This document shows positions 1 to 64,000 of a DNA stretch of 64,000 nt, in pieces. A program made the translations under genes and the position numbers. Each line of letters starts with the position of its first letter. Positions within the stretch are counted from its first letter, which is position 1. The DNA is from Burkholderiaceae bacterium (lineage in GTDB: Bacteria > Pseudomonadota > Gammaproteobacteria > Burkholderiales > Burkholderiaceae_C). The stretch is taken from the NCBI GenBank assembly GCA_026125795.1, contig JAHCKM010000001.1, positions 620,001 to 684,000 of the forward strand. The letters run 5' to 3'. Under the pieces are notes generated by a model. That model did no database searches. It saw nothing but the letters and a program-made list of their open reading frames with translations, and had not been told where the DNA came from.

Positions 1-180
1 GCCGGGCTGCCGTGGCGCTTCATCGAGCTGACGCTGGGAGACCCGCGGGGTCGCGACGCGGGTGTGGATGCCGAGAGCGTGCGCGTGCCGCTGGACACCA
101 TCGACGTCGACGTCCAGGAGATGCTGGCGCTGATCCGGGAGCGCGCCGCCCAGCAGCGCGAACTCAGTACGGTGCGCTGA
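1..180 (+). CDS. C-terminal end of an unrecognised protein (5' truncated)
   Basis: The first frame is open from the window edge to a TGA, giving 59 residues that start AGLPWRFIEL and end RELSTVR. The codon use (G/C in third positions) matches the neighbouring genes, so it reads as a real tail rather than a shadow. The piece has no membrane segment or motif I can name; its end is an acidic then basic helix-like stretch. The start lies outside the window. I do not recognise the family. Confidence 0.6.
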   Translation, partial: AGLPWRFIELTLGDPRGRDAGVDAESVRVPLDTIDVDVQEMLALIRERAAQQRELSTVR

Positions 181-223
181 GCTTTGATGCTCGACGTATA
201 GTGGTTGCGACGCGCGCCGCGTC

Positions 224-389
224 GCACGATGAAAAAGCCCCCACGCCCGCTTCGCTCGCTGCCCTGGCAGGGCGCATTGGCCGCAGGCGGCCAACCCCTC
301 TCCAGACCGGGACGGTCCACTGGACGGTCCCGGTTTGGGTTCGGCCCCAGAGCAGCGCCGGCAACTCCGGGCCGCCGGGCGCCCCTGGC
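224..389. repeat. GC-rich palindromic intergenic repeat before cutA
   Basis: This gap holds no gene. It carries a large imperfect hairpin with 13-base arms (306-318 and 322-334, one mismatch, 3-base loop) followed by a short T run. Just upstream is the phrase cccgcttcgctcgctgccct, which is echoed with small changes in other gaps of this window (for example 20387-20403 and 51066-51083). It belongs to the dispersed hairpin-rich repeat class described in the findings. It may also terminate the upstream gene. Confidence 0.55.
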
Positions 390-719
390 ATGACCCCGAT
401 CGCCGTCGTTACCACCGTGGGCAGCCGCGCCGAGGCGCAGTCACTGGCGCACGCGCTGGTGCAGCGGCGTCTTGCGGCATGCGCGCAGATCTCCGACATC
501 CGCAGCGTGTACCGCTGGCAGGGCCGCATCGAACAGGCCGACGAGTGCCGCGTGGTGATCAAGACCACGCGCGAGCGTTACGCCGACGTCGAGCAGGCCA
601 TCCGCGAGCTGCACAGCTACGAGCTGCCGGCGATCCACGCGTGGGCCTTCGACGCGATCCATGCGCCTTATGCCGACTGGATCGCGCAGTCTTGCGACGC
701 TGCGACGTCGGATCCGTGA
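390..719 (+). CDS. cutA: Divalent-cation tolerance protein CutA
   Basis: The 109-residue product has the length and pattern of CutA1 proteins. It starts with a beta strand (PIAVVTTVGS), then a helix with the family stretch LVQRRLAACAQI, a strand (SVYRWQGRIEQ), the EC-containing strand VVIKTT, and the ending LPAIHAW. CutA forms very stable trimers with a PII-like fold; it was linked to copper tolerance in E. coli, but its exact role is unsettled. The ATG at 390 was chosen because the family begins right at this first strand, while the open frame upstream is repeat sequence. It sits 28 bases before a ClpP-like gene on the same strand. Confidence 0.92.
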   Translation: MTPIAVVTTVGSRAEAQSLAHALVQRRLAACAQISDIRSVYRWQGRIEQADECRVVIKTTRERYADVEQAIRELHSYELPAIHAWAFDAIHAPYADWIAQSCDAATSDP

Positions 720-747
720 TCGACCCTCTTCCCGGAGTCTGTTTGCC

Positions 748-1344
748 ATGACCACCCTGCACACACCGAACCCTGCCGATCCCAGCACTGGCCCCGATCG
801 CGGCACGCTCGAAGAGCGCATGTCGTTTCAGTCGCGTTTCGTGCTGGTGTTCGGCGAAATCGACGACAAGCTCGCGATGTCGACCTGCCGCCGCCTGCTG
901 GCGCTGGCCGAGCAGTCCGAGGCGCCGATCACGCTGCTGGTGTCGTCGCCCGGCGGCCATGTGGAGTCGGGCGACGCGATCTTCGACATGATCCGCTTCG
1001 TGCGCGCGCCGGTCACCACGGTGGGCTCCGGCTGGGTCGCCAGCGCTGGCTGCCATGTCTTCCTGGCGCCGCCCAAGGAGCGCCGCGTCTGCCTGCCCAA
1101 CACGCGCTTCATGATCCACCAGCCCGCGGGCGGCGCCGGCGGCCAGGCCACCGACATAGCGATCCAGGCCAAGGAGATCCTGCGCACGCGCGAGCGCATC
1201 GCCAAGGTGATCGCGGCGCAAACCGGCAAGTCGCTGGCCACCGTGCTGTCCGACATGGAGCGCGATTTCTGGATGAGCGCCGATGAGGCGGTGGCCTACG
1301 GCATCGTGTCGCGCGTGATCGAAAGACAAAAGGATCTGGCGTGA
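748..1344 (+). CDS. ClpP-family serine protease subunit (non-canonical)
   Basis: The 198-residue protein has the ClpP fold layout: VSSPGGHVESG near residues 67-77, the nucleophile serine in GWVASAGCHVF (about residue 98), the catalytic histidine in TRFMIHQP (about residue 123), and the following helix EILRTRERIA. The nucleophile loop reads VASAGC rather than the usual AASMGA, and the protein lacks the long leader typical of E. coli ClpP, so it is probably one of the secondary ClpP-like proteases and not the main Clp peptidase. No clpX or trigger factor gene is nearby. Its end overlaps the GST gene start, suggesting translational coupling. Confidence 0.88.
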   Translation: MTTLHTPNPADPSTGPDRGTLEERMSFQSRFVLVFGEIDDKLAMSTCRRLLALAEQSEAPITLLVSSPGGHVESGDAIFDMIRFVRAPVTTVGSGWVASAGCHVFLAPPKERRVCLPNTRFMIHQPAGGAGGQATDIAIQAKEILRTRERIAKVIAAQTGKSLATVLSDMERDFWMSADEAVAYGIVSRVIERQKDLA

Positions 1345-1985
1345 TGATGCGGCTGCATTGTTTCTGCCAATCGGGCAACAGCTTCAAGGTGGCGTTTGCG
1401 CTGCGCGCGATGGGGCTGCCCTACGAGAGCGTGCACGTCGATTTCATGCACGGCCAGACTCGTGACGCCGCGTGGCGTGCCGAGGTCAATGAGATGGGCG
1501 AGGCGCCGGTGCTCGACGACGGGCCGCTGCGCCTGACGCAATCGGGCGTGATCCTGACGCACCTGGCGCGCAAGAGCGGCAGGTTCGGCGGCCGCGACGA
1601 CAACGAGCAGCGCGAGATCCTGCGCTGGCTGCTGTTCGACAACCACAAGTTCACCAGCTACTTCGCCACCTATCGCTTCATGAAGGCGTTCGGCCCGAGC
1701 GCGCCCGATCCGGCGGTGATGGCCTTCCTGAGGTCGCGCATCGACAGCGCCCACGCGATCGTGAACAAGCATCTCGCGACGCGCCCGTTTTTGCTGGGAG
1801 ACGAGCCGACCATCGCCGACATCTCGCTGTCCGGCTACGTGTTCTATCCGGTGGAGGAAAGCGGCATCGACATCGCCGCCGCCCATCCCAACCTGGGCGC
1901 GTGGATCGACCGGTTGCGCCAGATCAAGGGCTGGGGCGATCCGTACGAGGTGATGCCGGGCGAGCGCATCGCCCCGAAGTGGTGA
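1341..1985 (+). CDS. Glutathione S-transferase family protein
   Basis: About 214 residues with the two-domain GST layout. The N-terminal thioredoxin-like domain holds CFCQSGNSFKVAFAL, where the serine in SGNS is the likely glutathione-activating residue, followed by the cis-proline/glutathione-binding part APVLDD...LTQSGVIL. The C-terminal helical domain contains the N-capping stretch GDEPTIADISLSGY. Three starts are stacked (GTG 1341, ATG 1344, ATG 1347) over the clpP-like stop codon, so exact initiation is uncertain by two codons. Substrate is not predictable from sequence. It ends just before a convergent gene. Confidence 0.9.
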   Translation: MMMRLHCFCQSGNSFKVAFALRAMGLPYESVHVDFMHGQTRDAAWRAEVNEMGEAPVLDDGPLRLTQSGVILTHLARKSGRFGGRDDNEQREILRWLLFDNHKFTSYFATYRFMKAFGPSAPDPAVMAFLRSRIDSAHAIVNKHLATRPFLLGDEPTIADISLSGYVFYPVEESGIDIAAAHPNLGAWIDRLRQIKGWGDPYEVMPGERIAPKW

Positions 1986-2060
1986 GCCCGCAGGAGTGAC
2001 GGCACCTGCGTGCCTGTCGTTCCGTGGCGAACCGGCCGGGCATGCAGGCCCGGCCGTGGC

Positions 2061-2549
2061 TCAGCGCTTGATCGACGACACCGCCATCGGCGCCGAGCGC
2101 AGCCGCGTGCGGCGCACCGGCTCGAGCGCCATGCGCGGATCGGGCGGCTCGTCGCTCGCGGCGCGACCGCGCAGCAGCGGTGTCATGCGCTTGGCGTGGT
2201 AGCTGTACAGCCGCTCGATCTCCTGGCGGATGCGTGGCGGAAATCCCTTGCGGTCGCCGCGCTGGTCGACCAGCAGATCGGTCAGCAGGCGCTCCACCAC
2301 ATGCAGGTGCTGCCAATTGACGGCGATGCGGTTGGCGATGCGCGGGTAGTGCCGGCACAACTGCTTGGGGTGCACGCCGTTGGGAATGCCGCGCAGCCAT
2401 GCATGCGTGTGGCTCTGCATCACGCGGTCGTCGTCGACCAGCGGCGCGCGCGAATGCGACCAGTCGCCCACCCTGGGCAGATCGTCGGGGTAACCGAGAA
2501 GGCCGGACACCAGGCGGCGCGCTTTCTGAAGGACTGCTTTGATCGACAT
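2061..2549 (-). CDS. Hypothetical protein, 162 residues
   Basis: A well-formed minus-strand gene, MSIKAVLQKARRLV at the start and many basic residues throughout. It has no signal peptide or membrane segment. The middle (GIPNGVHPKQLCRHYPRIANRIA) followed by VNWQHLHVVERLLTDLL looks like a compact helical, possibly RNA- or DNA-associated, protein, but I do not recognise a family. The ATG at 2549 is the first start in frame that avoids reading into the repeat-like sequence upstream. It is convergent with the GST gene and has the same direction as the small candidate Fur-box gene upstream. Confidence 0.65.
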   Translation of the reverse strand: MSIKAVLQKARRLVSGLLGYPDDLPRVGDWSHSRAPLVDDDRVMQSHTHAWLRGIPNGVHPKQLCRHYPRIANRIAVNWQHLHVVERLLTDLLVDQRGDRKGFPPRIRQEIERLYSYHAKRMTPLLRGRAASDEPPDPRMALEPVRRTRLRSAPMAVSSIKR

Positions 2550-2755
2550 GTCGCACTGCGTGCCGCAGACCGCTTGGACGCGGGCGGCGGCGGTTGAAAC
2601 TACCGATAGGCTATTCAACGCGCAGCCGTTGCGCTGCCCCACGATCACGGGGCGGCAGTACCCCGCGCGACTTAGTTGACGGCCCCCTGTGGGCCGCGCG
2701 GCACGGTACGCGCCCGGGGCATGGACAGCGGCCGCGGCAGGCGTGCGAAAGCGCG

Positions 2756-3106
2756 TCAGTGCAGCAGCCGGTGCGCGCCGCCCGCTGCGGCGGGCGGTGC
2801 GGCGTGTTCCTCGAGGCAATCGGCACGGGCGTCGGCCGTGCAGCGGGCCATCTGGCGCCACAAGGTCGCCAACCGGCCGCTCAACGCACGAAACGGTTCC
2901 GACAATGCCGGCTGGGCACCCAGCCGCTCCAGGTTGTGCGCCACGCGCAGGCTGATCGCCAGGCGCTGCGCGGGGTCGCGCTCGGCCTGCAGCGACTGGC
3001 TGTAGGCGGTCATCAAGGCCAGCGTGCCGGCCAGCACCGCCTCCGAGCACGGCAGCTCGTACTCTTCGATCGCCTCGCTGCTGTCGCTTGGTACCTCGGT
3101 TCGCAT
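2756..3106 (-). CDS. Small acidic/helical hypothetical protein downstream of a candidate Fur box
   Basis: The predicted product is 116 residues, beginning MRTEVPSDSSEAIEEYE. It is mostly helical by composition (repeated leucine/arginine heptad-like spacing around LAISLRVAHNLERLG and FRALSGRLATLWRQM) with three cysteines in the second half and a CTADARADCLEEH stretch. I do not recognise the family. The ATG at 3106 was preferred over upstream TTG codons because those lie inside a palindrome that looks like a Fur site, placed about 20 bases before this start. That arrangement suggests iron-dependent repression. It is divergent from the PEP mutase-family gene. Confidence 0.6.
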   Translation of the reverse strand: MRTEVPSDSSEAIEEYELPCSEAVLAGTLALMTAYSQSLQAERDPAQRLAISLRVAHNLERLGAQPALSEPFRALSGRLATLWRQMARCTADARADCLEEHAAPPAAAGGAHRLLH

Positions 3107-3126
3107 GGCGCGCAGTATCCATGAAA

Positions 3127-3141
3127 TGAGAATTATTCTCA
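3127..3141. promoter_or_regulatory. Candidate Fur box
   Basis: TGAGAATTATTCTCA is a perfect 7-1-7 inverted repeat in a region of otherwise very high GC. It matches the 7-1-7 model of the Fur recognition site (TGATAAT-N-ATTATCA) at 12 of 14 arm positions. It sits between two divergent genes, 20 bases from the small minus-strand gene start and 115 bases from the plus-strand one, so the minus-strand gene is the likelier target. Binding by Fur is inferred. Confidence 0.65.
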
Positions 3142-3256
3142 ACAAAACCGATAGACCGAAAGGGGTGCAAGCGGCCGGCTCGCCGGGTTGCGCGCCTTGG
3201 GGGCGTGGGGCCGCGCATACAGTCGGGGTGACTCAGATGGCACCGAAGGAGATCCC

Positions 3257-4066
3257 ATGAAGCAGGCGGACAAGGCGCAGCGGTTTCGCGAGTTGCACGA
3301 GGCGCCCGGCGCATTCGTGATCGGCAATGCGTGGGATGCCGGATCGGCCCGGCTGCTGGCCGGGGCCGGTTTTGTCGCCCTGGCCACGTCCAGCGGTGCC
3401 ACCGCCGGCGTGCTGGGGCGGCGCGATGGCGCGCTGTCGCGCGACGAGGCGCTGGACTGTGCCCGTGCGGTTTCGTCGGCCTGCGACGTGCCGGTGTCAG
3501 GCGACCTCGAAAACGGCTTCGGCCACGAACCGGCCCAGGCCGCAGAGACGATCCGGCTCGCCGCCGAGGCCGGGCTGGTGGGCGGCTCGATCGAGGACTG
3601 GAACGGCGAGGCGCTGTACCCGATGGAGCAGGCGCTCCCGCGCATCGAGGCGGCGGTGCAAGCGGCTCGTGCGCTGCCGTTTCACTTCACGCTCACGGCG
3701 CGCTGCGAGAACTTCTTGCGCGGCCGGCCGAACCTGGAAGACACCATCGCGCGCCTGCAGGCGTTCGAGCGCGCCGGCGCCGACGTGCTGATGGCGCCCG
3801 GCCTGCCCGATCTCGAGGCCGTCCGGCGCGTCTGCGCGGCGCTGGGCAAGCCGTTCAACTTCATGGCGGGCATCCGCGGCAGGTCGTTCAGCGTGGCCGA
3901 GTTGCAGGCCGCCGGCGTCAAGCGCATCAGCCTGGCCACCAGCCTGTACCGGGCGGCGATGACGGCGCTGACAGACGCGGCGCGCGAGGTGCAGGACCAC
4001 GGCAGCTTCGGCTTTCTCGAGCACACGCTCGGCACGCCCGAGCTGTACCGCGCGCTCAAGCTGTGA
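3257..4066 (+). CDS. Isocitrate lyase/phosphoenolpyruvate mutase family protein
   Basis: The 269-residue single-domain TIM barrel matches the PEP mutase/isocitrate lyase superfamily: GNAWDAGSARLL at the start, VALATSSGATAG, the metal-binding region VSGDLENGFG (Asp and Glu), VGGSIEDW, and the late strand LMAPGLPD followed by FNFMAGI. Members act on alpha-oxyacids such as 2-methylisocitrate, oxaloacetate or phosphonopyruvate. The active-site loop KKCGH of true lyases is absent, replaced around LTARCENFLRG, so the reaction is not known. The ATG at 3257 has GGAGATCCC just upstream. Its stop overlaps the start of the next gene. Confidence 0.88.
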   Translation: MKQADKAQRFRELHEAPGAFVIGNAWDAGSARLLAGAGFVALATSSGATAGVLGRRDGALSRDEALDCARAVSSACDVPVSGDLENGFGHEPAQAAETIRLAAEAGLVGGSIEDWNGEALYPMEQALPRIEAAVQAARALPFHFTLTARCENFLRGRPNLEDTIARLQAFERAGADVLMAPGLPDLEAVRRVCAALGKPFNFMAGIRGRSFSVAELQAAGVKRISLATSLYRAAMTALTDAAREVQDHGSFGFLEHTLGTPELYRALKL

Positions 4067-5133
4067 GGGTGCAGCGCACCGGCCCACGCCAACGCGCCGC
4101 GGCGCCGGTCGGCGCGTGGCTGGCAGGGCTCGCGCTCGCCGTGGCGGGGCTGGCGCATGCTGGCGTGGCGCTCGAACGGCCGCAGGCCGACGGACCGCTC
4201 AGCACGCGCACCATCGAGTTCGCCGATCTGGCCGACGCCGCGCGCGGCGGGCGCCGCGTGCCGATCAAGGTGCACCTGCCGTCGTGGACGGGGTCCTTTC
4301 CGGTGGTGGTGCTGTCCCACGGCGCCGGCGGTCATTGGGATGCCAACTTCGCCCAGGCACGCCATCTGGCGAGCCACGGCTACGTGGTGCTGGCGCTGGA
4401 GCATGTGGGCAGCAACACCGAGCGCATGCGCCGCGGCATGCGCTTTGCGGCCAACCTGCGGTCGATGACGCGTGACGCCGACGAGGTGCTCGGCCGCCCG
4501 CGCGACGTGAGCTTTGCGCTCGACCAGGCGGCACGCTGGAACCAGAGCCATGCCGAGCTCGCCGGCGTGCTCGATCTGCAGCGCGTCGCCGTGATGGGCC
4601 ACTCCTTTGGCGCCTACACGGCGCTGGCGATCTGCGGCGCGCGCCCCGCGCTCGATTGGCTGGTGCCGCGCACCGGGCCGGGCACCGGCCTCGGGCCCGA
4701 CCTGAGCGATGCGCGCGTCAAGGCCTGCGTCGCGCTGTCGCCGCAAGGGCCGGGCGAGCCTTTCTTCAGACAGGACAGCTTTGCCGGCATTCGCCGGCCC
4801 GTGCTCGGCATCAGCGGTTCGCGCGACGCGCAGCAAGGCGCGCCGCCGGAGAACCGGCGCCGCTTCTTCGAGCTCGTGCCGCCCGGCGGCCAGGTGTTCG
4901 TGTGGATCGCCGATGCCGACCACATGGCGTTCTCCGACTCGGCCGGGTCGCGCCGCAGCACGCTGCCGTCGCGCACGCGCGCCGACGTGCAGCCGATCGC
5001 GCGCGCCGCCACGCTGCTGTTTCTGGAGGCGCGGTTGCGCGGCGATGCCGAGGCCGATGCACGGCTGTCGGCGCAGGGCCTGCAGGCCTTGGCGCGCGGC
5101 TCGGTGAACAAGATCGAGGTGTTGCGCAAGTAG
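4063..5133 (+). CDS. Secreted alpha/beta hydrolase (dienelactone hydrolase/PET-hydrolase-like)
   Basis: About 356 residues. The N-terminus is basic then hydrophobic (WLAGLALAVAGLAHA), a signal peptide. The hydrolase core shows the oxyanion strand VVVLSHGAGG, the nucleophile elbow GHSFGAY (serine about residue 189), an Asp-bearing loop after VLGISGSRDA, and the catalytic histidine in DADHMAF near the end. The substrate is unknown; secreted members of this group cleave esters or platelet-activating-factor-like lipids. No ATG fits: GTG at 4063 overlaps the previous stop as GTGA, and GTG 4069 is an alternative, implying translational coupling to the upstream gene. Confidence 0.85.
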   Translation: MRVQRTGPRQRAAAPVGAWLAGLALAVAGLAHAGVALERPQADGPLSTRTIEFADLADAARGGRRVPIKVHLPSWTGSFPVVVLSHGAGGHWDANFAQARHLASHGYVVLALEHVGSNTERMRRGMRFAANLRSMTRDADEVLGRPRDVSFALDQAARWNQSHAELAGVLDLQRVAVMGHSFGAYTALAICGARPALDWLVPRTGPGTGLGPDLSDARVKACVALSPQGPGEPFFRQDSFAGIRRPVLGISGSRDAQQGAPPENRRRFFELVPPGGQVFVWIADADHMAFSDSAGSRRSTLPSRTRADVQPIARAATLLFLEARLRGDAEADARLSAQGLQALARGSVNKIEVLRK

Positions 5134-5204
5134 CGCCGCGGCGCGGCGCAGTCGGCGCTGGCGCTAGACTGCCAGACCTCCGCTGCAACGCCCGAAGGCG
5201 TGTC

Positions 5205-6299
5205 ATGGCTGCCGTCACCGAATCCGTTCTGCTCGAGACCCTGAAGGGCGTGGTCGACCCCAACACCGGCAAGGACTTTGTCTCGACGAGGCAGCTGAAG
5301 AACCTGCGCATCGACGGCGGCGATGTGTCGTTCGATGTCGAGCTGGGTTACCCGGCGGCCAGCCAGATCGCCGCGCTGCGCGCCGCCCTGATCGCCGCCG
5401 CGCGCACCGTCCCGGGCGTGGCCAATGCCAGCGTCAACCTGCAGTCGAAAGTCATCGCCCACGCGGTGCAGCGCGGCGTGCAGTTGCTGCCCAACGTGAA
5501 GAACATCGTCGCGGTGGCTTCGGGCAAAGGGGGCGTCGGCAAGAGCACGACCGCGGTCAACCTGGCCCTCGCACTGGCGGCCGAAGGCGCCAAGGTCGGC
5601 ATCCTCGACGCCGACATCTACGGCCCGAGCCAGCCGATGATGATGGGCCTGGAAGGCCGGCCCGAGAGCGAAGACGGCAAGACCATCGAGCCGATGGAGA
5701 ACTACGGCGTCCAGGTGATGTCGATCGGCTTTCTGGTGGAGCCCGACCAGGCGATGATCTGGCGCGGCCCCATGGCCACGCAGGCGCTCGACCAGTTGTT
5801 GCGCCAGACCCGCTGGGGCGAGCTCGACTACCTGCTGGTCGACATGCCGCCCGGCACCGGCGACATCGCGCTCACGCTGAGCCAACGCGTGCCGCTGACC
5901 GGCGCGGTGATCGTCACCACGCCGCAGGACATCGCGCTGCTCGATGCCAAGAAGGGCCTGACGATGTTCGAGAAGGTCAGCGTGCCGATCCTCGGCATCG
6001 TCGAGAACATGAGCGTCTATGTCTGCCCCAACTGCGGCCACAGCGAGCACATCTTCGGCGCCGAGGGCGGCAAACGCATGGCCGAGCAGTACAAGGTGGA
6101 GTACCTCGGCGCACTGCCGCTGAACCTGTCGATCCGTGAGCAGACCGACTCCGGCCACCCGACGGTGGTGGCCGAGCCCGACGGCGAGATCGCGCAGATC
6201 TACAAACGCGTGGCGCGCCGCATCGCGGTGTCGATTGCGGGCAAGGCGCGCGATTTCAGCGCCAAGTTTCCGACCATCACGGTGTCGAAGAACACCTGA
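5205..6299 (+). CDS. apbC: Iron-sulfur cluster carrier protein ApbC/Mrp
   Basis: This 364-residue P-loop ATPase has an N-terminal MIP18/DUF59-like domain (residues 1-90, VDPNTGKDF) and a C-terminal Mrp domain. The deviant Walker A is ASGKGGVGKST (about residues 105-115), followed by LDADIYGPSQP and DMPPGTGD. The cluster-binding pair CPNC occurs in MSVYVCPNCGH. ApbC/Mrp holds a 4Fe-4S cluster and passes it to apo-enzymes in the cytoplasm. The position is apt for a window full of Fe-S formate dehydrogenase subunits, although the gene is widespread. The ATG at 5205 matches family N-termini. Confidence 0.96.
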   Translation: MAAVTESVLLETLKGVVDPNTGKDFVSTRQLKNLRIDGGDVSFDVELGYPAASQIAALRAALIAAARTVPGVANASVNLQSKVIAHAVQRGVQLLPNVKNIVAVASGKGGVGKSTTAVNLALALAAEGAKVGILDADIYGPSQPMMMGLEGRPESEDGKTIEPMENYGVQVMSIGFLVEPDQAMIWRGPMATQALDQLLRQTRWGELDYLLVDMPPGTGDIALTLSQRVPLTGAVIVTTPQDIALLDAKKGLTMFEKVSVPILGIVENMSVYVCPNCGHSEHIFGAEGGKRMAEQYKVEYLGALPLNLSIREQTDSGHPTVVAEPDGEIAQIYKRVARRIAVSIAGKARDFSAKFPTITVSKNT

Positions 6300-6312
6300 C
6301 GCGCTTGCCGCG

Positions 6313-7257
6313 ATGAACCTGCTGGAGGCCCTGCGCTACCTCGCCGCGCTCGACCAGCACCGTCATTTCGGACGCGCCGCGATGGCGTGCCGCATCACCC
6401 AGCCCGCGCTGAGCAATGCGATTCGCGCGCTCGAGACCGAGCTCGGCGTGCCGGTGGTGCGGCGCTCGCGCCAGTACGAAGGGCTCACCCACGAGGGCGA
6501 GGTGGTGCTGGCGCACGCGCACCGGCTACTGCGCGAGGCCGAGGCGCTGCGGCAGGAGCTGCACAGCCGCGAGGACTCGCCGCGCGGTCGCCTGCAGATC
6601 GGGGCGGTGCCCACCGCCATGACGATCGCCACGCGTTTCGCGCTGCGCGTGCGCGAGCGGCACGGCGGCCTGGCGCCGGTGGTGCGCTCGCTGGCATCGC
6701 AGGAGATCGAAACCGGCATCGAGAACCTGTCGCTCGACATGGGCCTCGGCTACACCGGCCGCGCCGAAGTGAGCGCACGCGCGCTGCAGGTGTGGCCGCA
6801 GTACGCCGAGGCCTACTACGTGGTGCAGCGCGGCGCCGGCCACGGTGCGTTGACCGTGGGCGCGCCGATCGGATGGCGCGAGGCCGCCGCATTGCCGCTG
6901 ACGCTGCTGACGCCCGACATGCACAACCGCACCATCGTCGACCAGGCGTTTCGCGAGGCGGGAGCGCAGGTCGAGGCCACGTTGGAGACCAACTCGGTGC
7001 TGGCGCTGGTCACCGCGCTGGCCGCGGGCCCGGTGGCGGCGGTGCTGCCCGGTGCGCTGGTGCGCTCGGTGCAGAGCGTGGCCGGACTGCAGGCGCGGCC
7101 GCTGGTGGATCCGGTGGTCAGCACGCCGATCGGCTTCATGACCGCCAAGTCCGAGCGCGCCACGCCGGCGTTGCGCGCGGCGCTGGCGACCGCGCAGGAC
7201 GAGGTGTGGCTGGAAGAAGCCGCCGCGCACAGCGGCAGCCTCGAACGCGCGTCCTGA
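6313..7257 (+). CDS. LysR-family transcriptional regulator
   Basis: A 314-residue protein with the LysR N-terminal winged helix (RYLAALDQHRHFGRAAMACRI, then TQPALSNAIRALE, residues 5-45) and a substrate-binding effector domain beginning about residue 90 (GRLQIGAVPTA). The helix-turn-helix reads ...TQPALSNAIR, slightly unlike the usual TQPAVSRQI. The effector ligand cannot be read from the sequence. It starts 13 bases after apbC and its stop overlaps the psd start by one base, so the three are probably co-transcribed; no divergent target gene is present, which is unusual for LysR proteins. Confidence 0.9.
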   Translation: MNLLEALRYLAALDQHRHFGRAAMACRITQPALSNAIRALETELGVPVVRRSRQYEGLTHEGEVVLAHAHRLLREAEALRQELHSREDSPRGRLQIGAVPTAMTIATRFALRVRERHGGLAPVVRSLASQEIETGIENLSLDMGLGYTGRAEVSARALQVWPQYAEAYYVVQRGAGHGALTVGAPIGWREAAALPLTLLTPDMHNRTIVDQAFREAGAQVEATLETNSVLALVTALAAGPVAAVLPGALVRSVQSVAGLQARPLVDPVVSTPIGFMTAKSERATPALRAALATAQDEVWLEEAAAHSGSLERAS

Positions 7258-8123
7258 TGCGCGCCCGCTCCAAGATGCCAGACCGTCTCGCCGTCCTGCC
7301 GCAGTACCTGCTGCCCAAGCGCGGGCTTACGGTGCTGATGGGGCGCGGCGCCTCCCGTGCCGGGGGCGCCACCACCACCGCGGTGATCCGCTGGTTCATC
7401 CGCCGCTATGGCGTCGACATGAACGAAGCCGCCGATCCCGACCCGACCCACTACCGCACCTTCAACGACTTCTTCACGCGGGCGCTGAAAGACGGCGTGC
7501 GGCCGCTCGCGCAGGCCGATTTCGTGTGCCCGGTCGACGGTGCGATCAGCCAGTTCGGCGCGCTCGAGGGCAACCGGCTGTTGCAGGCCAAGGGCCATCA
7601 CTACACCACGCAGGCGCTGGTGGGCGGCGATGCCGAGCTGGCCGCGCTGTTCGATGGCGGCCACTTCGCGACGCTGTACCTGTCACCCAAGGACTACCAC
7701 CGCATCCACATGCCGTGCGCGGCGCGGCTGACGCGCATGGTGCACGTGCCGGGCGACCTGTTCTCGGTGAATCCGGTCACCGCGCGCGCCGTGCCAGGCC
7801 TGTTCGCGCGCAACGAACGTGTGGTGTGTGCGTTCCAGACCGCTTGGGGTCCGTTCGTGCTGGCGCTCGTCGGCGCCACCATCGTCGGCAGCATGGCCAC
7901 CGTGTGGCATGGCGTGGTGAACCCACCGCGCCCGGACCGGCTGCGCGAGTGGCGCTACGACGAGGCGCCGGTCGAGCTGAAGCAGGGCGACGAGATGGGG
8001 CGCTTCCTGCTCGGCTCGACGGTGGTCATGCTGTTCCCGCGCGGACCGCTGCGCTTCAACCCGGCCTGGGAGCCGGGCGGCGCCGTGCGCTTGGGGCAGA
8101 CGATGGCCGATCGCATCGGCTGA
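7257..8123 (+). CDS. psd: Phosphatidylserine decarboxylase proenzyme
   Basis: The 288-residue protein carries the pyruvoyl-enzyme marks: FNDFFTRALK, FATLYLSPKDYHRIHMP (catalytic His region), VGATIVGSM, and the self-cleavage motif LGST near residue 257, where serine becomes the pyruvoyl group of the small alpha chain. It makes phosphatidylethanolamine at the inner membrane. The start overlaps the LysR stop; a second ATG at 7275 is possible. Length and motif order match the proteobacterial type I family, so I regard it as functional. Confidence 0.95.
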   Translation: MRARSKMPDRLAVLPQYLLPKRGLTVLMGRGASRAGGATTTAVIRWFIRRYGVDMNEAADPDPTHYRTFNDFFTRALKDGVRPLAQADFVCPVDGAISQFGALEGNRLLQAKGHHYTTQALVGGDAELAALFDGGHFATLYLSPKDYHRIHMPCAARLTRMVHVPGDLFSVNPVTARAVPGLFARNERVVCAFQTAWGPFVLALVGATIVGSMATVWHGVVNPPRPDRLREWRYDEAPVELKQGDEMGRFLLGSTVVMLFPRGPLRFNPAWEPGGAVRLGQTMADRIG

Positions 8124-8151
8124 CGGCAGCGTCGCGCCGCCGTGGCGGCAG

Positions 8152-8379
8152 TCAGTCGTCGAAGCCGATCGTCGGGTAGTCGATGCAGTCGTCGAGTTCG
8201 GCGACCACCACCGCGCCTTCGAACAGGCGGTGCAGGTCACCGCGGTCGGTGACGGCATCGACGTCGAACAGCCCGGCAGCGTCGGAATCCGTGGCCAGCG
8301 TGCGGCCGCCGTCGAACAGCTTGGCGTCGCGTGCGGCGTGGCGGGTGTAAGGCAGCGGGCTGATCGTGGCCATGTGCAT
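8152..8379 (-). CDS. Small acidic protein, paralogue A
   Basis: A 75-residue acidic protein with an AGGAG ribosome site six bases before the ATG at 8379, which decides the start over the ATG at 8373. Its core LFDGGRTLATDSDAAG followed by D-V-D and a helix with arginine and leucines is repeated in the 67-residue gene at 11173-11376, so the two are paralogues. The end (ELDDCIDYPTIGFDD) is very acidic with one cysteine. No known domain is recognised. It is convergent with psd and divergent from the aldehyde dehydrogenase gene. Confidence 0.7.
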   Translation of the reverse strand: MHMATISPLPYTRHAARDAKLFDGGRTLATDSDAAGLFDVDAVTDRGDLHRLFEGAVVVAELDDCIDYPTIGFDD

Positions 8380-8555
8380 GAGGCTCTCCTGCGGGTTGGC
8401 GGTTGCTCGACGCTCGTTGGGTTGCAGCGCCGCGCGCCGCGGTTCAGGTGGTGTGACAGCGCTCCGGCTGCCGGCCACGCCGGGGCGGCGGATTCCGGGG
8501 TTGTCGGACAATCGCCTCCTTCCTTACCGCCCTGAAGCCCCGACGAGATCCAGCC

Positions 8556-10022
8556 ATGTCAACCGCCACCGAAAACAAGCCCACCGCCACCTACCCGAAC
8601 GTGCAGCTCTTCATCGGTGGCCAATGGCGCGACGGCAGCGAGAAGAAGAAGCTGGCCGTCAACGACCCGGCCACCGGCAAGCCGGTGGGCAGCGTCGCGG
8701 TCGCGACGCCGGCCGACCTCGACGCCGCCTGCGCGGCCGCGCTGCAGGGCTTCGACGTGTGGCGCAAGGTGCCGGCCGCCGAGCGCGCCAAGACCATGCG
8801 CGAAGCGGCGCGCCTGGTGCGCGAGCGCGCCGAGGGCATCGCGCGCTGGATGGTGCAGGAGCAGGGCAAGCCGCTGGCCGAGGCCAAGGCCGAGGTTCTG
8901 TCGGCCGGCGACATCATCGAGTGGTTCGCCGCCGAAGGCATGCGCGTGCACGGCCGCATCCTGCAGCCGCGCCAGGCCGGCGTGGTGCAGCAGGTTCTGA
9001 AGGAGCCGGTCGGTCCGGTGGCCGCGTTCACGCCCTGGAACTTCCCGATCAACCAGGTGGTGCGCAAGCTGAGCGCGGCGCTGACCACCGGTTGCTCGAT
9101 CATCGTCAAGGCGCCGGAGGAGACCCCGGCGTCGCCGTCCGAGCTGATCCGCGCGTTCGCCGATGCCGGCGTGCCGGCCGGCGTGGTGAACCTGGTGTAC
9201 GGCAGCCCGGCCGAGATCTCCCAGTACCTGATCCCTCACCCTGCGATCCGCAAGATCACCTTCACCGGCTCCACGCCGGTGGGCAAGCAGTTGGCGGCGC
9301 TGGCCGGCCAGCACATGAAGCGCGTGACGATGGAGCTCGGCGGCCACGCGCCGGTGATCGTGGCGGCCGACGCCGACATTCCGCGCGCCGCCAAGGTGGG
9401 TGCGCTGGCCAAGCTGCGCAACGCCGGCCAGGTGTGCATCTCGCCGACCCGCTTCCTGGTGCACAACGATGTGCGCAAGGCCTTCGTCGAGGCCTTCGTC
9501 GCGCAGGCCAAGGCGTCCAGGCTCGGCCACGGCCTGGAGCCTGGCACCACGCTCGGGCCGCTGGCCAATCCGCGCCGCTTGAGTGCGATGCAGAAGATCA
9601 CCGACGACGCGCTGACGCGTGGCGCGCAGCTGGCCACCGGCGGGCAGCGCGTCGGCTCGGAAGGCAACTTCTTCGCGCCCACGGTGATCGTCGACGCGCC
9701 GCTGGACAGCCTGCTGCTGACCGAAGAACCGTTCGGCCCGATGGCGTCGGTGCGCGGCTTCGACAAGATCGAAGAGGCGATCGCCGAAGCCAACCGCCTG
9801 CCGTGGGGCCTGGCGGCCTACGCGTTCACCGCGTCGCTGAAAACGGCGTACGAGCTGACGCAGGGCATCCAGACCGGCATGCTGTGGATCAACCAGGCGG
9901 CCGCGCCGTGGGCCGAGATGCCGTTCGGCGGCGTCAAGGATTCGGGCTACGGCTCCGAAGGCGGCCCCGAGGCGCTGGAGGCCTACCTCAACACCAAGTC
10001 AGTGGCCGTGCTGAACACCTGA
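8556..10022 (+). CDS. NAD(P)-dependent aldehyde dehydrogenase (succinate/2-oxoglutarate semialdehyde type)
   Basis: A full-length 488-residue ALDH superfamily enzyme. Visible are [10 protein letters not shown], the cofactor strand [11 protein letters not shown], the general base in TMELGGHAP, the catalytic cysteine in [11 protein letters not shown] (about residue 297) and the late EEPFGPM and [11 protein letters not shown]. It lacks a signal peptide, so it oxidises an aldehyde in the cytosol. The CISPTR context is typical of semialdehyde dehydrogenases acting on succinate or alpha-ketoglutarate semialdehyde, but substrate is inferred. It is followed closely by htpX. Confidence 0.92.
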
Positions 10023-10064
10023 CACGCGGCGGCACCCAACGGCCCCGGACTTCGGAGACCCCAC

Positions 10065-10937
10065 ATGAAGCGCATCGCGCTGTTCGTTTTGACCAACCTC
10101 GCCGTGATGGTGGTGTTGTCCATCGCGCTGAAGGTGTTCGGCATCGACCGTGCGCTGGCGCAGGAGGGGCTGAACTACGGCACGCTGCTCGCGTTCTCCG
10201 CCGTGTTCGGTTTCGGCGGCGCCATCATCTCGCTGCTGATCTCCAAGCCGATGGCCAGATGGTCCACCGGCGCGCGCGTGATCGACGGCAGCGAGGGCAC
10301 CACCGAGCGCTGGCTGGTGCAGACCGTGCGCACGCTCGCCGAGCGCGCCGGCATCGGCATGCCCGACGTGGCGGTCTACGACGGCGCGCCCAACGCGTTT
10401 GCCACCGGCGCGTTCAAGAACTCGGCGCTGGTCGCCGTCTCGACCGGTTTGCTGCAGTCGATGAGCCCCGACGAAGTAGAGGCGGTCCTCGGCCACGAGG
10501 TGGCGCACGTCGCCAACGGCGACATGGTGACACTGACGCTGATCCAGGGTGTGCTGAACACCTTCGTCATCTTTCTCGCGCGCGTCGTCGGCACGTTCGT
10601 GGACCGCGCCGTGTTCCGCAGCGAGCGCGGCACCGGGCCCGGGTACTACATCACCGTGCTGGTGCTCGAGATCGTGTTCGCGGTCCTGGCGTCGATCATC
10701 GTCGCCTGGTTCTCGCGCCGGCGCGAGTTCCGTGCCGACCGCGGCTCGGCCGAGTATCTGGGCTCGCCGCAACCGATGCAGCGGGCGCTCGCGCGGCTGG
10801 GCGGCGTCGAGCCGAGCGCGCTGCCGGAGGCGATGCGCGCCTTCGGCATCACCGATCGGCCGGGCTGGATGGCGCTGTTCTCGAGCCATCCGCCGATCGA
10901 GCAGCGCATCGCGGCGCTGCAGTCTTTGCAGCGTTGA
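10065..10937 (+). CDS. htpX: Membrane zinc protease HtpX
   Basis: The 290-residue protein has two N-terminal membrane segments (residues 4-22 and about 40-57), the metalloprotease motif HEVAH in [14 protein letters not shown] (about residue 145), two more membrane segments (about 155-180 and 195-218) and the third zinc ligand region [14 protein letters not shown]. HtpX degrades misfolded inner-membrane proteins with its active site facing the cytoplasm. The start ATG has a GGAGACC ribosome site. Two hairpin terminators follow its stop. Confidence 0.96.
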
Positions 10938-10980
10938 GACGCGATCCGCCCAGTCCGGGCGGCTGGTGACCGGTCCGGCA

Positions 10981-11010
10981 AAAAAAGACGGCGCCCAAGG
11001 GCGCCGTTTT
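10981..11010. terminator. Bidirectional rho-independent terminator, copy 1
   Basis: A perfect 9-base stem (10988-10996 with 10999-11007) is flanked by six A on the left and four T on the right, so it can stop transcription from htpX and also from the minus-strand small gene. The same 46-base sequence recurs 122 bases downstream. Confidence 0.8.
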
Positions 11011-11053
11011 CAAGCTGAGGAGGAGACAACGGCCGCTGGGCCGTTGCGGCGAA

Positions 11054-11108
11054 GGCTCACTTCGCGCCAGCGAAGTGAAGGCGCGAAGCGCCGGCCGGAG
11101 CCAAAAAA
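11054..11108. repeat. Dispersed repeat, copy 1 (inverted copy at 21609-21660)
   Basis: This stretch lies between the two terminator copies and itself can form hairpins (cacttcgcgccagcgaagtg is an imperfect palindrome). Its reverse complement recurs, with a handful of changes, after the ModE-like regulator at 21609-21660. No coding function is seen. Confidence 0.7.
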
Positions 11109-11132
11109 GACGGCGCCCAAGGGCGCCGTTTT
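11103..11132. terminator. Bidirectional rho-independent terminator, copy 2
   Basis: The same hairpin as copy 1 (stem 11110-11118 with 11121-11129), with A and T tracts on each side, identical to the first over about 46 bases. It sits 44 bases after the end of the minus-strand small gene and is its natural terminator. Confidence 0.8.
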
Positions 11133-11172
11133 CAAGCTGAGGAGGAGAAAAAGGAGACGAGCGAAACAACCT

Positions 11173-11376
11173 TCAATGCAACTCGACGCGCGGCACCGCG
11201 TAGTCGCGGCCGATCACGGTGCGGGCGTACAGATAGTTCAGCTTGGCGCGCTCCGACAGCGAGTCGAGGTCGACGTGACCGCCGGCGTCGCATTCAAAGG
11301 CCAGCGCCCGGCCGCCGTCGAACAGGGACTCGAAGCGCAGCACGTAGCTCAGTTGGCGATGTTCTTGGGTGTTCAT
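11173..11376 (-). CDS. Small protein, paralogue B
   Basis: A 67-residue protein. Its AAGGAG ribosome site eight bases before the ATG at 11376 decides the start. The core LFDGGRALAFECDAGG, then D-L-D and a helix (ERAKLNYLYAR), aligns with the 75-residue gene at 8152-8379. Both are minus-strand and both lie next to the plus-strand ALDH-htpX pair. No signal peptide or known domain. It may be a small regulatory or adaptor protein; function unknown. Confidence 0.7.
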   Translation of the reverse strand: MNTQEHRQLSYVLRFESLFDGGRALAFECDAGGHVDLDSLSERAKLNYLYARTVIGRDYAVPRVELH

Positions 11377-11496
11377 GGCATCAACTCCTTGGGCGGCAGT
11401 CGGAAGCGTCCTACATCTGACCCTTTGTTGCTCCCACGACTTCAACGGTTCAAAGGCTCTCCAGTTGGCTGTGAGTCGGGGCACCCGCCCCAAGAC

Positions 11497-13470
11497 TTAC
11501 GCTGTCATCGGCAAGCTGGATGCCTGCGTTTCCGCCGGCAGCACCACCGTCAGCACCGCGCCGGATCCGTCGTCGCGGTTGCGCGCCCGGATGTCGCCAC
11601 CGTAGCGTTCCACCAGACTTTTGCTGATCCATAAGCCGAGCCCGGTGCCCTCTTTTTTCGTCGTGGTGAATGGCCGGAAGGCGCCGCTGACCAGATCGTG
11701 CGGAAATCCCGGGCCGGTGTCGCCGATGTCGATCTCCACCTGGGCGTCGCCGGCGTCACGGGCGGCCAGCGTCAGCGTGCCGCCCTCGGGCATGGCCTGG
11801 ATGGCGTTGACGATGCCGTTGATCAGCACCTGCTGCAGTTCTTGCCGGTTGGCCAGCGCACGCCGCGTGGCGCGCCCCTGGCGCACCACCGCGATGCGGG
11901 TGCGCGACAACAGGTGCTGCACCAGCACCAGGCTGTCGTCGATCGCCTGCTCGGTGTCCACCGCTTCCACATAGCCGGCGTACTCGCCGGGGCGCGAGTA
12001 CTGCAGCAGTCGCGTGACGATCAGCCGCATGCGCTCGATCTGCTCGTCGATGAGCTTCAGTTCGGCCTGCACCGGCTTAGCCTTGCCGCGCAGCGTGTCG
12101 CGCACCAGGTCGAGGTTGCCCTGGATCACCGCGATCGGGTTGTTCACCTCGTGTGCGATGCCGGCGGTGAGCTGTCCGATCGCGGCCAGCTTCTCGCTCT
12201 TGATCAGCTGCGACTGCGCCGACTGCAGCTCGCGCGTGCGCTCGACCACCTTGCGGTCGAGCTCGTCGTGCGAGGCCTGCAGCGCGCGTGTCTTCTCGTC
12301 GATAGTGTCGAGCAGGCGGTCGAAGTGCGCCGCCAGCCGGCCGATCTCGTCGCTGCTGTCGGGCACGCGCGCGCGTGCCGACAGGTCACCCACTTCCACC
12401 ATCTGCATGGTGTGCGTCATGCGCTCGATCGGCGCGAAGATGCGCCGCGCAAAAGACAACGCCAGGGTCATGGCCACCGCCATCAACGCCAGCACCACGG
12501 CTCCCATGCCGAGCAGCACGCCCCACTTCAGGCGCTGGAATGGGCTCTCGAGGAAGCCCACGTAGAGCATGCCGATGCGCCGCCCGGCGGCATTGGTGAG
12601 CGGCTCGTAGGCCGACACGTACCAGTCGTTGACGACGAAGGCGCGGCCCAGCCAGGTCTGGCCGTGCACGAGCGCCGCGTCGCGCACCTCCTGCGACACC
12701 CGGGTGCCGATCGCGCGCTCGCTGTCCTGACCGAACAGCCGCACGTTGGTGGAGATGCGCACATCGTCGAGAAACAGCGTCGCCGTGCCCTGGCTGCCGA
12801 ACGGCAACGATCCTTGCGGATAGACGATCTCGTTGATGTGGTCGATGAAGGCGAGGTTGCGGTTCAGCAGCACGCCGCCGCGCAACACGGCCAGCGGGCG
12901 GCCGTCGAGCGCGCGCACCGCGGCCTGCGCCATCATCACCATGGCGCGGTCCTCGTTGGTGCGATCGGTCGGCGCGGCGTTGCGCGTGGGCACCAGCTTG
13001 ACCGGCACGCGCCCGGCGAGGTCGGGCGCGATGCGTTCGAACTGCACGCCTTCGAGCAGCACCACGCGCGCCAGCCCTTCGCCGCTGGCCGCGTCGATGG
13101 CCGCAATGGCCGCCGCATCGGGCGGCAGCAGCTCGAGGAACTCCAGCGCGTGGTGCAGCTTGGCGTGCGCGAGCAGCCGTCGCAGCGCGGCCTGGTCGCC
13201 GCGCTGCACGGCATCGACCAGCGTGTGCGACTGCGCCACCGCCAGCGTGCTGGCGCCGACCTCGGACTGCACGCGCTCGAAGTAGCCGTGCGCCACCGCG
13301 AGGTCGCTGCGGATCTTGGTGTTCAGCAGCGCGTCGAGCGCCGAATCGCCCCACACGACCAGGACCACGGCCAGCAGCGGCAGCGCCAGCAGCAGCGGCA
13401 ACAGTCCGAGCGCCAGCAGCTTGTGGCGGATGGAGAGCGCGCCGAAGCCGCGCCACGCGTTGAGCTTCAT
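11497..13470 (-). CDS. Membrane sensor histidine kinase with periplasmic Cache-like domain
   Basis: The 657-residue protein has a membrane segment at about 18-41, a large extracytoplasmic region (42-315) resembling double-Cache sensors (late YVSAYEPLTN and GRRIGMLYVGF), a second membrane segment at 316-340, a HAMP linker to about 395, a coiled stretch, then the kinase core. The phospho-acceptor is His440 in GIAHEVNNPIAV, with N box around residue 555, G1 box GDTGPGF and G2 box GTGLGL. It should phosphorylate the NtrC-type regulator encoded 123 bases upstream on the same strand. The ligand is unknown; small carboxylates are common Cache ligands, and formate would fit the neighbourhood. Confidence 0.9.
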   Translation of the reverse strand: MKLNAWRGFGALSIRHKLLALGLLPLLLALPLLAVVLVVWGDSALDALLNTKIRSDLAVAHGYFERVQSEVGASTLAVAQSHTLVDAVQRGDQAALRRLLAHAKLHHALEFLELLPPDAAAIAAIDAASGEGLARVVLLEGVQFERIAPDLAGRVPVKLVPTRNAAPTDRTNEDRAMVMMAQAAVRALDGRPLAVLRGGVLLNRNLAFIDHINEIVYPQGSLPFGSQGTATLFLDDVRISTNVRLFGQDSERAIGTRVSQEVRDAALVHGQTWLGRAFVVNDWYVSAYEPLTNAAGRRIGMLYVGFLESPFQRLKWGVLLGMGAVVLALMAVAMTLALSFARRIFAPIERMTHTMQMVEVGDLSARARVPDSSDEIGRLAAHFDRLLDTIDEKTRALQASHDELDRKVVERTRELQSAQSQLIKSEKLAAIGQLTAGIAHEVNNPIAVIQGNLDLVRDTLRGKAKPVQAELKLIDEQIERMRLIVTRLLQYSRPGEYAGYVEAVDTEQAIDDSLVLVQHLLSRTRIAVVRQGRATRRALANRQELQQVLINGIVNAIQAMPEGGTLTLAARDAGDAQVEIDIGDTGPGFPHDLVSGAFRPFTTTKKEGTGLGLWISKSLVERYGGDIRARNRDDGSGAVLTVVLPAETQASSLPMTA

Positions 13471-13539
13471 GGCGCGGTGATCACGAGTTGCACGGTGCGT
13501 CTGATCAAGCGGCCACCGCGGATCCGGCTCTGCCGGTCC

Positions 13540-13593
13540 GCTGGTGGCGCCCCCTTGAGGGGGAGGCGGCCACTAGGCCGCATCGGGGGTGGG
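13540..13593. repeat. GC-rich palindromic repeat between response regulator and kinase
   Basis: The gap between the two genes of this two-component pair carries a palindrome (cccccttgaggggg) and a second inverted pair (gcggccac/taggccgc-like). Similar runs recur in other gaps here. It may reduce read-through from the regulator gene into the kinase gene. Confidence 0.5.
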
Positions 13594-14982
13594 TCATGCC
13601 CACTCGGCGCAGCGCCGCTCGAGGGTGCGGCGGGAGATGCCCAGCAACTGCGCGGCGCGTGTCTTGTCGCCGTCGACCGACTCCAGCACGGCGAGGATAT
13701 GGCGCTTCTCGAGCTCGTGCAGGTCGGTGGTGGCCCGCGGCTCGGCCGGCGTCGGCTTGGCGCCGCCCGGATAGAGCGCCGACACGTTCAGCGAGCCGAG
13801 GATCAACGAGCGTTCGATCAGGTTGCGCAGCTCGCGCACATTGCCCGGCCAGGCGTACTGGCTCAGGTAGTCCATCTCGGCCGGCGTCACGTCGATCGGC
13901 TCGACGCCGAGCTGAGGCGCCAGGCTCTGGATGAAGTGCGCCGCGAGCTGCGGGATGTCGGCCTTGTGCTCACGCAGCGGCGGCATGGCGATCTCGACCA
14001 CCTGCAGGCGGTAGTACAGGTCGTTGCGGAAGCGGCCGGCGGTCACCTCGTCGGCCAGGTGGCGGTTGGTGGCGGCGATGATGCGCACATCGACCGCGAT
14101 CTGCTGCTCGCTGCCCACCGGCCGGATGCGCCGGTCATCGAGCACGCGCAGCAGGGCGGCCTGCACCGGCAGCGGCAGCTCGGCCACCTCGTCGAGGAAC
14201 AGCGTGCCGCCTTGCGCGTAGTAGAACAAGCCGTCGCGGCTCTGCGTGGCGCCGGCAAACGCGCCCTTGGCGTGGCCGAACAGCTCGGTCTCGATGCGTT
14301 CGGGCGACATCGTGGCGCAAGCCACCGGCACGAACGGCGCCTTGGCGCGCGGGCTGTCGCTGTGCAGCGCACGCGCGGCCAGCTCCTTGCCGGTGCCCGA
14401 TTCGCCGGTCAGCAGCACGGTGCTGGCAACCGAGGCGGCGCGCGCCAGGTCGGCGCGCAGTCGGCGCATCGCGATGGAGTCGCCGATCAGCGCGTCCATC
14501 GGCGCCACGCGCTGGCGCAGCGTGCGGCGCAGCACCCAGTTCTCGCGCTTGAGGTGCGAGCGCTCCAGGCTGTGCTTGACCGCGTTGAGGATCTGCGACA
14601 CGCGAAACGGCTTGAGGATGAAATCCGATGCGCCGGCGCGCAGCGCCTCGATCGCGGTCTCGAGATCGGCGAAGGCGGTGATCAGGATCACCTCACCGGA
14701 AAAGCCCTGGTCGCGCAGCTCGCGCAGCCAGCTGATGCCGTTCTTGCCAGGCAGCGTGATGTCGAGGATCACCAGGTCGAAGCGGTGCGCGCGCGCCAGC
14801 ACGTCGGCGGCCTCGGCGCTGTCGGCAACCATCACCTGGCCGCAGCGCTTCTCCAGCGTCTTGGACAGAAAATTGCGCATGCCTTCCTCGTCATCGACGA
14901 TCAGCACGGCGCTGCGCTGCCAGCCGTCGCTGACGCGGTCGGCGGCCGGGCGTTCGCTGGAGGGCAGGATGGCGGGTTGCAT
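13594..14982 (-). CDS. NtrC-family sigma-54-dependent response regulator
   Basis: The 462-residue protein has a receiver domain (residues 25-140, phosphorylated Asp74 in VILDITLPG, Lys124 in FILKPF), an AAA+ domain with Walker A GESGTGKE (193-200), Walker B LFLDEVAE (261-268) and a Fis-type HTH at the end (TRAAQLLGISRRTLERR). The loop that contacts sigma-54, normally GAFTGA, reads GAFAGA at 240-245; the usually essential threonine is alanine. It is divergent from the NAD-linked formate dehydrogenase genes, which have a candidate sigma-54 promoter, so that operon is the plausible target. Confidence 0.94.
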   Translation of the reverse strand: MQPAILPSSERPAADRVSDGWQRSAVLIVDDEEGMRNFLSKTLEKRCGQVMVADSAEAADVLARAHRFDLVILDITLPGKNGISWLRELRDQGFSGEVILITAFADLETAIEALRAGASDFILKPFRVSQILNAVKHSLERSHLKRENWVLRRTLRQRVAPMDALIGDSIAMRRLRADLARAASVASTVLLTGESGTGKELAARALHSDSPRAKAPFVPVACATMSPERIETELFGHAKGAFAGATQSRDGLFYYAQGGTLFLDEVAELPLPVQAALLRVLDDRRIRPVGSEQQIAVDVRIIAATNRHLADEVTAGRFRNDLYYRLQVVEIAMPPLREHKADIPQLAAHFIQSLAPQLGVEPIDVTPAEMDYLSQYAWPGNVRELRNLIERSLILGSLNVSALYPGGAKPTPAEPRATTDLHELEKRHILAVLESVDGDKTRAAQLLGISRRTLERRCAEWA

Positions 14983-15071
14983 GGGCGTTCGATGCCGCTA
15001 TTGTGGGCGTTGACGCGGCCCCCATTGGTGCGGCCCATCACGAAGGTGAATCGCCGGGTTCAACCAAAGCA

Positions 15072-15087
15072 TTGGACAGGGCGATGC
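15072..15087 (+). promoter_or_regulatory. Candidate sigma-54 (-24/-12) promoter before formate dehydrogenase beta
   Basis: TTGGACAGGGCGATGC has the invariant GG (15074-15075) and GC (15086-15087) separated by exactly ten bases, with TTGG and TGC contexts matching TTGGCAC-N5-TTGC. Transcription would begin near 15099, just before either possible start codon. Support comes from the divergent NtrC-type activator gene; the match is not perfect (the CAC and second T are lost). Confidence 0.4.
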
Positions 15088-15107
15088 CCGGGCGGCGATA
15101 GTGCCGG

Positions 15108-16853
15108 TTGTTTGCACAAGCAGCGGGCAGCAGCGCCTTGAACCATCCCACCATTCCCATCGTGCTGGCCGCCCCGAACCGGCAGCGCAAGCGTCAGGCG
15201 CCCAAGGGCCGGCGCGTCGATCCCGTGGCGCTGGCCGAGGTGCAGGCCCTGCTCGCGGGGGAAACGCTGCGGCGCGACCGCCTCATCGAATACCTGCACC
15301 GCATCAACGACCGCCATGGCCAGCTCGCAACGCCCCATCTCGCGGCGCTGGCGCAGGAACTGAAGCTCGCCCAGACCGAGGTCTACGAGGTGGCGAGCTT
15401 CTACCACCACTTTCATATCGTGAAGGAAGGGCCCGATGGCCGCATCGCCGCCGCGCCGGCGCTCACGGTGCGCGTGTGCGATGGCCTGAGCTGCGAGATG
15501 GCCGGTGCGCAGGACCTGCTCCAGCGCCTGCCCGCGATCCTCGGCACCGAGGTGCGCGTGCTGGCAGCGCCGTGCGTCGGCCGTTGCGAGCAGGCGCCCG
15601 TGGCGGTGGTGCACCACAACGCGGTGCCGTCGGCCACGGTCGACAAGGTGCAGGCCCTCGTGAAGGCGGGGGCCACCGCGCCGGTCATCGAGCCCGCCGT
15701 TGATCTCGCCGCCTACCGCACGAACGGCGGCTACGCGCTGCTGCGCGAGTGCCTCGAGGGCCGGCGCGACGTCGATAGCGTGATCAAGACGCTCGAAGAC
15801 TCCGGCCTGCGCGGCCTGGGCGGTGCCGGCTTCCCGGCCGGTCGCAAGTGGCGCATCGTGCGCAACGAGCCGGCGCCGCGGCTGATGGCGGTGAACATCG
15901 ACGAAGGCGAGCCCGGCACGTTCAAGGACCGCCACTACCTCGAGCGCGACCCACATCGCTTCATCGAGGGCATGCTGATCGCTGCATGGGCAGTGGGCAT
16001 CGACGCGATCTACGTCTACCTGCGCGACGAATACCACGGCTGCCGCGCGCTGCTCGAAGCCGAGCTCGCCAAGCTCCATGCAGACCCGCCGGCCGGTGTG
16101 TTGCCCACGATCGAGCTGCGGCGTGGCGCCGGCGCCTACATCTGCGGCGAAGAGTCGGCGATGATCGAATCGATCGAGGGCAAGCGCGGCCTGCCGCGCC
16201 TGCGCCCGCCGTACGTGGCGCAGGTGGGCCTGTTCGGCCGGCCCACGCTGGAGCACAACTTCGAGACGTTGCACTGGGTGCGCGAGCTGTTGGAGAAGGG
16301 CGCAGACTGGTTCGCCTCGCAAGGGCGCCACGGACGCAAGGGCCTGCGCAGCTACTCGGTGTCGGGGCGCGTCAAGAGCCCGGGCGTCAAGCTGGCGCCG
16401 GCCGGCATCACGCTGCGCGAGCTGATCGACGAGCACTGCGGCGGCATGCTCGGCGGCCACACGTTGTATGGCTACCTGCCCGGCGGCGCGTCGGGCGGCA
16501 TCCTGCCGGCGTCGCTGGCCGACGTGCCGCTGGACTTCGATACGCTGCAGCCGCACGGCTGCTTCATCGGCTCGGCCGCGGTCGTGGTGCTGTCAGACCA
16601 CGACACGGCCGTTAACGCGGCGCGCAACACGATGCGCTTTTTCAAGCACGAGTCGTGCGGCCAGTGCACGCCGTGCCGCGCCGGCACCGCGAAGTCGTTG
16701 ACCTTGATCGAACAACCGCAGTGGGATTTGGCGTTGCTCGCCGAGCTGTCGCAGGTGATGCGCGATGCGTCGATCTGCGGTTTGGGTCAGGCGGCGCCGA
16801 ATCCGGTGGACTGCGTGATCAAGTACTTTCCGCATGAGTTGGAGGTTGGTTGA
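15108..16853 (+). CDS. NAD-dependent formate dehydrogenase beta subunit (NuoE-NuoF fusion)
   Basis: This 581-residue protein fuses two modules that are separate (FdsG and FdsB) in many bacteria. Residues 35-170 are NuoE-like with a 2Fe-2S site (Cys124, Cys129, Cys156, Cys160). The rest is NuoF-like: GLGGAGFPAGRKW for FMN/NADH, NIDEGEPGTFKDR, GAGAYICGEE, and the 4Fe-4S ligands ESCGQCTPC with a fourth Cys in SICGL. It passes electrons from the alpha subunit to NAD. The fused form resembles the tungsten enzyme Fdh1B of Methylorubrum extorquens. No ATG is available; TTG at 15108 or TTG at 15138 begins it. Confidence 0.92.
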   Translation: MFAQAAGSSALNHPTIPIVLAAPNRQRKRQAPKGRRVDPVALAEVQALLAGETLRRDRLIEYLHRINDRHGQLATPHLAALAQELKLAQTEVYEVASFYHHFHIVKEGPDGRIAAAPALTVRVCDGLSCEMAGAQDLLQRLPAILGTEVRVLAAPCVGRCEQAPVAVVHHNAVPSATVDKVQALVKAGATAPVIEPAVDLAAYRTNGGYALLRECLEGRRDVDSVIKTLEDSGLRGLGGAGFPAGRKWRIVRNEPAPRLMAVNIDEGEPGTFKDRHYLERDPHRFIEGMLIAAWAVGIDAIYVYLRDEYHGCRALLEAELAKLHADPPAGVLPTIELRRGAGAYICGEESAMIESIEGKRGLPRLRPPYVAQVGLFGRPTLEHNFETLHWVRELLEKGADWFASQGRHGRKGLRSYSVSGRVKSPGVKLAPAGITLRELIDEHCGGMLGGHTLYGYLPGGASGGILPASLADVPLDFDTLQPHGCFIGSAAVVVLSDHDTAVNAARNTMRFFKHESCGQCTPCRAGTAKSLTLIEQPQWDLALLAELSQVMRDASICGLGQAAPNPVDCVIKYFPHELEVG

Positions 16854-17504
16854 GATGACCCGCGGAGGTTGGGCGCGGCGCGGCGGGCGGTACCCGGAGT
16901 GGGCTCCTACTGGGTCGGTCGGCCCTGCGGGCCGACTTCGCTGGGCCCTGGCGCTTGCAGGCGCCAGGGCGTTCGCCAGGCGCAGAACAGTCCGCAGGGA
17001 CTGTTCTGCGTCCGGGCTCACTGCTCGCATCACGAGGGCGGCTGCGATGCCGCTCGCAGCGGCCCTGGACGGGCCGCTGCTTCATGGCTTCTCGCCGGTC
17101 CGGCGCCTGCGGCGCCGGACTCCCCCTCGTGCTGCTGCGCTCCTCGCCGCCCCACAAGTCGCCCACCCCGGGTACCGCCCCCCGCGCAGAGACGCTCGTG
17201 GTGTGCATCGATGCATGCCGCGGTGGTGCGGCAAAGCCGTGGTCGGGTGTGCGCCGGCAGCGACATCTGCGGCGCCGAGGAACGGAAGACTCGCGGCCGC
17301 GCGCGCGCAGCGCGCGCTTCAACCTCTGACTCGCGTCGACTGTTCGACCACAGCGAACGAAGTGAGCGGCGGGAGTTTCGACGCGGGCCGTGAGTCTGAG
17401 TACCGCAGGGGACCCCTCGCGCAGCGAGGGGCTGCCGCAGCCGAGCGCCGGCGCATACCCGGCCGCGGCTTTGCCTCGCTCGGTCTCACGAAAGAAAGCA
17501 AGCA
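16854..17504. repeat. 650-base repeat-filled gap between formate dehydrogenase subunits
   Basis: No gene is supported here. The stretch is built from GC-rich palindromes: for example the inverted pairs around 16938-16958 (ctggcgcttgcaggcgccag), 16985-17007 (acagtccgcagggactgt) and 17100-17117 (ggcgcctgcggcgcc). The last part (about 17291-17482) is repeated in inverted orientation at about 46450-46650 with only scattered differences. It separates beta and alpha subunit genes that would be expected to sit back to back. Confidence 0.8.
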
Positions 17505-20360
17505 ATGAACGCCATCACCCGCGCCGAACGCGCCAAGCTCGACGGCCCCACCGTCACCTTCACGCTCGACGGCCGCGAGGTGCAGGCGCGCGCCGGCGAA
17601 ACCATCCTCGACGTCGCCAAGCGCAACAAGGTCCGCATTCCGCACCTGTGCCACAAGGACGGGCTCGACCCCGTCGGCAACTGCCGCTCGTGCATGGTCG
17701 AGATCAATGGCGAGCGTGTGCTCGCGCCGTCTTGCTGCCGCGCGCCGGCTGCCGGCATGGTTGTCGCCACCAACAGCGAACGTGCGCGCAAGTCGCAGCA
17801 GCTCGTGCTCGAGCTGCTGCAGGCCGACATGCCCGAGACCGCGCTGACGCGGCGCAACGAGGTCGATTTCTGGGCCGGTTGGCTGCAGGTGGGCAAGCCG
17901 CGCTTCGCGCCGCGTCCCGAGTGGACGGCCGATGCGAGCCATCCAGCGATCGCGGTGGACTTGAATGCGTGCATCCAGTGCACGCGCTGCCTGCGCGCCT
18001 GCCGCGACGAGCAGATGAACGACGTGATCGGTCTCGCGTTGCGCGGCGAGCAGGCCAAGATCGTGTTCGACATGGACGACCCGATGGGTGCGTCGACCTG
18101 CGTGGCCTGCGGCGAGTGCGTGCAGGCCTGCCCCACCGGTGCGCTGTCGCCGGCGCGCGAGGCGGCGATGGCGGTGCCCGACAAGCAGGTGGAGTCGGTG
18201 TGCCCGTACTGCGGCGTCGGCTGCCAGCTCACCTACAACGTGAAGGACAACAAGATCCTCTACGTCAACGGCCGTGACGGCCCGGCCAATCAGGGCCGCC
18301 TGTGCGTCAAGGGCCGCTACGGCTTCGACTACGCGCACCACCCGCAGCGTCTGACCGTGCCGCTCATCCGCCGCACCGACGCGCCCAAGCGCGGCGACTT
18401 CACGATGGACCCCAACGACGTGATGAAGGTGTTCCGCGAGGCCACGTGGGACGAGGCGCTCGAGCTTGCCGGCGGCACGCTGAAGAAGCTGCGCGACCAG
18501 CATGGCCGCTACGCGCTGGCCGGCTTCGGCTCGGCCAAGGGCAGCAACGAAGAGGCCTACCTGTTCCAGAAGCTGGTGCGCACCGGCTTCGGCAGCAACA
18601 ACGTCGACCACTGCACGCGCTTGTGCCACGCCTCCAGCGTGGCGGCGCTGCTGGAGGGCATCGGCTCCGGTGCGGTCAGCAACCCGGTGATGGACGTGAC
18701 GCAGGCCGAAGTGGTGATCCTGATCGGCGCCAACCCCACGGTGAACCATCCGGTGGCCGCCACCTGGATGAAGAACGCCGCTGCCAGCGGCACCAAGCTG
18801 ATCATCATGGATCCGCGGCGCAGCGGCGACCTGTCGCGCTATGCGCACCGCTACCTGCAGTTCAAGGCCGACACCGACGTGGCGCTGCTCAACGCGATGA
18901 TGCACGTGATCGTCGAGGAAGGCCTCGTCGATGCGAAGTTCATCGCCGATCGCACGCTCGGCTACGAAGCCCTGGCGCGCAACGTCAAGGGCTACAGCCC
19001 CGAGGCGATGGCGCCGATCTGCGGCATCGACGCCGACACCATCCGCGAGGTGGCGCGCCTGTACGCCACCAGCAAGGGCTCGATGATCCTGTGGGGCATG
19101 GGCATCAGCCAGCACGTGCACGGCACCGACAACGCACGCTGCCTGATCGCGCTGTCGCTGATGACCGGGCAGATCGGCCGCCCCGGCACCGGGCTGCATC
19201 CGCTGCGCGGGCAGAACAACGTGCAGGGCGCGTCCGACGCCGGCCTGATCCCGATGATGTACCCCGACTACCAGCGCGTCGACAATCCTGCTGCCAAGGC
19301 GCGCTTTGCCAGCGCATGGCAGGTGAGACCTGAGTCGCTCGACGACAAGCCCGGCCTGACCGTGGTGGAGGTGATCAAGGCGATCGATGCCGGCACGATC
19401 AAGGGCATGTACATCATGGGCGAGAACCCCGCGATGAGCGATCCCGACGCCGACCATGCGCGCCACGCACTGGCCACGCTCGAGATGCTGGTGGTGCAGG
19501 ACATCTTCCTCACCGAGACCGCGTATCTGGCCGACGTGATCCTGCCGGCCTCGGCGTTCCCGGAGAAGTACGGCAGCTTCACCAACACCGACCGCATGGT
19601 GCAGATCGGCCGCCAGGCGCTCGAGCCGCCGGGCCAGGCGCAGCAGGATCTGTGGATCATCCGGCAGATGGCGCAGCGCATCGGCCTGCAGTGGCCCGAC
19701 TACGGTTCCGACAACGAGCAGGCCACCGCGGCGGTGTTCGACGAGATGCGCCGCACGATGCCCAGCATCGCCGGCATCACGTGGGACCGCCTGCAGCGCG
19801 AGCACAGCGTCACCTACCCGTGCCCGCACGAAGGCGACGCGGGCCGGCCGGTGGTGTTCGACGACCACTTCCCCACTGCCACCGGCCGGGCCAAGTTCGT
19901 GCCGGCCGACCTGATCCCGGCCAACGAGCGGCCCGACGATGCGTATCCGATGGTGCTGATCACCGGTCGCCAGCTCGAGCACTGGCACACCGGCAGCATG
20001 ACGCGGCGCGCCGGCGTGCTCGATGCGCTGGAGCCCGATCCGGTGGCGATGCTGCACCCGGTGGATCTCGCGCGTCTGGGCATCGAGCCCGGCGATACGG
20101 TCACGATCGAGTCGCGCCGCGGGCGCGTGAGCCTGTATGCGCGGGCTGACGAAAGCTCGCCGCCCGGCGTGGTGTTTGTGCCGTTCTGCTACTACGAGGC
20201 GGCGATCAACAAGCTGACCAATCCGGCGCTCGACCCGTTCGGCAAGATCCCGGAGTTCAAGTACTGCGCGGTACGGGTCACGCTCGGTGGGCCCGAGCCG
20301 ATCGCCGCGACCTCGAGCTACGGGGGCGGTCGCATCCTGGCCGAAGCGACCCTCGATTAA
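17505..20360 (+). CDS. NAD-dependent formate dehydrogenase alpha subunit (Mo/W bis-pyranopterin)
   Basis: A 951-residue cytoplasmic enzyme without a Tat leader. In order: an N-terminal 2Fe-2S domain (Cys49, Cys60, Cys63, Cys77/78), two 4Fe-4S clusters (Cys156-166 and Cys199-209), the molybdopterin-domain 4Fe-4S site (Cys233, 236, 240, 267), and the catalytic pair Cys374-His375 in HCTRLCHASSV, where cysteine replaces the selenocysteine of E. coli FdhF. The C-terminal cap domain begins near PMVLITGRQLEHWHTG. It oxidises formate to CO2. Whether Mo or W is the native metal cannot be told from sequence; Tup and Mod transporters are both nearby. TupA-style tungsten use is suggested by the fused partner. 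Confidence 0.95.
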   Translation: MNAITRAERAKLDGPTVTFTLDGREVQARAGETILDVAKRNKVRIPHLCHKDGLDPVGNCRSCMVEINGERVLAPSCCRAPAAGMVVATNSERARKSQQLVLELLQADMPETALTRRNEVDFWAGWLQVGKPRFAPRPEWTADASHPAIAVDLNACIQCTRCLRACRDEQMNDVIGLALRGEQAKIVFDMDDPMGASTCVACGECVQACPTGALSPAREAAMAVPDKQVESVCPYCGVGCQLTYNVKDNKILYVNGRDGPANQGRLCVKGRYGFDYAHHPQRLTVPLIRRTDAPKRGDFTMDPNDVMKVFREATWDEALELAGGTLKKLRDQHGRYALAGFGSAKGSNEEAYLFQKLVRTGFGSNNVDHCTRLCHASSVAALLEGIGSGAVSNPVMDVTQAEVVILIGANPTVNHPVAATWMKNAAASGTKLIIMDPRRSGDLSRYAHRYLQFKADTDVALLNAMMHVIVEEGLVDAKFIADRTLGYEALARNVKGYSPEAMAPICGIDADTIREVARLYATSKGSMILWGMGISQHVHGTDNARCLIALSLMTGQIGRPGTGLHPLRGQNNVQGASDAGLIPMMYPDYQRVDNPAAKARFASAWQVRPESLDDKPGLTVVEVIKAIDAGTIKGMYIMGENPAMSDPDADHARHALATLEMLVVQDIFLTETAYLADVILPASAFPEKYGSFTNTDRMVQIGRQALEPPGQAQQDLWIIRQMAQRIGLQWPDYGSDNEQATAAVFDEMRRTMPSIAGITWDRLQREHSVTYPCPHEGDAGRPVVFDDHFPTATGRAKFVPADLIPANERPDDAYPMVLITGRQLEHWHTGSMTRRAGVLDALEPDPVAMLHPVDLARLGIEPGDTVTIESRRGRVSLYARADESSPPGVVFVPFCYYEAAINKLTNPALDPFGKIPEFKYCAVRVTLGGPEPIAATSSYGGGRILAEATLD

Positions 20361-20476
20361 CCTTTGGGGTATGAGGCCCCCAGGCTCGCTTTGCTCGCTG
20401 CCCCCGCGGCTCCGAAGGAGCCCCTTCGTGGCTTCTGGGGCGCGTCACCGCCTTCGGGCGGCCGGGCGCCGCTGAC
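20361..20476. repeat. GC-rich palindromic repeat before the ModE-like regulator
   Basis: The gap contains nested inverted repeats (ggctccgaaggagcc at 20411-20425, gccgccttcgggcggc near 20448) and the phrase gctcgctttgctcgctgccc, a variant of the sequence before cutA. No gene is seen. It could also terminate the formate dehydrogenase transcript. Confidence 0.55.
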
Positions 20477-21589
20477 ATGCGCGCACGCGGCGTCCATCTG
20501 GAGTACAGCTTCCAGCCCGACGACCAGCACGGCGCCGAGGTCCACAACCCGCTATTCGAGTTGTTGTCGGCGCTGCGTGAGCACGGCTCGATCCAGCATG
20601 CCGCCAAGGCGCTCGGCGCGTCGTACCGCCACGTGTGGGGAGCGCTGCGCCATTGGGAGGGCGTGCTCGGCGAGCCGCTGGTCAGCTGGGCGCAGGGCCA
20701 GCCGGCACGGCTGACGCCGTTTGCCCAGCGCATGGTGTGGGCCGAGGCGCGTGCGCGCGCGCGCCTGGCCCCACACATCGAGGCGCTGCGCGTCGAGCTC
20801 GAGCGCGTCCTGAGCGAGGCGCTCGACGGCACGCAGCAGGTGATCACGCTCTACGCCAGCCACGACATGGCGCTGCCGCTGCTGCGCGAGCGCGCAGGCA
20901 CGGAACACCGCCTGCACGTCGAGCTCAAGTTCGCAGGCAGTGTCGACGCGCTGCGCGCGCTGGCCGACGGGCGTTGCGTGGTCGCCGGCTTTCACGTGCC
21001 GCGCCTGCTGGCCGGCAACGAGCTGTTCGCCAAGAGCCTGAAGCCGCTGCTAAAGCCCGGCCTGCACAAGCTGATCGCCTGCGCGACGCGTCGCCAGGGC
21101 TTGATCGCGGCCGCCGGCAACCCGAAGCACATCACGTCGCTGCACGAGCTGGGGCGCGACGGCGTGCGCTTCGTCAATCGGCAAAGCGGCTCGGGCACTC
21201 GGCTGCTCACCGAGCAGCTGCTGCAGAACGATCGCATCACGGCCGATTCGATCGCCGGCTACGGCGACAGCGCCGAAGACAGCCACCTCGCGGTGGCAGC
21301 CGCCGTGGCCAGCGGTGCGGCCGACGTCGGCGTCGGCATCGAAGCGGCGGCGCAGCGCTATGGCCTGCACTTTGTGCCGCTCGCCGACGAAGACTATTTT
21401 CTGGTCTGCCTGCGCGGTGCGCTCGACACTCCTCCGGTGCTCAAGCTGCGCGAGGTGCTGGCCAGCGCCACCTGGCGGCAAACGCTGCTAGGGCTGCCCG
21501 GCTATGGCGGCGAGCGGGCCGGCGAGGTGCTGTCGCTGACGCAGGCGTTGCCGTGGTGGAAGTTCCGTGTGCGCAAGCGCAAGCAGTGA
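20477..21589 (+). CDS. ModE-like HTH / periplasmic-binding-protein-like one-component regulator
   Basis: The 370-residue protein starts with a ModE/LysR-like winged helix (FELLSALREHGSIQHAAKALG, then SYRHVWGALRHWE, residues 25-60, with the ModE-type SYRxxW phrase). From about residue 125 it has a ligand-binding domain like TupA/ModA-class proteins (LYASHDMALPLL, FVNRQSGSGTRLL, YGDSAEDSHLAVAAAVASG). The likely role is to sense tungstate, molybdate or the finished cofactor and control the surrounding formate dehydrogenase and transporter genes. It lies just after the NAD-linked formate dehydrogenase and is convergent with the mobA operon. Confidence 0.85.
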   Translation: MRARGVHLEYSFQPDDQHGAEVHNPLFELLSALREHGSIQHAAKALGASYRHVWGALRHWEGVLGEPLVSWAQGQPARLTPFAQRMVWAEARARARLAPHIEALRVELERVLSEALDGTQQVITLYASHDMALPLLRERAGTEHRLHVELKFAGSVDALRALADGRCVVAGFHVPRLLAGNELFAKSLKPLLKPGLHKLIACATRRQGLIAAAGNPKHITSLHELGRDGVRFVNRQSGSGTRLLTEQLLQNDRITADSIAGYGDSAEDSHLAVAAAVASGAADVGVGIEAAAQRYGLHFVPLADEDYFLVCLRGALDTPPVLKLREVLASATWRQTLLGLPGYGGERAGEVLSLTQALPWWKFRVRKRKQ

Positions 21590-21608
21590 TGTCTCGGCGC
21601 GATCGCGG

Positions 21609-21660
21609 CTTTTGGCTCCGGCCTGCGCTGCGCGCCTTGACTTCGCTGGCGCGAAGCCAG
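21609..21660. repeat. Dispersed repeat, copy 2 (inverse of 11054-11108)
   Basis: Reading on the minus strand gives almost the same sequence as 11054-11108, including the palindrome cttcgcgccagcgaag. It fills the convergent gap between the regulator and mobA and may act as a terminator hairpin for both. Confidence 0.7.
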
Positions 21661-21688
21661 CCCACGCTGAAAACGGCCTGCCGCCGTT

Positions 21689-22285
21689 TCAGCGCTGCAG
21701 GCGCTGCAGCTCTTCCGGCGTGTTGGCGTTGTCGAACGCCGATGCATCGTCGAACGCGACGGTGGCGACGCGATGCTGGGCTGTCCAGCGGTCGATCTTG
21801 CGCTGGCCGCTGTGCAAGTACTTGACCAGGCTTTCGAGCAGATCGGCCTTCAGCAGGCAGAACACCGGCTGCACCATCAGCTCGCCGTTCTCGCGCGTCG
21901 CCGCCATGGCGATGTCGGCGCCTTCAGCCTGCAGCGCATCCGCCAGCCGCTCGACCAGGTCGAGCGGAAAGTTGGGCGTGTCGCACGGCACCGTCACCAG
22001 GAACGGCGTTTCACAGCGCTCCAGCCCCACCAGCACGCCGGCCAGCGGGCCGGGGAAGTCGCTCTGCGCATCGGGCCACACCGGTACGCCCATCGACTCG
22101 TAGGCGCCGAGGTTGCGGTTGGCGTTGATCATCGCCTCGCCCACCTGCGGCTGCAGCCGCAGCAGCGCGTGCAGCGCGAGCGGCACGCCCTGGTGGTTCT
22201 GCAGACCCTTGTCGACGCCGCCCATGCGGCTGCCGCGCCCGCCGGCGAGCACGATGCCGGTGATGTCCTCCTTGCGGATCGTCAT
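21689..22285 (-). CDS. mobA: Molybdenum cofactor guanylyltransferase MobA
   Basis: The 198-residue nucleotidyltransferase has the N-terminal GTP-binding signature [16 protein letters not shown] (residues 13-28), the metal-binding region [14 protein letters not shown], and the ending [10 protein letters not shown]. MobA attaches GMP to Mo-molybdopterin to form the bis-MGD cofactor required by both formate dehydrogenases here. It is the last gene of a leftward operon and its start overlaps the TorD-like gene stop by four bases (ATGA). Confidence 0.95.
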
Positions 22286-22917
22286 GTCTCGAGCAGGTCG
22301 AATCCCTGCGTCTCCACCGCCATGAACTGCCGCGTCATCTCGGCCACCGCGCGCCAGACGCGGGCGCGCGGCTGCGCATCGACCGCGTCGCACAGCTGCG
22401 TCACCCACGGCTGCACGTGCGCGCGGAAGAAGTGGCGCTGCTGCTCCAGGTTGCACAGCGCGGCGTCGTCGCCGGCGATCAGGTAGCGCATCACCTCGAA
22501 CAGATAGGCCACGTGGTCCTCGGTCTCGCCGCGCGTCTCGTCGCGCGTGAGGCCCAGGCGCTCGAGATCGTCGCGCAGCAGCGCCAGCGGCTTCTCGTTG
22601 AGAAAGCCGCTCAGGTGGTAGGAGCCGTAGAGAAACACCTCGGGCTTGCCGACGCCGCCGAACAGCGCGTCGTACTCCGCCGCCGCGCTGGCGGCGCTGG
22701 TGTTGCGCATCGCCGCCACCAGCGCCTGCCAGGGCGCCTCGAGCAGGCTGCCGGATTCCGGAGCCTGCGTCACGGCCACCTTGAACTGCTGCAGCAGCGC
22801 GTCGTCGGGCGGCGCGATCCACAGCTGTGCCAGCAGGCCGTACAACTCGGCACGGGCCAGCTCCTCGCCGCCGTCGGCGGAGGCAAAACGCAACGGGGTC
22901 GCAGCGGTGTCACTCAT
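22282..22917 (-). CDS. TorD/DmsD-family molybdoenzyme chaperone
   Basis: The 211-residue all-helical protein has the TorD family core: [11 protein letters not shown] near the start, [32 protein letters not shown] in the middle, where E-x-D-x-L-F and P-x-x-S-x-Y/H resemble the family signature, and [16 protein letters not shown]. Such chaperones bind the Tat leader of a molybdoenzyme and hold it for cofactor loading. The likely client is the Tat-dependent FdhA encoded divergently. Both ends overlap its operon neighbours. Confidence 0.88.
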
Positions 22918-25130
22918 CACAGATCGGTGATGCGCACTTCGTTCGGATTGGTGTGCATGTCGATGACGCGGCAGTCGCCGCACATTTTCAGCCGATCCGC
23001 CGCCGCGCCCTGGAACGCGGCATGTCCGGCCAGCTTGGCCGCCATCGCCTCGATCGCGCGCAGCGTGCCAAACGGCTTGCCGCAGCGCACGCAATGAAAC
23101 GGCTCCACCTCGTGCAGCACGCGCGCCGCCTTGCGCGCCTTGCCGTCGTCGGCCAGCCACAGGCGCGGCTCGAGTGCGATCGCATCCTCCGGGCAGGTGC
23201 TGGCGCACAAGCCGCATTGCACGCAGTTCTTCTCGATGAAGCGCAGTTGCGGCCGCTCGGCGTTGTCGAGCAGCGCACCTTCGGGGCAGGCGCCGACGCA
23301 GCTCAGGCACATCGTGCAGGCGGCGGTGTCGACCTTCAGGCTGCCGAACGGGGCGCCCGCGGCCGGCAAGGCGATGGACTCGCTGCGCTGCGGCGCGTGC
23401 GCCATCAGGTGGTCGATCGCCAGCTCGAGCGTGGCGCGCTTGTTGGCCTGCGCGTTGAACGACGCCGCGCGCGCCACGCTGGCGGCCGGCGCCTCGCGCA
23501 GCGCGGCGTCGAGCGCCGCGAGGTCGCGCGCATCGCGGGCCTCGATCAGCTTGAAGTGCCGCTCGCCATAACCCAGGCCGCTCAGCACCGCCTGCGCGAT
23601 CGCCATCTGCTCGCCGAGCGCCTGCCGGTATTCAGGCGCCTCTTCGCCGCTCAGCAGCACCCACACCTGGTTGGCGCCTGACGCGAACGCCGCCAGCCAC
23701 AGGTCGATGCCGATGCTCGCGGTGTGCCACACCGGCACCGGCAGCACACGCGCCGGCACGCCGTGCACGCTGCGCTCGGTGCGCGCGGCGCGGCCGAGCT
23801 CGTCGATGCGCCGGGCGCCGGCGCCTTCGCTGTGGATCAACAGCGCGGCCTCGCGCCCGCCGGCGGCGCCGTACGCGCGCAGCAGCGTGCGCAGGCGCTG
23901 GCCCTGGTCCACCGCCGACGGGTAGGCGAACGAGATCGCGCCGCTCGGGCACACCGTGCTGCAGGCACCGCAGCCCACGCACAGGTGCGGCTCGACCATG
24001 ATGCCGCCGGTGGGCTTGGCTTGGCCGCCGCGTACGCCCTCCGGCCCGCCACGCACCTTGCCCTGCAGCTTGCCCTTGAGCGATGCGTCGCTGCCGATGG
24101 CGCGCGCCGAGCACACGTCGATGCAGGCGGTGCAGCCGATGCGCTCGTTGCGGCTGTGGGCGCAGATCTTCTGGTTGTAGGTGAAGAACTTGGGCTTCTC
24201 GAACTCGCCCACCGCGTCGCGCAGCTCGAGCACCGCCTTGTGCAGCGCGCGCTCGTCGCGGGCATGGAAGTAGCCCTGCGGCGGCTGGTGCATCGTGAAG
24301 GCCGGCTCCGGGCGCAGATCGAGCACCAGGTCGAACGTGTCGGCGTCGGTGCGCGGCGCGCGATCGAAGTCGATCGCCCCGGCGGCGTCGCACACGCGCA
24401 CGCAATCGCGGTGGCTCTTGCAGGCGTCGAGATCGATCTGGTACGTGAAGTCAATCGCGGCTTCAGGGCAGGCCTCGATGCAGGCATTGCAGCGCGTGCA
24501 CAGGTCGAGGTCGATCGGGTTGCTGCTTTCCCACTCGGCCTGGAACGCGCCGAGCCAGCCGGTGAGGCGCTTGAGCCTGCCGGCATGCACCGCCCAGCCG
24601 TGGCTTTGCGCGAGCGCGCCGCCGGCACCGTCGAGCAGCAGGTTGACGTCGAGCTTGTCGCTGAGCAGCGCGGCGGCCGCTTCAGCGGCGTCGGCGTGGC
24701 CCACGATCAGGCAGCGGCCGCCCGAGCGGTACGACACGTTGGGCACCGGCTGCGGCGCCGGCATCTGCGCCGCGGCGAGCAGCGCCGCGATCTTGGGCGT
24801 GGCGGCCTTTGCGTCGCGCGACCAGCCGCCGGTTTCGCGGATGTTGACAAAGTGGATCGGTCGCACATCGAGCGGCGCCGCCCCTTCGGTGTGCTCGTTC
24901 AGCTCGGTGAACAGGCGGCGCTCCTGCGTGCAGGCCACCACCAGCGGCTCGCCGGCCGCGCCGGTGGCCTTGGCGGCACGCTGGAACGCGCCGGCCTCGC
25001 GGCGGCACAGCAGCGTGTGCAGCTGTTCCAGCCCGTCAGGACTGGCGCCGCTCGTCTGCTGCAGCGCCGTCTTCAGCGCCGCCGCATCCAGCGGCATCGT
25101 GTGGTTGCAGTCGCAGATCAGCGTTTTCAT
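22917..25130 (-). CDS. Large polyferredoxin of the formate dehydrogenase region
   Basis: About 737 residues with many 4Fe-4S motifs: CTRCNACIEACPE, CKSHRDCVRVC, CTACIDVC, CVGCGACSTVCPS, CTMCLSCVGACPE and CVQCGLCASTCPE, giving five or six clusters in three pairs. The C-terminal CVRCGKPFG and CGDCRV pairs could bind one more metal. The conserved opening MKTLICDCNHTMPLD fixes the start at 25130. It is soluble and may carry electrons for assembly or activity of the formate dehydrogenase; the true role is undefined. The start lies 95 bases inside the upstream DUF3306 gene. Confidence 0.85.
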   Translation of the reverse strand: MKTLICDCNHTMPLDAAALKTALQQTSGASPDGLEQLHTLLCRREAGAFQRAAKATGAAGEPLVVACTQERRLFTELNEHTEGAAPLDVRPIHFVNIRETGGWSRDAKAATPKIAALLAAAQMPAPQPVPNVSYRSGGRCLIVGHADAAEAAAALLSDKLDVNLLLDGAGGALAQSHGWAVHAGRLKRLTGWLGAFQAEWESSNPIDLDLCTRCNACIEACPEAAIDFTYQIDLDACKSHRDCVRVCDAAGAIDFDRAPRTDADTFDLVLDLRPEPAFTMHQPPQGYFHARDERALHKAVLELRDAVGEFEKPKFFTYNQKICAHSRNERIGCTACIDVCSARAIGSDASLKGKLQGKVRGGPEGVRGGQAKPTGGIMVEPHLCVGCGACSTVCPSGAISFAYPSAVDQGQRLRTLLRAYGAAGGREAALLIHSEGAGARRIDELGRAARTERSVHGVPARVLPVPVWHTASIGIDLWLAAFASGANQVWVLLSGEEAPEYRQALGEQMAIAQAVLSGLGYGERHFKLIEARDARDLAALDAALREAPAASVARAASFNAQANKRATLELAIDHLMAHAPQRSESIALPAAGAPFGSLKVDTAACTMCLSCVGACPEGALLDNAERPQLRFIEKNCVQCGLCASTCPEDAIALEPRLWLADDGKARKAARVLHEVEPFHCVRCGKPFGTLRAIEAMAAKLAGHAAFQGAAADRLKMCGDCRVIDMHTNPNEVRITDL

Positions 25131-25692
25131 CGGGTTCAGGGGTCGCCGCTGCTTGCGCAACGACATCGACCTCGGCGGACTTCGGCGCCTGAGCCGTGGG
25201 AGGGTGTGCGGGATCCGGCGCGGCAGCGGCCGGCGGCGTGGCTTCGACCAGGCCGAGGAACGCGGCCTGCGCCATCTTGCGGATCGACGCCAGCGGCAGG
25301 GGATCGGGCTTGTTGTAGTCGTCGATGTAGACGTCGAGCCCGTCCATCACATTGAAGTGCGGATCGGCGAACAGCTTCTGCAGCGCCGCGTTCTTCACCT
25401 GGCCGTCGACGCCGGGCGCGACAAAGCGGCTGAAGTCGGACTCGCGCGTGAGTTGCGCCACGTCGGCCAGCGTCGGCGGCGGTGGCTTGGCGGGCTCGCC
25501 CTGGTCGTGCGGCCCCGCTGTGTCCACCGATTGGGCTGGCAGTGGCGCGGCCGGATCCGCAGCAACCGGGGTCGGCACGACCGCCACCGGCTCGTTCGGC
25601 GCCGGTTCCTCGGGCGCCACGCCTTGACGCGCCTGCACCTTGCGGCGCGACCAACGAGACAGGAACCCCGGCTCTTCGCTCATGGGGCTCAT
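25036..25692 (-). CDS. DUF3306 protein
   Basis: A 218-residue protein that starts MSPMSEEPGFLSRWSRRK, the DUF3306 opening, followed by a low-complexity Pro/Ala/Glu linker and a conserved core: LTRESDFSRFVAPGVDGQVKNAAL, then KLFADPHFNVMDGLDVYIDDYNKPDPL. DUF3306 is found beside DUF3305 in formate dehydrogenase clusters and has no proven role. Its ATG overlaps the DUF3305 stop as ATGA. Its last 31 codons overlap the polyferredoxin gene in another frame, ending in a tail with DLRLQPHDAAG. Confidence 0.85.
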   Translation of the reverse strand: MSPMSEEPGFLSRWSRRKVQARQGVAPEEPAPNEPVAVVPTPVAADPAAPLPAQSVDTAGPHDQGEPAKPPPPTLADVAQLTRESDFSRFVAPGVDGQVKNAALQKLFADPHFNVMDGLDVYIDDYNKPDPLPLASIRKMAQAAFLGLVEATPPAAAAPDPAHPPTAQAPKSAEVDVVAQAAATPEPDENADLRLQPHDAAGCGGAEDGAAADERRQS

Positions 25693-26171
25693 TGCCGATC
25701 CTGCGGTGCGCGGAAAGAAGCCGGCCGCTTGCGCTGCTTGGGCTCGGGGCGGTAGTGCGCGTCGGTGTAGGCCTGCAGCCAGGCGATCACCGCGCCGCTC
25801 AGCGGCACGTTGTCGACGCGCTCCTGCGCGTCGAGCAGGCGGCCGGCCTCGTTGTACGACAGCGTGACGATCTCGGGCCAGGCCCGCGACGGGTCGGCAT
25901 CGTCGACGCGCCACATCACGAACCACACCGGCGCGCCGGAGGTCAGGTTGAGGTAGTAGCCCTCGGCCTCGTCGCGGTGCAACGACACCTGCAGCCCCGG
26001 ATGCAGGCGCAACAGGTTACGCCCGTCGTCACGCAGCACACGCGGGGCCGGGCCGAACTGGCCTTCGTCGGGCACGACGTCGTCGATGCGAAAGCGCCAC
26101 GCCTCCCATGCGTTGGGCTGGCGCTGCTCTTCGATCAGTACGGCAACCGGCAATCGGGTGTTGGTTTCCAT
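25689..26171 (-). CDS. DUF3305 protein
   Basis: A 160-residue soluble protein with the DUF3305 pattern: TRLPVAVLIEEQ, NAWEAWRFRIDDVVP, the hydrophobic strand PVWFVMWRVDD, VTLSYNEAGRLLDAQERVDNVPL, and AWLQAYTDAHYRPEPKQRKR at the end. It starts the leftward operon DUF3305-DUF3306-polyferredoxin-TorD-like-MobA, opposite the membrane formate dehydrogenase operon. Function unknown, probably assembly of that enzyme. The ATG at 26171 matches the family start; the longer open frame runs into the regulatory gap. Confidence 0.85.
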   Translation of the reverse strand: METNTRLPVAVLIEEQRQPNAWEAWRFRIDDVVPDEGQFGPAPRVLRDDGRNLLRLHPGLQVSLHRDEAEGYYLNLTSGAPVWFVMWRVDDADPSRAWPEIVTLSYNEAGRLLDAQERVDNVPLSGAVIAWLQAYTDAHYRPEPKQRKRPASFRAPQDRQ

Positions 26172-26245
26172 CGGCACGAGCCAGTCTATCGCTTGGCGAC
26201 GAGCCGATATGTCGGTGCGTGCATGAGACACCGCCATGCGGTGTG

Positions 26246-26283
26246 TGCGACAGCCTGTCGCAATCAGCGCGACAACTTGTCAG
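26246..26283. promoter_or_regulatory. Two tandem palindromic operator-like sites between divergent formate dehydrogenase operons
   Basis: TGCGACAGCCTGTCGCA (26246-26262) is a perfect 8-1-8 inverted repeat. A second site, GCGACAACTTGTCAG (26269-26283), shares the core GCGACA-N3-TGTC and begins 22 bases further on, two helical turns, so both would face the same side of DNA. They lie 25-60 bases upstream of a possible -35 element for the plus-strand operon. The cognate protein is unknown; the NtrC-type regulator or the ModE-like regulator are candidates. Confidence 0.6.
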
Positions 26284-26307
26284 TCGAGACACCCGGGCCT
26301 CCCCTGA

Positions 26308-26336
26308 TTGAAATTCGGGTTTACTCTGACTCCAAT
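26308..26336 (+). promoter_or_regulatory. Possible sigma-70 promoter of the membrane formate dehydrogenase operon
   Basis: TTGAAA (26308-26313) and TCCAAT (26331-26336) are 17 bases apart. The -10 matches four of six consensus positions. The predicted leader then holds a 7-base-pair hairpin (26350-26356 with 26365-26371) before the AGAGGAAA ribosome site. Confidence 0.35.
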
Positions 26337-26395
26337 GCAGTGTGTTCTGCACGCACGTACATAGGTGCGTGTGTTCCAGGCGACCAGAGGAAACC

Positions 26396-26623
26396 ATGAA
26401 GCAAGCCAACCAGCCAGCCGACGATCAACCCGCCGTGAACCGGCGCAAGCTGCTCGGTGCTGCCGGAACCACCGGCGCGCTGGCCGCTGCGGCCACGGTG
26501 CTGGCCACACGCCGCAGCGAGCCCGATGCCGCGCCCGATGCGCCGGATGCTGCCCCGAACAAAGGCGGCGGCTACCGGCTCACCGAACACGTGATGCGCT
26601 ACTACCAGACCACCCGGATCTGA
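26396..26623 (+). CDS. Formate dehydrogenase region Tat-target small protein
   Basis: A 75-residue protein with a twin-arginine leader (NRRKLLGAAGTTGALAAAATVLA, residues 15-37) and a short mature part that ends GGGYRLTEHVMRYYQTTRI. That ending is the hallmark of the small Tat-target proteins found just before FdhA in beta- and gammaproteobacteria. It is probably exported and may assist assembly or anchoring of the periplasmic enzyme. A good AGAGGAAA ribosome site precedes the ATG. Confidence 0.9.
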   Translation: MKQANQPADDQPAVNRRKLLGAAGTTGALAAAATVLATRRSEPDAAPDAPDAAPNKGGGYRLTEHVMRYYQTTRI

Positions 26624-26707
26624 TGCCGCTGCGCACGCACACCGGGGCGCGGCTCACGCGCCCCTGGCTTGTCAGATAGCCCGCCAGAGTCCAACAGAGG
26701 TTCAGCC

Positions 26708-29683
26708 ATGCTGCTCACCCGCAAGTCCGATCACGCCGCTGCATCGTCATCGAGCCTGGTTCACAGCCTGTCGCGCGGGGTGTCGCGCGCGATCCCCACG
26801 CTCGACCGGCGCGGCTTCCTGCGCCGTTCGGGCCTCGGCCTCGGCGCCGGCATGGCCGCGTCGCAGCTCGTGCTGGTGCGCAAGGCGAAGGCCCAGGAGA
26901 CCAAGAAACACGGCGGCGATCCCAACGCCAAGGTCGAAGTGAAACGCACCGTCTGTGGCCATTGCTCGGTGGGCTGCGCGATCGACGCGGTGGTGGAGAA
27001 CGGCGTCTGGGTGCGGCAGGAACCGGTGTTCGACAGCCCGATCAACCTGGGCGCGCATTGCGCCAAGGGTGCCGCGGTGCGCGAAAACGGCCACGGCGAG
27101 TACCGCCTGAAGTACCCGATGAAGTTGGTCGACGGCAAGTACCAGCGCATCAGCTGGGACCAGGCGCTCAATGAAGTGAGCGCCAAGATGCTCGAGCTGC
27201 GCAAGCAGAGCGGCCCCGATTCAATCTTCGTGGTCGGCTCGTCCAAGCACAACAACGAGCAGTCGTACCTGCTGCGCAAGTGGATGAGCCTGTGGGGCAG
27301 CAACAACTGCGACCACCAGGCGCGTATCTGCCACAGCACCACGGTGGCCGGCGTGGCCAACACCTGGGGCTACGGCGCGATGACCAACTCATACAACGAC
27401 ATGCAGAACTCCAAGGCTGCGTTGTACATCGGCAGCAACGCGGCCGAGGCGCACCCGGTGTCGCTGCTGCACATGCTGCATGCCAAGGAGACCGGCTGCA
27501 AGATGATCGTGGCCGATCCGCGCTTCACGCGCACCGCGGCCAAGGCCGACCAGTACGTGCGCATCCGCTCCGGCACCGACATCCCGTTCCTGTTCGGCGT
27601 GCTGTACCACGTGTTCAAGAACGGCTGGGAAGACAAGAAGTACATCGAGGACCGCGTCTACGGCATGGACAAGGTGCGCGAGGACGTGCTGGCCAAGTGG
27701 ACGCCCGACAAGGTGCAGGAGGCCTGTGGCGTCGACGAAGCCACCGTGCTGCAGGTGGCCAAGACGATGGCCGAGAACCGGCCGAGCACGATCGTCTGGT
27801 GCATGGGCCAGACCCAGCACACCATCGGCAATGCGATGGTGCGCGCATCGTGCATCCTGCAGCTCGCGCTCGGCAACATCGGCGTCTCGGGCGGCGGCGC
27901 CAACATCTTCCGCGGCCACGACAACGTGCAGGGCGCCACCGACGTCGGCCCCAACCCCGACTCGCTGCCCGGTTACTACGGCCTGGCCGAAGGCTCGTTC
28001 AAGCACTTTGCCAACGTCTGGGGCGTCGACTTCGAGTGGATCAAGAAGCAGTACGCGCCCGGCATGCTGAGCAAGCCGGGCATGACGGTGTCGCGCTGGA
28101 TCGACGGCGTGCTCGAGAAGAACGAGCTGATCGACCAGGAAAGCAACCTGCGCGGCCTGATCTTCTGGGGCCACGCGCCCAACTCGCAGTCGCGCGGCCT
28201 GGAGATGAAGCGCGCGATGGACAAGCTCGATCTGCTGGTCGTGATCGACCCGTTCCCGAGCGCCACCGCCGCGATGGCGGCGATGCCCGGCAAACCCGAA
28301 GACCTCAACAAAAACCGCGCGGTCTACCTGCTGCCGGCGTGCACGCAGTTCGAGACCAGCGGATCGTGCACCGCCTCCAACCGCTCGATCCAGTGGCGCG
28401 AGAAGGTGATCGAGCCGCTGTGGGAGAGCCGGTCCGACCACATGATCATGCACCAGCTGGCGGCCAAGCTGGGCTTCGACAAGGAGCTGAGCAAGAACTT
28501 CAAGATGCAGAAGGTCAAGGGCATGGATGAGCCCGTGCCCGAGGACATCCTGCGCGAGATCAACAAGAGTGTGTGGACCATCGGCTACACCGGCCAGAGC
28601 CCCGAGCGCCTGAAAGCGCACATGCGCAACATGAACGTCTTCGACGTCAAGACGCTGCGCGCCAAGGGCGGGATCGACAAGGAGACCGGCTACAAGCTCG
28701 ACGGCGACTACTACGGCCTGCCGTGGCCGGCGTTCGGCACGCCCGAGATGAAGCACCCCGGCTCGCCCAACCTCTACGACACGTCCAAGCACGTGATGGA
28801 CGGTGGCGGCAACTTCCGCGCCAACTTCGGCGTCGAGCGCGACGGCGTCAACCTGCTGGCCGGCAACGGCTCGCACAGCAAGGGCGCCGACCTCACCACC
28901 GGCTATCCCGAGTTCGACCACCTGCTGCTGAAGAAGCTCGGCTGGTGGAATGAACTGAGCGAGGCCGAACAGAAAGCCGCCGAAGGCAAGAACTGGAAGA
29001 CCGATCCGTCGGGCGGCATCATCCGCGTGGCGATGGTCAAGCACGGCTGCCATCCGTTCGGCAACGCCAAGGCGCGCGCGCTGGTGTGGAACTTCCCCGA
29101 TCCGGTGCCGCAGCATCGCGAGCCGCTGTACAGCAACCGGCCGGACCTGGTGGCCAAGTACCCGACGCACGACGACAAGAAGGCGTTCTGGCGCCTGCCC
29201 ACGCTGTTCAAGACGGTGCAGGAGCAGAACAAGGACATCGGCAAGACCTTCCCGCTGGTGATGACGAGCGGCCGGCTGGTCGAGTACGAAGGTGGCGGCG
29301 AGGAGACGCGCTCCAATCCGTGGCTGGCCGAGCTGCAGCAGGAGGCGTTCGTCGAGATCAACCCGAAGGCGGCCAACGACCGCGGCATCCGCAACGGCGA
29401 CTACGTGTGGCTCAAGACGCCGCCGATGGCGGCGGTGCCGGAGTTCAAGGGCCTGCGCGTCAAGGCGCAGGTGACCGAGCGCGTCGGCCCCGACACCGTG
29501 TTCATGCCGTTCCACTTCTCGGGCCGCTGGGGCGGCATGGATCTGGCGCCGTACTACCCCGAGGGCGCCAAACCGGTGGTGCGCGGCGAGGCGGTCAACA
29601 CCGCCACCACCTACGGCTACGACAGCGTGACGATGATGCAAGAGACCAAGACCACGGTCTGCCAGATCGAACGAGCGGCTTGA
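26708..29683 (+). CDS. fdhA: Periplasmic formate dehydrogenase catalytic subunit FdhA
   Basis: A 991-residue Tat-exported enzyme: leader DRRGFLRRSGLGLGAGMAAS at about 33-52, 4Fe-4S ligands Cys83, Cys86, Cys90 and Cys118, and the catalytic pair Cys208-His209 in CDHQARICHSTTV (cysteine in place of selenocysteine). The remaining domains bind the bis-MGD cofactor; the C-terminal cap begins near FPLVMTSGRLVEYEGGG. It oxidises formate in the periplasm, passing electrons through FdhB to the cytochrome b subunit. The ATG at 26708 is preferred since it keeps a normal leader length. Confidence 0.95.
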   Translation: MLLTRKSDHAAASSSSLVHSLSRGVSRAIPTLDRRGFLRRSGLGLGAGMAASQLVLVRKAKAQETKKHGGDPNAKVEVKRTVCGHCSVGCAIDAVVENGVWVRQEPVFDSPINLGAHCAKGAAVRENGHGEYRLKYPMKLVDGKYQRISWDQALNEVSAKMLELRKQSGPDSIFVVGSSKHNNEQSYLLRKWMSLWGSNNCDHQARICHSTTVAGVANTWGYGAMTNSYNDMQNSKAALYIGSNAAEAHPVSLLHMLHAKETGCKMIVADPRFTRTAAKADQYVRIRSGTDIPFLFGVLYHVFKNGWEDKKYIEDRVYGMDKVREDVLAKWTPDKVQEACGVDEATVLQVAKTMAENRPSTIVWCMGQTQHTIGNAMVRASCILQLALGNIGVSGGGANIFRGHDNVQGATDVGPNPDSLPGYYGLAEGSFKHFANVWGVDFEWIKKQYAPGMLSKPGMTVSRWIDGVLEKNELIDQESNLRGLIFWGHAPNSQSRGLEMKRAMDKLDLLVVIDPFPSATAAMAAMPGKPEDLNKNRAVYLLPACTQFETSGSCTASNRSIQWREKVIEPLWESRSDHMIMHQLAAKLGFDKELSKNFKMQKVKGMDEPVPEDILREINKSVWTIGYTGQSPERLKAHMRNMNVFDVKTLRAKGGIDKETGYKLDGDYYGLPWPAFGTPEMKHPGSPNLYDTSKHVMDGGGNFRANFGVERDGVNLLAGNGSHSKGADLTTGYPEFDHLLLKKLGWWNELSEAEQKAAEGKNWKTDPSGGIIRVAMVKHGCHPFGNAKARALVWNFPDPVPQHREPLYSNRPDLVAKYPTHDDKKAFWRLPTLFKTVQEQNKDIGKTFPLVMTSGRLVEYEGGGEETRSNPWLAELQQEAFVEINPKAANDRGIRNGDYVWLKTPPMAAVPEFKGLRVKAQVTERVGPDTVFMPFHFSGRWGGMDLAPYYPEGAKPVVRGEAVNTATTYGYDSVTMMQETKTTVCQIERAA

Positions 29684-29717
29684 CGCGTCCGGCGCAACAG
29701 CTTTCAGGAGAGCACAA

Positions 29718-30350
29718 ATGGCCCGAATGAAATTCATCTGCGACGCCGAACGCTGCATCGAATGCAACGGCTGCGTCACCGCCTGCAAGGCCGAGCACGA
29801 CGTGCCGTGGGGCGTGAACCGCCGCCGCGTGGTCACGCTCAACGACGGCTTGCCCGGCGAGCGCAGCGTGTCGGTGGCATGCATGCACTGCTCCGACGCA
29901 CCGTGCATGGCGGTGTGTCCGGTGGACTGCTTCTACAAGACCGACGAAGGCGTGGTGCTGCACGACAAGGACGTGTGCATCGGCTGCGGCTACTGCTCGT
30001 ACGCCTGCCCGTTCGGCGCGCCGCAGTTCCCGAGCAACGGCACCTTCGGCCTGCGCGGCAAGATGGACAAGTGCACCTTCTGCGCCGGCGGCCCCGAGGC
30101 CAACGGCAGCCCGGCGGAGTTCGAGAAGTACGGCCGCAACCGGCTGGCCGAAGGCAAGCTGCCGGCGTGCGCCGAGATGTGCTCGACCAAGGCCCTGCTC
30201 GGCGGCGACGGCGACGTGGTGTCCGACATCTTCCGCAACCGCGTGCTGGTGCGCGGCAAGGGCAGCGAGGTGTGGGGCTGGGGCACGGCCTACGGCCGGC
30301 CCGCCACCGGCGGCCCGCAACAGGCCAAGCCGGAGGGCAAGAAATCATGA
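29718..30350 (+). CDS. Formate dehydrogenase iron-sulfur subunit FdhB (FDH3 type)
   Basis: The 210-residue protein has the four-cluster ferredoxin pattern: CIECNGCVTACK, CMHCSDAPCMAVCP, CIGCGYCSYACPFG, and CTFC...CAEMC for the fourth. It has no Tat leader and no C-terminal membrane helix, so it probably rides across the membrane bound to FdhA and docks on the cytochrome subunit. An AGGAG ribosome site precedes the ATG at 29718. Its stop overlaps the start of the lipoprotein gene. Confidence 0.93.
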   Translation: MARMKFICDAERCIECNGCVTACKAEHDVPWGVNRRRVVTLNDGLPGERSVSVACMHCSDAPCMAVCPVDCFYKTDEGVVLHDKDVCIGCGYCSYACPFGAPQFPSNGTFGLRGKMDKCTFCAGGPEANGSPAEFEKYGRNRLAEGKLPACAEMCSTKALLGGDGDVVSDIFRNRVLVRGKGSEVWGWGTAYGRPATGGPQQAKPEGKKS

Positions 30351-30589
30351 TGAAAATGCACGCAGCGGTGCTGCTGTTGTGTGGCGCGACCGTCGGGCTG
30401 GCTGCCTGTGGCGAGAAGACCTCCGAGGCGGTGAAGAAGTCGGACGTGCCGGCGTTCCAGGGATCGACCGGCGCGAGCGCCTACATGGCCAACGGCTGGA
30501 AGGCCGGCGACAAGACGGCGTGGGATCAGCAGTTGCGCACGCGTACACAAGGGCAGAACGAATACGCCCGTGCACCGGCGCAGCCCTGA
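30347..30589 (+). CDS. Small lipoprotein of the formate dehydrogenase operon
   Basis: An 80-residue protein with a lipoprotein signal ending LAAC (cysteine about residue 21) after MHAAVLLLCGATVG. The mature part is short and polar (KKSDVPAFQGSTGASAYMANGWKAGD), ending in repeated Gln/Arg residues. It is placed between the iron-sulfur and cytochrome b subunits and overlaps the former by four bases, so it is likely expressed at the same level. Role unknown; possibly a membrane tether or assembly factor. Confidence 0.75.
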   Translation: MMKMHAAVLLLCGATVGLAACGEKTSEAVKKSDVPAFQGSTGASAYMANGWKAGDKTAWDQQLRTRTQGQNEYARAPAQP

Positions 30590-30608
30590 ACCCGGCCAAG
30601 GAGCAAGC

Positions 30609-31763
30609 ATGCAAGGCCCGATGCGGCGACTGATTCTGGGGTTCGCGACGGCGTTCCTGCTCGGCGCGACCGCGCTGGCGCAGACCACCACGCCGCCCGA
30701 CGATCCGCCGGGCGGCAAGGCCGCACCCGGTGCACCGCCGGGCTTCACGGTGCCGGCCGATCCCAAGACCGACGACACCAACGCGCAGCGCGCGAAATCG
30801 CAACCCGGCAACAATGCGCCGTTCTGGCGCGGCGTGCGCGACTCGGGCCAGCAGCCCGGCTTCACGACCTTGCCGGACAACGAGGGCGGCGTGCTGATCC
30901 AGCGCTTCACGCAGTTCCCCGGTTCCGACTTCACCACCGCCGGCGAAGCCTGGCGGCAGGTGCGCAACCAATGGATCGTGCCGTACGGCGGCGCGCTGCT
31001 GCTGATCGTGCTGCTGGCGATCGCGCTGTTCTATTGGCGCAAGGGTGCGCTGGGGCACAGCACCAACACCACGGGCCGTCGCATCGAGCGCTTCACGCCG
31101 TTCGAGCGCGCCGCACACTGGACCAATGCCACCGCGTTCGTCGTGCTGGCGATCTCGGGCCTGGTGATGGCGTTCGGCAAGTACTTCCTGCTGCCGATCA
31201 CCGGGGCCACGCTGTTCGGCTGGCTCACCTACGCGTTGAAGACCGCGCACAACTTCGCCGGGCCGCTGTTCGCGGTGTCGGTGGTGATCGTGTTCATCAC
31301 CTTCCTGAAGGACAACTTTCTGCGCGCTGAAGACGTCACCTGGCTCAAGAAGGGCGGCGGACTGCTGAGCGATCAAGAGGTGCCGTCGCACCGCTTCAAC
31401 GCCGGCGAGAAGGTCATCTTCTGGTTCGGCGTGTTCGGACTCGGCGCGCTGGTGGTGGGCTCGGGCCTGGTTCTCGACAAGCTGATTCCCGGCATGGCCT
31501 ACACGCGCGGCGACATGCAGATCGCGCACATGATCCACGCCGTCGCGGCCGTCCTGATGATGTGCATGTTCCTCGGCCACATCTACCTCGGCACCATCGG
31601 CATGAAAGGCGCGTATCGCGCGATGCGCGATGGTTATGTCGACGAAGCCTGGGCGCGCGAGCACCACGAGCTGTGGGCCGAGGACGTGCGCGCCGGCAAG
31701 ATTCCGGCCAAACGCTCGTCATCACCGCCGCCGGCCGGCATGCAAACCAAGGAAGCAACATGA
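30609..31763 (+). CDS. Formate dehydrogenase cytochrome b subunit (gamma)
   Basis: A 384-residue membrane protein. It begins with a signal peptide and a Pro-rich periplasmic stretch, then a membrane segment (about 128-148), and a four-helix cytochrome b core with likely haem histidines in FERAAHWTNA, KTAHNFAG, IAHMIHAVAA and LGHIYLG. Gamma subunits of E. coli (about 217 residues) lack the long N-terminal extension; FdoI-like proteins of this FDH3 group have it. It hands electrons to quinone. The AAGGAG site five bases before ATG 30609 fixes the start. Confidence 0.92.
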   Translation: MQGPMRRLILGFATAFLLGATALAQTTTPPDDPPGGKAAPGAPPGFTVPADPKTDDTNAQRAKSQPGNNAPFWRGVRDSGQQPGFTTLPDNEGGVLIQRFTQFPGSDFTTAGEAWRQVRNQWIVPYGGALLLIVLLAIALFYWRKGALGHSTNTTGRRIERFTPFERAAHWTNATAFVVLAISGLVMAFGKYFLLPITGATLFGWLTYALKTAHNFAGPLFAVSVVIVFITFLKDNFLRAEDVTWLKKGGGLLSDQEVPSHRFNAGEKVIFWFGVFGLGALVVGSGLVLDKLIPGMAYTRGDMQIAHMIHAVAAVLMMCMFLGHIYLGTIGMKGAYRAMRDGYVDEAWAREHHELWAEDVRAGKIPAKRSSSPPPAGMQTKEAT

Positions 31764-32143
31764 GGTTCGTCGTTGGAATGATCGCCGCAGGACTGTGCTG
31801 CGGCGCGGCGCTGGCCAAGCTGCCGCCGCTGTCGGACGAGGCCAAGGCCAAGGCCGCCGAGGCCGCGGCGAAGACCGCGCACGGCGACAAGGTGAACGCC
31901 TACAAGCTGTGCCAGGTGATGGACCGGGTGGCCGCCACCTACGTGGCCGACGCCAAGAAGGCCGGCAAGGACGTCAAGCCGGTCGCCACGCCGGCATGCG
32001 TCGACCCGGGTCCGTTTGCGTACACGCCGCCAGCGCAGAAACCGCTGGAGGCGGCGGGGGCGCATTCCCCGCCCGGCAAGGCGGTTTCGCCGCCCAACAC
32101 CAACACCCCCGCATCGCCGCAGGGTGCCGGCAAGAAGTCCTGA
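31760..32143 (+). CDS. Periplasmic protein of the formate dehydrogenase operon
   Basis: A 127-residue protein with a signal peptide (RFVVGMIAAGLCCGAALA). The mature part has a Lys/Ala-rich helix (SDEAKAKAAEAAAKTAHGDKVNAYKLC) with two cysteines spaced about 40 residues apart (YKLCQVMD and TPACVDPG), which may form a disulfide, then a Pro-rich tail. Its start overlaps the cytochrome b stop as ATGA. No known domain is recognised; it is a recurrent passenger of this operon type as far as I can judge. Confidence 0.72.
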   Translation: MRFVVGMIAAGLCCGAALAKLPPLSDEAKAKAAEAAAKTAHGDKVNAYKLCQVMDRVAATYVADAKKAGKDVKPVATPACVDPGPFAYTPPAQKPLEAAGAHSPPGKAVSPPNTNTPASPQGAGKKS

Positions 32144-32197
32144 AGGCGTGCGCGGTCTCGCGCTAAGCTGGTTGCACGCTGCTTCAGCGTGCACGAC

Positions 32198-33079
32198 ATG
32201 AACGTGTCCAACAGCACATTCCCTCCGCGGCTGCCGCTGCTCACACGAGCCGGCAGTGCGCTCACGCGCGAGATCGAGGTGCTCGACGAATACGGCGAGC
32301 GCCGCACGATCCACATCCCCGACGAGCGGCCGCTGACGCTCTACGTCGACAAGCGCGAGCTGGTCACGCTGATGACGCTCGGTGCCGAGCCCGAGCTGCT
32401 GGCGCTGGGCTACCTGCGCAACCAGCGGCTGGTGGCCGGCGTCGACGAGGTGCTGTCGATCACCGCCGATTGGGACGTGGGCGCGGTGGCCGTGCGCACG
32501 CGCGCCGGCGTGGAAGACTTCGAGCGCAAGACCGCGTCGCGCGTCGTCACCACCGGATGCGGCCAGGGCACGGTGTTCGGCGACATGATGGACGGCCTGC
32601 AGTCGGTGCAGCTGCCCGATGCAAGAAGCGCACGCATCAGCCAGTCCGGCCTGCGCGATCTCCTTGAGGTGATGCGCCAGCAGCCCGACAGCATCCACCG
32701 CAAGGCCGGCTCGGTGCATGGCTGCGCGTTGTTCCGCGGCAATGAGAAGCTGATGTTCATCGAGGACGTGGGCCGCCACAACGCGATCGACACCATCGCC
32801 GGTTGGATGTGGATGCACAACGTGCACGGCGCCGACAAGGTCTTTTACACCACCGGCCGCCTCACCAGCGAGATGGTGATGAAGTCGGCGCAGATCGGCG
32901 TGCCGATCATCGTCAGCCGCAACGGCGTCACCGCCATGGGCCACGAGATGGCCGAGCGCCTGGGCATGACGCTGTTCGGCCGCGCGTCGAACCGTCACTT
33001 CATCTGCTACACCGGGTTCGATCGTTTCGATTCCGAGCCCGAGCCGCAACGCGCGCCGGTGCGCGTGGTGTCGGGCTAA
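32198..33079 (+). CDS. fdhD: Formate dehydrogenase accessory sulfurtransferase FdhD
   Basis: The 293-residue protein shows FdhD family landmarks: ERPLTLYVDKRELVTLMTLG, ELLALGYLRNQ, the cysteine loop TTGCGQGT (about residue 122), GSVHGCALF, EDVGRHNAIDTIAG, and the C-terminal SRNGVTAMGHEMAERLG. FdhD moves sulfur from IscS to the Mo/W cofactor of formate dehydrogenases. The loop has one cysteine where E. coli FdhD has a CxxC pair. GTG at 32189 is an alternative start. It closes the formate dehydrogenase operon and is convergent with the Rieske-like gene. Confidence 0.93.
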   Translation: MNVSNSTFPPRLPLLTRAGSALTREIEVLDEYGERRTIHIPDERPLTLYVDKRELVTLMTLGAEPELLALGYLRNQRLVAGVDEVLSITADWDVGAVAVRTRAGVEDFERKTASRVVTTGCGQGTVFGDMMDGLQSVQLPDARSARISQSGLRDLLEVMRQQPDSIHRKAGSVHGCALFRGNEKLMFIEDVGRHNAIDTIAGWMWMHNVHGADKVFYTTGRLTSEMVMKSAQIGVPIIVSRNGVTAMGHEMAERLGMTLFGRASNRHFICYTGFDRFDSEPEPQRAPVRVVSG

Positions 33080-33088
33080 GTCCGCACC

Positions 33089-33805
33089 TCAGACCGAACA
33101 ACTGCGCCACTGCTTGCTGTAGCTCGCGGCCGGCTGCACCACCGTGGTGGCGCCGCTCGCCTTGCGCAGGCTGCTGCCGGTCTCGAGCTCGAGCTTCATC
33201 GCGTACTTCTCAAAGAACGCGTCGAACATCTCGCCGCCGCGTGTGCCCACCGCGTGCAACTGGTCGGTGCCGGCGTCCCATTCGAGCAGCACCGCGGCCA
33301 GCGGCTGGGGTGCCGGGCCGGCCAGCACGCGCGCGCCCTGCAGCGGGTCGTAGCGCGAGTTGTCGCCGCAGCAATGGATCACGTGCGCCGGCTCGCCGCG
33401 ACCGCCGCTGCGCAGGCCGATGAAGCTGATCGCCGGGGTCGGATACATCAACTTGTGCGCGCAGATCGCCGAGAACGCCACGATCGACTTGTTCGGTCCT
33501 ACGCCCGCCGGCGTGGCATAACGCTGCTTGCCCTCGGTGACGAGCTCGACCGGCTTGACCTCGCGCTCGAAGGCGATCAGGAACACGGGCGAGGCCGTGT
33601 ACGGGTAGTTGAAGAGGAACGCCTCGCCGTACTTGAGCTGGCGCGCCTGCCAGGGCCTGCCGAGCGCATCGACCAGCAGTGACCTCGGGTGGCGCTGCAC
33701 GTCGCCGGCCGCGGCCACCGGCAGCACGCTGGAGGCCGCCCACGCGCCGGCCACGCAGGCGGCTTGGCGCATCAGATCGCGGCGCGCGGCATCGTCGGCA
33801 TTCAT
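33089..33805 (-). CDS. Tat-exported Rieske-like protein with altered cluster motif
   Basis: A 238-residue protein with an N-terminal twin arginine (AARRDLMRQAACVAGAWAASS) and a Rieske-like fold. The first ligand loop is CAHKLMYPTP (Cys-x-His); the second is HCCGDNSRYDPLQG, where a histidine of the canonical C-x2-H is replaced by Asp or Asn. It may bind an atypical cluster or none. The mature protein would be periplasmic, next to the periplasmic formate dehydrogenase operon but on the other strand and downstream of moeA. The ATG at 33805 puts the RR motif near the N-terminus. Confidence 0.72.
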   Translation of the reverse strand: MNADDAARRDLMRQAACVAGAWAASSVLPVAAAGDVQRHPRSLLVDALGRPWQARQLKYGEAFLFNYPYTASPVFLIAFEREVKPVELVTEGKQRYATPAGVGPNKSIVAFSAICAHKLMYPTPAISFIGLRSGGRGEPAHVIHCCGDNSRYDPLQGARVLAGPAPQPLAAVLLEWDAGTDQLHAVGTRGGEMFDAFFEKYAMKLELETGSSLRKASGATTVVQPAASYSKQWRSCSV

Positions 33806-33879
33806 CTGCACACGCGTGACGCTACACGACGTGCCGCAGCCGAGCAACCTGCAGTGCCTTTGCCCTCGCTGGCCCGGTG

Positions 33880-35163
<1,284 letters not shown>

Positions 35164-35370
35164 CTCAGTACCGCCCGGCCGCTCCGAAGGTACTGAGCGC
35201 TACCCGGGGGGCAGCGAACGCAGTGAGCGTGGGGCTTCATTTCAGCGATTGTGCAGCGCCCGGGTCGCGGCCTGCAGGTGCTGCTATGCAAGCACGAGCA
35301 TATCGCCAGCACGTGCAGCGACGCCGAGAATCCGCACAGCGGTCGCGCTGCTGCGCCGCGGCCAACCCCC
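35164..35370. promoter_or_regulatory. Divergent moeA/tupB regulatory region with candidate oxyanion operator
   Basis: The moeA-proximal half is repeat-like (cccggggggcagcgaacgca and neighbours, a phrase shared with the 46.5 kb repeat). The tupB-proximal half has lower GC and contains TATGC-N8-GCATA (35285-35302) followed by TCGC, an inverted repeat that loosely resembles ModE-class sites. Control by the ModE-like regulator at 20477 is a guess. Confidence 0.4.
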
Positions 35371-36084
35371 ATGAATTCCATCGCCGACAGCCTGCTGCTG
35401 GCTGCGCAGCTGATTTCACGAGCCGATGCCGACCTGTGGCGCATCGTGGGCTTGTCGCTGCGCGTCAGTGCCACCGCGTGCCTGATCGGCGCGCTGATCG
35501 GCCTCGCGCTCGGCGCGTGGCTCGCGGTGGCGCGTTTTCCGGGCCATCGCGCGGTGGTGTGGGGCGTCAACACGCTGCTCGCGCTGCCGTCGGTGGTGGT
35601 GGGTCTGGTGGTGTACCTGCTGCTGTCGCGCTCCGGCCCGCTCGGCGCCATGGGCATCCTGTTCACGCCCACCGCGATGGTGATCGCGCAGAGCATCCTC
35701 GTCGTGCCGCTGATCGCCGCGCTGTCGCGCCGCCTCGTGCTCGAGGGGCTGAGCGAAGGCGGCGATCAGCTGCGCTCGCTCGGCGCCGGGCCGTTCCAGA
35801 GCGCGCTGCTGGCGCTGCTGCACGAGCGCTTCGGCGTGCTCACGGTGCTGCTCACCGCATTCGGGCGCGCGGTGTCGGAAGTGGGCGCCGTGATGATCGT
35901 GGGCGGCAACATCGACGGCTTCACGCGCGTGATGACCACCGCGATCGCGCTCGAGACCAGCAAGGGCGACCTGCCGCTGGCGCTGGCGCTCGGCGTGGTG
36001 CTGCTCGGCGTGGTGGGCGTGATCAACCTCGTGATCGGCGCGGTGCAGGGGCGTACGTCGCTCGAGCGTGAGGCCTATGCCTGA
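35371..36084 (+). CDS. tupB: Tungstate ABC transporter permease TupB
   Basis: A 237-residue permease with about five membrane segments and the TupB/WtpB-type sequence: LSLRVSATACLIGALIGLALG, NTLLALPSVVVGLVVYLLLSRSGPLG, the EAA-like loop EGGDQLRSLGAGPF and FGRAVSEVGAVMIVGGNI. With TupC and TupA it imports tungstate with high selectivity. The order tupB-tupC-tupA differs from the common tupABC. The ATG at 35371 fits the family; the upstream open frame is the regulatory gap. It overlaps tupC by eight bases. Confidence 0.92.
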   Translation: MNSIADSLLLAAQLISRADADLWRIVGLSLRVSATACLIGALIGLALGAWLAVARFPGHRAVVWGVNTLLALPSVVVGLVVYLLLSRSGPLGAMGILFTPTAMVIAQSILVVPLIAALSRRLVLEGLSEGGDQLRSLGAGPFQSALLALLHERFGVLTVLLTAFGRAVSEVGAVMIVGGNIDGFTRVMTTAIALETSKGDLPLALALGVVLLGVVGVINLVIGAVQGRTSLEREAYA

Positions 36085-36934
36085 CCACGATGCCGTCCGG
36101 GACCTCGTGGCACGCACGCTGGCCGATGCGATGCGCGAAACCAGGCCCGCCGAGCCGCTGGTGGTGCTGGAGCACGCCGGCGCCCGCTTCGGCGACGTGC
36201 AGGCGCTGCGCAACGTGAACCTCACGCTGCGCCGCGGCGACCGCCTGATGCTGGTGGGCGCCAACGGATCGGGCAAGACCACGCTGCTGCGCGTGCTGCA
36301 TGGCCTGGTCCCGTTCGAAGGGCGGCGCGACGTGATGGCCATCTCAAGGAACGAAGGGCCGCTCCCGAGTTCCTTGACCCCCATGGGGGGCGGGCCGGGT
36401 GTCAGCCCGGCCCTGGGGGCACCAAGGACCCGCGAGCCGGTGATCGCGATGCTGTTCCAGCGCCCGTTCCTGCTCAGCCTGTCGGTGCGCTGGAATGTGC
36501 TGCTGGGCCTGTGGCTGCACGGCGTGCCGCGTGCGCAGCGCGAGCAGCGCTGCCAGCGCGCGCTGCAGCGCGTGGGGCTCGATGCGCTGGCCGCGCGTTC
36601 GGCGCGTTCGCTGTCGGGCGGCCAGCAGCAGCGCCTGGCGCTGGCGCGCGCGTGGGCGCTGGAGCCCGACATCCTGCTGCTCGACGAGCCGACGGCCAAT
36701 CTCGACCCGAGCGCCAAGCGCGAGGTGGAGCGGCTGATCGATGCGCTGGCCGACGACGGCGTCACGGTGGTGATGAGCACGCACAACCTCGGCCAGGCCA
36801 AGCGCCTGGCCACGCGCGTGGCGTACCTCGAGGCGGGGCGCCTAGTGGTCGAGCTGCCGGTCGACCGTTTTTTCAACGATGCCCTGCCATCCGAGGCGGC
36901 GTTGTTCCTCAAAGGAGAGTTGCCGTGGACCTGA
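36077..36934 (+). CDS. tupC: Tungstate ABC transporter ATP-binding protein TupC
   Basis: A 285-residue ATPase with Walker A GANGSGKT (residues 61-68), Q-loop Gln128 in MLFQRPFLL, signature LSGGQQQRLALARA, Walker B ILLLDEPTANLD and H-loop STHNLGQ. About 29 residues between Walker A and the Q-loop (about 90-118) are low-complexity Gly/Pro/Ser and come from a hairpin-rich repeat in the DNA; a normal ATPase of this family lacks them. All catalytic motifs remain intact and the frame is open, so it may still work. Start ATG 36077; GTG 36068 is an alternative. Confidence 0.9.
   Translation: MPDHDAVRDLVARTLADAMRETRPAEPLVVLEHAGARFGDVQALRNVNLTLRRGDRLMLVGANGSGKTTLLRVLHGLVPFEGRRDVMAISRNEGPLPSSLTPMGGGPGVSPALGAPRTREPVIAMLFQRPFLLSLSVRWNVLLGLWLHGVPRAQREQRCQRALQRVGLDALAARSARSLSGGQQQRLALARAWALEPDILLLDEPTANLDPSAKREVERLIDALADDGVTVVMSTHNLGQAKRLATRVAYLEAGRLVVELPVDRFFNDALPSEAALFLKGELPWT
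36343..36429. repeat. Hairpin-rich repeat inserted in frame in tupC
   Basis: Nested inverted repeats: aaggaac (36346-36352) with gttcctt (36369-36375); ccccc-atg-ggggg centred near 36384; and the perfect gggccggg (36392-36399) with cccggccc (36406-36413). It ends in ctgggggcaccaagga. The style matches the intergenic palindromic repeats of this window, but here it lies inside an essential ATPase domain and has no stop codon in the tupC frame. Confidence 0.75.
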
Positions 36935-37746
36935 AGATCGTTCGACGATTGTGCTTGGTGGCCTTGGGTGCCGTGCTGGCGGCGCCGGCCTGGTCGCAGG
37001 ACAAGTCGATCGTGATGGCGTCGACCACATCGACCGAGCAGTCCGGATTGTTCGGCCACCTGCTGCCGTTGTTCAAGCAGGCCAGCGGCATCGACGTGCG
37101 CGTGGTTGCGGTGGGCACCGGCCAGGCGCTGGACACCGGCCGGCGCGGCGATGCCGACATCGTGTTCGTGCACGATACGGTGGCGGAGGAGAGGTTCGTC
37201 GCCGAAGGCTTCGCGACCAGGCGCCTGCCGGTGATGTACAACGACTTCGTCGTCGTCGGCCCCAAGTCGGATCCGGCCAGGGCCAAAGGCAATGACATCG
37301 CCGCCGCGCTGAACAAGATCAAGGCCAGCGGCGCGCCGTTCATCTCGCGCGCCGATAAGAGCGGCACGCACGCGGCTGAACTGCGCCTGTGGAAGGCCGC
37401 CGGCGTCGACATGGCGGCGGCCAAGCCGGCCGGCTACAAGGAATGCGGCTGCGGCATGGGTCCGGCGCTCAACATGGGCACGGCCACCAACGCGTACGTG
37501 CTGACCGACCGCGGCACGTGGCTGTCGTTCAAGAACCGCGGCGAACTGGCGATCGTGGTGGAAGGCGACAAGCGCCTGTTCAACCAGTACGGCGTAATGG
37601 TGGTGAACCCGGCCAAGCACCCGCACGTGAAGAGCGCGCTGGCGCAGCAGTTTGCCGACTGGGTGGTGTCGGCCGCCGGGCAGAAGGCGATCAGCGACTA
37701 CAAGATCGACGGACAGCAGTTGTTCTTTCCGAACGCGGAGCGCTGA
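36925..37746 (+). CDS. tupA: Tungstate-binding periplasmic protein TupA
   Basis: A 273-residue protein with a signal peptide (RRLCLVALGAVLAAPAWS) and the TupA family sequence: MASTTSTEQSGLF (the oxyanion-binding TTS loop), VVAVGTGQALDTGRRGDADIVFVH, FISRADKSGTHAAELRLWKAAG, GMGPALNMGTATNAYVLTDRGTW, and QYGVMVVNPAKHP. It captures tungstate for TupB/TupC. It starts at a GTG that overlaps tupC by ten bases, with AGGAGA placed inside tupC, so translation is coupled. It ends nine bases from the convergent modC. Confidence 0.95.
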   Translation: MDLKIVRRLCLVALGAVLAAPAWSQDKSIVMASTTSTEQSGLFGHLLPLFKQASGIDVRVVAVGTGQALDTGRRGDADIVFVHDTVAEERFVAEGFATRRLPVMYNDFVVVGPKSDPARAKGNDIAAALNKIKASGAPFISRADKSGTHAAELRLWKAAGVDMAAAKPAGYKECGCGMGPALNMGTATNAYVLTDRGTWLSFKNRGELAIVVEGDKRLFNQYGVMVVNPAKHPHVKSALAQQFADWVVSAAGQKAISDYKIDGQQLFFPNAER

Positions 37747-37755
37747 ACAGAACGA

Positions 37756-38829
37756 TCACCGCAGCACCGCCACGCTCTTCACCTGCGCCCACACGGATTG
37801 TCCCGGTTCGATGCGCAGTTCCCTGCGTGACCGGCCGGAGATGCGCGCAACGAGCGGCGTGCGGCCGACCTCGAGCTTCACGAGAACCTGGCCCGGCACC
37901 GTGGCGTCGGCGACCTCCACGATGCGTGCTTCAAACAGGTTGAGGATGCTCGTGCGTTCGGGCCGCTGCACGGCCAGGCTCACGTCGCGCGCCTGGATGC
38001 GAAAGCGCATGCGCGCGCCCGGCGCTCCGATGCAGCGGCTCACGTGAACGCTGCCGCCTTCGAAGTCGAGGCGGGTCAGGTGATCGGTGTCGTCCTGCGC
38101 GGCGATCGTGGCGTCGATCACGACGCCCATGTCGTCGGCAAAAGCACCTGCCAGGTCCAGCCGTGCGAGCGTGGCCTGCACGCCGCCTTGTGCGACCACG
38201 CTTCCGTGTTCGAGCAAGACCACATGGTCCGCCAGGCGCGCTACTTCGTCAGGCGCATGGCTCACGTACAGCACCGGGATCTCCAGGTCGTCGTGCAGGC
38301 GCTGCAGGTACGGCAGGATCTCCTGCTTGCGCGCCAGGTCGAGCGATGCCAGCGGCTCGTCGAGCAGCAGCAGCTGCGGACTCACCGCGAGCGCGCGTGC
38401 GATCGCCACGCGCTGGCGCTCGCCGCCTGACAGGCCGTCGGTTGCGCGCTCCAGCAGCGCGCCGATGCCGAGCAGCTCGATGCTGGCCTCGAGGTTGCCG
38501 CGGCGCAGCGCGGGCGGCACCCGCTTCATGCCGTACTCGAGATTGCGGCGCACCGACAGGTGTGGAAACAGGCTGGCCTCCTGGAACACATAACCCAGTG
38601 GCCGGCGGTGCGTCGGCACGAAGGTGTCCGCGCCTTGCCAGAGCGCGCCATTGACCGACAGCTTGCCGCCCGGCACCCGCTCGAGCCCGGCGATGCAACG
38701 CAGCAGCGTGGTCTTGCCCGAGCCCGATGGACCGAACAACGCGGTGACGCCGCGACCCGGCAACTCGAGGTCCACATCGAGCACGAAGCCCGCGCGGTCG
38801 AGCTTGAAGCCGGCCCGGATCGCGGCCAT
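37756..38829 (-). CDS. modC: Molybdate ABC transporter ATP-binding protein ModC
   Basis: A 357-residue protein with Walker A GPSGSGKT (33-40), Q-loop GYVFQEASLFPHLSV, signature LSGGERQRVAIARA, Walker B LLLLDEPLASLD, H-loop YVSHAPDEV, and a C-terminal molybdate-binding (Mop/TOBE) domain from about residue 290 (ILNLFEARIVEV...VGRTPLVARISGRSRREL). It energises molybdate uptake through ModB. It is the last gene of the leftward modABC operon, six bases after modB. Confidence 0.96.
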   Translation of the reverse strand: MAAIRAGFKLDRAGFVLDVDLELPGRGVTALFGPSGSGKTTLLRCIAGLERVPGGKLSVNGALWQGADTFVPTHRRPLGYVFQEASLFPHLSVRRNLEYGMKRVPPALRRGNLEASIELLGIGALLERATDGLSGGERQRVAIARALAVSPQLLLLDEPLASLDLARKQEILPYLQRLHDDLEIPVLYVSHAPDEVARLADHVVLLEHGSVVAQGGVQATLARLDLAGAFADDMGVVIDATIAAQDDTDHLTRLDFEGGSVHVSRCIGAPGARMRFRIQARDVSLAVQRPERTSILNLFEARIVEVADATVPGQVLVKLEVGRTPLVARISGRSRRELRIEPGQSVWAQVKSVAVLR

Positions 38830-38835
38830 GCGCCG

Positions 38836-39513
38836 TCACGCCTTGCGCCGGTTCGGGTTGAACACGTACAACCCGAGCAGCACCAGGAAGGAGAAGACGA
38901 GCATGGTGCCGGCGAGCCGGTGCGCCTGCGCGTACTCGAGCGCCTCGACGTGGTCGTAGATCTGCACCGACACCACGCGCGTCTGGTCAGGGATGCTGCC
39001 GCCGATCATCAGCACGACGCCGAACTCGCCCACGGTGTGCGCGAAGCCCAGGATCGATGCCGTGATGAAGCCGGGCTTGGCCAGCGGCAGCGCCACGCTG
39101 AAGAAGCGGTCCCACGGCCCGGCGCGCAGCGTTGCCGCCACCTCGAGCGGGCGCTCGCCGATCGCCTCGAAGGCGTTCTGGATCGGCTGCACGACGAACG
39201 GCATCGAATAGAACACCGATGCCACCACCAGGCCCCAGAAGGTGAACGGCAGCAGGCCCAGGCCAATCGATTGTGTGAACTGGCCCAGCCAACCTTGCGG
39301 ACCCATGGCCACCAGCAGGTAAAAGCCCAGCACGGTCGGCGGCAACACCAGCGGCAGCGCCACCACCGCACCGATCGGACCCTTGAGCCAGGAACGCGTG
39401 CGCGCGAGCCACCAGGCGATCGGGGTGCCGATCAGCAGCAGCAAGCCGGTCACGATCGTCGCCAGACGCAGCGTGAGCCAGATGGCTCCCAGGTCGGCGT
39501 CACTGAAGCCCAT
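38836..39513 (-). CDS. modB: Molybdate ABC transporter permease ModB
   Basis: A 225-residue permease with five predicted membrane segments. Family landmarks are [20 protein letters not shown], the middle [18 protein letters not shown], and the EAA loop with [27 protein letters not shown], where the ModC-coupling glycine lies. The ending [19 protein letters not shown] is typical. It forms the channel for molybdate. Spacing is 12 bases from modA and 6 from modC. Confidence 0.95.
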
Positions 39514-39525
39514 GCAGCCCCAGCG

Positions 39526-40347
<822 letters not shown>

Positions 40348-40396
40348 TCACGTACACCAATGGTGCGATGATCGCCCGCCCGAGTCAGGAGGTCCG

Positions 40397-41497
40397 ATGA
40401 GCGAATTCACCCGACGCACCGTTCTTGCATTTGGCGCCGCCGTGCCGGCCTGGCCTTTGGCGGCTCGCGCCCAGGAGCGCCGCTTCGAGCCGCAGGTGGC
40501 CGGCTGGCGCACCTTCGAAGTCACCACACAATGCGACGTGGCCGAGGTCAAGGGTGCCACGCGGCTGTGGCTGCCGGTGCCCGACGTCAACAGCGAGTAC
40601 CAGCAGTCGCTCGACAGCACCTGGAGCGGCAACGCCACGTCGGCGCGGCTGGTGGTGGACCCCGGCAGCGGCGTGCGCATGCTGTACGCCGAGTTCGCCG
40701 ACGGCGTGGCCAAGCCGACGCTGGCGCTGACCAGCCGCGTGCGCACGCGCAACCGCGCGGTGGACTGGAACAAGCCGGAGGCCAAGCCCGAAGACCCCAC
40801 GCTGCTGCAGGCCAACCTCAGGGCCACCGAGTTGCTGCCGCTGGACGGCATCGTGCGCAAGACAGCGCTCGACGCGACGAAAGGCGCCAACACCGATCTC
40901 GACAAGGTGCGCGGCATCTACAACTGGGTGGTGACCAATGCCCATCGCGAGCCCAAGACGCGCGGCTGCGGCGTGGGCGACATCAAGGCGATGCTCGAAA
41001 GCGGCAATCTCGGCGGCAAGTGCGCCGACCTGAACGCCATCTTCGTCGGCCTGTGCCGTTCGGCCGGCGTGCCGGCGCGCGACATCTACGGCTTGCGCGT
41101 CGCGCCGTCTGCCTTCGGCTACCGCGAGCTTGGTGCCAACCCGGCCAGCCTGAAGGGCGCTCAGCACTGCCGCGCCGAGGCCTACATCAAGGGCCATGGC
41201 TGGGTCGCGATGGACCCGGCCGACGTGCTGAAGGTGATGCGCCAGGAAACGCCCGACTGGATCAAGGACGTGAAGCACGCGGTGGCCGCACCGGTGAACC
41301 AGGGCTTGTTCGGCCGCTGGGAAGGCAACTGGGTCGGCTGGAACACCGGGCACGACGTGACGTTGCCCCACAGCGCGTCCAAGCAGACGCTGCCGTTCCT
41401 GATGTACCCCAATGGCGAGAACGCCAGCGGCCGCTTCGACGAGCTGGCGCCCGACAACTTCCGCTACACCATCAGCGCCAAGGAGGTCACGGCCTGA
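40397..41497 (+). CDS. Tat-exported transglutaminase-like protein
   Basis: A 366-residue protein with a twin-arginine leader (TRRTVLAFGAAVPAWPLAARA) and a transglutaminase/protease-like core: NWVVTNAHR, the catalytic cysteine in GGKCADLNAIFV (about residue 214), and the histidine and aspartate in HCRAEAYIKGHGWVAMDPAD. Such proteins are cysteine-dependent amidases or cross-linkers, often in the periplasm. The substrate is unknown. AGGAGG six bases before ATG 40397 is a strong ribosome site. Confidence 0.85.
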   Translation: MSEFTRRTVLAFGAAVPAWPLAARAQERRFEPQVAGWRTFEVTTQCDVAEVKGATRLWLPVPDVNSEYQQSLDSTWSGNATSARLVVDPGSGVRMLYAEFADGVAKPTLALTSRVRTRNRAVDWNKPEAKPEDPTLLQANLRATELLPLDGIVRKTALDATKGANTDLDKVRGIYNWVVTNAHREPKTRGCGVGDIKAMLESGNLGGKCADLNAIFVGLCRSAGVPARDIYGLRVAPSAFGYRELGANPASLKGAQHCRAEAYIKGHGWVAMDPADVLKVMRQETPDWIKDVKHAVAAPVNQGLFGRWEGNWVGWNTGHDVTLPHSASKQTLPFLMYPNGENASGRFDELAPDNFRYTISAKEVTA

Positions 41498-41585
41498 GCC
41501 CCCGCGCGGCCGCTCCCGCAGCCCCGCAGGGGCTGCTTCGCAGCCCGGGGGCTCGCACCGCAGTGCGAAGCACGGAGGTGACTCG
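41498..41585. repeat. GC-rich palindromic repeat between transglutaminase and nitroreductase genes
   Basis: The gap contains overlapping inverted repeats (gcagccccgcaggggctgc at 41519-41537, and gcttcgcagc and cttcgcactgcggtgc-like pairs following). No gene is seen. It is the same style as the other repeats and ends just before the nitroreductase ribosome site. Confidence 0.55.
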
Positions 41586-42167
41586 ATGAGCACCGACGCG
41601 GCCGGCGCGGCGCTGCAGGGCTTGTTGTCGCGCCAGTCGGTCGGCATCAAGCACCTGCGAGAGCCTGGGCCCAGCGACGAGCAGCTGCAGCGCATGGTCG
41701 AGGCCGCGCTGCGCGCGCCCGATCACGCCGGGCTGGTGCCGTTTCGTTTTGCCCTCGTGCGCGGCGACGCACGCGAGCGGCTGGGTGACCTGTTCGTGCA
41801 GGCGGCGATCGATGGCGGCAAGAGCCAGGCCGATGCGATGATCGATCGCGAGCGCGCACAGCGCGCGCCGGTGACGGTGGCGGTGGTCGCGCGCATCGAC
41901 AGCGGCCACCCGCTGGTGCCGGCGCACGAGCAGTGGGCTTGCGTCGGCGGCGCGCTGACCAACCTGCTCAACGCGGCGCATGCCATGGGCTTCGGCGGCA
42001 AGATGCTGTCGGGCTCCAAGGTGCGCCACCCGGCGCTGCAGCAGGCCTTCTGCGAGCCCGGCGAAACGCTGCTTGGCTGGATTGCGCTCGGCACGCCGGC
42101 CGACAGCCCGTCGCGCAAGGTCAACAAGCCGCGCGCGGCCGACGTGGTGCGCGAGTGGCAGCGCTGA
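41586..42167 (+). CDS. Nitroreductase family protein (TdsD/YdjA-like)
   Basis: A 193-residue flavoprotein of the compact nitroreductase class: LSRQSVGIKHLREPGPSDEQLQRMVEAALRAPDHAG, VPFRFALVRGDAR, the middle APVTVAVVARID, and AHEQWACVGGALTNLLNAAHAMGFGGKMLSG. The SR-x5-L near the start and GG-x-LxNxxxAA-x-xxG are FMN contacts. The length and APDHAGLVPFRF resemble E. coli YdjA. Likely a cytosolic NAD(P)H oxidoreductase. It has a GGAGG ribosome site. Confidence 0.9.
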   Translation: MSTDAAGAALQGLLSRQSVGIKHLREPGPSDEQLQRMVEAALRAPDHAGLVPFRFALVRGDARERLGDLFVQAAIDGGKSQADAMIDRERAQRAPVTVAVVARIDSGHPLVPAHEQWACVGGALTNLLNAAHAMGFGGKMLSGSKVRHPALQQAFCEPGETLLGWIALGTPADSPSRKVNKPRAADVVREWQR

Positions 42168-42195
42168 CGACTCGCGCCAGCGATTCTTCTGCGCC

Positions 42196-43650
42196 TCAGA
42201 ACGGGTAGTGCCGCGGCTTCGTCTGCACCGTGATCCAGCGCAGCTCGGTGAACTCGGCGATGCCGGCCTTGCCGCCGAAGCGGCCCATGCCCGAACCCTT
42301 GACGCCGCCGAACGGCATCTGCGCCTCGTCGTGCACCGTGGGGCCGTTGACGTGGCAGATGCCCGAGTCGATCTTGCGCGCCACGTTGAACGCGCGCGCA
42401 ATGTCGCGCCCGAACACCGCGGCCGACAGGCCGTATTCGTTGTCGTTGGCGCAGGCGATCGCCTCTTCGGTGTTCTTCACGCGCACCACGCATTTCACCG
42501 GGCCGAAGGTCTCCTCGCGGTAGATGCGCATGCTCGGGTTCACGTGGTCGAGCACGGTGGCCGGCATCAGCGTGGTCTCGGCCTTGGCGCCGCACACCAG
42601 CTTGGCGCCCTTCGACAACGCATCGTCGATCAGCGCGTTGCAGTGCTGCACCGTCGGCATGCCGATCACCGAGCCCAGCACCACCGGCTCGGGCTTGCGC
42701 GGGTCGCCGAGCGGCAGGCCCTTGGCCTTGTCGGCGAACTTGCGCACGAACTCGTCGGCCACCTTCAGGTCGACGATGATGCGCTCGGTGCTCATGCAGA
42801 TCTGGCCGGAGTTGGCAAAGGCGCCGAACGCGGCCGCGTTCACGGCGTCGTCGAGGTCGGCATCGTCCAGCACCACCAGCGGCGCCTTGCCGCCGAGTTC
42901 CAGCACCACCGGCTTCAGGTACTTGGCGCATGTCATCGCGATCAACCGGCCGACGCGTGTGGAGCCGGTGAAGTTGACGCGCCGCACCGCCGGGTGCGCG
43001 ACCATCGCCTCGACCACCGCGCCGGCATCGGCCGGTGCGTTGGTCACGTAGTTCACCACCCCGGGCGGAAAGCCCGCCTCTTGCAGCACCTCGATGATCA
43101 GCTGGTGCGTGCGCGGGCAGTTCTCGCTGCCCTTGAGCACCACGGTGTTGCCGCACGCCAGCGGCGTGGCGATGGCGCGCACCGCCAGGATCACCGGTGC
43201 GTTCCACGGCGCGATGCCGAGCACCACGCCGGCCGGCACGCGCACGCCCATCGCCAATGAGCCCGGCACGTCGGAGGGGATCACCTCGCCGGCCACCTGC
43301 GTGGTGAGCGCCGCGGCCTCGCGCAGCATGCTGGCGGCGAGCATCACGTTGAAGCCGCCCCACATGCCGGTGGCGCCGGTCTCGGCCGACACCGCTTCGA
43401 CGAACTGCGGCGTCTTGGCCTCGAGCCGGTCGGCCGCCTTGAGCAACAGCGCGCGCCGTTCGCCGGGCCCGGCCTCGCTCCACGTGCGAAACGCCTCGGC
43501 CGCAGCCTCCACCGCCATCACCGCATCGGCCGCCGACGCGGCCGGCGCGCGCGTGGCCACGGTGCCGTCGAGCGGGTTGCGCCGTTCGAAGGTGGCGCCC
43601 TTCTCGGCACTGACCTTGAGGCCGTTGATCAACATCGACAGATCGGACAT
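42196..43650 (-). CDS. Aldehyde dehydrogenase of the vanillin/benzaldehyde/salicylaldehyde type
   Basis: A 484-residue ALDH: APWNAPVILAVRA, FTGSTRVGRLIA, base in VLELGGKAPLVV, catalytic cysteine in NSGQICMSTERI (about residue 281), YREETFGPV, HVNGPTVHDEAQMPFGGVKGSG. The GPTVHDEAQMPFGG segment and ICMSTERI are typical of vanillin and salicylaldehyde dehydrogenases. It is the last gene of a leftward cluster with the ABC transporter, so it may oxidise an imported aromatic substrate's aldehyde. A GGAG ribosome site precedes ATG 43650. Confidence 0.9.
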   Translation of the reverse strand: MSDLSMLINGLKVSAEKGATFERRNPLDGTVATRAPAASAADAVMAVEAAAEAFRTWSEAGPGERRALLLKAADRLEAKTPQFVEAVSAETGATGMWGGFNVMLAASMLREAAALTTQVAGEVIPSDVPGSLAMGVRVPAGVVLGIAPWNAPVILAVRAIATPLACGNTVVLKGSENCPRTHQLIIEVLQEAGFPPGVVNYVTNAPADAGAVVEAMVAHPAVRRVNFTGSTRVGRLIAMTCAKYLKPVVLELGGKAPLVVLDDADLDDAVNAAAFGAFANSGQICMSTERIIVDLKVADEFVRKFADKAKGLPLGDPRKPEPVVLGSVIGMPTVQHCNALIDDALSKGAKLVCGAKAETTLMPATVLDHVNPSMRIYREETFGPVKCVVRVKNTEEAIACANDNEYGLSAAVFGRDIARAFNVARKIDSGICHVNGPTVHDEAQMPFGGVKGSGMGRFGGKAGIAEFTELRWITVQTKPRHYPF

Positions 43651-43668
43651 GGGGCTCTCCTTGTGTGT

Positions 43669-44475
43669 TCACGCCGGCGCGACGGCGCGTCGGCCTCGTG
43701 CCGCATCGGCGGCGGTGGTGGTGCCGGTGGCGTCGGCGCCGAGGTAGGCCTCGCGCACTACGCTCGAGCGCGCCAGCAGCGCCGCGGGTCCGCGCGCCAC
43801 CAGCGTGCCGCGCTCGAGCACGTAGCCGCGTTCGGCCACCGCCAGCGCCTTCTTCACGTTCTGCTCGACCATCAGCACCGTGGTGCCGGCGTCGGCGATG
43901 CGCCGCGCGATCGCCAGCAACTCGTCGACCATCTTCGGGGCCAGACCCAACGACGGCTCGTCGAGCAGCAGCAGGCGTGGCGCGCTCATCATCGCGCGCG
44001 CCACCGCCACCATCTGCTGCTCGCCGCCGCTCATCGTGCCGGCGAGCTGGTTCGCACGTTCGCGCAGCTTGGGGAAGTCGTTGAACGCCTGGTCGAGCCG
44101 GCGCGCGCGTTCGACCTTGGGCACCAGCCAGCCACCCAACTCGAGGTTCTCGCGCACGCTCATCTGCGGGAACAGGCGCCGGCCTTCGGCCACCAGCGCC
44201 ACGCCGGCCTGCACGATCTCGTGCGTCTCGTCGGGCAGGAGATCGCCGTCGAGCGTGACCACGCCGCGGCGCGGGATCAGGCCCACCAGCGCTTTCAGCA
44301 GCGTGCTCTTGCCGGCACCGTTGGGCCCGAGGATCACGGTGAGGCCCGGCTCGGCTTCGAGGTGGATGTCGCGCAGCACCAGGAAGGCGCCGTAGCCGGC
44401 GCTCAGGCCGCGCACCTTCAGATGCGCGCGGCCGCTGCCGCCGAGCATGAACGGGGTGGCGCGCCAGTACATCAT
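43669..44475 (-). CDS. livF: ABC transporter ATP-binding protein LivF-like
   Basis: A 268-residue ATPase: Walker A GPNGAGKST (about 51-59), Q-loop EGRRLFPQMSVREN, signature MSGGEQQMVAVARAMM, Walker B LLLDEPSLGLAPKMVDEL, and VLMVEQNVKKAL, all LivF-class. It pairs with LivG to drive uptake of branched-chain amino acids or aromatic acids. The start is uncertain: stacked ATGs at 44475 and 44472 and another at 44448. The upstream 145 bases are repeat. Confidence 0.92.
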   Translation of the reverse strand: MMYWRATPFMLGGSGRAHLKVRGLSAGYGAFLVLRDIHLEAEPGLTVILGPNGAGKSTLLKALVGLIPRRGVVTLDGDLLPDETHEIVQAGVALVAEGRRLFPQMSVRENLELGGWLVPKVERARRLDQAFNDFPKLRERANQLAGTMSGGEQQMVAVARAMMSAPRLLLLDEPSLGLAPKMVDELLAIARRIADAGTTVLMVEQNVKKALAVAERGYVLERGTLVARGPAALLARSSVVREAYLGADATGTTTAADAARGRRAVAPA

Positions 44476-44620
44476 GAGGCCCCCTTGGCGCCTGCGGCGC
44501 CGCCTGGCCCGCAGAGGGGCCAGGCGCTCGCCAGGCGTAGCCCGTCCGCAGGGACGGGCCATGTCCAGGCTCGCTCGCCCCGAGGGGGAGCGAGCCATCT
44601 TGGGGTGGCCCGGCGATGGC
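44476..44620. repeat. GC-rich palindromic repeat between livG and livF
   Basis: The gap holds several inverted repeats: ggcgcctgcggcgcc (44489-44503), gcctggcc/ggccaggc flanking 44503-44524, ccgtccgcagggacgg (44542-44557) and ctcgctcgcccc/gggggagcgag (44571-44594). The ggcgcctgcggcgcc unit also occurs at 17103-17117 in the formate dehydrogenase gap. No gene is present. Confidence 0.6.
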
Positions 44621-45418
44621 TCATGCAGCGGTCTCCTCGGGCTCGAGCATTTCATCACCGAGATACGCCTCGATCACCGCGGGGTCGCGCACGACCTCGG
44701 CCGGCGACGCATCGGCGATCTTGCGCCCCTGGTCGAGCACGATCACGCGCTCCACGTGCTTGAGCAGCGTGGTCACCGCGTGCTCGATCCACACCACCGC
44801 GAGGTCGAGCTCGTCGCGCATGCGGCGGATCAATCGCGCCATCTCCTCCACCTCGGCCTCGGTGAGACCGGCCGCCACCTCGTCGAGCAGCAGCAGCTTC
44901 GGGCGTGTGGCCAGCGCCATGCCGATCTCGAGCAGGCGCTGCTGCGCCGGCGTGATGGCCGCCGCGGGCAGTTGTGCCTGCGATTGCAGCCCGATCAGCG
45001 TCAGGATGCTCGCCGGCGTGCGCAGCGCCCACGGCACCGACGGCTCGTCGCCCCACAGCCAGTAACGCCGCGGCCGGCGGCCGGCGAACTTGAGGCCGAA
45101 GGCGATGTTGTCGAACGCTGTCAGGTCGGCGAACACGCGCGGCGTCTGAAAAGTGCGCGCGATGCCGTGCGCGGCATAACGGTGCGGGCCGCGACCGGTG
45201 AGCGTGCGGCCCTGTGCGATCAACTGCCCGCTGGTAGGAGCGACGACGCCGGAGATCGCGTTGAAGAACGTGGTCTTGCCGGCGCCGTTGGGCCCGATGA
45301 TGCCCACCAGCTCGCCGCGTGCGAACGTGGCGCTCACCGCGTTGACCGCAGTCAGACCGCCGAAGCGCACCGTGACATCGTGGGCCTCCAGCAAGGCAAC
45401 GGCACTTGGCTCAGACAA
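44621..45418 (-). CDS. livG: ABC transporter ATP-binding protein LivG-like
   Basis: A 265-residue ATPase with Walker A GPNGAGKTTFFN, the LivG-type GIARTFQTPRVFADLTAFDN, a divergent signature region (ITPAQQRLLEIGMALATRP in place of LSGGQQ), Walker B LLLLDEVAAGLTEAEVEEM and VVWIEHAVTTLLKHV. The DEVAAGLT Walker B (usually DEPxAGL) is a change seen in some aromatic-acid LivG proteins. The likely start is a TTG at 45418 overlapping the livM stop; no ATG is available near the N-terminus. Confidence 0.9.
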   Translation of the reverse strand: MSEPSAVALLEAHDVTVRFGGLTAVNAVSATFARGELVGIIGPNGAGKTTFFNAISGVVAPTSGQLIAQGRTLTGRGPHRYAAHGIARTFQTPRVFADLTAFDNIAFGLKFAGRRPRRYWLWGDEPSVPWALRTPASILTLIGLQSQAQLPAAAITPAQQRLLEIGMALATRPKLLLLDEVAAGLTEAEVEEMARLIRRMRDELDLAVVWIEHAVTTLLKHVERVIVLDQGRKIADASPAEVVRDPAVIEAYLGDEMLEPEETAA

Positions 45419-46421
45419 GGTGCATCTCCCGCTCGCGCTGCTTCTCGCGCGCCTCGCGCCGGGCCTTCTCGCCGCTCCACTCGTCGCGCTGCTCGGTCCA
45501 CCAGGCGCGCGCGTCGCGCCACCAGCCGCGCAGCGTGTCGGTGCGCACCGACGCCAATCCACCGGGCAGGTACAGCACGCACAGGATCAGCAGCACGCCG
45601 AGCGTCATCAGATAGACCTGCGGCGCCTGCAGCCGCAGCGTCTCCGCGGCCAGGCTGAACACGATCGCTGCGATCAGCGGCCCCCACAGCGTGAGCGCGC
45701 CGCCGATCAGCGCGATCAGCACGGTCTGGAAGCCGATGAACGGGTTGAACACCGTCGGCGGATCGATGTAGGTCCAGCGCACCGACATCGCCGCGCCCAT
45801 GGCGCCGGCGAACGCGGCGGTCAACGCGAAGCCCATGGTCTTGACCCAGCGCGTGTTCACGCCCAGCGTCTGCGCGCGCTGTTCGTCGGCGCCGATGCCC
45901 ACCAGCGCGAGGCCGAAGCGCGTGCGCCGCACGACGATGGCGGTGGCCACCGCGGCCACCGCGATCGCCAGCACGGTGAGGTAGATGGTGTCGCGCTCGG
46001 GGATCACGGTCAGCACGCGCCCCACGGTGCCGGTGACGCGTTTCTCGAAGTAGGTGATCGCGTGGCGGATCAGCTCGGTCATGCCGAAGGTCAGCACGGC
46101 AAAGTAGGTGCCGCGCAGGTGCAGCACCAGCGCGCCCATCACCAGCGCCACGCCGGCGGCGATGGCCGCACCCGACAGGATCGCCTGCGGCCACGACAGG
46201 TCGCCCAGCGTCAATGCGCCGGTGTACGCGCCGATGCCGAAGAACGCGGCGGTGGCCAGCGACAGGTAGCGCGTGGCACCGCAGAACAGCGCCCAGCTCG
46301 ATGACAGCGCCACGTACATCAGGCACGTGAGCGCGAGCGAAACGACGAACTCGCTGGCGTAGAAGGGCAGCGCCAGCGCCCAGCCGGCGAGGCCGAAGAG
46401 GATGAGCCAGTCGCGGGTCAT
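45411..46421 (-). CDS. livM: ABC transporter permease LivM-like
   Basis: A 336-residue permease with about nine membrane segments and the LivM signature ALVGIGADEQRAQTLGVNTRWVK, where E-x-R-A-x-x-x-G-x-N-x-x contacts the ATPases. The early part (YLSLATAAFFGIGAYTGALTL) and YLPGGL end of the core are also typical. The C-terminal tail is long, basic and acidic (RREAREKQREREMHLV). It works with LivH. A 325-base repeat region separates the two permease genes. Confidence 0.93.
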   Translation of the reverse strand: MTRDWLILFGLAGWALALPFYASEFVVSLALTCLMYVALSSSWALFCGATRYLSLATAAFFGIGAYTGALTLGDLSWPQAILSGAAIAAGVALVMGALVLHLRGTYFAVLTFGMTELIRHAITYFEKRVTGTVGRVLTVIPERDTIYLTVLAIAVAAVATAIVVRRTRFGLALVGIGADEQRAQTLGVNTRWVKTMGFALTAAFAGAMGAAMSVRWTYIDPPTVFNPFIGFQTVLIALIGGALTLWGPLIAAIVFSLAAETLRLQAPQVYLMTLGVLLILCVLYLPGGLASVRTDTLRGWWRDARAWWTEQRDEWSGEKARREAREKQREREMHLV

Positions 46422-46439
46422 TCTTCAACCCCTCTGTGG

Positions 46440-46665
46440 CTCTCTGGGGCGACTGAGCGCGCAAAGCCGCGGCCGGGTATGCGCCGGCGCTCGGCTGCGG
46501 CAGCCCCTCGCGGAGCGAGGGGTCCCCTGCGGTACTCAGTCTCACGGCCCACGTCGAAACTCGCTTCACTCACTGCGTTCGTTGCGCTCGAACAATCGAC
46601 GCGAGTCAGAGGTTGAAGCGCACGCTGCGCGCGCGCGGCCGCGAGCCGATACCGCCCGCCGCGCC
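46440..46665. repeat. Long repeat between livH and livM, inverted copy of 17291-17482
   Basis: No gene is seen in the 325-base gap. Read on the minus strand, about 200 bases repeat the sequence before the formate dehydrogenase alpha gene, including cttcaacctctgactcgcgt, ctgagtaccgcaggggaccc and ctgccgcagccgagcgccgg. Differences are scattered single bases and a few-base indels. The final 80 bases before livH are unrelated. Confidence 0.85.
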
Positions 46666-46746
46666 GCGCCAAACCGATACAGGACACACGAGGAACCCAG
46701 CGCATCAACGCGATAGCTGGTTCCCGAACGAAGAACCGCGGCGCAC

Positions 46747-47622
46747 TCATCGCGTGAACAACCCCTTGGGCCGCAGCAGCAACACGGCGATGAACACCGT
46801 GTACGACAGCAGCGCCTTCAGCGACGGACTCGAGAAGTGCATGCCCACCGCCTCGATCACGCCCAACAACAATGCGCCGATCAGCGCCCCCTCCATGCTG
46901 CCGAAGCCGCCGAGCGTGATCACGATCAGCGCCGTCACCGTGTAGGGCTCGCCCATCGCCGGGCTGATGGTGTAGGCCATCGACAGCAGGCAGCCGGCCA
47001 CGCCCGACAGGCCCAGGCCGATGCCGAACATCAGTGGATGCAGCCGCTCGGTGTGGATGCCGACCAGCTGCGCGCCGATCGGCGACTGCATCAGCGCGCG
47101 CACACCCTTGCCGAGCAGCGTGAGGCGCAGCAGCACGATCAGCGCGCCGGCAAACAGCAACGCCAGGCCGAACACCACCAGCTTGTTGGCGGCGAACTGG
47201 GTGCCGCCCACCGGCACCGGCGTGGTCAGGAAGTCGTACCCGCGCAGCTCACCGCCCCACACCCAGGACGCGAAGTTCTGCACCAGGAACAGCAGCCCGA
47301 AGGCCACCATCAGCGCGCGCGCTTCAAAGACGTCGAGGTTGGGCGATGTCCTGGTGAGGCGGCGAAAGCACAGCCAGTGCACCGCCAGCCCGAGCGCCAT
47401 CAGCAGCGCGAACGACGCCGGGATCATCGCCAACGGCGACAGCCCGAGGCTGGTCTGCGCCATCCACGTGAAGTAGGCGCCCAGCATCAGGAACTCGCCG
47501 TGCGCGATGTTCAGGATGCGCATCAGGCCGTACTGCAGGTTCAGCCCAAGCGCCACCAGCGCGTAGATGCCCCCGGTGATCAGGCCCGACGCGATGAGCT
47601 CTAACCATGCTCCGATGCTCAT
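46747..47622 (-). CDS. livH: ABC transporter permease LivH-like
   Basis: A 291-residue permease with about eight membrane segments: ASGLITGGIYALVALGLNLQYGLMRILNIAHGEFLMLGAY at the start, and the ATPase-contact loop GKGVRALMQSPIGAQLVGIHTERL. The closing ALIGALLLGVIEAVG and LLRPKGLFTR are characteristic. It forms the translocation path with LivM. It lies 16 bases after the substrate-binding protein gene. Confidence 0.94.
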   Translation of the reverse strand: MSIGAWLELIASGLITGGIYALVALGLNLQYGLMRILNIAHGEFLMLGAYFTWMAQTSLGLSPLAMIPASFALLMALGLAVHWLCFRRLTRTSPNLDVFEARALMVAFGLLFLVQNFASWVWGGELRGYDFLTTPVPVGGTQFAANKLVVFGLALLFAGALIVLLRLTLLGKGVRALMQSPIGAQLVGIHTERLHPLMFGIGLGLSGVAGCLLSMAYTISPAMGEPYTVTALIVITLGGFGSMEGALIGALLLGVIEAVGMHFSSPSLKALLSYTVFIAVLLLRPKGLFTR

Positions 47623-47638
47623 CGCACAAAGACTACGC

Positions 47639-48865
47639 CTACTTCCAAGCGGGCTTGTTCGGGTTGAGCGGTGCGGTGGCGATGTTCTTCGGCCACACCA
47701 CCTCGAACTCGCCGTTCTGCCACTGGCTCACCGCACCGGGCGTGCCCACGTTCTCGCTGCCGACGAACTTGATCTTGCCGAGGATGGTGTTGTGTTCGTT
47801 GTTGGCCACGTAGTCGCGGATCGCCTTGCGGTCGATGCCGTGCCTGGCGACCCCCGCGGTGAGGATCTCCAACGCCGCCCAGCAGGCGCCGCTGGCCCAG
47901 CGGTCGGGCTCCTTGTTGAACTTCTTGGTGTGCGCCTCGAAGTAGGCCTTGGCGCCCGGGCTCGTCTTGGCGTTCCACGAGCCCATGCCCAGCACGCCCT
48001 CGGCGCCGGCCGGCGTCATCACGTTCTTGTAGAGCTGGAACGCGGTGCCCACCGACGCGTAGAAGAACTTCGGGTTGAAGCCCACCTCCTTGGCCTGCTT
48101 GCTGGCCAGGATGGTGTCCGGCGGGTAGGTGAAGCCGACGAACGCGTCGGGGTTCTTGTCCTTGATCGAACGCAGCACCGGCGACAGATCCTTCACGCCG
48201 CCCGGATAGCTCTTGTCCTCGACCATGCTGATGCCCGAGCCGGCCAGCGCCACCTTCAGCGCGGCGTAGTTCTCGAGCCCGAACAGGTCGTCGACATAGA
48301 TGCAGGCGAGCGACTTCACGCCGTTGGCCTTGAGCATGTCGACCAGCGCGCCGGTCATCGGCGCCGGCTGCTGCAGCATCAGGAAGAAGTACGGCAGCTT
48401 CATCTCGACCAGCCGCTTGGACAGCGCGGTGGGCGCCAGGAACGGATAGCCGAAGCGGTTGGCCAGCGGCGCCACGGCGAAATTGGCGTTGCTGCCCCAC
48501 GGCGGCAGCACCAGATCGACCTTGTCGCTGCCCATCAGCTTCTCGTAGGTGCGCACGCAGGTCTCGACGTTGCTCTGGTCGTCGCTGCTGATCAGCTCGA
48601 TCGGGCGCTTGGTGCCTTTCACGTTGAGGCCGCCGGCGGCGTTCTGCTGCTCGGCCCACAGCAGGTAGTTGGGCTCCTGGCTGACCTGCGCGCCGCCGGT
48701 CCACGGGCCGGTGCGCGCGATCGCATAGCCCACGCGCACCGGCTGCGCCTGCGCCAGCGCGGGCAAAGCCAGGCTGGCGGCGCCGGCGGCCAGGCCCTGC
48801 ACCGCGCTGCGGCGTGACAGGCCCGGAAGTGGCGTGGACGACGACGGGGTGGTGCGCTTGGTCAT
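47639..48865 (-). CDS. ABC transporter substrate-binding protein (branched-chain/aromatic acid type)
   Basis: A 408-residue binding protein with a Tat-like leader (LSRRSAVQGLAAGAASLALPALAQA, residues 16-40), then the LivK-type fold: VRVGYAIARTGPWTGGAQVS, IELISSDDQSNVETCVRTYEKL, SLACIYVDDLFGLENYAALKVAL, DAFVGFTYPPDTILASKQA. The pocket residues do not reveal the ligand; the linked vanillin-type dehydrogenase suggests an aromatic compound. First gene of the leftward operon, with GGAGACC before ATG 48865, and divergent from an AraC regulator. Confidence 0.92.
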   Translation of the reverse strand: MTKRTTPSSSTPLPGLSRRSAVQGLAAGAASLALPALAQAQPVRVGYAIARTGPWTGGAQVSQEPNYLLWAEQQNAAGGLNVKGTKRPIELISSDDQSNVETCVRTYEKLMGSDKVDLVLPPWGSNANFAVAPLANRFGYPFLAPTALSKRLVEMKLPYFFLMLQQPAPMTGALVDMLKANGVKSLACIYVDDLFGLENYAALKVALAGSGISMVEDKSYPGGVKDLSPVLRSIKDKNPDAFVGFTYPPDTILASKQAKEVGFNPKFFYASVGTAFQLYKNVMTPAGAEGVLGMGSWNAKTSPGAKAYFEAHTKKFNKEPDRWASGACWAALEILTAGVARHGIDRKAIRDYVANNEHNTILGKIKFVGSENVGTPGAVSQWQNGEFEVVWPKNIATAPLNPNKPAWK

Positions 48866-49065
48866 GGCGGTCTCCTGGTGGTTTTGGTGCCCGCGCATCG
48901 GCTCCTGGTGCCGTGCGCCATGCGCTGATCGTAGGGAGCGTGGCCCATGTGCGCTATCCGCACGATGCAGCAGCGCTTGCCGATTTGTGCAGTCTCGCCC
49001 CGGAGTTTCCCTAGGGCAGGGCGTTCCCCGCGGGCGTGCGGTGCCGGCCGTTTCGATAATCGGCC

Positions 49066-50043
49066 ATGGTGAGCGACGCCGCGACCACGATGGACACCGA
49101 CGACGTGTCGGTGCGCGACCGCATCCCGTTCTGGAACGACTGGATCAACAACCTGTTCCAGGGCCTGCAGTCCGATCTCTACGGCGACACCGAATTCGAC
49201 GGGCGCATCGCCAGCGCGCACGCCGGCGAGGTGATCCTGACGCGCCTGGAGTCCAACCGGCACCGCGTGATGCGCTCGCGCACGCAGGTGCGCGGCAGCG
49301 AGGCCGGCTACCTCAAGATCGTGGCGCCGTTCTACGGCTGCGCCGGCGTCGAGCAGAAGGGCCGCGAGGCCTGGGTGTCGCCCGGCGAGTGGAGCATCTA
49401 CGACACCACCGACACCTACGCGGTCAGCAACCCGAGCCGCGTCGAGCACCTGATCGTGATGGTGCCCAAGGCGCACCTGGCCGAGCGCGGACTGGCTATC
49501 GACGAGCTGATGGCGCGCCGCCTCGGCGGCAGTGGCGGCATCGCTCGCGTGGCGCTCGAGACCATGCGCAGCGCCTGGCGCGAGCTGCCCAGCATGAACG
49601 ACGACGCAGCGCGTTGCCTGGGTGACGTGATCACGCAGTGCGTGCACCTGTCGCTGCTCGACCTGGCCGGGCGCGGCACCGCGTTGACGCAACGCGAGAA
49701 CCTGCGCGAGCGCATCAAGCAGCACGTGAGGCGGCACCTGGCCGACCCTGACCTCTCGGTGGAGCAGATCGCGCGTGCCCTCAACGTCAGCCGGCGCCAC
49801 CTGTACAACGCCTTCGCCGACGAGCCCGACGGCGTGGCCGGCTTCCTGCTTGCGCGCCGCATCGAGGCCTGCCGGCTCGCATTCGACGACCCCAAGCTCG
49901 CTGACCGTTCGATCACCGAGATCGCGCTGGCGTTCGGCTTCTCGAACCCGGCGCACTTCAGCCGCGTGTTCCGCACCCACGCCGGCGTGTCGCCAAGCGC
50001 CTACCGGCAGGCGGCCGCGCTGCAGCGCGCGCCGTCGGCGTGA
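49066..50043 (+). CDS. AraC-family transcriptional regulator
   Basis: A 325-residue protein: an N-terminal cupin-like AraC-binding-2 domain (residues 30-190, with SRTQVRGSEAGYLKIVAPFYG) and a C-terminal double helix-turn-helix (LSVEQIARALNVSRRHLYNAF and RSITEIALAFGFSNPAHFSRVFRTHAGVSPSAYR). This arrangement is that of FeaR-like activators of aromatic amine or aldehyde catabolism. It is divergent from the liv-like operon ending with an aldehyde dehydrogenase, which is the likely target. In the 200-base gap there is a weak GTGCG-N5-CGCAC palindrome (48949-48963). Confidence 0.92.
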   Translation: MVSDAATTMDTDDVSVRDRIPFWNDWINNLFQGLQSDLYGDTEFDGRIASAHAGEVILTRLESNRHRVMRSRTQVRGSEAGYLKIVAPFYGCAGVEQKGREAWVSPGEWSIYDTTDTYAVSNPSRVEHLIVMVPKAHLAERGLAIDELMARRLGGSGGIARVALETMRSAWRELPSMNDDAARCLGDVITQCVHLSLLDLAGRGTALTQRENLRERIKQHVRRHLADPDLSVEQIARALNVSRRHLYNAFADEPDGVAGFLLARRIEACRLAFDDPKLADRSITEIALAFGFSNPAHFSRVFRTHAGVSPSAYRQAAALQRAPSA

Positions 50044-50050
50044 TCGCGCG

Positions 50051-51043
50051 CTAGACGCCCAGAGCTGCGCGCAGCTCGGCGCCGGAACGCGCGCGCGGGT
50101 CCGACGGCCAGGCGCGCACCAGCTCGCTGATGCGCTCGTTCACCGGCGCCGCGGTGCCGTGGCGGCGCGCGAGGCGAACCACCTCGCCGCACAACGCATC
50201 GATCTCGGTGGCGCGGCCGCGCGACAGGTCGTCGGCCATGCTGGTGCGCGCCTTGGCGTCGATGCGCAGCAAACGCGCCGCGAGCACCCGGAAGATCGCG
50301 GTCGGCAGCCGCAGCACCGCTGGCAGGGCCGCCGGCGGCAACGCCGTCAGCTTGGCCGGCGAGATGCCGGCGGCGCGCAACGCGGCGAGCGCTTCGTCGA
50401 TCAGCGCCGCCATGCACAGGCGGTAGTCGCGCTGCAGCAGCTGTTCACGCAGCGGCAGGCCCGACAGCGCGTTGACCGCATTGTTCAGGTTGAGCAAGAG
50501 CTTGCCCCATTGCAGTGGTGCCACGTCGGCGTGGAGCTGCAACGGCACGCCGGCAGCGGCGAAATGCGGCTGCCATTCGCGCAGCCGCGCATGGTCCTGC
50601 GCCGCCAGCACGCCGCTGGTGCCGCGGTGGTAGTGGCCCGGTGACAGCTCGGCGATGTTGAACGGCACCATGCCGGCGCGCACGGCCAGCGCCGGCGCCG
50701 CAGCCTGCGCGGTGCCTGCATTGGACAGGCCGTTTTGCATCGACACCACCAGCGTGGCGGGCGGCACGGCGCGCGCCAGCTCGGCCGCCGCGCTCGCGGT
50801 GGCGCCGCTCTTGACGCACAGCAGGACCAGCGCGGGTGGCGGCACGCCATCGGCCGACTCGCGCAGGTCGAGCGCGCCGGCGGGCAGGCTGCGCGTGCCG
50901 CCGTCGAGGTCAGTGAGCGTCAGGCCGTGGGCGCGCAGCGCGTTCAGCACGCGGGGGCGGCCGACGAACATGACCGGCGCGCCGGCGGCCTGCAGGCAGC
51001 CGCCGATCCAGCAGCCCACCGCGCCCGCACCCATCACGAGCAC
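50051..51043 (-). CDS. panE: 2-dehydropantoate 2-reductase family protein
   Basis: About 330 residues. The NADPH-binding motif [13 protein letters not shown] is at the very N-terminus if GTG 51043 is the start, as in PanE. Further marks are [38 protein letters not shown] and [21 protein letters not shown]. An ATG at 51154 opens a 37-codon extension, but that extension reads across palindromic repeat DNA (51055-51150), so I prefer the shorter form. True PanE supplies pantoate for CoA; related enzymes reduce other ketoacids. Confidence 0.88.
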
Positions 51044-51054
51044 CGGGGCGCCGG

Positions 51055-51150
51055 AGGGTATCGCCTTGCTTGCTGCGCTCGCTTTCCCCAGGGCTGCGCT
51101 GGAGCCCTTTCGGGGCTCCGAGGGATCAGTTGGCTTGGGGCGACCCGGCG
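51055..51150. repeat. GC-rich palindromic repeat at the panE 5' end
   Basis: Contains ggagccctttcggggctcc (51102-51120), a 7-base-pair hairpin, and the phrase cttgcttgctgcgctcgctt, a variant of phrases at 243-262 and 20387-20403. It may have moved the panE start or added an N-terminal tail. Confidence 0.55.
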
Positions 51151-51160
51151 CCAACGGAGC

Positions 51161-51697
51161 TCATCGCGTGGCGGAAGCCGCCAGGTCGCGCAGGTGCGTG
51201 GGCCCGGCGCGGCGCTCGATCTCGGCGAGCATGTCACGGCCCCAGCCGAGCGCGAACAGCCACTCGCCCACGACGAACATCGGGCCGACCAGCAGCCCGA
51301 CCACGTCGTCGGCAAAGGCGGGCTTGCGGCCCTCGTAGTAGTGGCCGATGAACTGGATGATCCAGCCGAGCACGAAGGCGCCCACGCCCCAGGAGAGCCA
51401 GTGCACGAACAGCAGGGCGCCGAACGGGTGGGCCAGAGCGATCAGCAGCGCGTTGACCACGCTGGTGGCCACGCCGAGCACGAGGTTGCCGCGCGACACG
51501 TACCACAGCGTCGACACACCCCAGACGATCCAGGCCAGCGTCACGCCGAAGAGGCTGCCGCGTGCCAGCAGGATGCCGAGCGCGAACACGATCAGCGGGA
51601 TGCCGACGAAATGGGTGGCGATGTTGCGCTTGTCGCGGTGGTACTCGGCGTACTGAACCATCAGGTCCAGCGCGGGGCGAAACAGGCGGGCGGCCAT
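51161..51697 (-). CDS. Mpo1-like (DUF962) membrane protein
   Basis: A 178-residue membrane protein with the DUF962/YGL010w signature: [25 protein letters not shown] at residues 16-40, four to five membrane segments, and the late [16 protein letters not shown]. The histidines H-R-D-x-R-N and [11 protein letters not shown] are the proposed iron ligands; yeast Mpo1 is a dioxygenase that shortens 2-hydroxy fatty acids. Whether the bacterial protein does this is not known. A GGAG site precedes ATG 51697. Confidence 0.9.
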
Positions 51698-51832
51698 GGC
51701 TTGTCTCCTGCCGTCGGGCCCGGATCATGGCCCGGCGTGTGGGCCATTGTGCAACGGGTTGCCCCGGGCGTGCACGGACCTGCGGCATGGCCCGGGTGCC
51801 TAAAATCGCGCTCCCTTCCCGATGAGCCCGTG

Positions 51833-52402
51833 ATGAGCATCAAGAGCGACCGATGGATCCGCCGCATGGCCGCCGAGCACGGCATGATCGAGCCGTTCGA
51901 GCCCGGCCAGGTGCGCCAGAGCGCCGACGGTCACCGGCTGATCAGCTACGGCACGTCGAGCTACGGCTACGACATCCGCTGCGCACCGGAGTTCAAGGTG
52001 TTCACCAACATCCACAGCACCGTGGTGGACCCGAAGAACTTCGACGAGAAGAGCTTCGTCGACTTCCACGGCGACAGCTGCATCATCCCGCCCAACAGCT
52101 TCGCGCTCGCTCGCACGGTGGAGTACTTTCGCATCCCGCGCAACGTGCTGACGATCTGCCTCGGAAAAAGCACGTACGCGCGCTGCGGCATCATCGTGAA
52201 CGTGACCCCGTTCGAGCCCGAATGGGAAGGCTACGTGACGCTGGAGTTCAGCAACACCACGCCGCTGCCGGCCAAGATCTATGCCGGCGAGGGCTGCGCG
52301 CAGGTGCTGTTCTTCGAGAGCGACGAGGTCTGCGAAACCAGCTACAAGGATCGCGGCGGCAAGTACCAGGGGCAGCGCGGCGTGACGTTGCCAAAGGCCT
52401 GA
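51833..52402 (+). CDS. dcd: dCTP deaminase
   Basis: A 189-residue enzyme with the complete Dcd signature: [101 protein letters not shown], and [19 protein letters not shown]. The Arg-Cys-Gly-Ile-Ile stretch and the following Glu are catalytic. It turns dCTP into dUTP for thymidylate synthesis and is an essential trimer in the cytosol. Upstream context taaaatcg is AT-rich for this window and may hold a -10. Confidence 0.97.
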
Positions 52403-52445
52403 GCGCGGGCACGTGCTCTGCCCTGGGCATCCGCGGAGGTGCACG

Positions 52446-53315
52446 ATGAAGTGGGAAGGCAATCGGCAAAGCGACAACGTCGAAGACCGCCGCAGCGGCG
52501 GTCCGCTTGGCGGCATGGGCTTCGGCGGCCGCAGCATCGGCATCGGCACGATCGTGATCGCGCTGATCGCGGGCTGGATCTTCGGCATCAACCCGCTCAC
52601 GCTGCTTGGCGTGCTCAGCGGCGGCGAGGCCCCCATGGTGAGCCAGGGGCCGGCTCAGCGCCCGCCGGCCGACGACCGCCTGGCCGCGTTCGTGTCCACC
52701 GTGCTGGCCGACACGGAGGACGTGTGGAAGGCGCAGTTCGCGGCGCAAGGCGCAACCTACCAGGAGCCCCGGCTGGTGCTGTTTCGCGGTGCGACGCCGA
52801 CCGCCTGCGGGACCGGCCAGTCGGCGATGGGACCGTTTTATTGCCCGGGCGACCGCAAGGTCTACATCGACCTGCAGTTCTACGAAACCATGCGCACGCG
52901 GCTCGGCGCGCCGGGTGACTTTGCGCAGGCCTACGTGATCGCGCACGAAGTGGGCCACCACGTGCAGAACCTGCTCGGCATCGCCGAGAAGGTGGATGCG
53001 ATGCGCCAGCGCTCCAGCCCCGCGCAGGCCAATGCGCTATCGGTGCGCATGGAGCTGCAGGCCGATTGTTTCGCCGGCCTGTGGGCGCATCACGCGCAGC
53101 GCGCGCGCCAGATCCTGGAGCAGGGCGACCTCGAGGAGGCGCTCAACGCCGCCTCGCAGATCGGCGACGACACGCTGCAGCGCAAGTCGCAGGGCACGGT
53201 GATGCCCGAGAGCTTCACGCACGGTACCAGCGCGCAGCGCGTGAGCTGGTTCAAGCGCGGCATGCAGAGCGGCAGCATCCGCGACTGCAATTCCTTCGAC
53301 GGCGGGCGACTCTAG
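52446..53315 (+). CDS. YpfJ-family neutral zinc metallopeptidase
   Basis: A 289-residue protein starting [16 protein letters not shown], the family opening, followed by a Gly-rich stretch, one membrane segment (about 36-58), and a periplasmic metallopeptidase domain with HEVGHH in [16 protein letters not shown] and the third ligand in [14 protein letters not shown]. The end [15 protein letters not shown] is conserved. Cysteines in TACGTG, FYCPGD and ADCFAG may form disulfides. Function unknown. It follows dcd by 43 bases with GGAGGTGC before the ATG. Confidence 0.94.
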
Positions 53316-53322
53316 CGGCGCT

Positions 53323-54210
53323 TCAGCGCTGCATCCGATGGTGCAGCCATTGCGCGGTGCGCACCACGCCGCCAAAGCTGTACAGATGCACGCCCACCAG
53401 GTTGTCGTGCGCGGCCGCGTAGTGCGCCGCGGCGGCGAGTTGGTCCGACGGGTCGGTGTGCGCCACCAGGTGTGCGATGCCGGTGCCCAGCGTCGACAGC
53501 GCGCGCCGCGTCGCGCCGACGCCGCAGCGCTGCGCATAACGCAGCAGCGCCAGCGGGTCGCTCGGTCCCGGCATGCCCACATACACCGGCAGATCGGGCG
53601 CGCGCGCCGCCAGGTCGGCCAGCAGCGCCACGATGCGCTCGGGCGCGAAGCTGAACTGCGTCACCGCGTAGGCACCGAGGTTCTGCTCTTCGGCCAGTTC
53701 TAGCTTGCGCTCGAAAGCGGCGCGCAGCGCGTCTTGCGCGATCTTGGGGTGGCCTTCAGGGTAGGCCGCGATGCCGATCTCGCGCACGCCGGCGTCGCGC
53801 AGTACGCCGGAGGAAAGCAGCTGCAAGCTGTCGCGCCACGGACCCGAAGGCTCGGTCTCGTCGCCGCCGATCAGCATCACGCGGTGCACGCCGTGTGCGC
53901 GCACGGCCTCTTTCAGGAACCGCTCCAACTCGGCGTGCGAGCCGACGCGCCGCGCCGCCACATGCGGCACCGGGTCGAGCCCTTGCGCGCGGATCTCGGC
54001 CAGCACCGGCAGCGACAGCTCCAGCGGCCGCGCCGGCAGCGACGGCACGTAGACGCAGGTGCCGCTCGGCAGCAAAGGCGCCGCCTCGGCCAGTCTGCCG
54101 GCTTCGCGCAGCGCGACCTCGAGCGACGCGTTGGCCAGCAGATCTTGGGTCGTGGCGGCGACGCGCGTCTCGGCGGCGTCGGCAACCAAGGGGTCCGCAG
54201 GTGTGGCCAT
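53323..54210 (-). CDS. Methylenetetrahydrofolate reductase-like protein
   Basis: A 295-residue TIM-barrel protein related to MetF: DPVPHVAARRVGSHAELERFLKEA, MLIGGDETEPSGPW, REIGIAAYPEGHPKI, and YAVTQFSFAPERIVALL. The family opening with the catalytic Glu (SFEFFPPK) is missing; the first strand reads VYVPSLPARPLEL. It may be an MTHFR variant with a different donor or direction. It directly follows the HTH-methyltransferase gene (one base gap), so they are probably translated together. Confidence 0.8.
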   Translation of the reverse strand: MATPADPLVADAAETRVAATTQDLLANASLEVALREAGRLAEAAPLLPSGTCVYVPSLPARPLELSLPVLAEIRAQGLDPVPHVAARRVGSHAELERFLKEAVRAHGVHRVMLIGGDETEPSGPWRDSLQLLSSGVLRDAGVREIGIAAYPEGHPKIAQDALRAAFERKLELAEEQNLGAYAVTQFSFAPERIVALLADLAARAPDLPVYVGMPGPSDPLALLRYAQRCGVGATRRALSTLGTGIAHLVAHTDPSDQLAAAAHYAAAHDNLVGVHLYSFGGVVRTAQWLHHRMQR

Positions 54211-54211
54211 C

Positions 54212-55693
54212 TCAGTCCCGCTTGTGGGAGATCACGTACGACTCGTCGTGGAACCACAGGCTGCCGTGCTTGCGCAGCACGCCGGCGGTGGCGTCGAGGT
54301 AGGCGCGCTGGCCGATCACCTGGCCGAGCCGCTCGTCGTCGATCTGCGCGACGTACACCGCGGCATTCCACGCCGCGAACAGCGTCGAGGTGCCGATCGA
54401 GGACGACACCTCGCTCGGCAGCGTGTGCATGTCGTAGCGGAACACGGCGCGGCTGTCGGCGTAGGCATTGAAGTTGTAGTGGCGCGCGTCCTTGCCCAGC
54501 TCGTGCTTGACCGCGCGCAGGATGTCGTGGCGCGAGGTCCGGAACGGATCTTCGCCGGGCCACACCTGCTGCACGATCTCCAGGCCGGGGTCGTTGCCGC
54601 AAGAGTGGATGCCGAGCAGCCGGCCGCCCGGGCCGAGCGCGCGCGTCAGCGGCACGATCACCTTCTGCGCCTTGAACTCGGCGCTGACGCGCGCGCGGTA
54701 CGGCTGCGACGCGATCACGAGATCGAAGTCGGCGCGCGCCTGGCCCTGGCGCGGAATCGCGCGGTCAAGCAGGAAACGGTGGTCGTCGCGGTAGATCACC
54801 AGCACCACGGGGCGCTCGTAGATCGGGTTGCCGGTGTTCGGGCTGTGCCGTGCCTGCCAATGCGTGGCCAGGAAGCCGTCGAGCCCGGCGATCTGCTCGT
54901 TGAACTCGTGTGCGGTCGAGCCCGACAGCGCCATCTCCTTCCACACCATCGAGGTGGCCGCGTGCAGCGACTTGGGGCTGAGCCACGGCGCCTCGGCGTA
55001 GAACATGTTGGTGACCACCAGCACCGAAGCCGGATGCTCGAAGAAACGATCGGCCATCTTGCGCAGCGACAACCGCACGTCCTCCAGGCTGATCTCCTTG
55101 CCGACGATGTAGAACGGCATGGTCTGGAAGCGCCGGTGCATCTCGCGCATCACGTGGGTCAGCACGGTGCCGTCGCCCATGCCGGCATCGAACAGCCGGA
55201 TCGCCGGCGGCTTGGGGTGGATGTGCTGCAGCTCCAGGCCGACGCGACGCGCGACCACGTCCTTCTCGCTGCAGGTGTGCACGAACAACAGGTACTTCTG
55301 GCGGTTGTCAAAGAAGCGGAAGTTGCGCTCCGGCGGCGCGGTGGACGTGGCCACGGTGCCGCCGGCCGCGGCGGCGGTCTCACCGTTGGCGCGGTGCGGC
55401 CGGTCGGTGGCCCGGACCAGCGGCATCAGCTCGATCGGTGGGCGCGGGTCGACCTCGACGCCCTGTGCGCGCAGGAAGTCGTTGACGCGCTGCAGCGTCT
55501 CCGGCGTGATGCGCGCCCCCTCGCGCAGCCGCGACACCAGCTTGCCGTCGTTGACGGCGCGGCGCCCGAAGGTGGATTCGGCCATGCCGGATTGGCGACA
55601 GCAGGCCGAGATGCTGTCCAGCAGGGTGGGCGCCAGCGTGGCTTCCAAGGTTGTCTCCGCGGGCCGGTCGAGCTGCCGGCGTGTTGCAGCCAT
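54212..55693 (-). CDS. HTH-containing SAM-dependent methyltransferase-like protein
   Basis: A 493-residue soluble protein. Residues 20-75 look like a Cro/C1-type HTH module (GMAESTFGRRAVNDGKLVSRLREG, then ITPETLQRVNDFL). After a linker comes a class I methyltransferase-like core with motif I IRLFDAGMGDGTVLTHVM, a second half with LVIASQPYRARVSAEF, and LGPGGRLLGIHSCGNDPGL. I do not recognise a named family. It forms a two-gene unit with the MTHFR-like protein, suggesting C1-group transfer from a methylated compound, but this is inference. Confidence 0.7.
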   Translation of the reverse strand: MAATRRQLDRPAETTLEATLAPTLLDSISACCRQSGMAESTFGRRAVNDGKLVSRLREGARITPETLQRVNDFLRAQGVEVDPRPPIELMPLVRATDRPHRANGETAAAAGGTVATSTAPPERNFRFFDNRQKYLLFVHTCSEKDVVARRVGLELQHIHPKPPAIRLFDAGMGDGTVLTHVMREMHRRFQTMPFYIVGKEISLEDVRLSLRKMADRFFEHPASVLVVTNMFYAEAPWLSPKSLHAATSMVWKEMALSGSTAHEFNEQIAGLDGFLATHWQARHSPNTGNPIYERPVVLVIYRDDHRFLLDRAIPRQGQARADFDLVIASQPYRARVSAEFKAQKVIVPLTRALGPGGRLLGIHSCGNDPGLEIVQQVWPGEDPFRTSRHDILRAVKHELGKDARHYNFNAYADSRAVFRYDMHTLPSEVSSSIGTSTLFAAWNAAVYVAQIDDERLGQVIGQRAYLDATAGVLRKHGSLWFHDESYVISHKRD

Positions 55694-55769
55694 GCTAGGC
55701 CGGCCGCGGGTGGGAAATCAACCACAAACGTTCCACAGCCCAAGATGGGCAAGCGCCCACACCAGGCGC

Positions 55770-56921
55770 TCAGGTCGGGAACGTGCCGGAACGCAGGATG
55801 TCGCGGTTGACCTGCTGCAGCTGGGTGTGGCCGCAGAAGGCCATCGTCACGTCGAGCTCCTTGTGGATGATCTGCAGCGCCTTGGTGACGCCGGCCTCGC
55901 CCATCGCGCCCAGCCCGTAGACCATCGCGCGGCCGATCATGGTGCCGCGCGCACCGAGTGCCCAAGCCTTCAGCACGTCCTGTCCGCTGCGGATGCCGCC
56001 GTCCATCCAGACCTCGGTCCGGGTGCCGACCGCCGCCACGATCTCGGGCAGCGCCTCGATGCTGCTGGGCGCACCGTCGAGCTGGCGCCCACCGTGGTTG
56101 CTGACGACGATGGCGTCGGCGCCCGCGTCGACCGCGCGGCGTGCGTCCTCGACCTCCATGATGCCCTTGAGGATGAGCTTGCCGCCCCAGCGCTGCTTGA
56201 CCCATTCAACGTCGGCCCACGACAGGCGCGGATCGAATTGTTCGTTGGTCCATGCGGCCAGCGAGCTCATGTCGCTCACGCCCTTCACGTGGCCCACCAG
56301 GTTGCGGAACGTGCGGCGCCGCGTGCGCGCCATGCCCAGACACCAGCGCGGTTTGCCCAGCAGGTTGACGATGTTGCGCAGCGTGGGCTTGGGCGGTGCG
56401 GTGAGTCCGTTCTTCAGGTCCTTGTGGCGTTGCCCGATCACCTGCAGGTCGAGCGTCAGCACCAGCGCGTTGCAGCGCGCGACCTTGGTCCGCTCGATCA
56501 TCTGCTCCATCGCGCTGCGGTCGCGCATCATGTAGAGCTGGAACCAGAACGGCGCTCCCGTGGCCTCGGCGATGTCCTCGATCGAGCAGATGCTCATCGT
56601 CGACAGCGTGAACGGGATGCCGAACTTCTGCGCCGCCCGTGCCGCATGGATCTCGCCGTCGGCGTGTTGCATGCCGGTGAGGCCCACCGGCGCGATCGCC
56701 ACGGGCATCGCCACCGGCTGACCCACCATCGTGGTGGCGGTGGAGCGGTTCTCCATGTTCACCGCCACGCGCTGGCGCAGCTTGATGCGCGCGAAGTCGC
56801 TCTCGTTGGCGCGGTAGGTGCTCTCGGTCCACGAGCCCGAGTCTGCGTAGTCGTAGAACATGCGCGGCACGCGCTTCTGGGCCAGCACGCGCAGGTCTTC
56901 GATGTTGGTGATGACGGGCAT
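55770..56921 (-). CDS. lldD: FMN-dependent alpha-hydroxy acid dehydrogenase (L-lactate dehydrogenase type)
   Basis: A 383-residue TIM-barrel flavoenzyme: RVPRMFYDYADSGSWTESTYR, MPVAIAPVGLTGMQHADGE, LSTMSICSIEDIAEATGAPFWFQLYMMRDR, LILKGIMEVEDARRAVDAGADAIVVSNHGGRQLDGAPSSIEALPEI (His base in SNHGGRQLDG), VWMDGGIRSGQDVLKA. It oxidises L-lactate or another 2-hydroxy acid and likely passes electrons to the respiratory chain. GGAGGAGAACCCACA precedes ATG 56921, which sets the start. Confidence 0.93.
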   Translation of the reverse strand: MPVITNIEDLRVLAQKRVPRMFYDYADSGSWTESTYRANESDFARIKLRQRVAVNMENRSTATTMVGQPVAMPVAIAPVGLTGMQHADGEIHAARAAQKFGIPFTLSTMSICSIEDIAEATGAPFWFQLYMMRDRSAMEQMIERTKVARCNALVLTLDLQVIGQRHKDLKNGLTAPPKPTLRNIVNLLGKPRWCLGMARTRRRTFRNLVGHVKGVSDMSSLAAWTNEQFDPRLSWADVEWVKQRWGGKLILKGIMEVEDARRAVDAGADAIVVSNHGGRQLDGAPSSIEALPEIVAAVGTRTEVWMDGGIRSGQDVLKAWALGARGTMIGRAMVYGLGAMGEAGVTKALQIIHKELDVTMAFCGHTQLQQVNRDILRSGTFPT

Positions 56922-57031
56922 TGTGGGTTCTCCTCCGGGGTCGAATGCTACCGGCGCGGCGCGCCCGAGCCTTGCGCTGCCGCAGGCGCCTCCAAGGCGG
57001 CCGGCCGCGCTCGCCGATACCATCGGGGCGA

Positions 57032-57427
57032 ATGGATGAAGCCTTCCCGCCGCTGCCTCGACGGCCGCGCTGGCAGCGTTTGTTGTGGGCCGCTGCCGGC
57101 GCGCTGGCGCTGATCACCGGCGTGGTGGGCGTCTTTGTGCCCCTGCTGCCGACCACGCCGTTCGTGCTGCTGGCGGCGTTCTGTTTCTCGCGCGGCAGCG
57201 AGCGCTGCGAGCGTTGGCTGCTGGAGCACCCGCGCTTCGGACCGATGGTGCGCGATTGGCGGGCGCGCCGCGCGGTGCCGCTGCGCGCCAAGCAGATCGC
57301 CACCGTGATGATGGCGGCGGCCTCGCTGTGGGCCGCGTTTGCCATGCCCACGCCTCTGGCGTGGCTGCCGGCGCTGCTGTGCACCGCGGTGGCGGTGTGG
57401 TTGTGGCGCCTGCCGACCTCGGCCTGA
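57032..57427 (+). CDS. YbaN-like (DUF454) membrane protein
   Basis: A 131-residue protein with three hydrophobic segments: LLWAAAGALALITGVVGVFVPLLPTTPFVLLAAFCFSRGSERCERWLLEHPRFGPMVRDW is the DUF454 core, followed by ATVMMAAASLWAAFAMP and PALLCTAVAVWLWRLP. The PLLPTTPFVLLAAFCF-x-RGSER phrase is diagnostic. Function unknown; homologue YbaN is also called an inner-membrane protein. It is divergent from lldD and convergent with dinB. Confidence 0.9.
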   Translation: MDEAFPPLPRRPRWQRLLWAAAGALALITGVVGVFVPLLPTTPFVLLAAFCFSRGSERCERWLLEHPRFGPMVRDWRARRAVPLRAKQIATVMMAAASLWAAFAMPTPLAWLPALLCTAVAVWLWRLPTSA

Positions 57428-57442
57428 CTGGGGCCGCTGGCC

Positions 57443-58648
57443 CTAGTCGCCGGCGAACAGCTCGCGTTCGGCTTCGGGCTCGAGCGTCGGCGCCGCCGGC
57501 AGATCGCGCGCGCGCACCAGCGTGCCGGCGCGCACGCCCAGCAGGCGGATGCGCCGCGTGAGGTCCACGCGCTTCAGGCATTGACCGGCGGCACGGCGGA
57601 TACCGGCCAGGTCGTTCACTGGGTGCGGCAGCGTGAGGTCGCGCGTGACGGTCTTGAAGTCGTCAAAGCGCAGCTTGATGCCGATGGTGCGGCCCGCGTA
57701 GCCCGAGCGCTGCAGGTCGTGCGCCACCTGTTCGGCCAGCTCGGTGAACACGCGCGACAGCACGGCGCGGTCGGTCTTGGCGTGCAGGTCGCGGTCGAAC
57801 GTGGTCTCGCGGCTCATCGACACCGGCTCGCTCAGCGTGACTATCGGCCGGTCGTCGATGCCGTGCGACGCGGCATGCAGCCACGCCCCGTAGCTGCGGC
57901 CGAAGCGCTCGATCAAGAAGGCCATATCGCGCTCGGCCAACTCGCCGATGCGCGTGATGCCGAGTTGCGCCAGCTTGACCGCCGCCTTCGGGCCGATGCC
58001 GTTGATGCGCCGCACCGGCAGCGGCCAGATCTGCCTCGGTATGTCGTCGTGCGTGACGATCGTCAGGCCGTCGGGCTTGTCCAGGTCGGAGGCGATCTTC
58101 GACAGCAGCTTGTTCGGCGTCAGGCCGATCGAGCAGCTCAGGCCGGTGGCGCGGCGCACGTTGTTCTTGATCTCCAGCGCGATCGCGCGCACGCCGCCGA
58201 ACGGGTCGTGGCCGAGCGAGTCCTGCGCGCCGGGCAGCTCGGTGAGGTCGATGTAGATCTCGTCGATGCCGCGGTCTTCGATGTGCGGCGCCACCTCGGC
58301 CACCGCGGCCTTGAAGCGGCGCGAGTAGCGCTTGTATTCGTCATGGTCCACCGGCAGCAGCACGGCCTGAGGCGCCAGCTGCGCTGCCTTCATCAAGCCC
58401 ATGCCCGAGCGCACGCCGTAGTCGCGCGCCGGGTAGGTGGCGGTGGTGATCACGCCGCGGCCCTTGTAGGTGGCCAGCGTCGCGAACTCGCGCGTGCCGT
58501 CGTCGCGTTGCCGCGGCTCGTGGCGCCGCCCGCCGCCGATGACCACCGGCTGTCCGGCCAGCTCGGGGTAGCGCAACAACTCGACGGACGCGTAGAACGC
58601 GTCCATGTCGAGGTGGGCGATCCAGCGCCGTGGGGCCGGTGGGGGCAT
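57443..58648 (-). CDS. dinB: DNA polymerase IV
   Basis: A 401-residue Y-family polymerase: IAHLDMDAFYASVELLRYPEL at the start with the first catalytic Asp, then the palm region with RGIDEIYIDLTEL bearing the other carboxylates, SIGLTPNKLLSKIASDLDKPDGL, LPVRRINGIGPKAAVKL (helix-hairpin-helix), and a little-finger domain. It lacks the usual beta-clamp peptide at a glance, ending LEPEAERELFAGD. It extends damaged or misaligned primers. A 164-base gap separates it from the divergent DUF6502 gene; I see no clear LexA box there. Confidence 0.94.
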   Translation of the reverse strand: MPPPAPRRWIAHLDMDAFYASVELLRYPELAGQPVVIGGGRRHEPRQRDDGTREFATLATYKGRGVITTATYPARDYGVRSGMGLMKAAQLAPQAVLLPVDHDEYKRYSRRFKAAVAEVAPHIEDRGIDEIYIDLTELPGAQDSLGHDPFGGVRAIALEIKNNVRRATGLSCSIGLTPNKLLSKIASDLDKPDGLTIVTHDDIPRQIWPLPVRRINGIGPKAAVKLAQLGITRIGELAERDMAFLIERFGRSYGAWLHAASHGIDDRPIVTLSEPVSMSRETTFDRDLHAKTDRAVLSRVFTELAEQVAHDLQRSGYAGRTIGIKLRFDDFKTVTRDLTLPHPVNDLAGIRRAAGQCLKRVDLTRRIRLLGVRAGTLVRARDLPAAPTLEPEAERELFAGD

Positions 58649-58812
58649 GGGGTGTCATTCTGTTGCAGGGCGTCGATCCCCTGGACCCGGTGGCAAGCTG
58701 GCCACCGTTGGCGCTCGCATGTGCACATGACCCATACTTGCGCCAACCCAACCCTTTGCCGCAGCTGTGCAGGGTGGCTTGTGCCGGCCCCGCACCCGTC
58801 AACCGTGTTCAC

Positions 58813-59691
58813 ATGACCGAAGCCGCCGCGTCAGGCGAGATGAACGAGCAGGAAGCCTTGCTGGCGGCGCTGCGGCAGGTGCTCGAGCCGCTGGCGGAGC
58901 TGGCGGTGCAGCGCGGACTGCCGTACGCGCCGGTCGAAGAGCTGGTGCGCCGTGCCTTCGTCGGCGCCGCCGACGCAGCACACCCCGATCTGCTGCCGCA
59001 CCGCAAGGTCAGCCGCATCAGCACCAGCACCGGCATCAACCGGCGCGAGGTGTCGCGCCTGCTGGCGGTGATCCGCGACGCCCGGGCGGCGCAGGAGTTG
59101 CCGCGCCGCTCGGTGACCAGCGAGCTGTTCGCGCATTGGGTCAGCGACGGGCGCTATCGCGATCGCCACGGCGAGCCGCGCGTGCTGCCGCGGCAAGGCC
59201 GCGCGCCGAGCTTCGAATCGCTGGCCCAGGCGATCACGCGCGACGTGCACCCGCGCAGCCTGCTCGACGAGCTGTTGCGCCTGAAGCTGGCGGTGCACCA
59301 CGTCGACAGCGACACCGTGGAGCTGGTGCGCGATGCGTTCGTGCCCAGCGAAGACCGCGTGCGCATGCTGCAGTTCCTTGGCGACAACGTCGGCGATCAC
59401 CTGGCCGGCGCAGTGACCAACGTGCTCACCGACGGCAGCCGCCACTACGAGCAGGCGGTGTTTGCCGACGGGCTCACCGAGGCGTCCGTGCAGGAGGTGT
59501 GGGCGCAGATCGGTCCGCTGTGGAAGACACTGCTTGCCACGTTGGTACCGGTGCTGGAGCAGAAGGTGGAGCGTGACAGCCCCGCCGACACCGCCCGGCA
59601 TCGTCTTCGCGTGGGCCTGTACACGTTCGATGCCCAAGCAGCGGCCGCGACGCCGGCCCCGGCGCCGCGCAAGACGAGGAAACGGCAGTGA
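58813..59691 (+). CDS. DUF6502 family protein
   Basis: A 292-residue cytosolic protein. The first part resembles a winged helix: LAELAVQRGLPYAPVEELVRRAFV, then VSRISTSTGINRREVSRLLAVI. The second part is helical (LQFLGDNVGDHLAGAVTNVLTDGSRHYEQAVFADGL) and the tail is basic (APAPRKTRKRQ). The family is uncharacterised; it often precedes a DUF5666 lipoprotein gene, as here, where the stop overlaps the next GTG start. It may be a DNA-binding regulator. Confidence 0.85.
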   Translation: MTEAAASGEMNEQEALLAALRQVLEPLAELAVQRGLPYAPVEELVRRAFVGAADAAHPDLLPHRKVSRISTSTGINRREVSRLLAVIRDARAAQELPRRSVTSELFAHWVSDGRYRDRHGEPRVLPRQGRAPSFESLAQAITRDVHPRSLLDELLRLKLAVHHVDSDTVELVRDAFVPSEDRVRMLQFLGDNVGDHLAGAVTNVLTDGSRHYEQAVFADGLTEASVQEVWAQIGPLWKTLLATLVPVLEQKVERDSPADTARHRLRVGLYTFDAQAAAATPAPAPRKTRKRQ

Positions 59692-60848
59692 AGCGCAACG
59701 AAGCAGCTCGCGCCAGCTGGATCCGGCGCCTGTGGATCATCGGGTTGGCCTGCATCGGCGCGCTGGCGGCCTGTGGCGGCGGCGTGGGGACCGGGGGCAC
59801 CGGCGCGTTCGCGTCGGGCCCGGTCACCGGCTTCGGCTCGATCATCGTCAACGACGTGATCTACGACGACGCGCTGGCGCGCTTCGAAGACGACACCGGT
59901 GCCGGGCGCGACCGAAGCGAGCTGGGCCTGGGTACCGTCGTGGAGGTGGACAGCGACGCCGTGCGCAACGGCGCGGCCACCGCGAGCCGCGTGCGCATCA
60001 GCAGCGAGCGCATCGGCCGCGTCGACGCGGTGACGGCCGACACCCTCACGGTCAACGGCCTGCCGGTGCGCTTCAATAGCGCGACGGTGTTCGACGGCGC
60101 GTTCGCAGGCGGGGCGGCGGGAATCGCGGCCGGCACCCGGGTCGAGGTGCACGGCCTGGCCGGCGCCACGCCGGGCGAGGTGTTGGCCACCCGCGTGGAA
60201 CCGCGCCCGAACGCCACGGTGTTCAAGTTCCGCGCCGCCATCACCGCGCTCGACACGCAGGCGCGCACGTTCCGCATCGGCAGCCAGACGTTCGCCTATG
60301 TGCTCGGCGTGAGCGGCCGCGATCTGCTGGCCGAGGGCGCGTTCCTGCGCGTGTGGGTGAACAGCGCTCCCGATCTGCAGGGTCGCTGGGTGGTCACTGC
60401 GATCTCGCGCGGACAGTGGATGCCGCCCGACAACATGGACGTGAAGACCAACGGCCTGATCACGTCGTTGGTGTCGACGTCCAACTTCCAGGTCGGGCCG
60501 TGGACCGTGAATGCCTCGGGCGCGAACGTTCAGAACGGACCCTTGGCGTTGGGCCAGCACGTCAAGGTCGAGGGACAGGCCCAGGGCGGCGTGCTGATCG
60601 CCACCGACGTCAGGGTGCTGGGGCGCAACGAGCTGCAGATGGTCGGCATCATCGCCGCGCTGGATCCGGTGGCGCGTACGTTCGACTTCAACGGCCGGCG
60701 CGACCGCGTCAGCTTTGCGCGCAGCGACATCGTGTTCGAGAACGGCAGCGCGGCTTCGTTGGCCGTTGGCCGTCGCGTGCGCGTGTTCGGGCAGCCTTCG
60801 GCCGATGGCACGCTGCTCGAGGCCACACGCATCCGCATCGAAAACTGA
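59688..60848 (+). CDS. DUF5666 repeat lipoprotein
   Basis: A 386-residue protein with a basic N-terminus, a hydrophobic stretch and a lipobox (IGALAAC, cysteine about residue 28), then repeated small beta domains of about 60-70 residues (GRVDAVTADTLTVNGLPVRFN, AAITALDTQARTFRIGSQTF, GLITSLVSTSNFQVGPWTV, GIIAALDPVARTFDFNGR). These are DUF5666 OB-like repeats. It is probably an outer-membrane or periplasmic lipoprotein of unknown role. The GTG start overlaps the DUF6502 stop, and the protein is co-expressed with it. Confidence 0.85.
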   Translation: MKRNEAARASWIRRLWIIGLACIGALAACGGGVGTGGTGAFASGPVTGFGSIIVNDVIYDDALARFEDDTGAGRDRSELGLGTVVEVDSDAVRNGAATASRVRISSERIGRVDAVTADTLTVNGLPVRFNSATVFDGAFAGGAAGIAAGTRVEVHGLAGATPGEVLATRVEPRPNATVFKFRAAITALDTQARTFRIGSQTFAYVLGVSGRDLLAEGAFLRVWVNSAPDLQGRWVVTAISRGQWMPPDNMDVKTNGLITSLVSTSNFQVGPWTVNASGANVQNGPLALGQHVKVEGQAQGGVLIATDVRVLGRNELQMVGIIAALDPVARTFDFNGRRDRVSFARSDIVFENGSAASLAVGRRVRVFGQPSADGTLLEATRIRIEN

Positions 60849-60873
60849 CACCCCGACTTACACTGGCGCGGCC

Positions 60874-61347
60874 ATGAAACGCCGCGCCGTGTTGCCCGCC
60901 GCCGCACTTGCGGTCCCTGCGATGACGTCGTCCGCTCAGGCTCCTGTGGATCTCGACGCGCTGCAGCGCGAGGTGTGGAACACCGAGGTCGCGTTCGCGC
61001 GCACGATGGCGCAGCGCGATCTGGCAGCGTTCGAACGCCACCTGTCGCCGCACACCGTGTTCTGGTCGGGCACCAACAAGCTGCTGCGCGGCAAGGCCGC
61101 GGTGGTCGAGGCTTGGAAGCGCTTCTACGAAGGCCCACAGGCGCCGTTCTCGTGGGAGCCCGACGAGGTGGTGGTGATCGGCGACGGCACACTCGCCACG
61201 TCCACCGGGCCAGTGCGCGCGCCCGACGGCAAGGTGGTGTCGCGCTTCCGCTCGGTGTGGCGGCGTGAGCCCGATGGGCGCTGGCTGATCGTGCTCGATC
61301 GCGGCGAACCGGCCGATCCGGCCAAGCCGGCCTCAGCAGGCTCATGA
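60874..61347 (+). CDS. Exported DUF4440/SnoaL-like (NTF2 fold) protein
   Basis: A 157-residue protein with a signal peptide (KRRAVLPAAALAVPAMTSSAQA) and an NTF2-like domain: VWNTEVAFARTMAQRDLAAFERHLSPHTVFWSG, GKAAVVEAWKRFYEG, FSWEPDEVVVIGDGTLATSTGPV and FRSVWRREPDGRWLIVLDRG. These folds bind small ligands or catalyse isomerisations; role here unknown. It lies 25 bases after the DUF5666 gene. Confidence 0.88.
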   Translation: MKRRAVLPAAALAVPAMTSSAQAPVDLDALQREVWNTEVAFARTMAQRDLAAFERHLSPHTVFWSGTNKLLRGKAAVVEAWKRFYEGPQAPFSWEPDEVVVIGDGTLATSTGPVRAPDGKVVSRFRSVWRREPDGRWLIVLDRGEPADPAKPASAGS

Positions 61348-61363
61348 GTGCGCCGCGCGGCCC

Positions 61364-62653
61364 TCAGCCGTGCGCGCGGGTCAACACGATCTGCACATCG
61401 CCGAGCGCGCCTTCGGCAAAGCCGCCCTCGCAGTAGCTGAAGTAGAACTCCCACATGCGCAGGAACGCGTCGGGGTAGCCCAACGCACGCGCGCGATCGG
61501 CGTTGCGCAGCAGGTTGGCACGCCACTGCGCCAGCGTGGTGGCGTAATGCGCGCCGATGTCTTCCAGGCCGACGATGCGCAACTGCGATGCGCGCGCCAC
61601 CGACGCGCTGAGCGCGGCGATCGACGGGATGCAGCAGCCCGGAAAGATGTGGCGCTTGATGAAGTCGACCGAGTCGCGCGCCGCTTCGTACTGCTGGTCG
61701 GCGATCGTGATGGCCTGCAGCAGCATCGTGCCACCCGGCTCGAGCCGGTCGCTGCAGCGGCGGAAGAAGGTGTCGAAGTACTGGTGCCCGACGGCTTCGA
61801 TCATCTCGATCGACACCAGCTTGTCGTAGCGGCCCGTGAGGTCGCGGTAGTCGTCGGCCAGCAGCGTGATGCGCTCGCCCAGCCCTTCCGCATCGATGCG
61901 CTCGCGCGCCCACGCATGCTGCTCGTGCGAGATCGTGGTGGTGGTGACGTGGCAGCCGTAATGGCGCGCCGCGTGCAACGCGAAGCCGCCCCAGCCGGTG
62001 CCGATCTCGAGCACGCGGTCACCCGGTTGCAGCGCGAGCTTGCGGCAGATGCGCTCCAGCTTGGCGATCGACGCCTGCTCCAGCGTCATGTCGGCGCGCT
62101 CGAACAGCGCGCTCGAGTACATCATCGTGGGGTCCAGGAAGAGCGCGAAGAAGTCGTTGCCCACGTCGTAGTGCGCGCCGATGTTGCGCCGGCTGCCTTG
62201 GCGCGTGTTGCGCGCCGCCGCGTGCAGCAGCCTGCGCACCGGCTCGGCGAGCTTGGCCAGGCCGCCGTCGACGCCGTCGATCACCGCGCGGTTGTGCAGC
62301 AGGATGCGCACCAGCGCGGTCAGGTCGTCGCACCACCAGTCGCCGGCCATGTACGACTCGCCGGCGCCGACCGATCCGCCGAATGCGGTCTCGGCGTAGA
62401 AGCGCGCATCGCGCACCTGCAGCGTGGCCGACAGCGCGCAGCGCTCGGTGTGGCGGCCAAAGGCCTCGTGCAGGTCGCCGTCCACGAGCGTCAGCACGCC
62501 GTGCTCCAGGCGCTGCAGTTGCGCACGCAGCAGTCGCTCGGCGCCACGCCGCAGCAGGCCGGCCAGCGCGGGGGCCATCGCGCGCGGCATCGCGCTCGAC
62601 AGCGACCACAGGCCGCGCGGGTGGTCGATCGTGGCGGGGAGGGTCTTGCTCAT
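61364..62653 (-). CDS. cfa: Cyclopropane-fatty-acyl-phospholipid synthase family methyltransferase
   Basis: A 429-residue enzyme: NIGAHYDVGNDFFALFLDPTMMYSSALFE, motif I VLEIGTGWGGFALHAA, TTTTISHEQHAWARERI, IEMIEAVGHQYFDTFF, FIKRHIFPGCCIPS and CEGGFAEGALGDVQIVL. These are the SAM-dependent CFA synthase signatures. The N-terminal half carries the lipid-binding domain. It methylates unsaturated acyl chains in membranes. ATG 62653 overlaps the DUF1365 stop by four bases, so the genes are coupled. Confidence 0.94.
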   Translation of the reverse strand: MSKTLPATIDHPRGLWSLSSAMPRAMAPALAGLLRRGAERLLRAQLQRLEHGVLTLVDGDLHEAFGRHTERCALSATLQVRDARFYAETAFGGSVGAGESYMAGDWWCDDLTALVRILLHNRAVIDGVDGGLAKLAEPVRRLLHAAARNTRQGSRRNIGAHYDVGNDFFALFLDPTMMYSSALFERADMTLEQASIAKLERICRKLALQPGDRVLEIGTGWGGFALHAARHYGCHVTTTTISHEQHAWARERIDAEGLGERITLLADDYRDLTGRYDKLVSIEMIEAVGHQYFDTFFRRCSDRLEPGGTMLLQAITIADQQYEAARDSVDFIKRHIFPGCCIPSIAALSASVARASQLRIVGLEDIGAHYATTLAQWRANLLRNADRARALGYPDAFLRMWEFYFSYCEGGFAEGALGDVQIVLTRAHG

Positions 62654-63471
62654 CGGTGGGTCCTCGGGAAGGCATCGGGATCGGCCGGCGCGCGCCCGGC
62701 CGGATGGGCGTGCACCGGCACGCGCTTGAGCCACAGGCGCAGCGCCTGCCAGTGGATCGCCGCCACGACCTGCAGCGTCATCAGCGGGAAGCGCAGCAGC
62801 GTTGCCGCCAGCGTCGCCGCAGTGATCGGCGAGCGCTGCAACACCAGCGTGGCATCGAACACCCGCTGCGCGACGCCGCCCGGTGCGGGCGACGCGCTGC
62901 GCTGCGTCAGCGCCATGCGCACCGCCAGGCGCTCATCCGGCGTGCGAAAGCCCCAGTGGTACTCGAGCGCCATCGGATGGAACGGCGACACGTGCATCGC
63001 CTTGGTGCTGCGCGCATGCATCCAGCGCGCGCCGCTTTCGCCCGGCGCGCCGGCGTTCAGCACGTAGCAATGGCGCTCGCCCCACGGCGTGTTGGTGACC
63101 TCGGCGACGATCGTCTCGACGCGGCGGTCGCTGGCGTCGAAGCAGTAGTAGAAGCTGACCGGATTGAACACATGGCCGAGATAACGCAGGTGCGTCAGCA
63201 GGCGGATCGGTCCGAGCGGCCGCAGCCCGCTGCGCTCGGCGACCAGGTCTCGCACCGCGTCGTCGAGCGGCACGGCGGGGTCGCCGAAGTGGTCGCGCCG
63301 GTCAAAGCGCGCCAGCGCCGGCCGCCTCGTCGACCACAGCCAGCGGCCGGCGAACACGCGGTCGAGTTCGGCCAGGTCGAGGTACACCATGAACAGCGGG
63401 TAGCGGAAGTCGTGGCGCCGTGGCGCCAGACGCCGGTGCTCAAGCCACCCGCGGTAGATCGCGCTGTGCAT
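62650..63471 (-). CDS. DUF1365 protein
   Basis: A 273-residue protein: IYRGWLEHRRLAPRRHDFRYPLFMVYLDLAEL at the start, IRLLTHLRYLGHVFNPVSFYYCFDASD (the DUF1365 hallmark) and EVTNTPWGERHCYVL, KAMHVSPFHPMALEYHWGF. The C-terminus has a hydrophobic stretch. This family always sits between an FAD oxidoreductase and a CFA-synthase-like gene, as here, and is thought to act on membrane lipids, probably in furan or cyclopropane fatty-acid formation. Function unproven. It overlaps the upstream gene by 32 bases. Confidence 0.9.
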   Translation of the reverse strand: MHSAIYRGWLEHRRLAPRRHDFRYPLFMVYLDLAELDRVFAGRWLWSTRRPALARFDRRDHFGDPAVPLDDAVRDLVAERSGLRPLGPIRLLTHLRYLGHVFNPVSFYYCFDASDRRVETIVAEVTNTPWGERHCYVLNAGAPGESGARWMHARSTKAMHVSPFHPMALEYHWGFRTPDERLAVRMALTQRSASPAPGGVAQRVFDATLVLQRSPITAATLAATLLRFPLMTLQVVAAIHWQALRLWLKRVPVHAHPAGRAPADPDAFPRTHR

Positions 63472-64000
63472 CTTGAGCCCCTTGTTCGAAACGTCGCACC
63501 GCCGCCAGCGCGCTGACCACACCGTCCTCGTGGAACCCGTAGCGCCAATAGGCGCCGCAGTAGTGCGTGCGGCGCACGCCGCTGATCTCCGGGTGGCGCC
63601 GCTGCGCCGCGACACCCGCCGGCGTGAACAGTGGGTGGTCGTAGCTCAGGCGTCGCAGCACGCGCCGCGGGTCGATCGACTCGCTGCGATTCAGCGTCAC
63701 GCAGAAGGTGTGGCGCGACTGCAGGCCTTGCAGGATGTTCATGTTGTAGGTCAGCGCGACACGCTGTCCGCGCTCGGGAAGCACGTGGTAGTTCCACGCC
63801 GCCCAGGCCAGGCGGCGCCGCGGCAGCAGCGTGCTGTCGGTGTGCAGCACAGCCTCGTTGCGCTGGAATGGCAGCGCACCCAAGATCTCGCGTTCCGCCG
63901 GCGACGGGTCGGCGAGCATGCGCAAGGCCTCGTCGGCGTGGCAGGCGAAGAACACGTGGTCGTAGCGTTCGGTCGGTGCACCGTGCGCTCGGACCCACAC
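63440..64000 (-). CDS. FAD-dependent amine oxidase-like protein (5' end beyond the window)
   Basis: The C-terminal 186 residues are present. The segment starts WVRAHGAPTERYDHVFFACHADEALRML, then ILGALPFQRNEAVLHTDSTLLPRRRLAWAAWNYH, and TYNMNILQGLQSRHTFCVTLN, ending with HYCGAYWRYGFHEDGVVSALAAV, the FAD-binding tail. This matches the NAD/FAD-binding protein that precedes DUF1365 and CFA synthase in many proteobacteria. The N-terminal Rossmann motif lies outside the window. Likely a flavin desaturase or oxidase of membrane lipid acyl chains. Confidence 0.88.
   Translation of the reverse strand: MWVRAHGAPTERYDHVFFACHADEALRMLADPSPAEREILGALPFQRNEAVLHTDSTLLPRRRLAWAAWNYHVLPERGQRVALTYNMNILQGLQSRHTFCVTLNRSESIDPRRVLRRLSYDHPLFTPAGVAAQRRHPEISGVRRTHYCGAYWRYGFHEDGVVSALAAVRRFEQGAQDAQRDLPRVA

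Follow-up and report, generated by a model that had tools for sequence, protein, structure and literature searches.

The tupC-like gene of a member of the Burkholderiaceae very probably received an 81-bp, non-autonomous mobile hairpin repeat, one member of a Burkholderiales superfamily, after the split from its known congeners. We regard the element as an insertion in tupC because relatives lack it, it is repeated in the genome, four genes are each longer by a net 81 bp, and eight of its copies are present in open frames. The gene is located in a stretch of 64,000 nucleotides, which is referred to as the window throughout.

The insert in tupC and its structure

Within the window, tupB-like, tupC-like and tupA-like genes form one row (Table 1). 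The product of the tupC-like ORF scored 97.5 bits with ABC_tran. The TupB-like gene yielded 227 bits with NF038017, which exceeds the cut-off, and 155 bits with the TupB model NF041773, which is under its cut-off, and the TupA-like gene yielded 232 bits with NF041772, under its cut-off of 400. As proposed in an earlier note made from the letters alone, the frame remains open across the insert, the 288-residue ORF being continuous, and the ATPase motifs are intact: Walker A, the Q-loop, the signature and Walker B are kept in the alignment with relatives. The insert is located between the first two of these.

The same note had described an in-frame, Gly/Pro/Ser-rich insertion of 87 bp and 29 codons. 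Its frame and composition hold, whereas the insert in fact comprises 81 bp and 27 codons, the previously assigned end lying 6 bp too far when judged against the congeners. Likewise, the three inverted repeats are present, with arms of 9, 5 and 8 bp instead of 7, 5 and 8 bp, and hairpin 1 stands beside the others rather than being nested with them. The arms of hairpin 1 (36344-36352 and 36369-36377; 9 bp, inverted-repeat search) and those of hairpin 3 (36392-36399 and 36406-36413; 8 bp) are 100% paired, and the sequence of hairpin 3 had no second match within the window when up to three mismatches were allowed. The 81-bp insert folded better than 200 out of 200 dinucleotide shuffles, both as DNA (z -3.7) and as RNA (z -2.8).

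Table 1. Features of the tupC region and contexts of the strong copies of the element. Positions are those of the window unless a contig of the host genome (G000) is named; R1 is the covariance model of the element.
Feature	Position	Strand	Description
Weaker member between moeA and tupB	35164-35236	+	R1 E 0.0034
tupB-like gene	35251-36084		
tupC-like ABC ATPase gene with insert	36068-36934	+	288-aa ORF; GTG start at 36068 or ATG at 36077
Inserted element	36343-36423	+	81 bp = 1 nt + 77-bp core + 3 nt; 27 codons; 74% GC; gap of 81 against three congeners
Hairpin 1	36344-36377	+	9-bp stem TCAAGGAAC/GTTCCTTGA closing the 16-nt loop GAAGGGCCGCTCCCGA
Conserved motif GGGCCGCTCCCGAG	36356-36369	+	superfamily hallmark; 63 exact GGGCCGCTCCCRAG in the host genome, backwards control 0
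CCCCC-NNN-GGGGG hairpin	36378-36390	+	C run able to pair instead with the terminal GGGGG at 36415-36419
Hairpin 3, GGGCCGGG/CCCGGCCC	36392-36413	+	inverted repeat
Diverged superfamily member	44544-44623	-	R1 E 1.9e-5; abuts the apparent stop codon of a minus-strand gene (by eye)
Copy in TupC			between Walker A and Q-loop; frame SRNEGPLPSSLTP
Copy in NuoC/D-like protein			between Complex1_30kDa and 49kDa domains; frame SRNEGPLPSSLTP; presumably a [NiFe]-hydrogenase-like subunit (sub-threshold Pfam match)
Copy in SulP			inside the STAS match; frame LKERRAAPEFLDP-like
Copy in Hpt protein			inside the Hpt match; frame LKERRAAPEFLDP-like
Copy in Ser/Thr kinase with DUF4384			between domains; frame APRAG..GVKELGSGPSFL-like
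Copy in TamB-like protein			frame APRAG..GVKELGSGPSFL-like; NCBIfam E 3.4e-7, far below cut-off
Copy in L-aspartate oxidase NadB			frame APRAG..GVKELGSGPSFL-like
Copy in FtsQ			after the Pfam domain, before the last residues; frame STKGRSRADSTS
L117	G000:C3:180139-180212		C-terminal end of a CcmG-like thioredoxin, immediately ahead of ccmH
L106			M17 peptidase / LptF/G flank
L107			HAD hydrolase / TetR flank
L112			PCMT / WS/DGAT flank
L115			permease / Bmp flank
L116			DUF5329 / EamA flank

Transcribed and translated as part of TupC, the element would add a 27-residue Gly/Pro/Ser-rich loop to the protein. The columns of the insert hold 2-7 residues in the five closest relatives and 16-17 residues in 30 of 36 ABC ATPases aligned with TupC, the latter being among the matches listed in a scan of named genomes. 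Of the 80 loci among the matches listed in that scan, about 5 are close TupC relatives by identity; the closest, from Rubrivivax sp. Prado185 (69% identity), is without the insert, and the loop motif is absent from all 80. The wider ABC family thus varies in length at the insert site, which argues that the site tolerates length change. Judged from the sequence, the insert would form a surface loop, and since it is located at a length-variable place of the family, the ATPase probably tolerates it and is probably functional.

A family of hairpin repeats in the host genome

Searching the host genome (6.57 Mb in 6 contigs) with the 111-bp region as a query revealed at least 42 matches at E <= 10, counting the query itself, and at least 11 other matches better than 1e-12, both counts being lower bounds as 40 of 51 candidates were scored. 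The covariance model R1, built from 16 copies of the element, yielded at least 77 matches at E <= 0.1, comprising 17 strong (E < 2e-7; L101-L117) and 60 weaker ones, again lower bounds with 150 of 7488 candidates scored. Hence, the palindrome for which the earlier note had suggested a genome search is repeated in 17 strong copies.

In the core of about 77 bp that the copies share, the loop GNNGGGCCGCTCCCRA is enclosed by a stem of about 9 bp, which is followed by the CCCCC/GGGGG hairpin and then by another GC-rich hairpin and the closing GGGGGC. A second subfamily carries different stems (GAGTCAAC, GGCGGCGG), which likewise pair. Under one end rule the 17 copies are 77 to 83 bp long, and 81 bp fits subfamily 1 best. 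At high identity the unit occurs once in the window (36343-36423). The two diverged members given in Table 1 bear out the claim that intergenic repeats of the same style are found in this window, and the loop motif with up to two mismatches occurs there 4 times versus 4.5 expected, showing no excess over chance.

We also observed repeats of other kinds. A further subfamily of the host genome, with the motif GGGCCGCTCCCAAG (L100, L092, L082, L087 and L088; e.g., G000:C5:504140-504271), has the context ATGAGCCGCCGGGCCGCTCCCAAGGCGAAT...GGAGG...ATG, in which a ribosome-binding-like GGAGG and stop/start codons are seen by eye; the copies of L100 stand in tandem with a 59-bp period. The loci L029/L030 (G000:C4:414193-414423) constitute a tandem array of 78-bp units from another subfamily with CAGTCGGC stems. 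At positions 10978-11154 of the window there are two 55-bp direct repeats, 95% alike, each containing a GGCGCC hairpin and then a short T run.

The stem of hairpin 1 varies in sequence among copies with its pairing kept, and the loop GGGCCGCTCCCRAG is conserved. In alignment A1, 87.1% of the cells pair compared with 79.3% after shuffling, and 28 cells show double changes compared with 10.2 +/- 2.3, a value reached by 0 of 500 shuffles; moreover, a shift of the partner by one, two or three columns makes every measure fall. Of the five covariation measures, two are not above the shuffles, namely the pairs changed on both sides (7 versus 5.5, with 80 of 500 shuffles reaching 7) and the further pair types (15 versus 15.1, reached by 348 of 500), and most of the covariation signal in A1 comes from the two subfamilies. 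For 34 distinct stems located beside GGGCCGCTCCCRAG in other genomes, 72% of positions are paired versus 47% with shuffled partners (maximum of 1000 shuffles, 54%), and for 39 stems of the host genome 75% are paired versus 50% (maximum, 58%). The pairing could result from selection for folding or from the repair of imperfect palindromes during replication.

Empty sites and the length of the insertion

The genus sample consisted of six genomes (G000-G005), the host included. With a cut-off of E <= 1e-40, TupC was present in four of the six, and hence in three of the five congeners searched; these three proteins lack the insert and have RRDVMA-PEGRAPVIAMLFQ or a similar sequence. In 150 sampled genomes of the family, TupC was found at E <= 1e-60 in 18, the host and one congener included. 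Two family matches (L038 and L045) failed the motif filter and were excluded, and the alignment contained 18 sequences: that of the host, three from congeners and 14 from other family members. The insert was absent from 17 of 17 relatives. The earlier note had named conservation of the residues in TupC across the order, as an old family-specific loop, as the outcome that speaks against an insertion; the residues are lacking in the TupC of all three congeners and of the 14 other family members.

The joined flanks of six in-gene copies were then searched in the genus. For SulP, NadB, Hpt, TamB and the NuoC/D-like gene, congeners gave matches across the joint; in this genus search none was listed for the kinase gene. 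The empty sites stem from congeners that are 70-86% identical in DNA at these places, rather than from a sister strain. The alignment gap amounts to 81 bp for TupC (three congeners), SulP (three), NadB (four) and Hpt (two, the third congener piece having ended before the insert site); the NuoC/D-like and TamB alignments were too uneven for the gap to be measured. Counted between BLAST anchors, the net length is 81 in two of three cases for SulP, four of four for NadB, two of three for TupC and one of two for TamB, the TamB locus L292, excluded from the gap alignment, being used in this count. The departures for SulP (L269, 82) and TupC (L032, 78) reflect indels inside the anchors, those for Hpt (108-116) and TamB (L293, -51) anchors too far from the site; the NuoC/D-like gene gave 78 and 90.

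Removal of 1 + 77 + 3 bases from nadB results in RHL-RRTE, compared with RHLRRNE in one congener. NadB has 34 residues where the solved L-aspartate oxidase 5kxj has 7, a net difference of 27.

No target-site duplication was seen when the end identity of the 17 copies was scanned over net lengths of 77-85: there was no run at 81, and the only, mild excess was observed at 79, with GCTCA-like sequences at both ends. Likewise, the ends of the 17 copies are not complementary by eye, as terminal inverted repeats would be. With neither a target duplication nor a terminal inverted repeat seen, transposition in the usual sense may be assumed for the element only provisionally.

In-gene copies and their reading frames

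We listed the ORFs spanning the 17 copies and compared them with Pfam and NCBIfam. Of the 17, eight are located within open frames of eight different genes (Table 1); as the search for in-gene copies started from open frames, their being in frame is partly by construction. Thus, seven genes in addition to tupC hold the element in frame, in agreement with the view that a palindromic element became part of a protein. Domains span or flank the element in seven of the in-gene copies, and FtsQ keeps C-terminal residues after it. The seven internal copies of 81 bp are each open in three to five of the six frames and contain a stop in one to three. Over the eight in-gene copies four different reading frames are used, which indicates that the DNA, not the peptide, is the conserved unit.

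Eight other copies were classed as intergenic, two of which (L115 and L116) abut or overlap a stop codon. As a control for split genes, we inspected the coding ORFs on both sides: they match different families in five of these eight (Table 1), and for L109, L110 and L111 a coding ORF could be judged on one side only. Among the 17 strong copies we observed none that interrupts a gene by a frame shift or a stop. The element would be pictured as selfish or neutral DNA persisting in genes, its survival there presumably resting on a length that is a multiple of three and on at least half of the six frames being free of stops.

Occurrence beyond the host genome

The exact loop motif GGGCCGCTCCCRAG was found in 192 of 399 genomes of the family, with up to 86 occurrences per genome and 63 in the host, compared with 0 to 3 per genome for the motif read backwards. 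R1 matched in at least 10 of 300 genomes of the order, the host included, a lower bound with 15 candidates scored per genome. In six named genomes, R1 gave at least 5 matches for Rubrivivax sp. Prado185, a single one each for Pigmentiphaga (E 2.2e-5) and Tepidimonas (E 0.66), and none for two Bordetella genomes (150 candidates scored each) and one Massilia genome. With the TupC copy as a query among replicons, two plasmids matched and nothing else. Two other subfamilies, used as queries, had matches, most of them covering part of the query, on replicons of Paraburkholderia, Burkholderia, Variovorax, Azoarcus, Acidovorax, Comamonas and Rhodoferax. Phages gave no match to the element, and viral contigs none for one 22-base pattern.

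On the conjugative IncP plasmids pAKD16 (L266, 3972-4050) and pAKD34 (L267), a copy is placed between the convergent genes selA and sdpA. Its 3′ half is that of the family and its 5′ hairpin and loop are different, which suggests that hairpin modules may be exchanged. As a separate observation, Y1_Tnp gave no match in any of the six genus members (G000-G005), though 291 of 399 family genomes have one.

In other genomes, 45 loci carrying the motif close to their centre were considered, of which 12 passed a codon-bias screen for an in-gene position and 9 were judged real; L141, L144 and L151 were judged unreal from their peptides, and L201 was excluded from alignment A3. For seven of the nine, Pfam domains span or flank the element, the hosts being a GGDEF/EAL protein, an aminotransferase, a Mur ligase fusion, glycyl-tRNA synthetase alpha, an RND pump, a topoisomerase and a P-type ATPase; L154 has an exonuclease domain upstream only, and L142 has no domain. 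Glycyl-tRNA synthetase alpha, encoded by glyQ, contains 27 residues between aligned blocks versus 3 in the structure 7eiv. Both glyQ and ftsQ are essential in other organisms.

We tentatively put forward, as a wider reading that is somewhat doubtful at present, that a Burkholderiales-wide hairpin family defined by its structure plus a 16-nt loop, rather than by the sequence of its stems, keeps entering genes, including glyQ and ftsQ, its most uniform form here being fixed at 27 codons. If so, the element would be a recurrent natural source of Gly/Pro/Ser-rich protein loops, moved by a mechanism other than RAYT that leaves no target duplication.

Mobilisation and alternative explanations

Our guess at the mobiliser is a protein acting in trans that would read the folded single strand, with its conserved loop and variable stem. 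Mobility of the Y1 type involves hairpins and leaves no target duplication. Both features resemble those of the element, and with Y1_Tnp so common in the family, a loss from the genus may have occurred; a RAYT, the Y1 REP transposase, is nevertheless an unlikely mobiliser. Y1_Tnp was found in 0 of the host genome and the five congeners, three of which are < 90% complete, the same search giving a match in 5 of 14 control genomes. Moreover, by hand count 33 of 49 genomes with at least ten loop motifs have Y1_Tnp (67%), compared with 73% of the 399, so that motif-rich genomes show no positive association with it. The host genome is also without PF07282 (TnpB/Cas12f-type); as neither PF07282 nor RAYT was found in it, both were rejected as mobilisers.

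The insert might also have been domesticated, its hairpins regulating the expression of tupC-tupA or its peptide giving TupC a new property. The copies that abut a neighbour's stop codon (L115, L116) and the one that fills a convergent intergenic gap in pAKD16, as transcribed REPs do, would fit such a role. We nonetheless consider it improbable: a single species among the relatives searched carries the insertion, the element has entered functionally unrelated genes, and the same DNA gives rise to four peptides.

A removal of the insert from the mRNA, or its skipping by the ribosome in the style of an intron or a translational bypass, is suggested by the strong hairpins, and the earlier note had advised checking RNA for excision. 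This is a very improbable explanation and found no support. The seven internal copies of 81 bp contain stops in one to three of six frames, and yet no gene was seen to be interrupted by a strong copy through a stop or a frame shift. Such interruptions would do no harm if the element were excised or skipped, although eight cases are few. In addition, none of 12 loci had an Rfam match at the gathering score.

That the insert is an old, lineage-specific TupC loop, GC-rich and palindromic by chance at a site that is length-variable in ABC ATPases (30 of 36 with 16-17 residues), is scarcely credible and refuted by the repeat copies and the empty sites: it is absent from 17 aligned relatives, three congeners included, and the same DNA is found in other genes in other frames.

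The insertion of a mobile hairpin repeat bears on a more general matter. The best-known cases of protein-coding palindromes are those of Rickettsia, whose life as an intracellular parasite makes relaxed selection an easy excuse. Here, similar inserts are found in a betaproteobacterium with a large genome and, in relatives, in core enzymes. The empty sites of the congeners and the near-exact boundaries make it directly testable how a piece of selfish hairpin DNA is turned into a segment of a functioning protein, and inserts of this kind are to be expected by annotators and structural biologists who work on proteins of Burkholderiales.

Relation to known repeat systems

MITEs and hairpin elements derived from IS200/IS605 are short, dispersed and have structured ends. 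In contrast to these, no terminal inverted repeats or target duplication were seen here, and a matching transposase was not found among the two families searched. Membership among MITEs was rejected given the lack of terminal inverted repeats and target-site duplications in the 17 copies. Rfam gave 0 matches above the gathering score in the 12 loci, and its best match in the window at 36000-37000 was far below the cut-off.

REPs tagged with GTAG/CGTC are described as decorating proteins from within ORFs, many with 20-30 residues and in several bacteria including Thauera, and as able to supply stop codons to neighbours (PMC3733652). The decoration of proteins by palindromes is shared with the element as far as that description goes. 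However, none of the 17 copies has GTAG or its complement, and in the 5 of 17 that have CGTC or its complement close to an end its place varies; the unit studied here is 81 bp long with several hairpins, in a genus in which no RAYT was found. A REP/RAYT membership was therefore rejected on the tag and on the Y1 transposase.

The RPEs of Rickettsia (Ogata et al., as described in PMC10969869 and PMC3733652) are repeated palindromes that occur as in-frame insertions in genes of unrelated function; they are about 150 bp long, each encoding a conserved peptide (PMC10969869). In-frame insertion in unrelated genes, eight in our case, is the feature in common with the RPEs so described, and here it is backed by empty sites for TupC, SulP, NadB and Hpt. 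On the other hand, the element is 81 bp long versus about 150 bp, belongs to a different bacterial class, and encodes four peptides in four frames instead of a conserved one. Hence, the comparison with RPEs drawn in the earlier note stands for the mode of action, in which the element appears to work like an RPE by description; it does not extend to family membership, the family being GC-rich, betaproteobacterial and probably BRE (PMC3110155).

By description rather than by sequence, the element is probably of a kind that is already named, the Beta-proteobacterial repeat element or BRE (Hot et al. 2011, PMC3110155), and within the open-licence literature searched the account in PMC3110155 is the only one of a fitting repeat. 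In that account, BREs measure 75-91 bp in Bordetella with a GC content of about 69%, are usually intergenic, form tandem arrays and are in some cases located wholly within coding sequences; their hosts are Bordetella, Comamonadaceae and Azoarcus (PMC3110155). The element is likewise GC-rich and in the range of 75-91 bp, with a 77-bp core, an 81-bp insert and 74% GC; it is also multi-copy, intergenic, in tandem (L029, L100) and in some cases within coding sequences. The hosts overlap by way of the two other subfamilies, in Azoarcus and genera of the Comamonadaceae, as compared by description and not by sequence. In two genomes of Bordetella, the genus of the 75-91 bp BREs, R1 gave no match. The section of PMC3110155 on the repeat gives no structure, empty sites or frame analysis, and the open-licence literature searched yielded none on in-frame BRE inserts with boundaries. 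What the present analysis contributes to such a family are in-frame coding inserts with measured boundaries.
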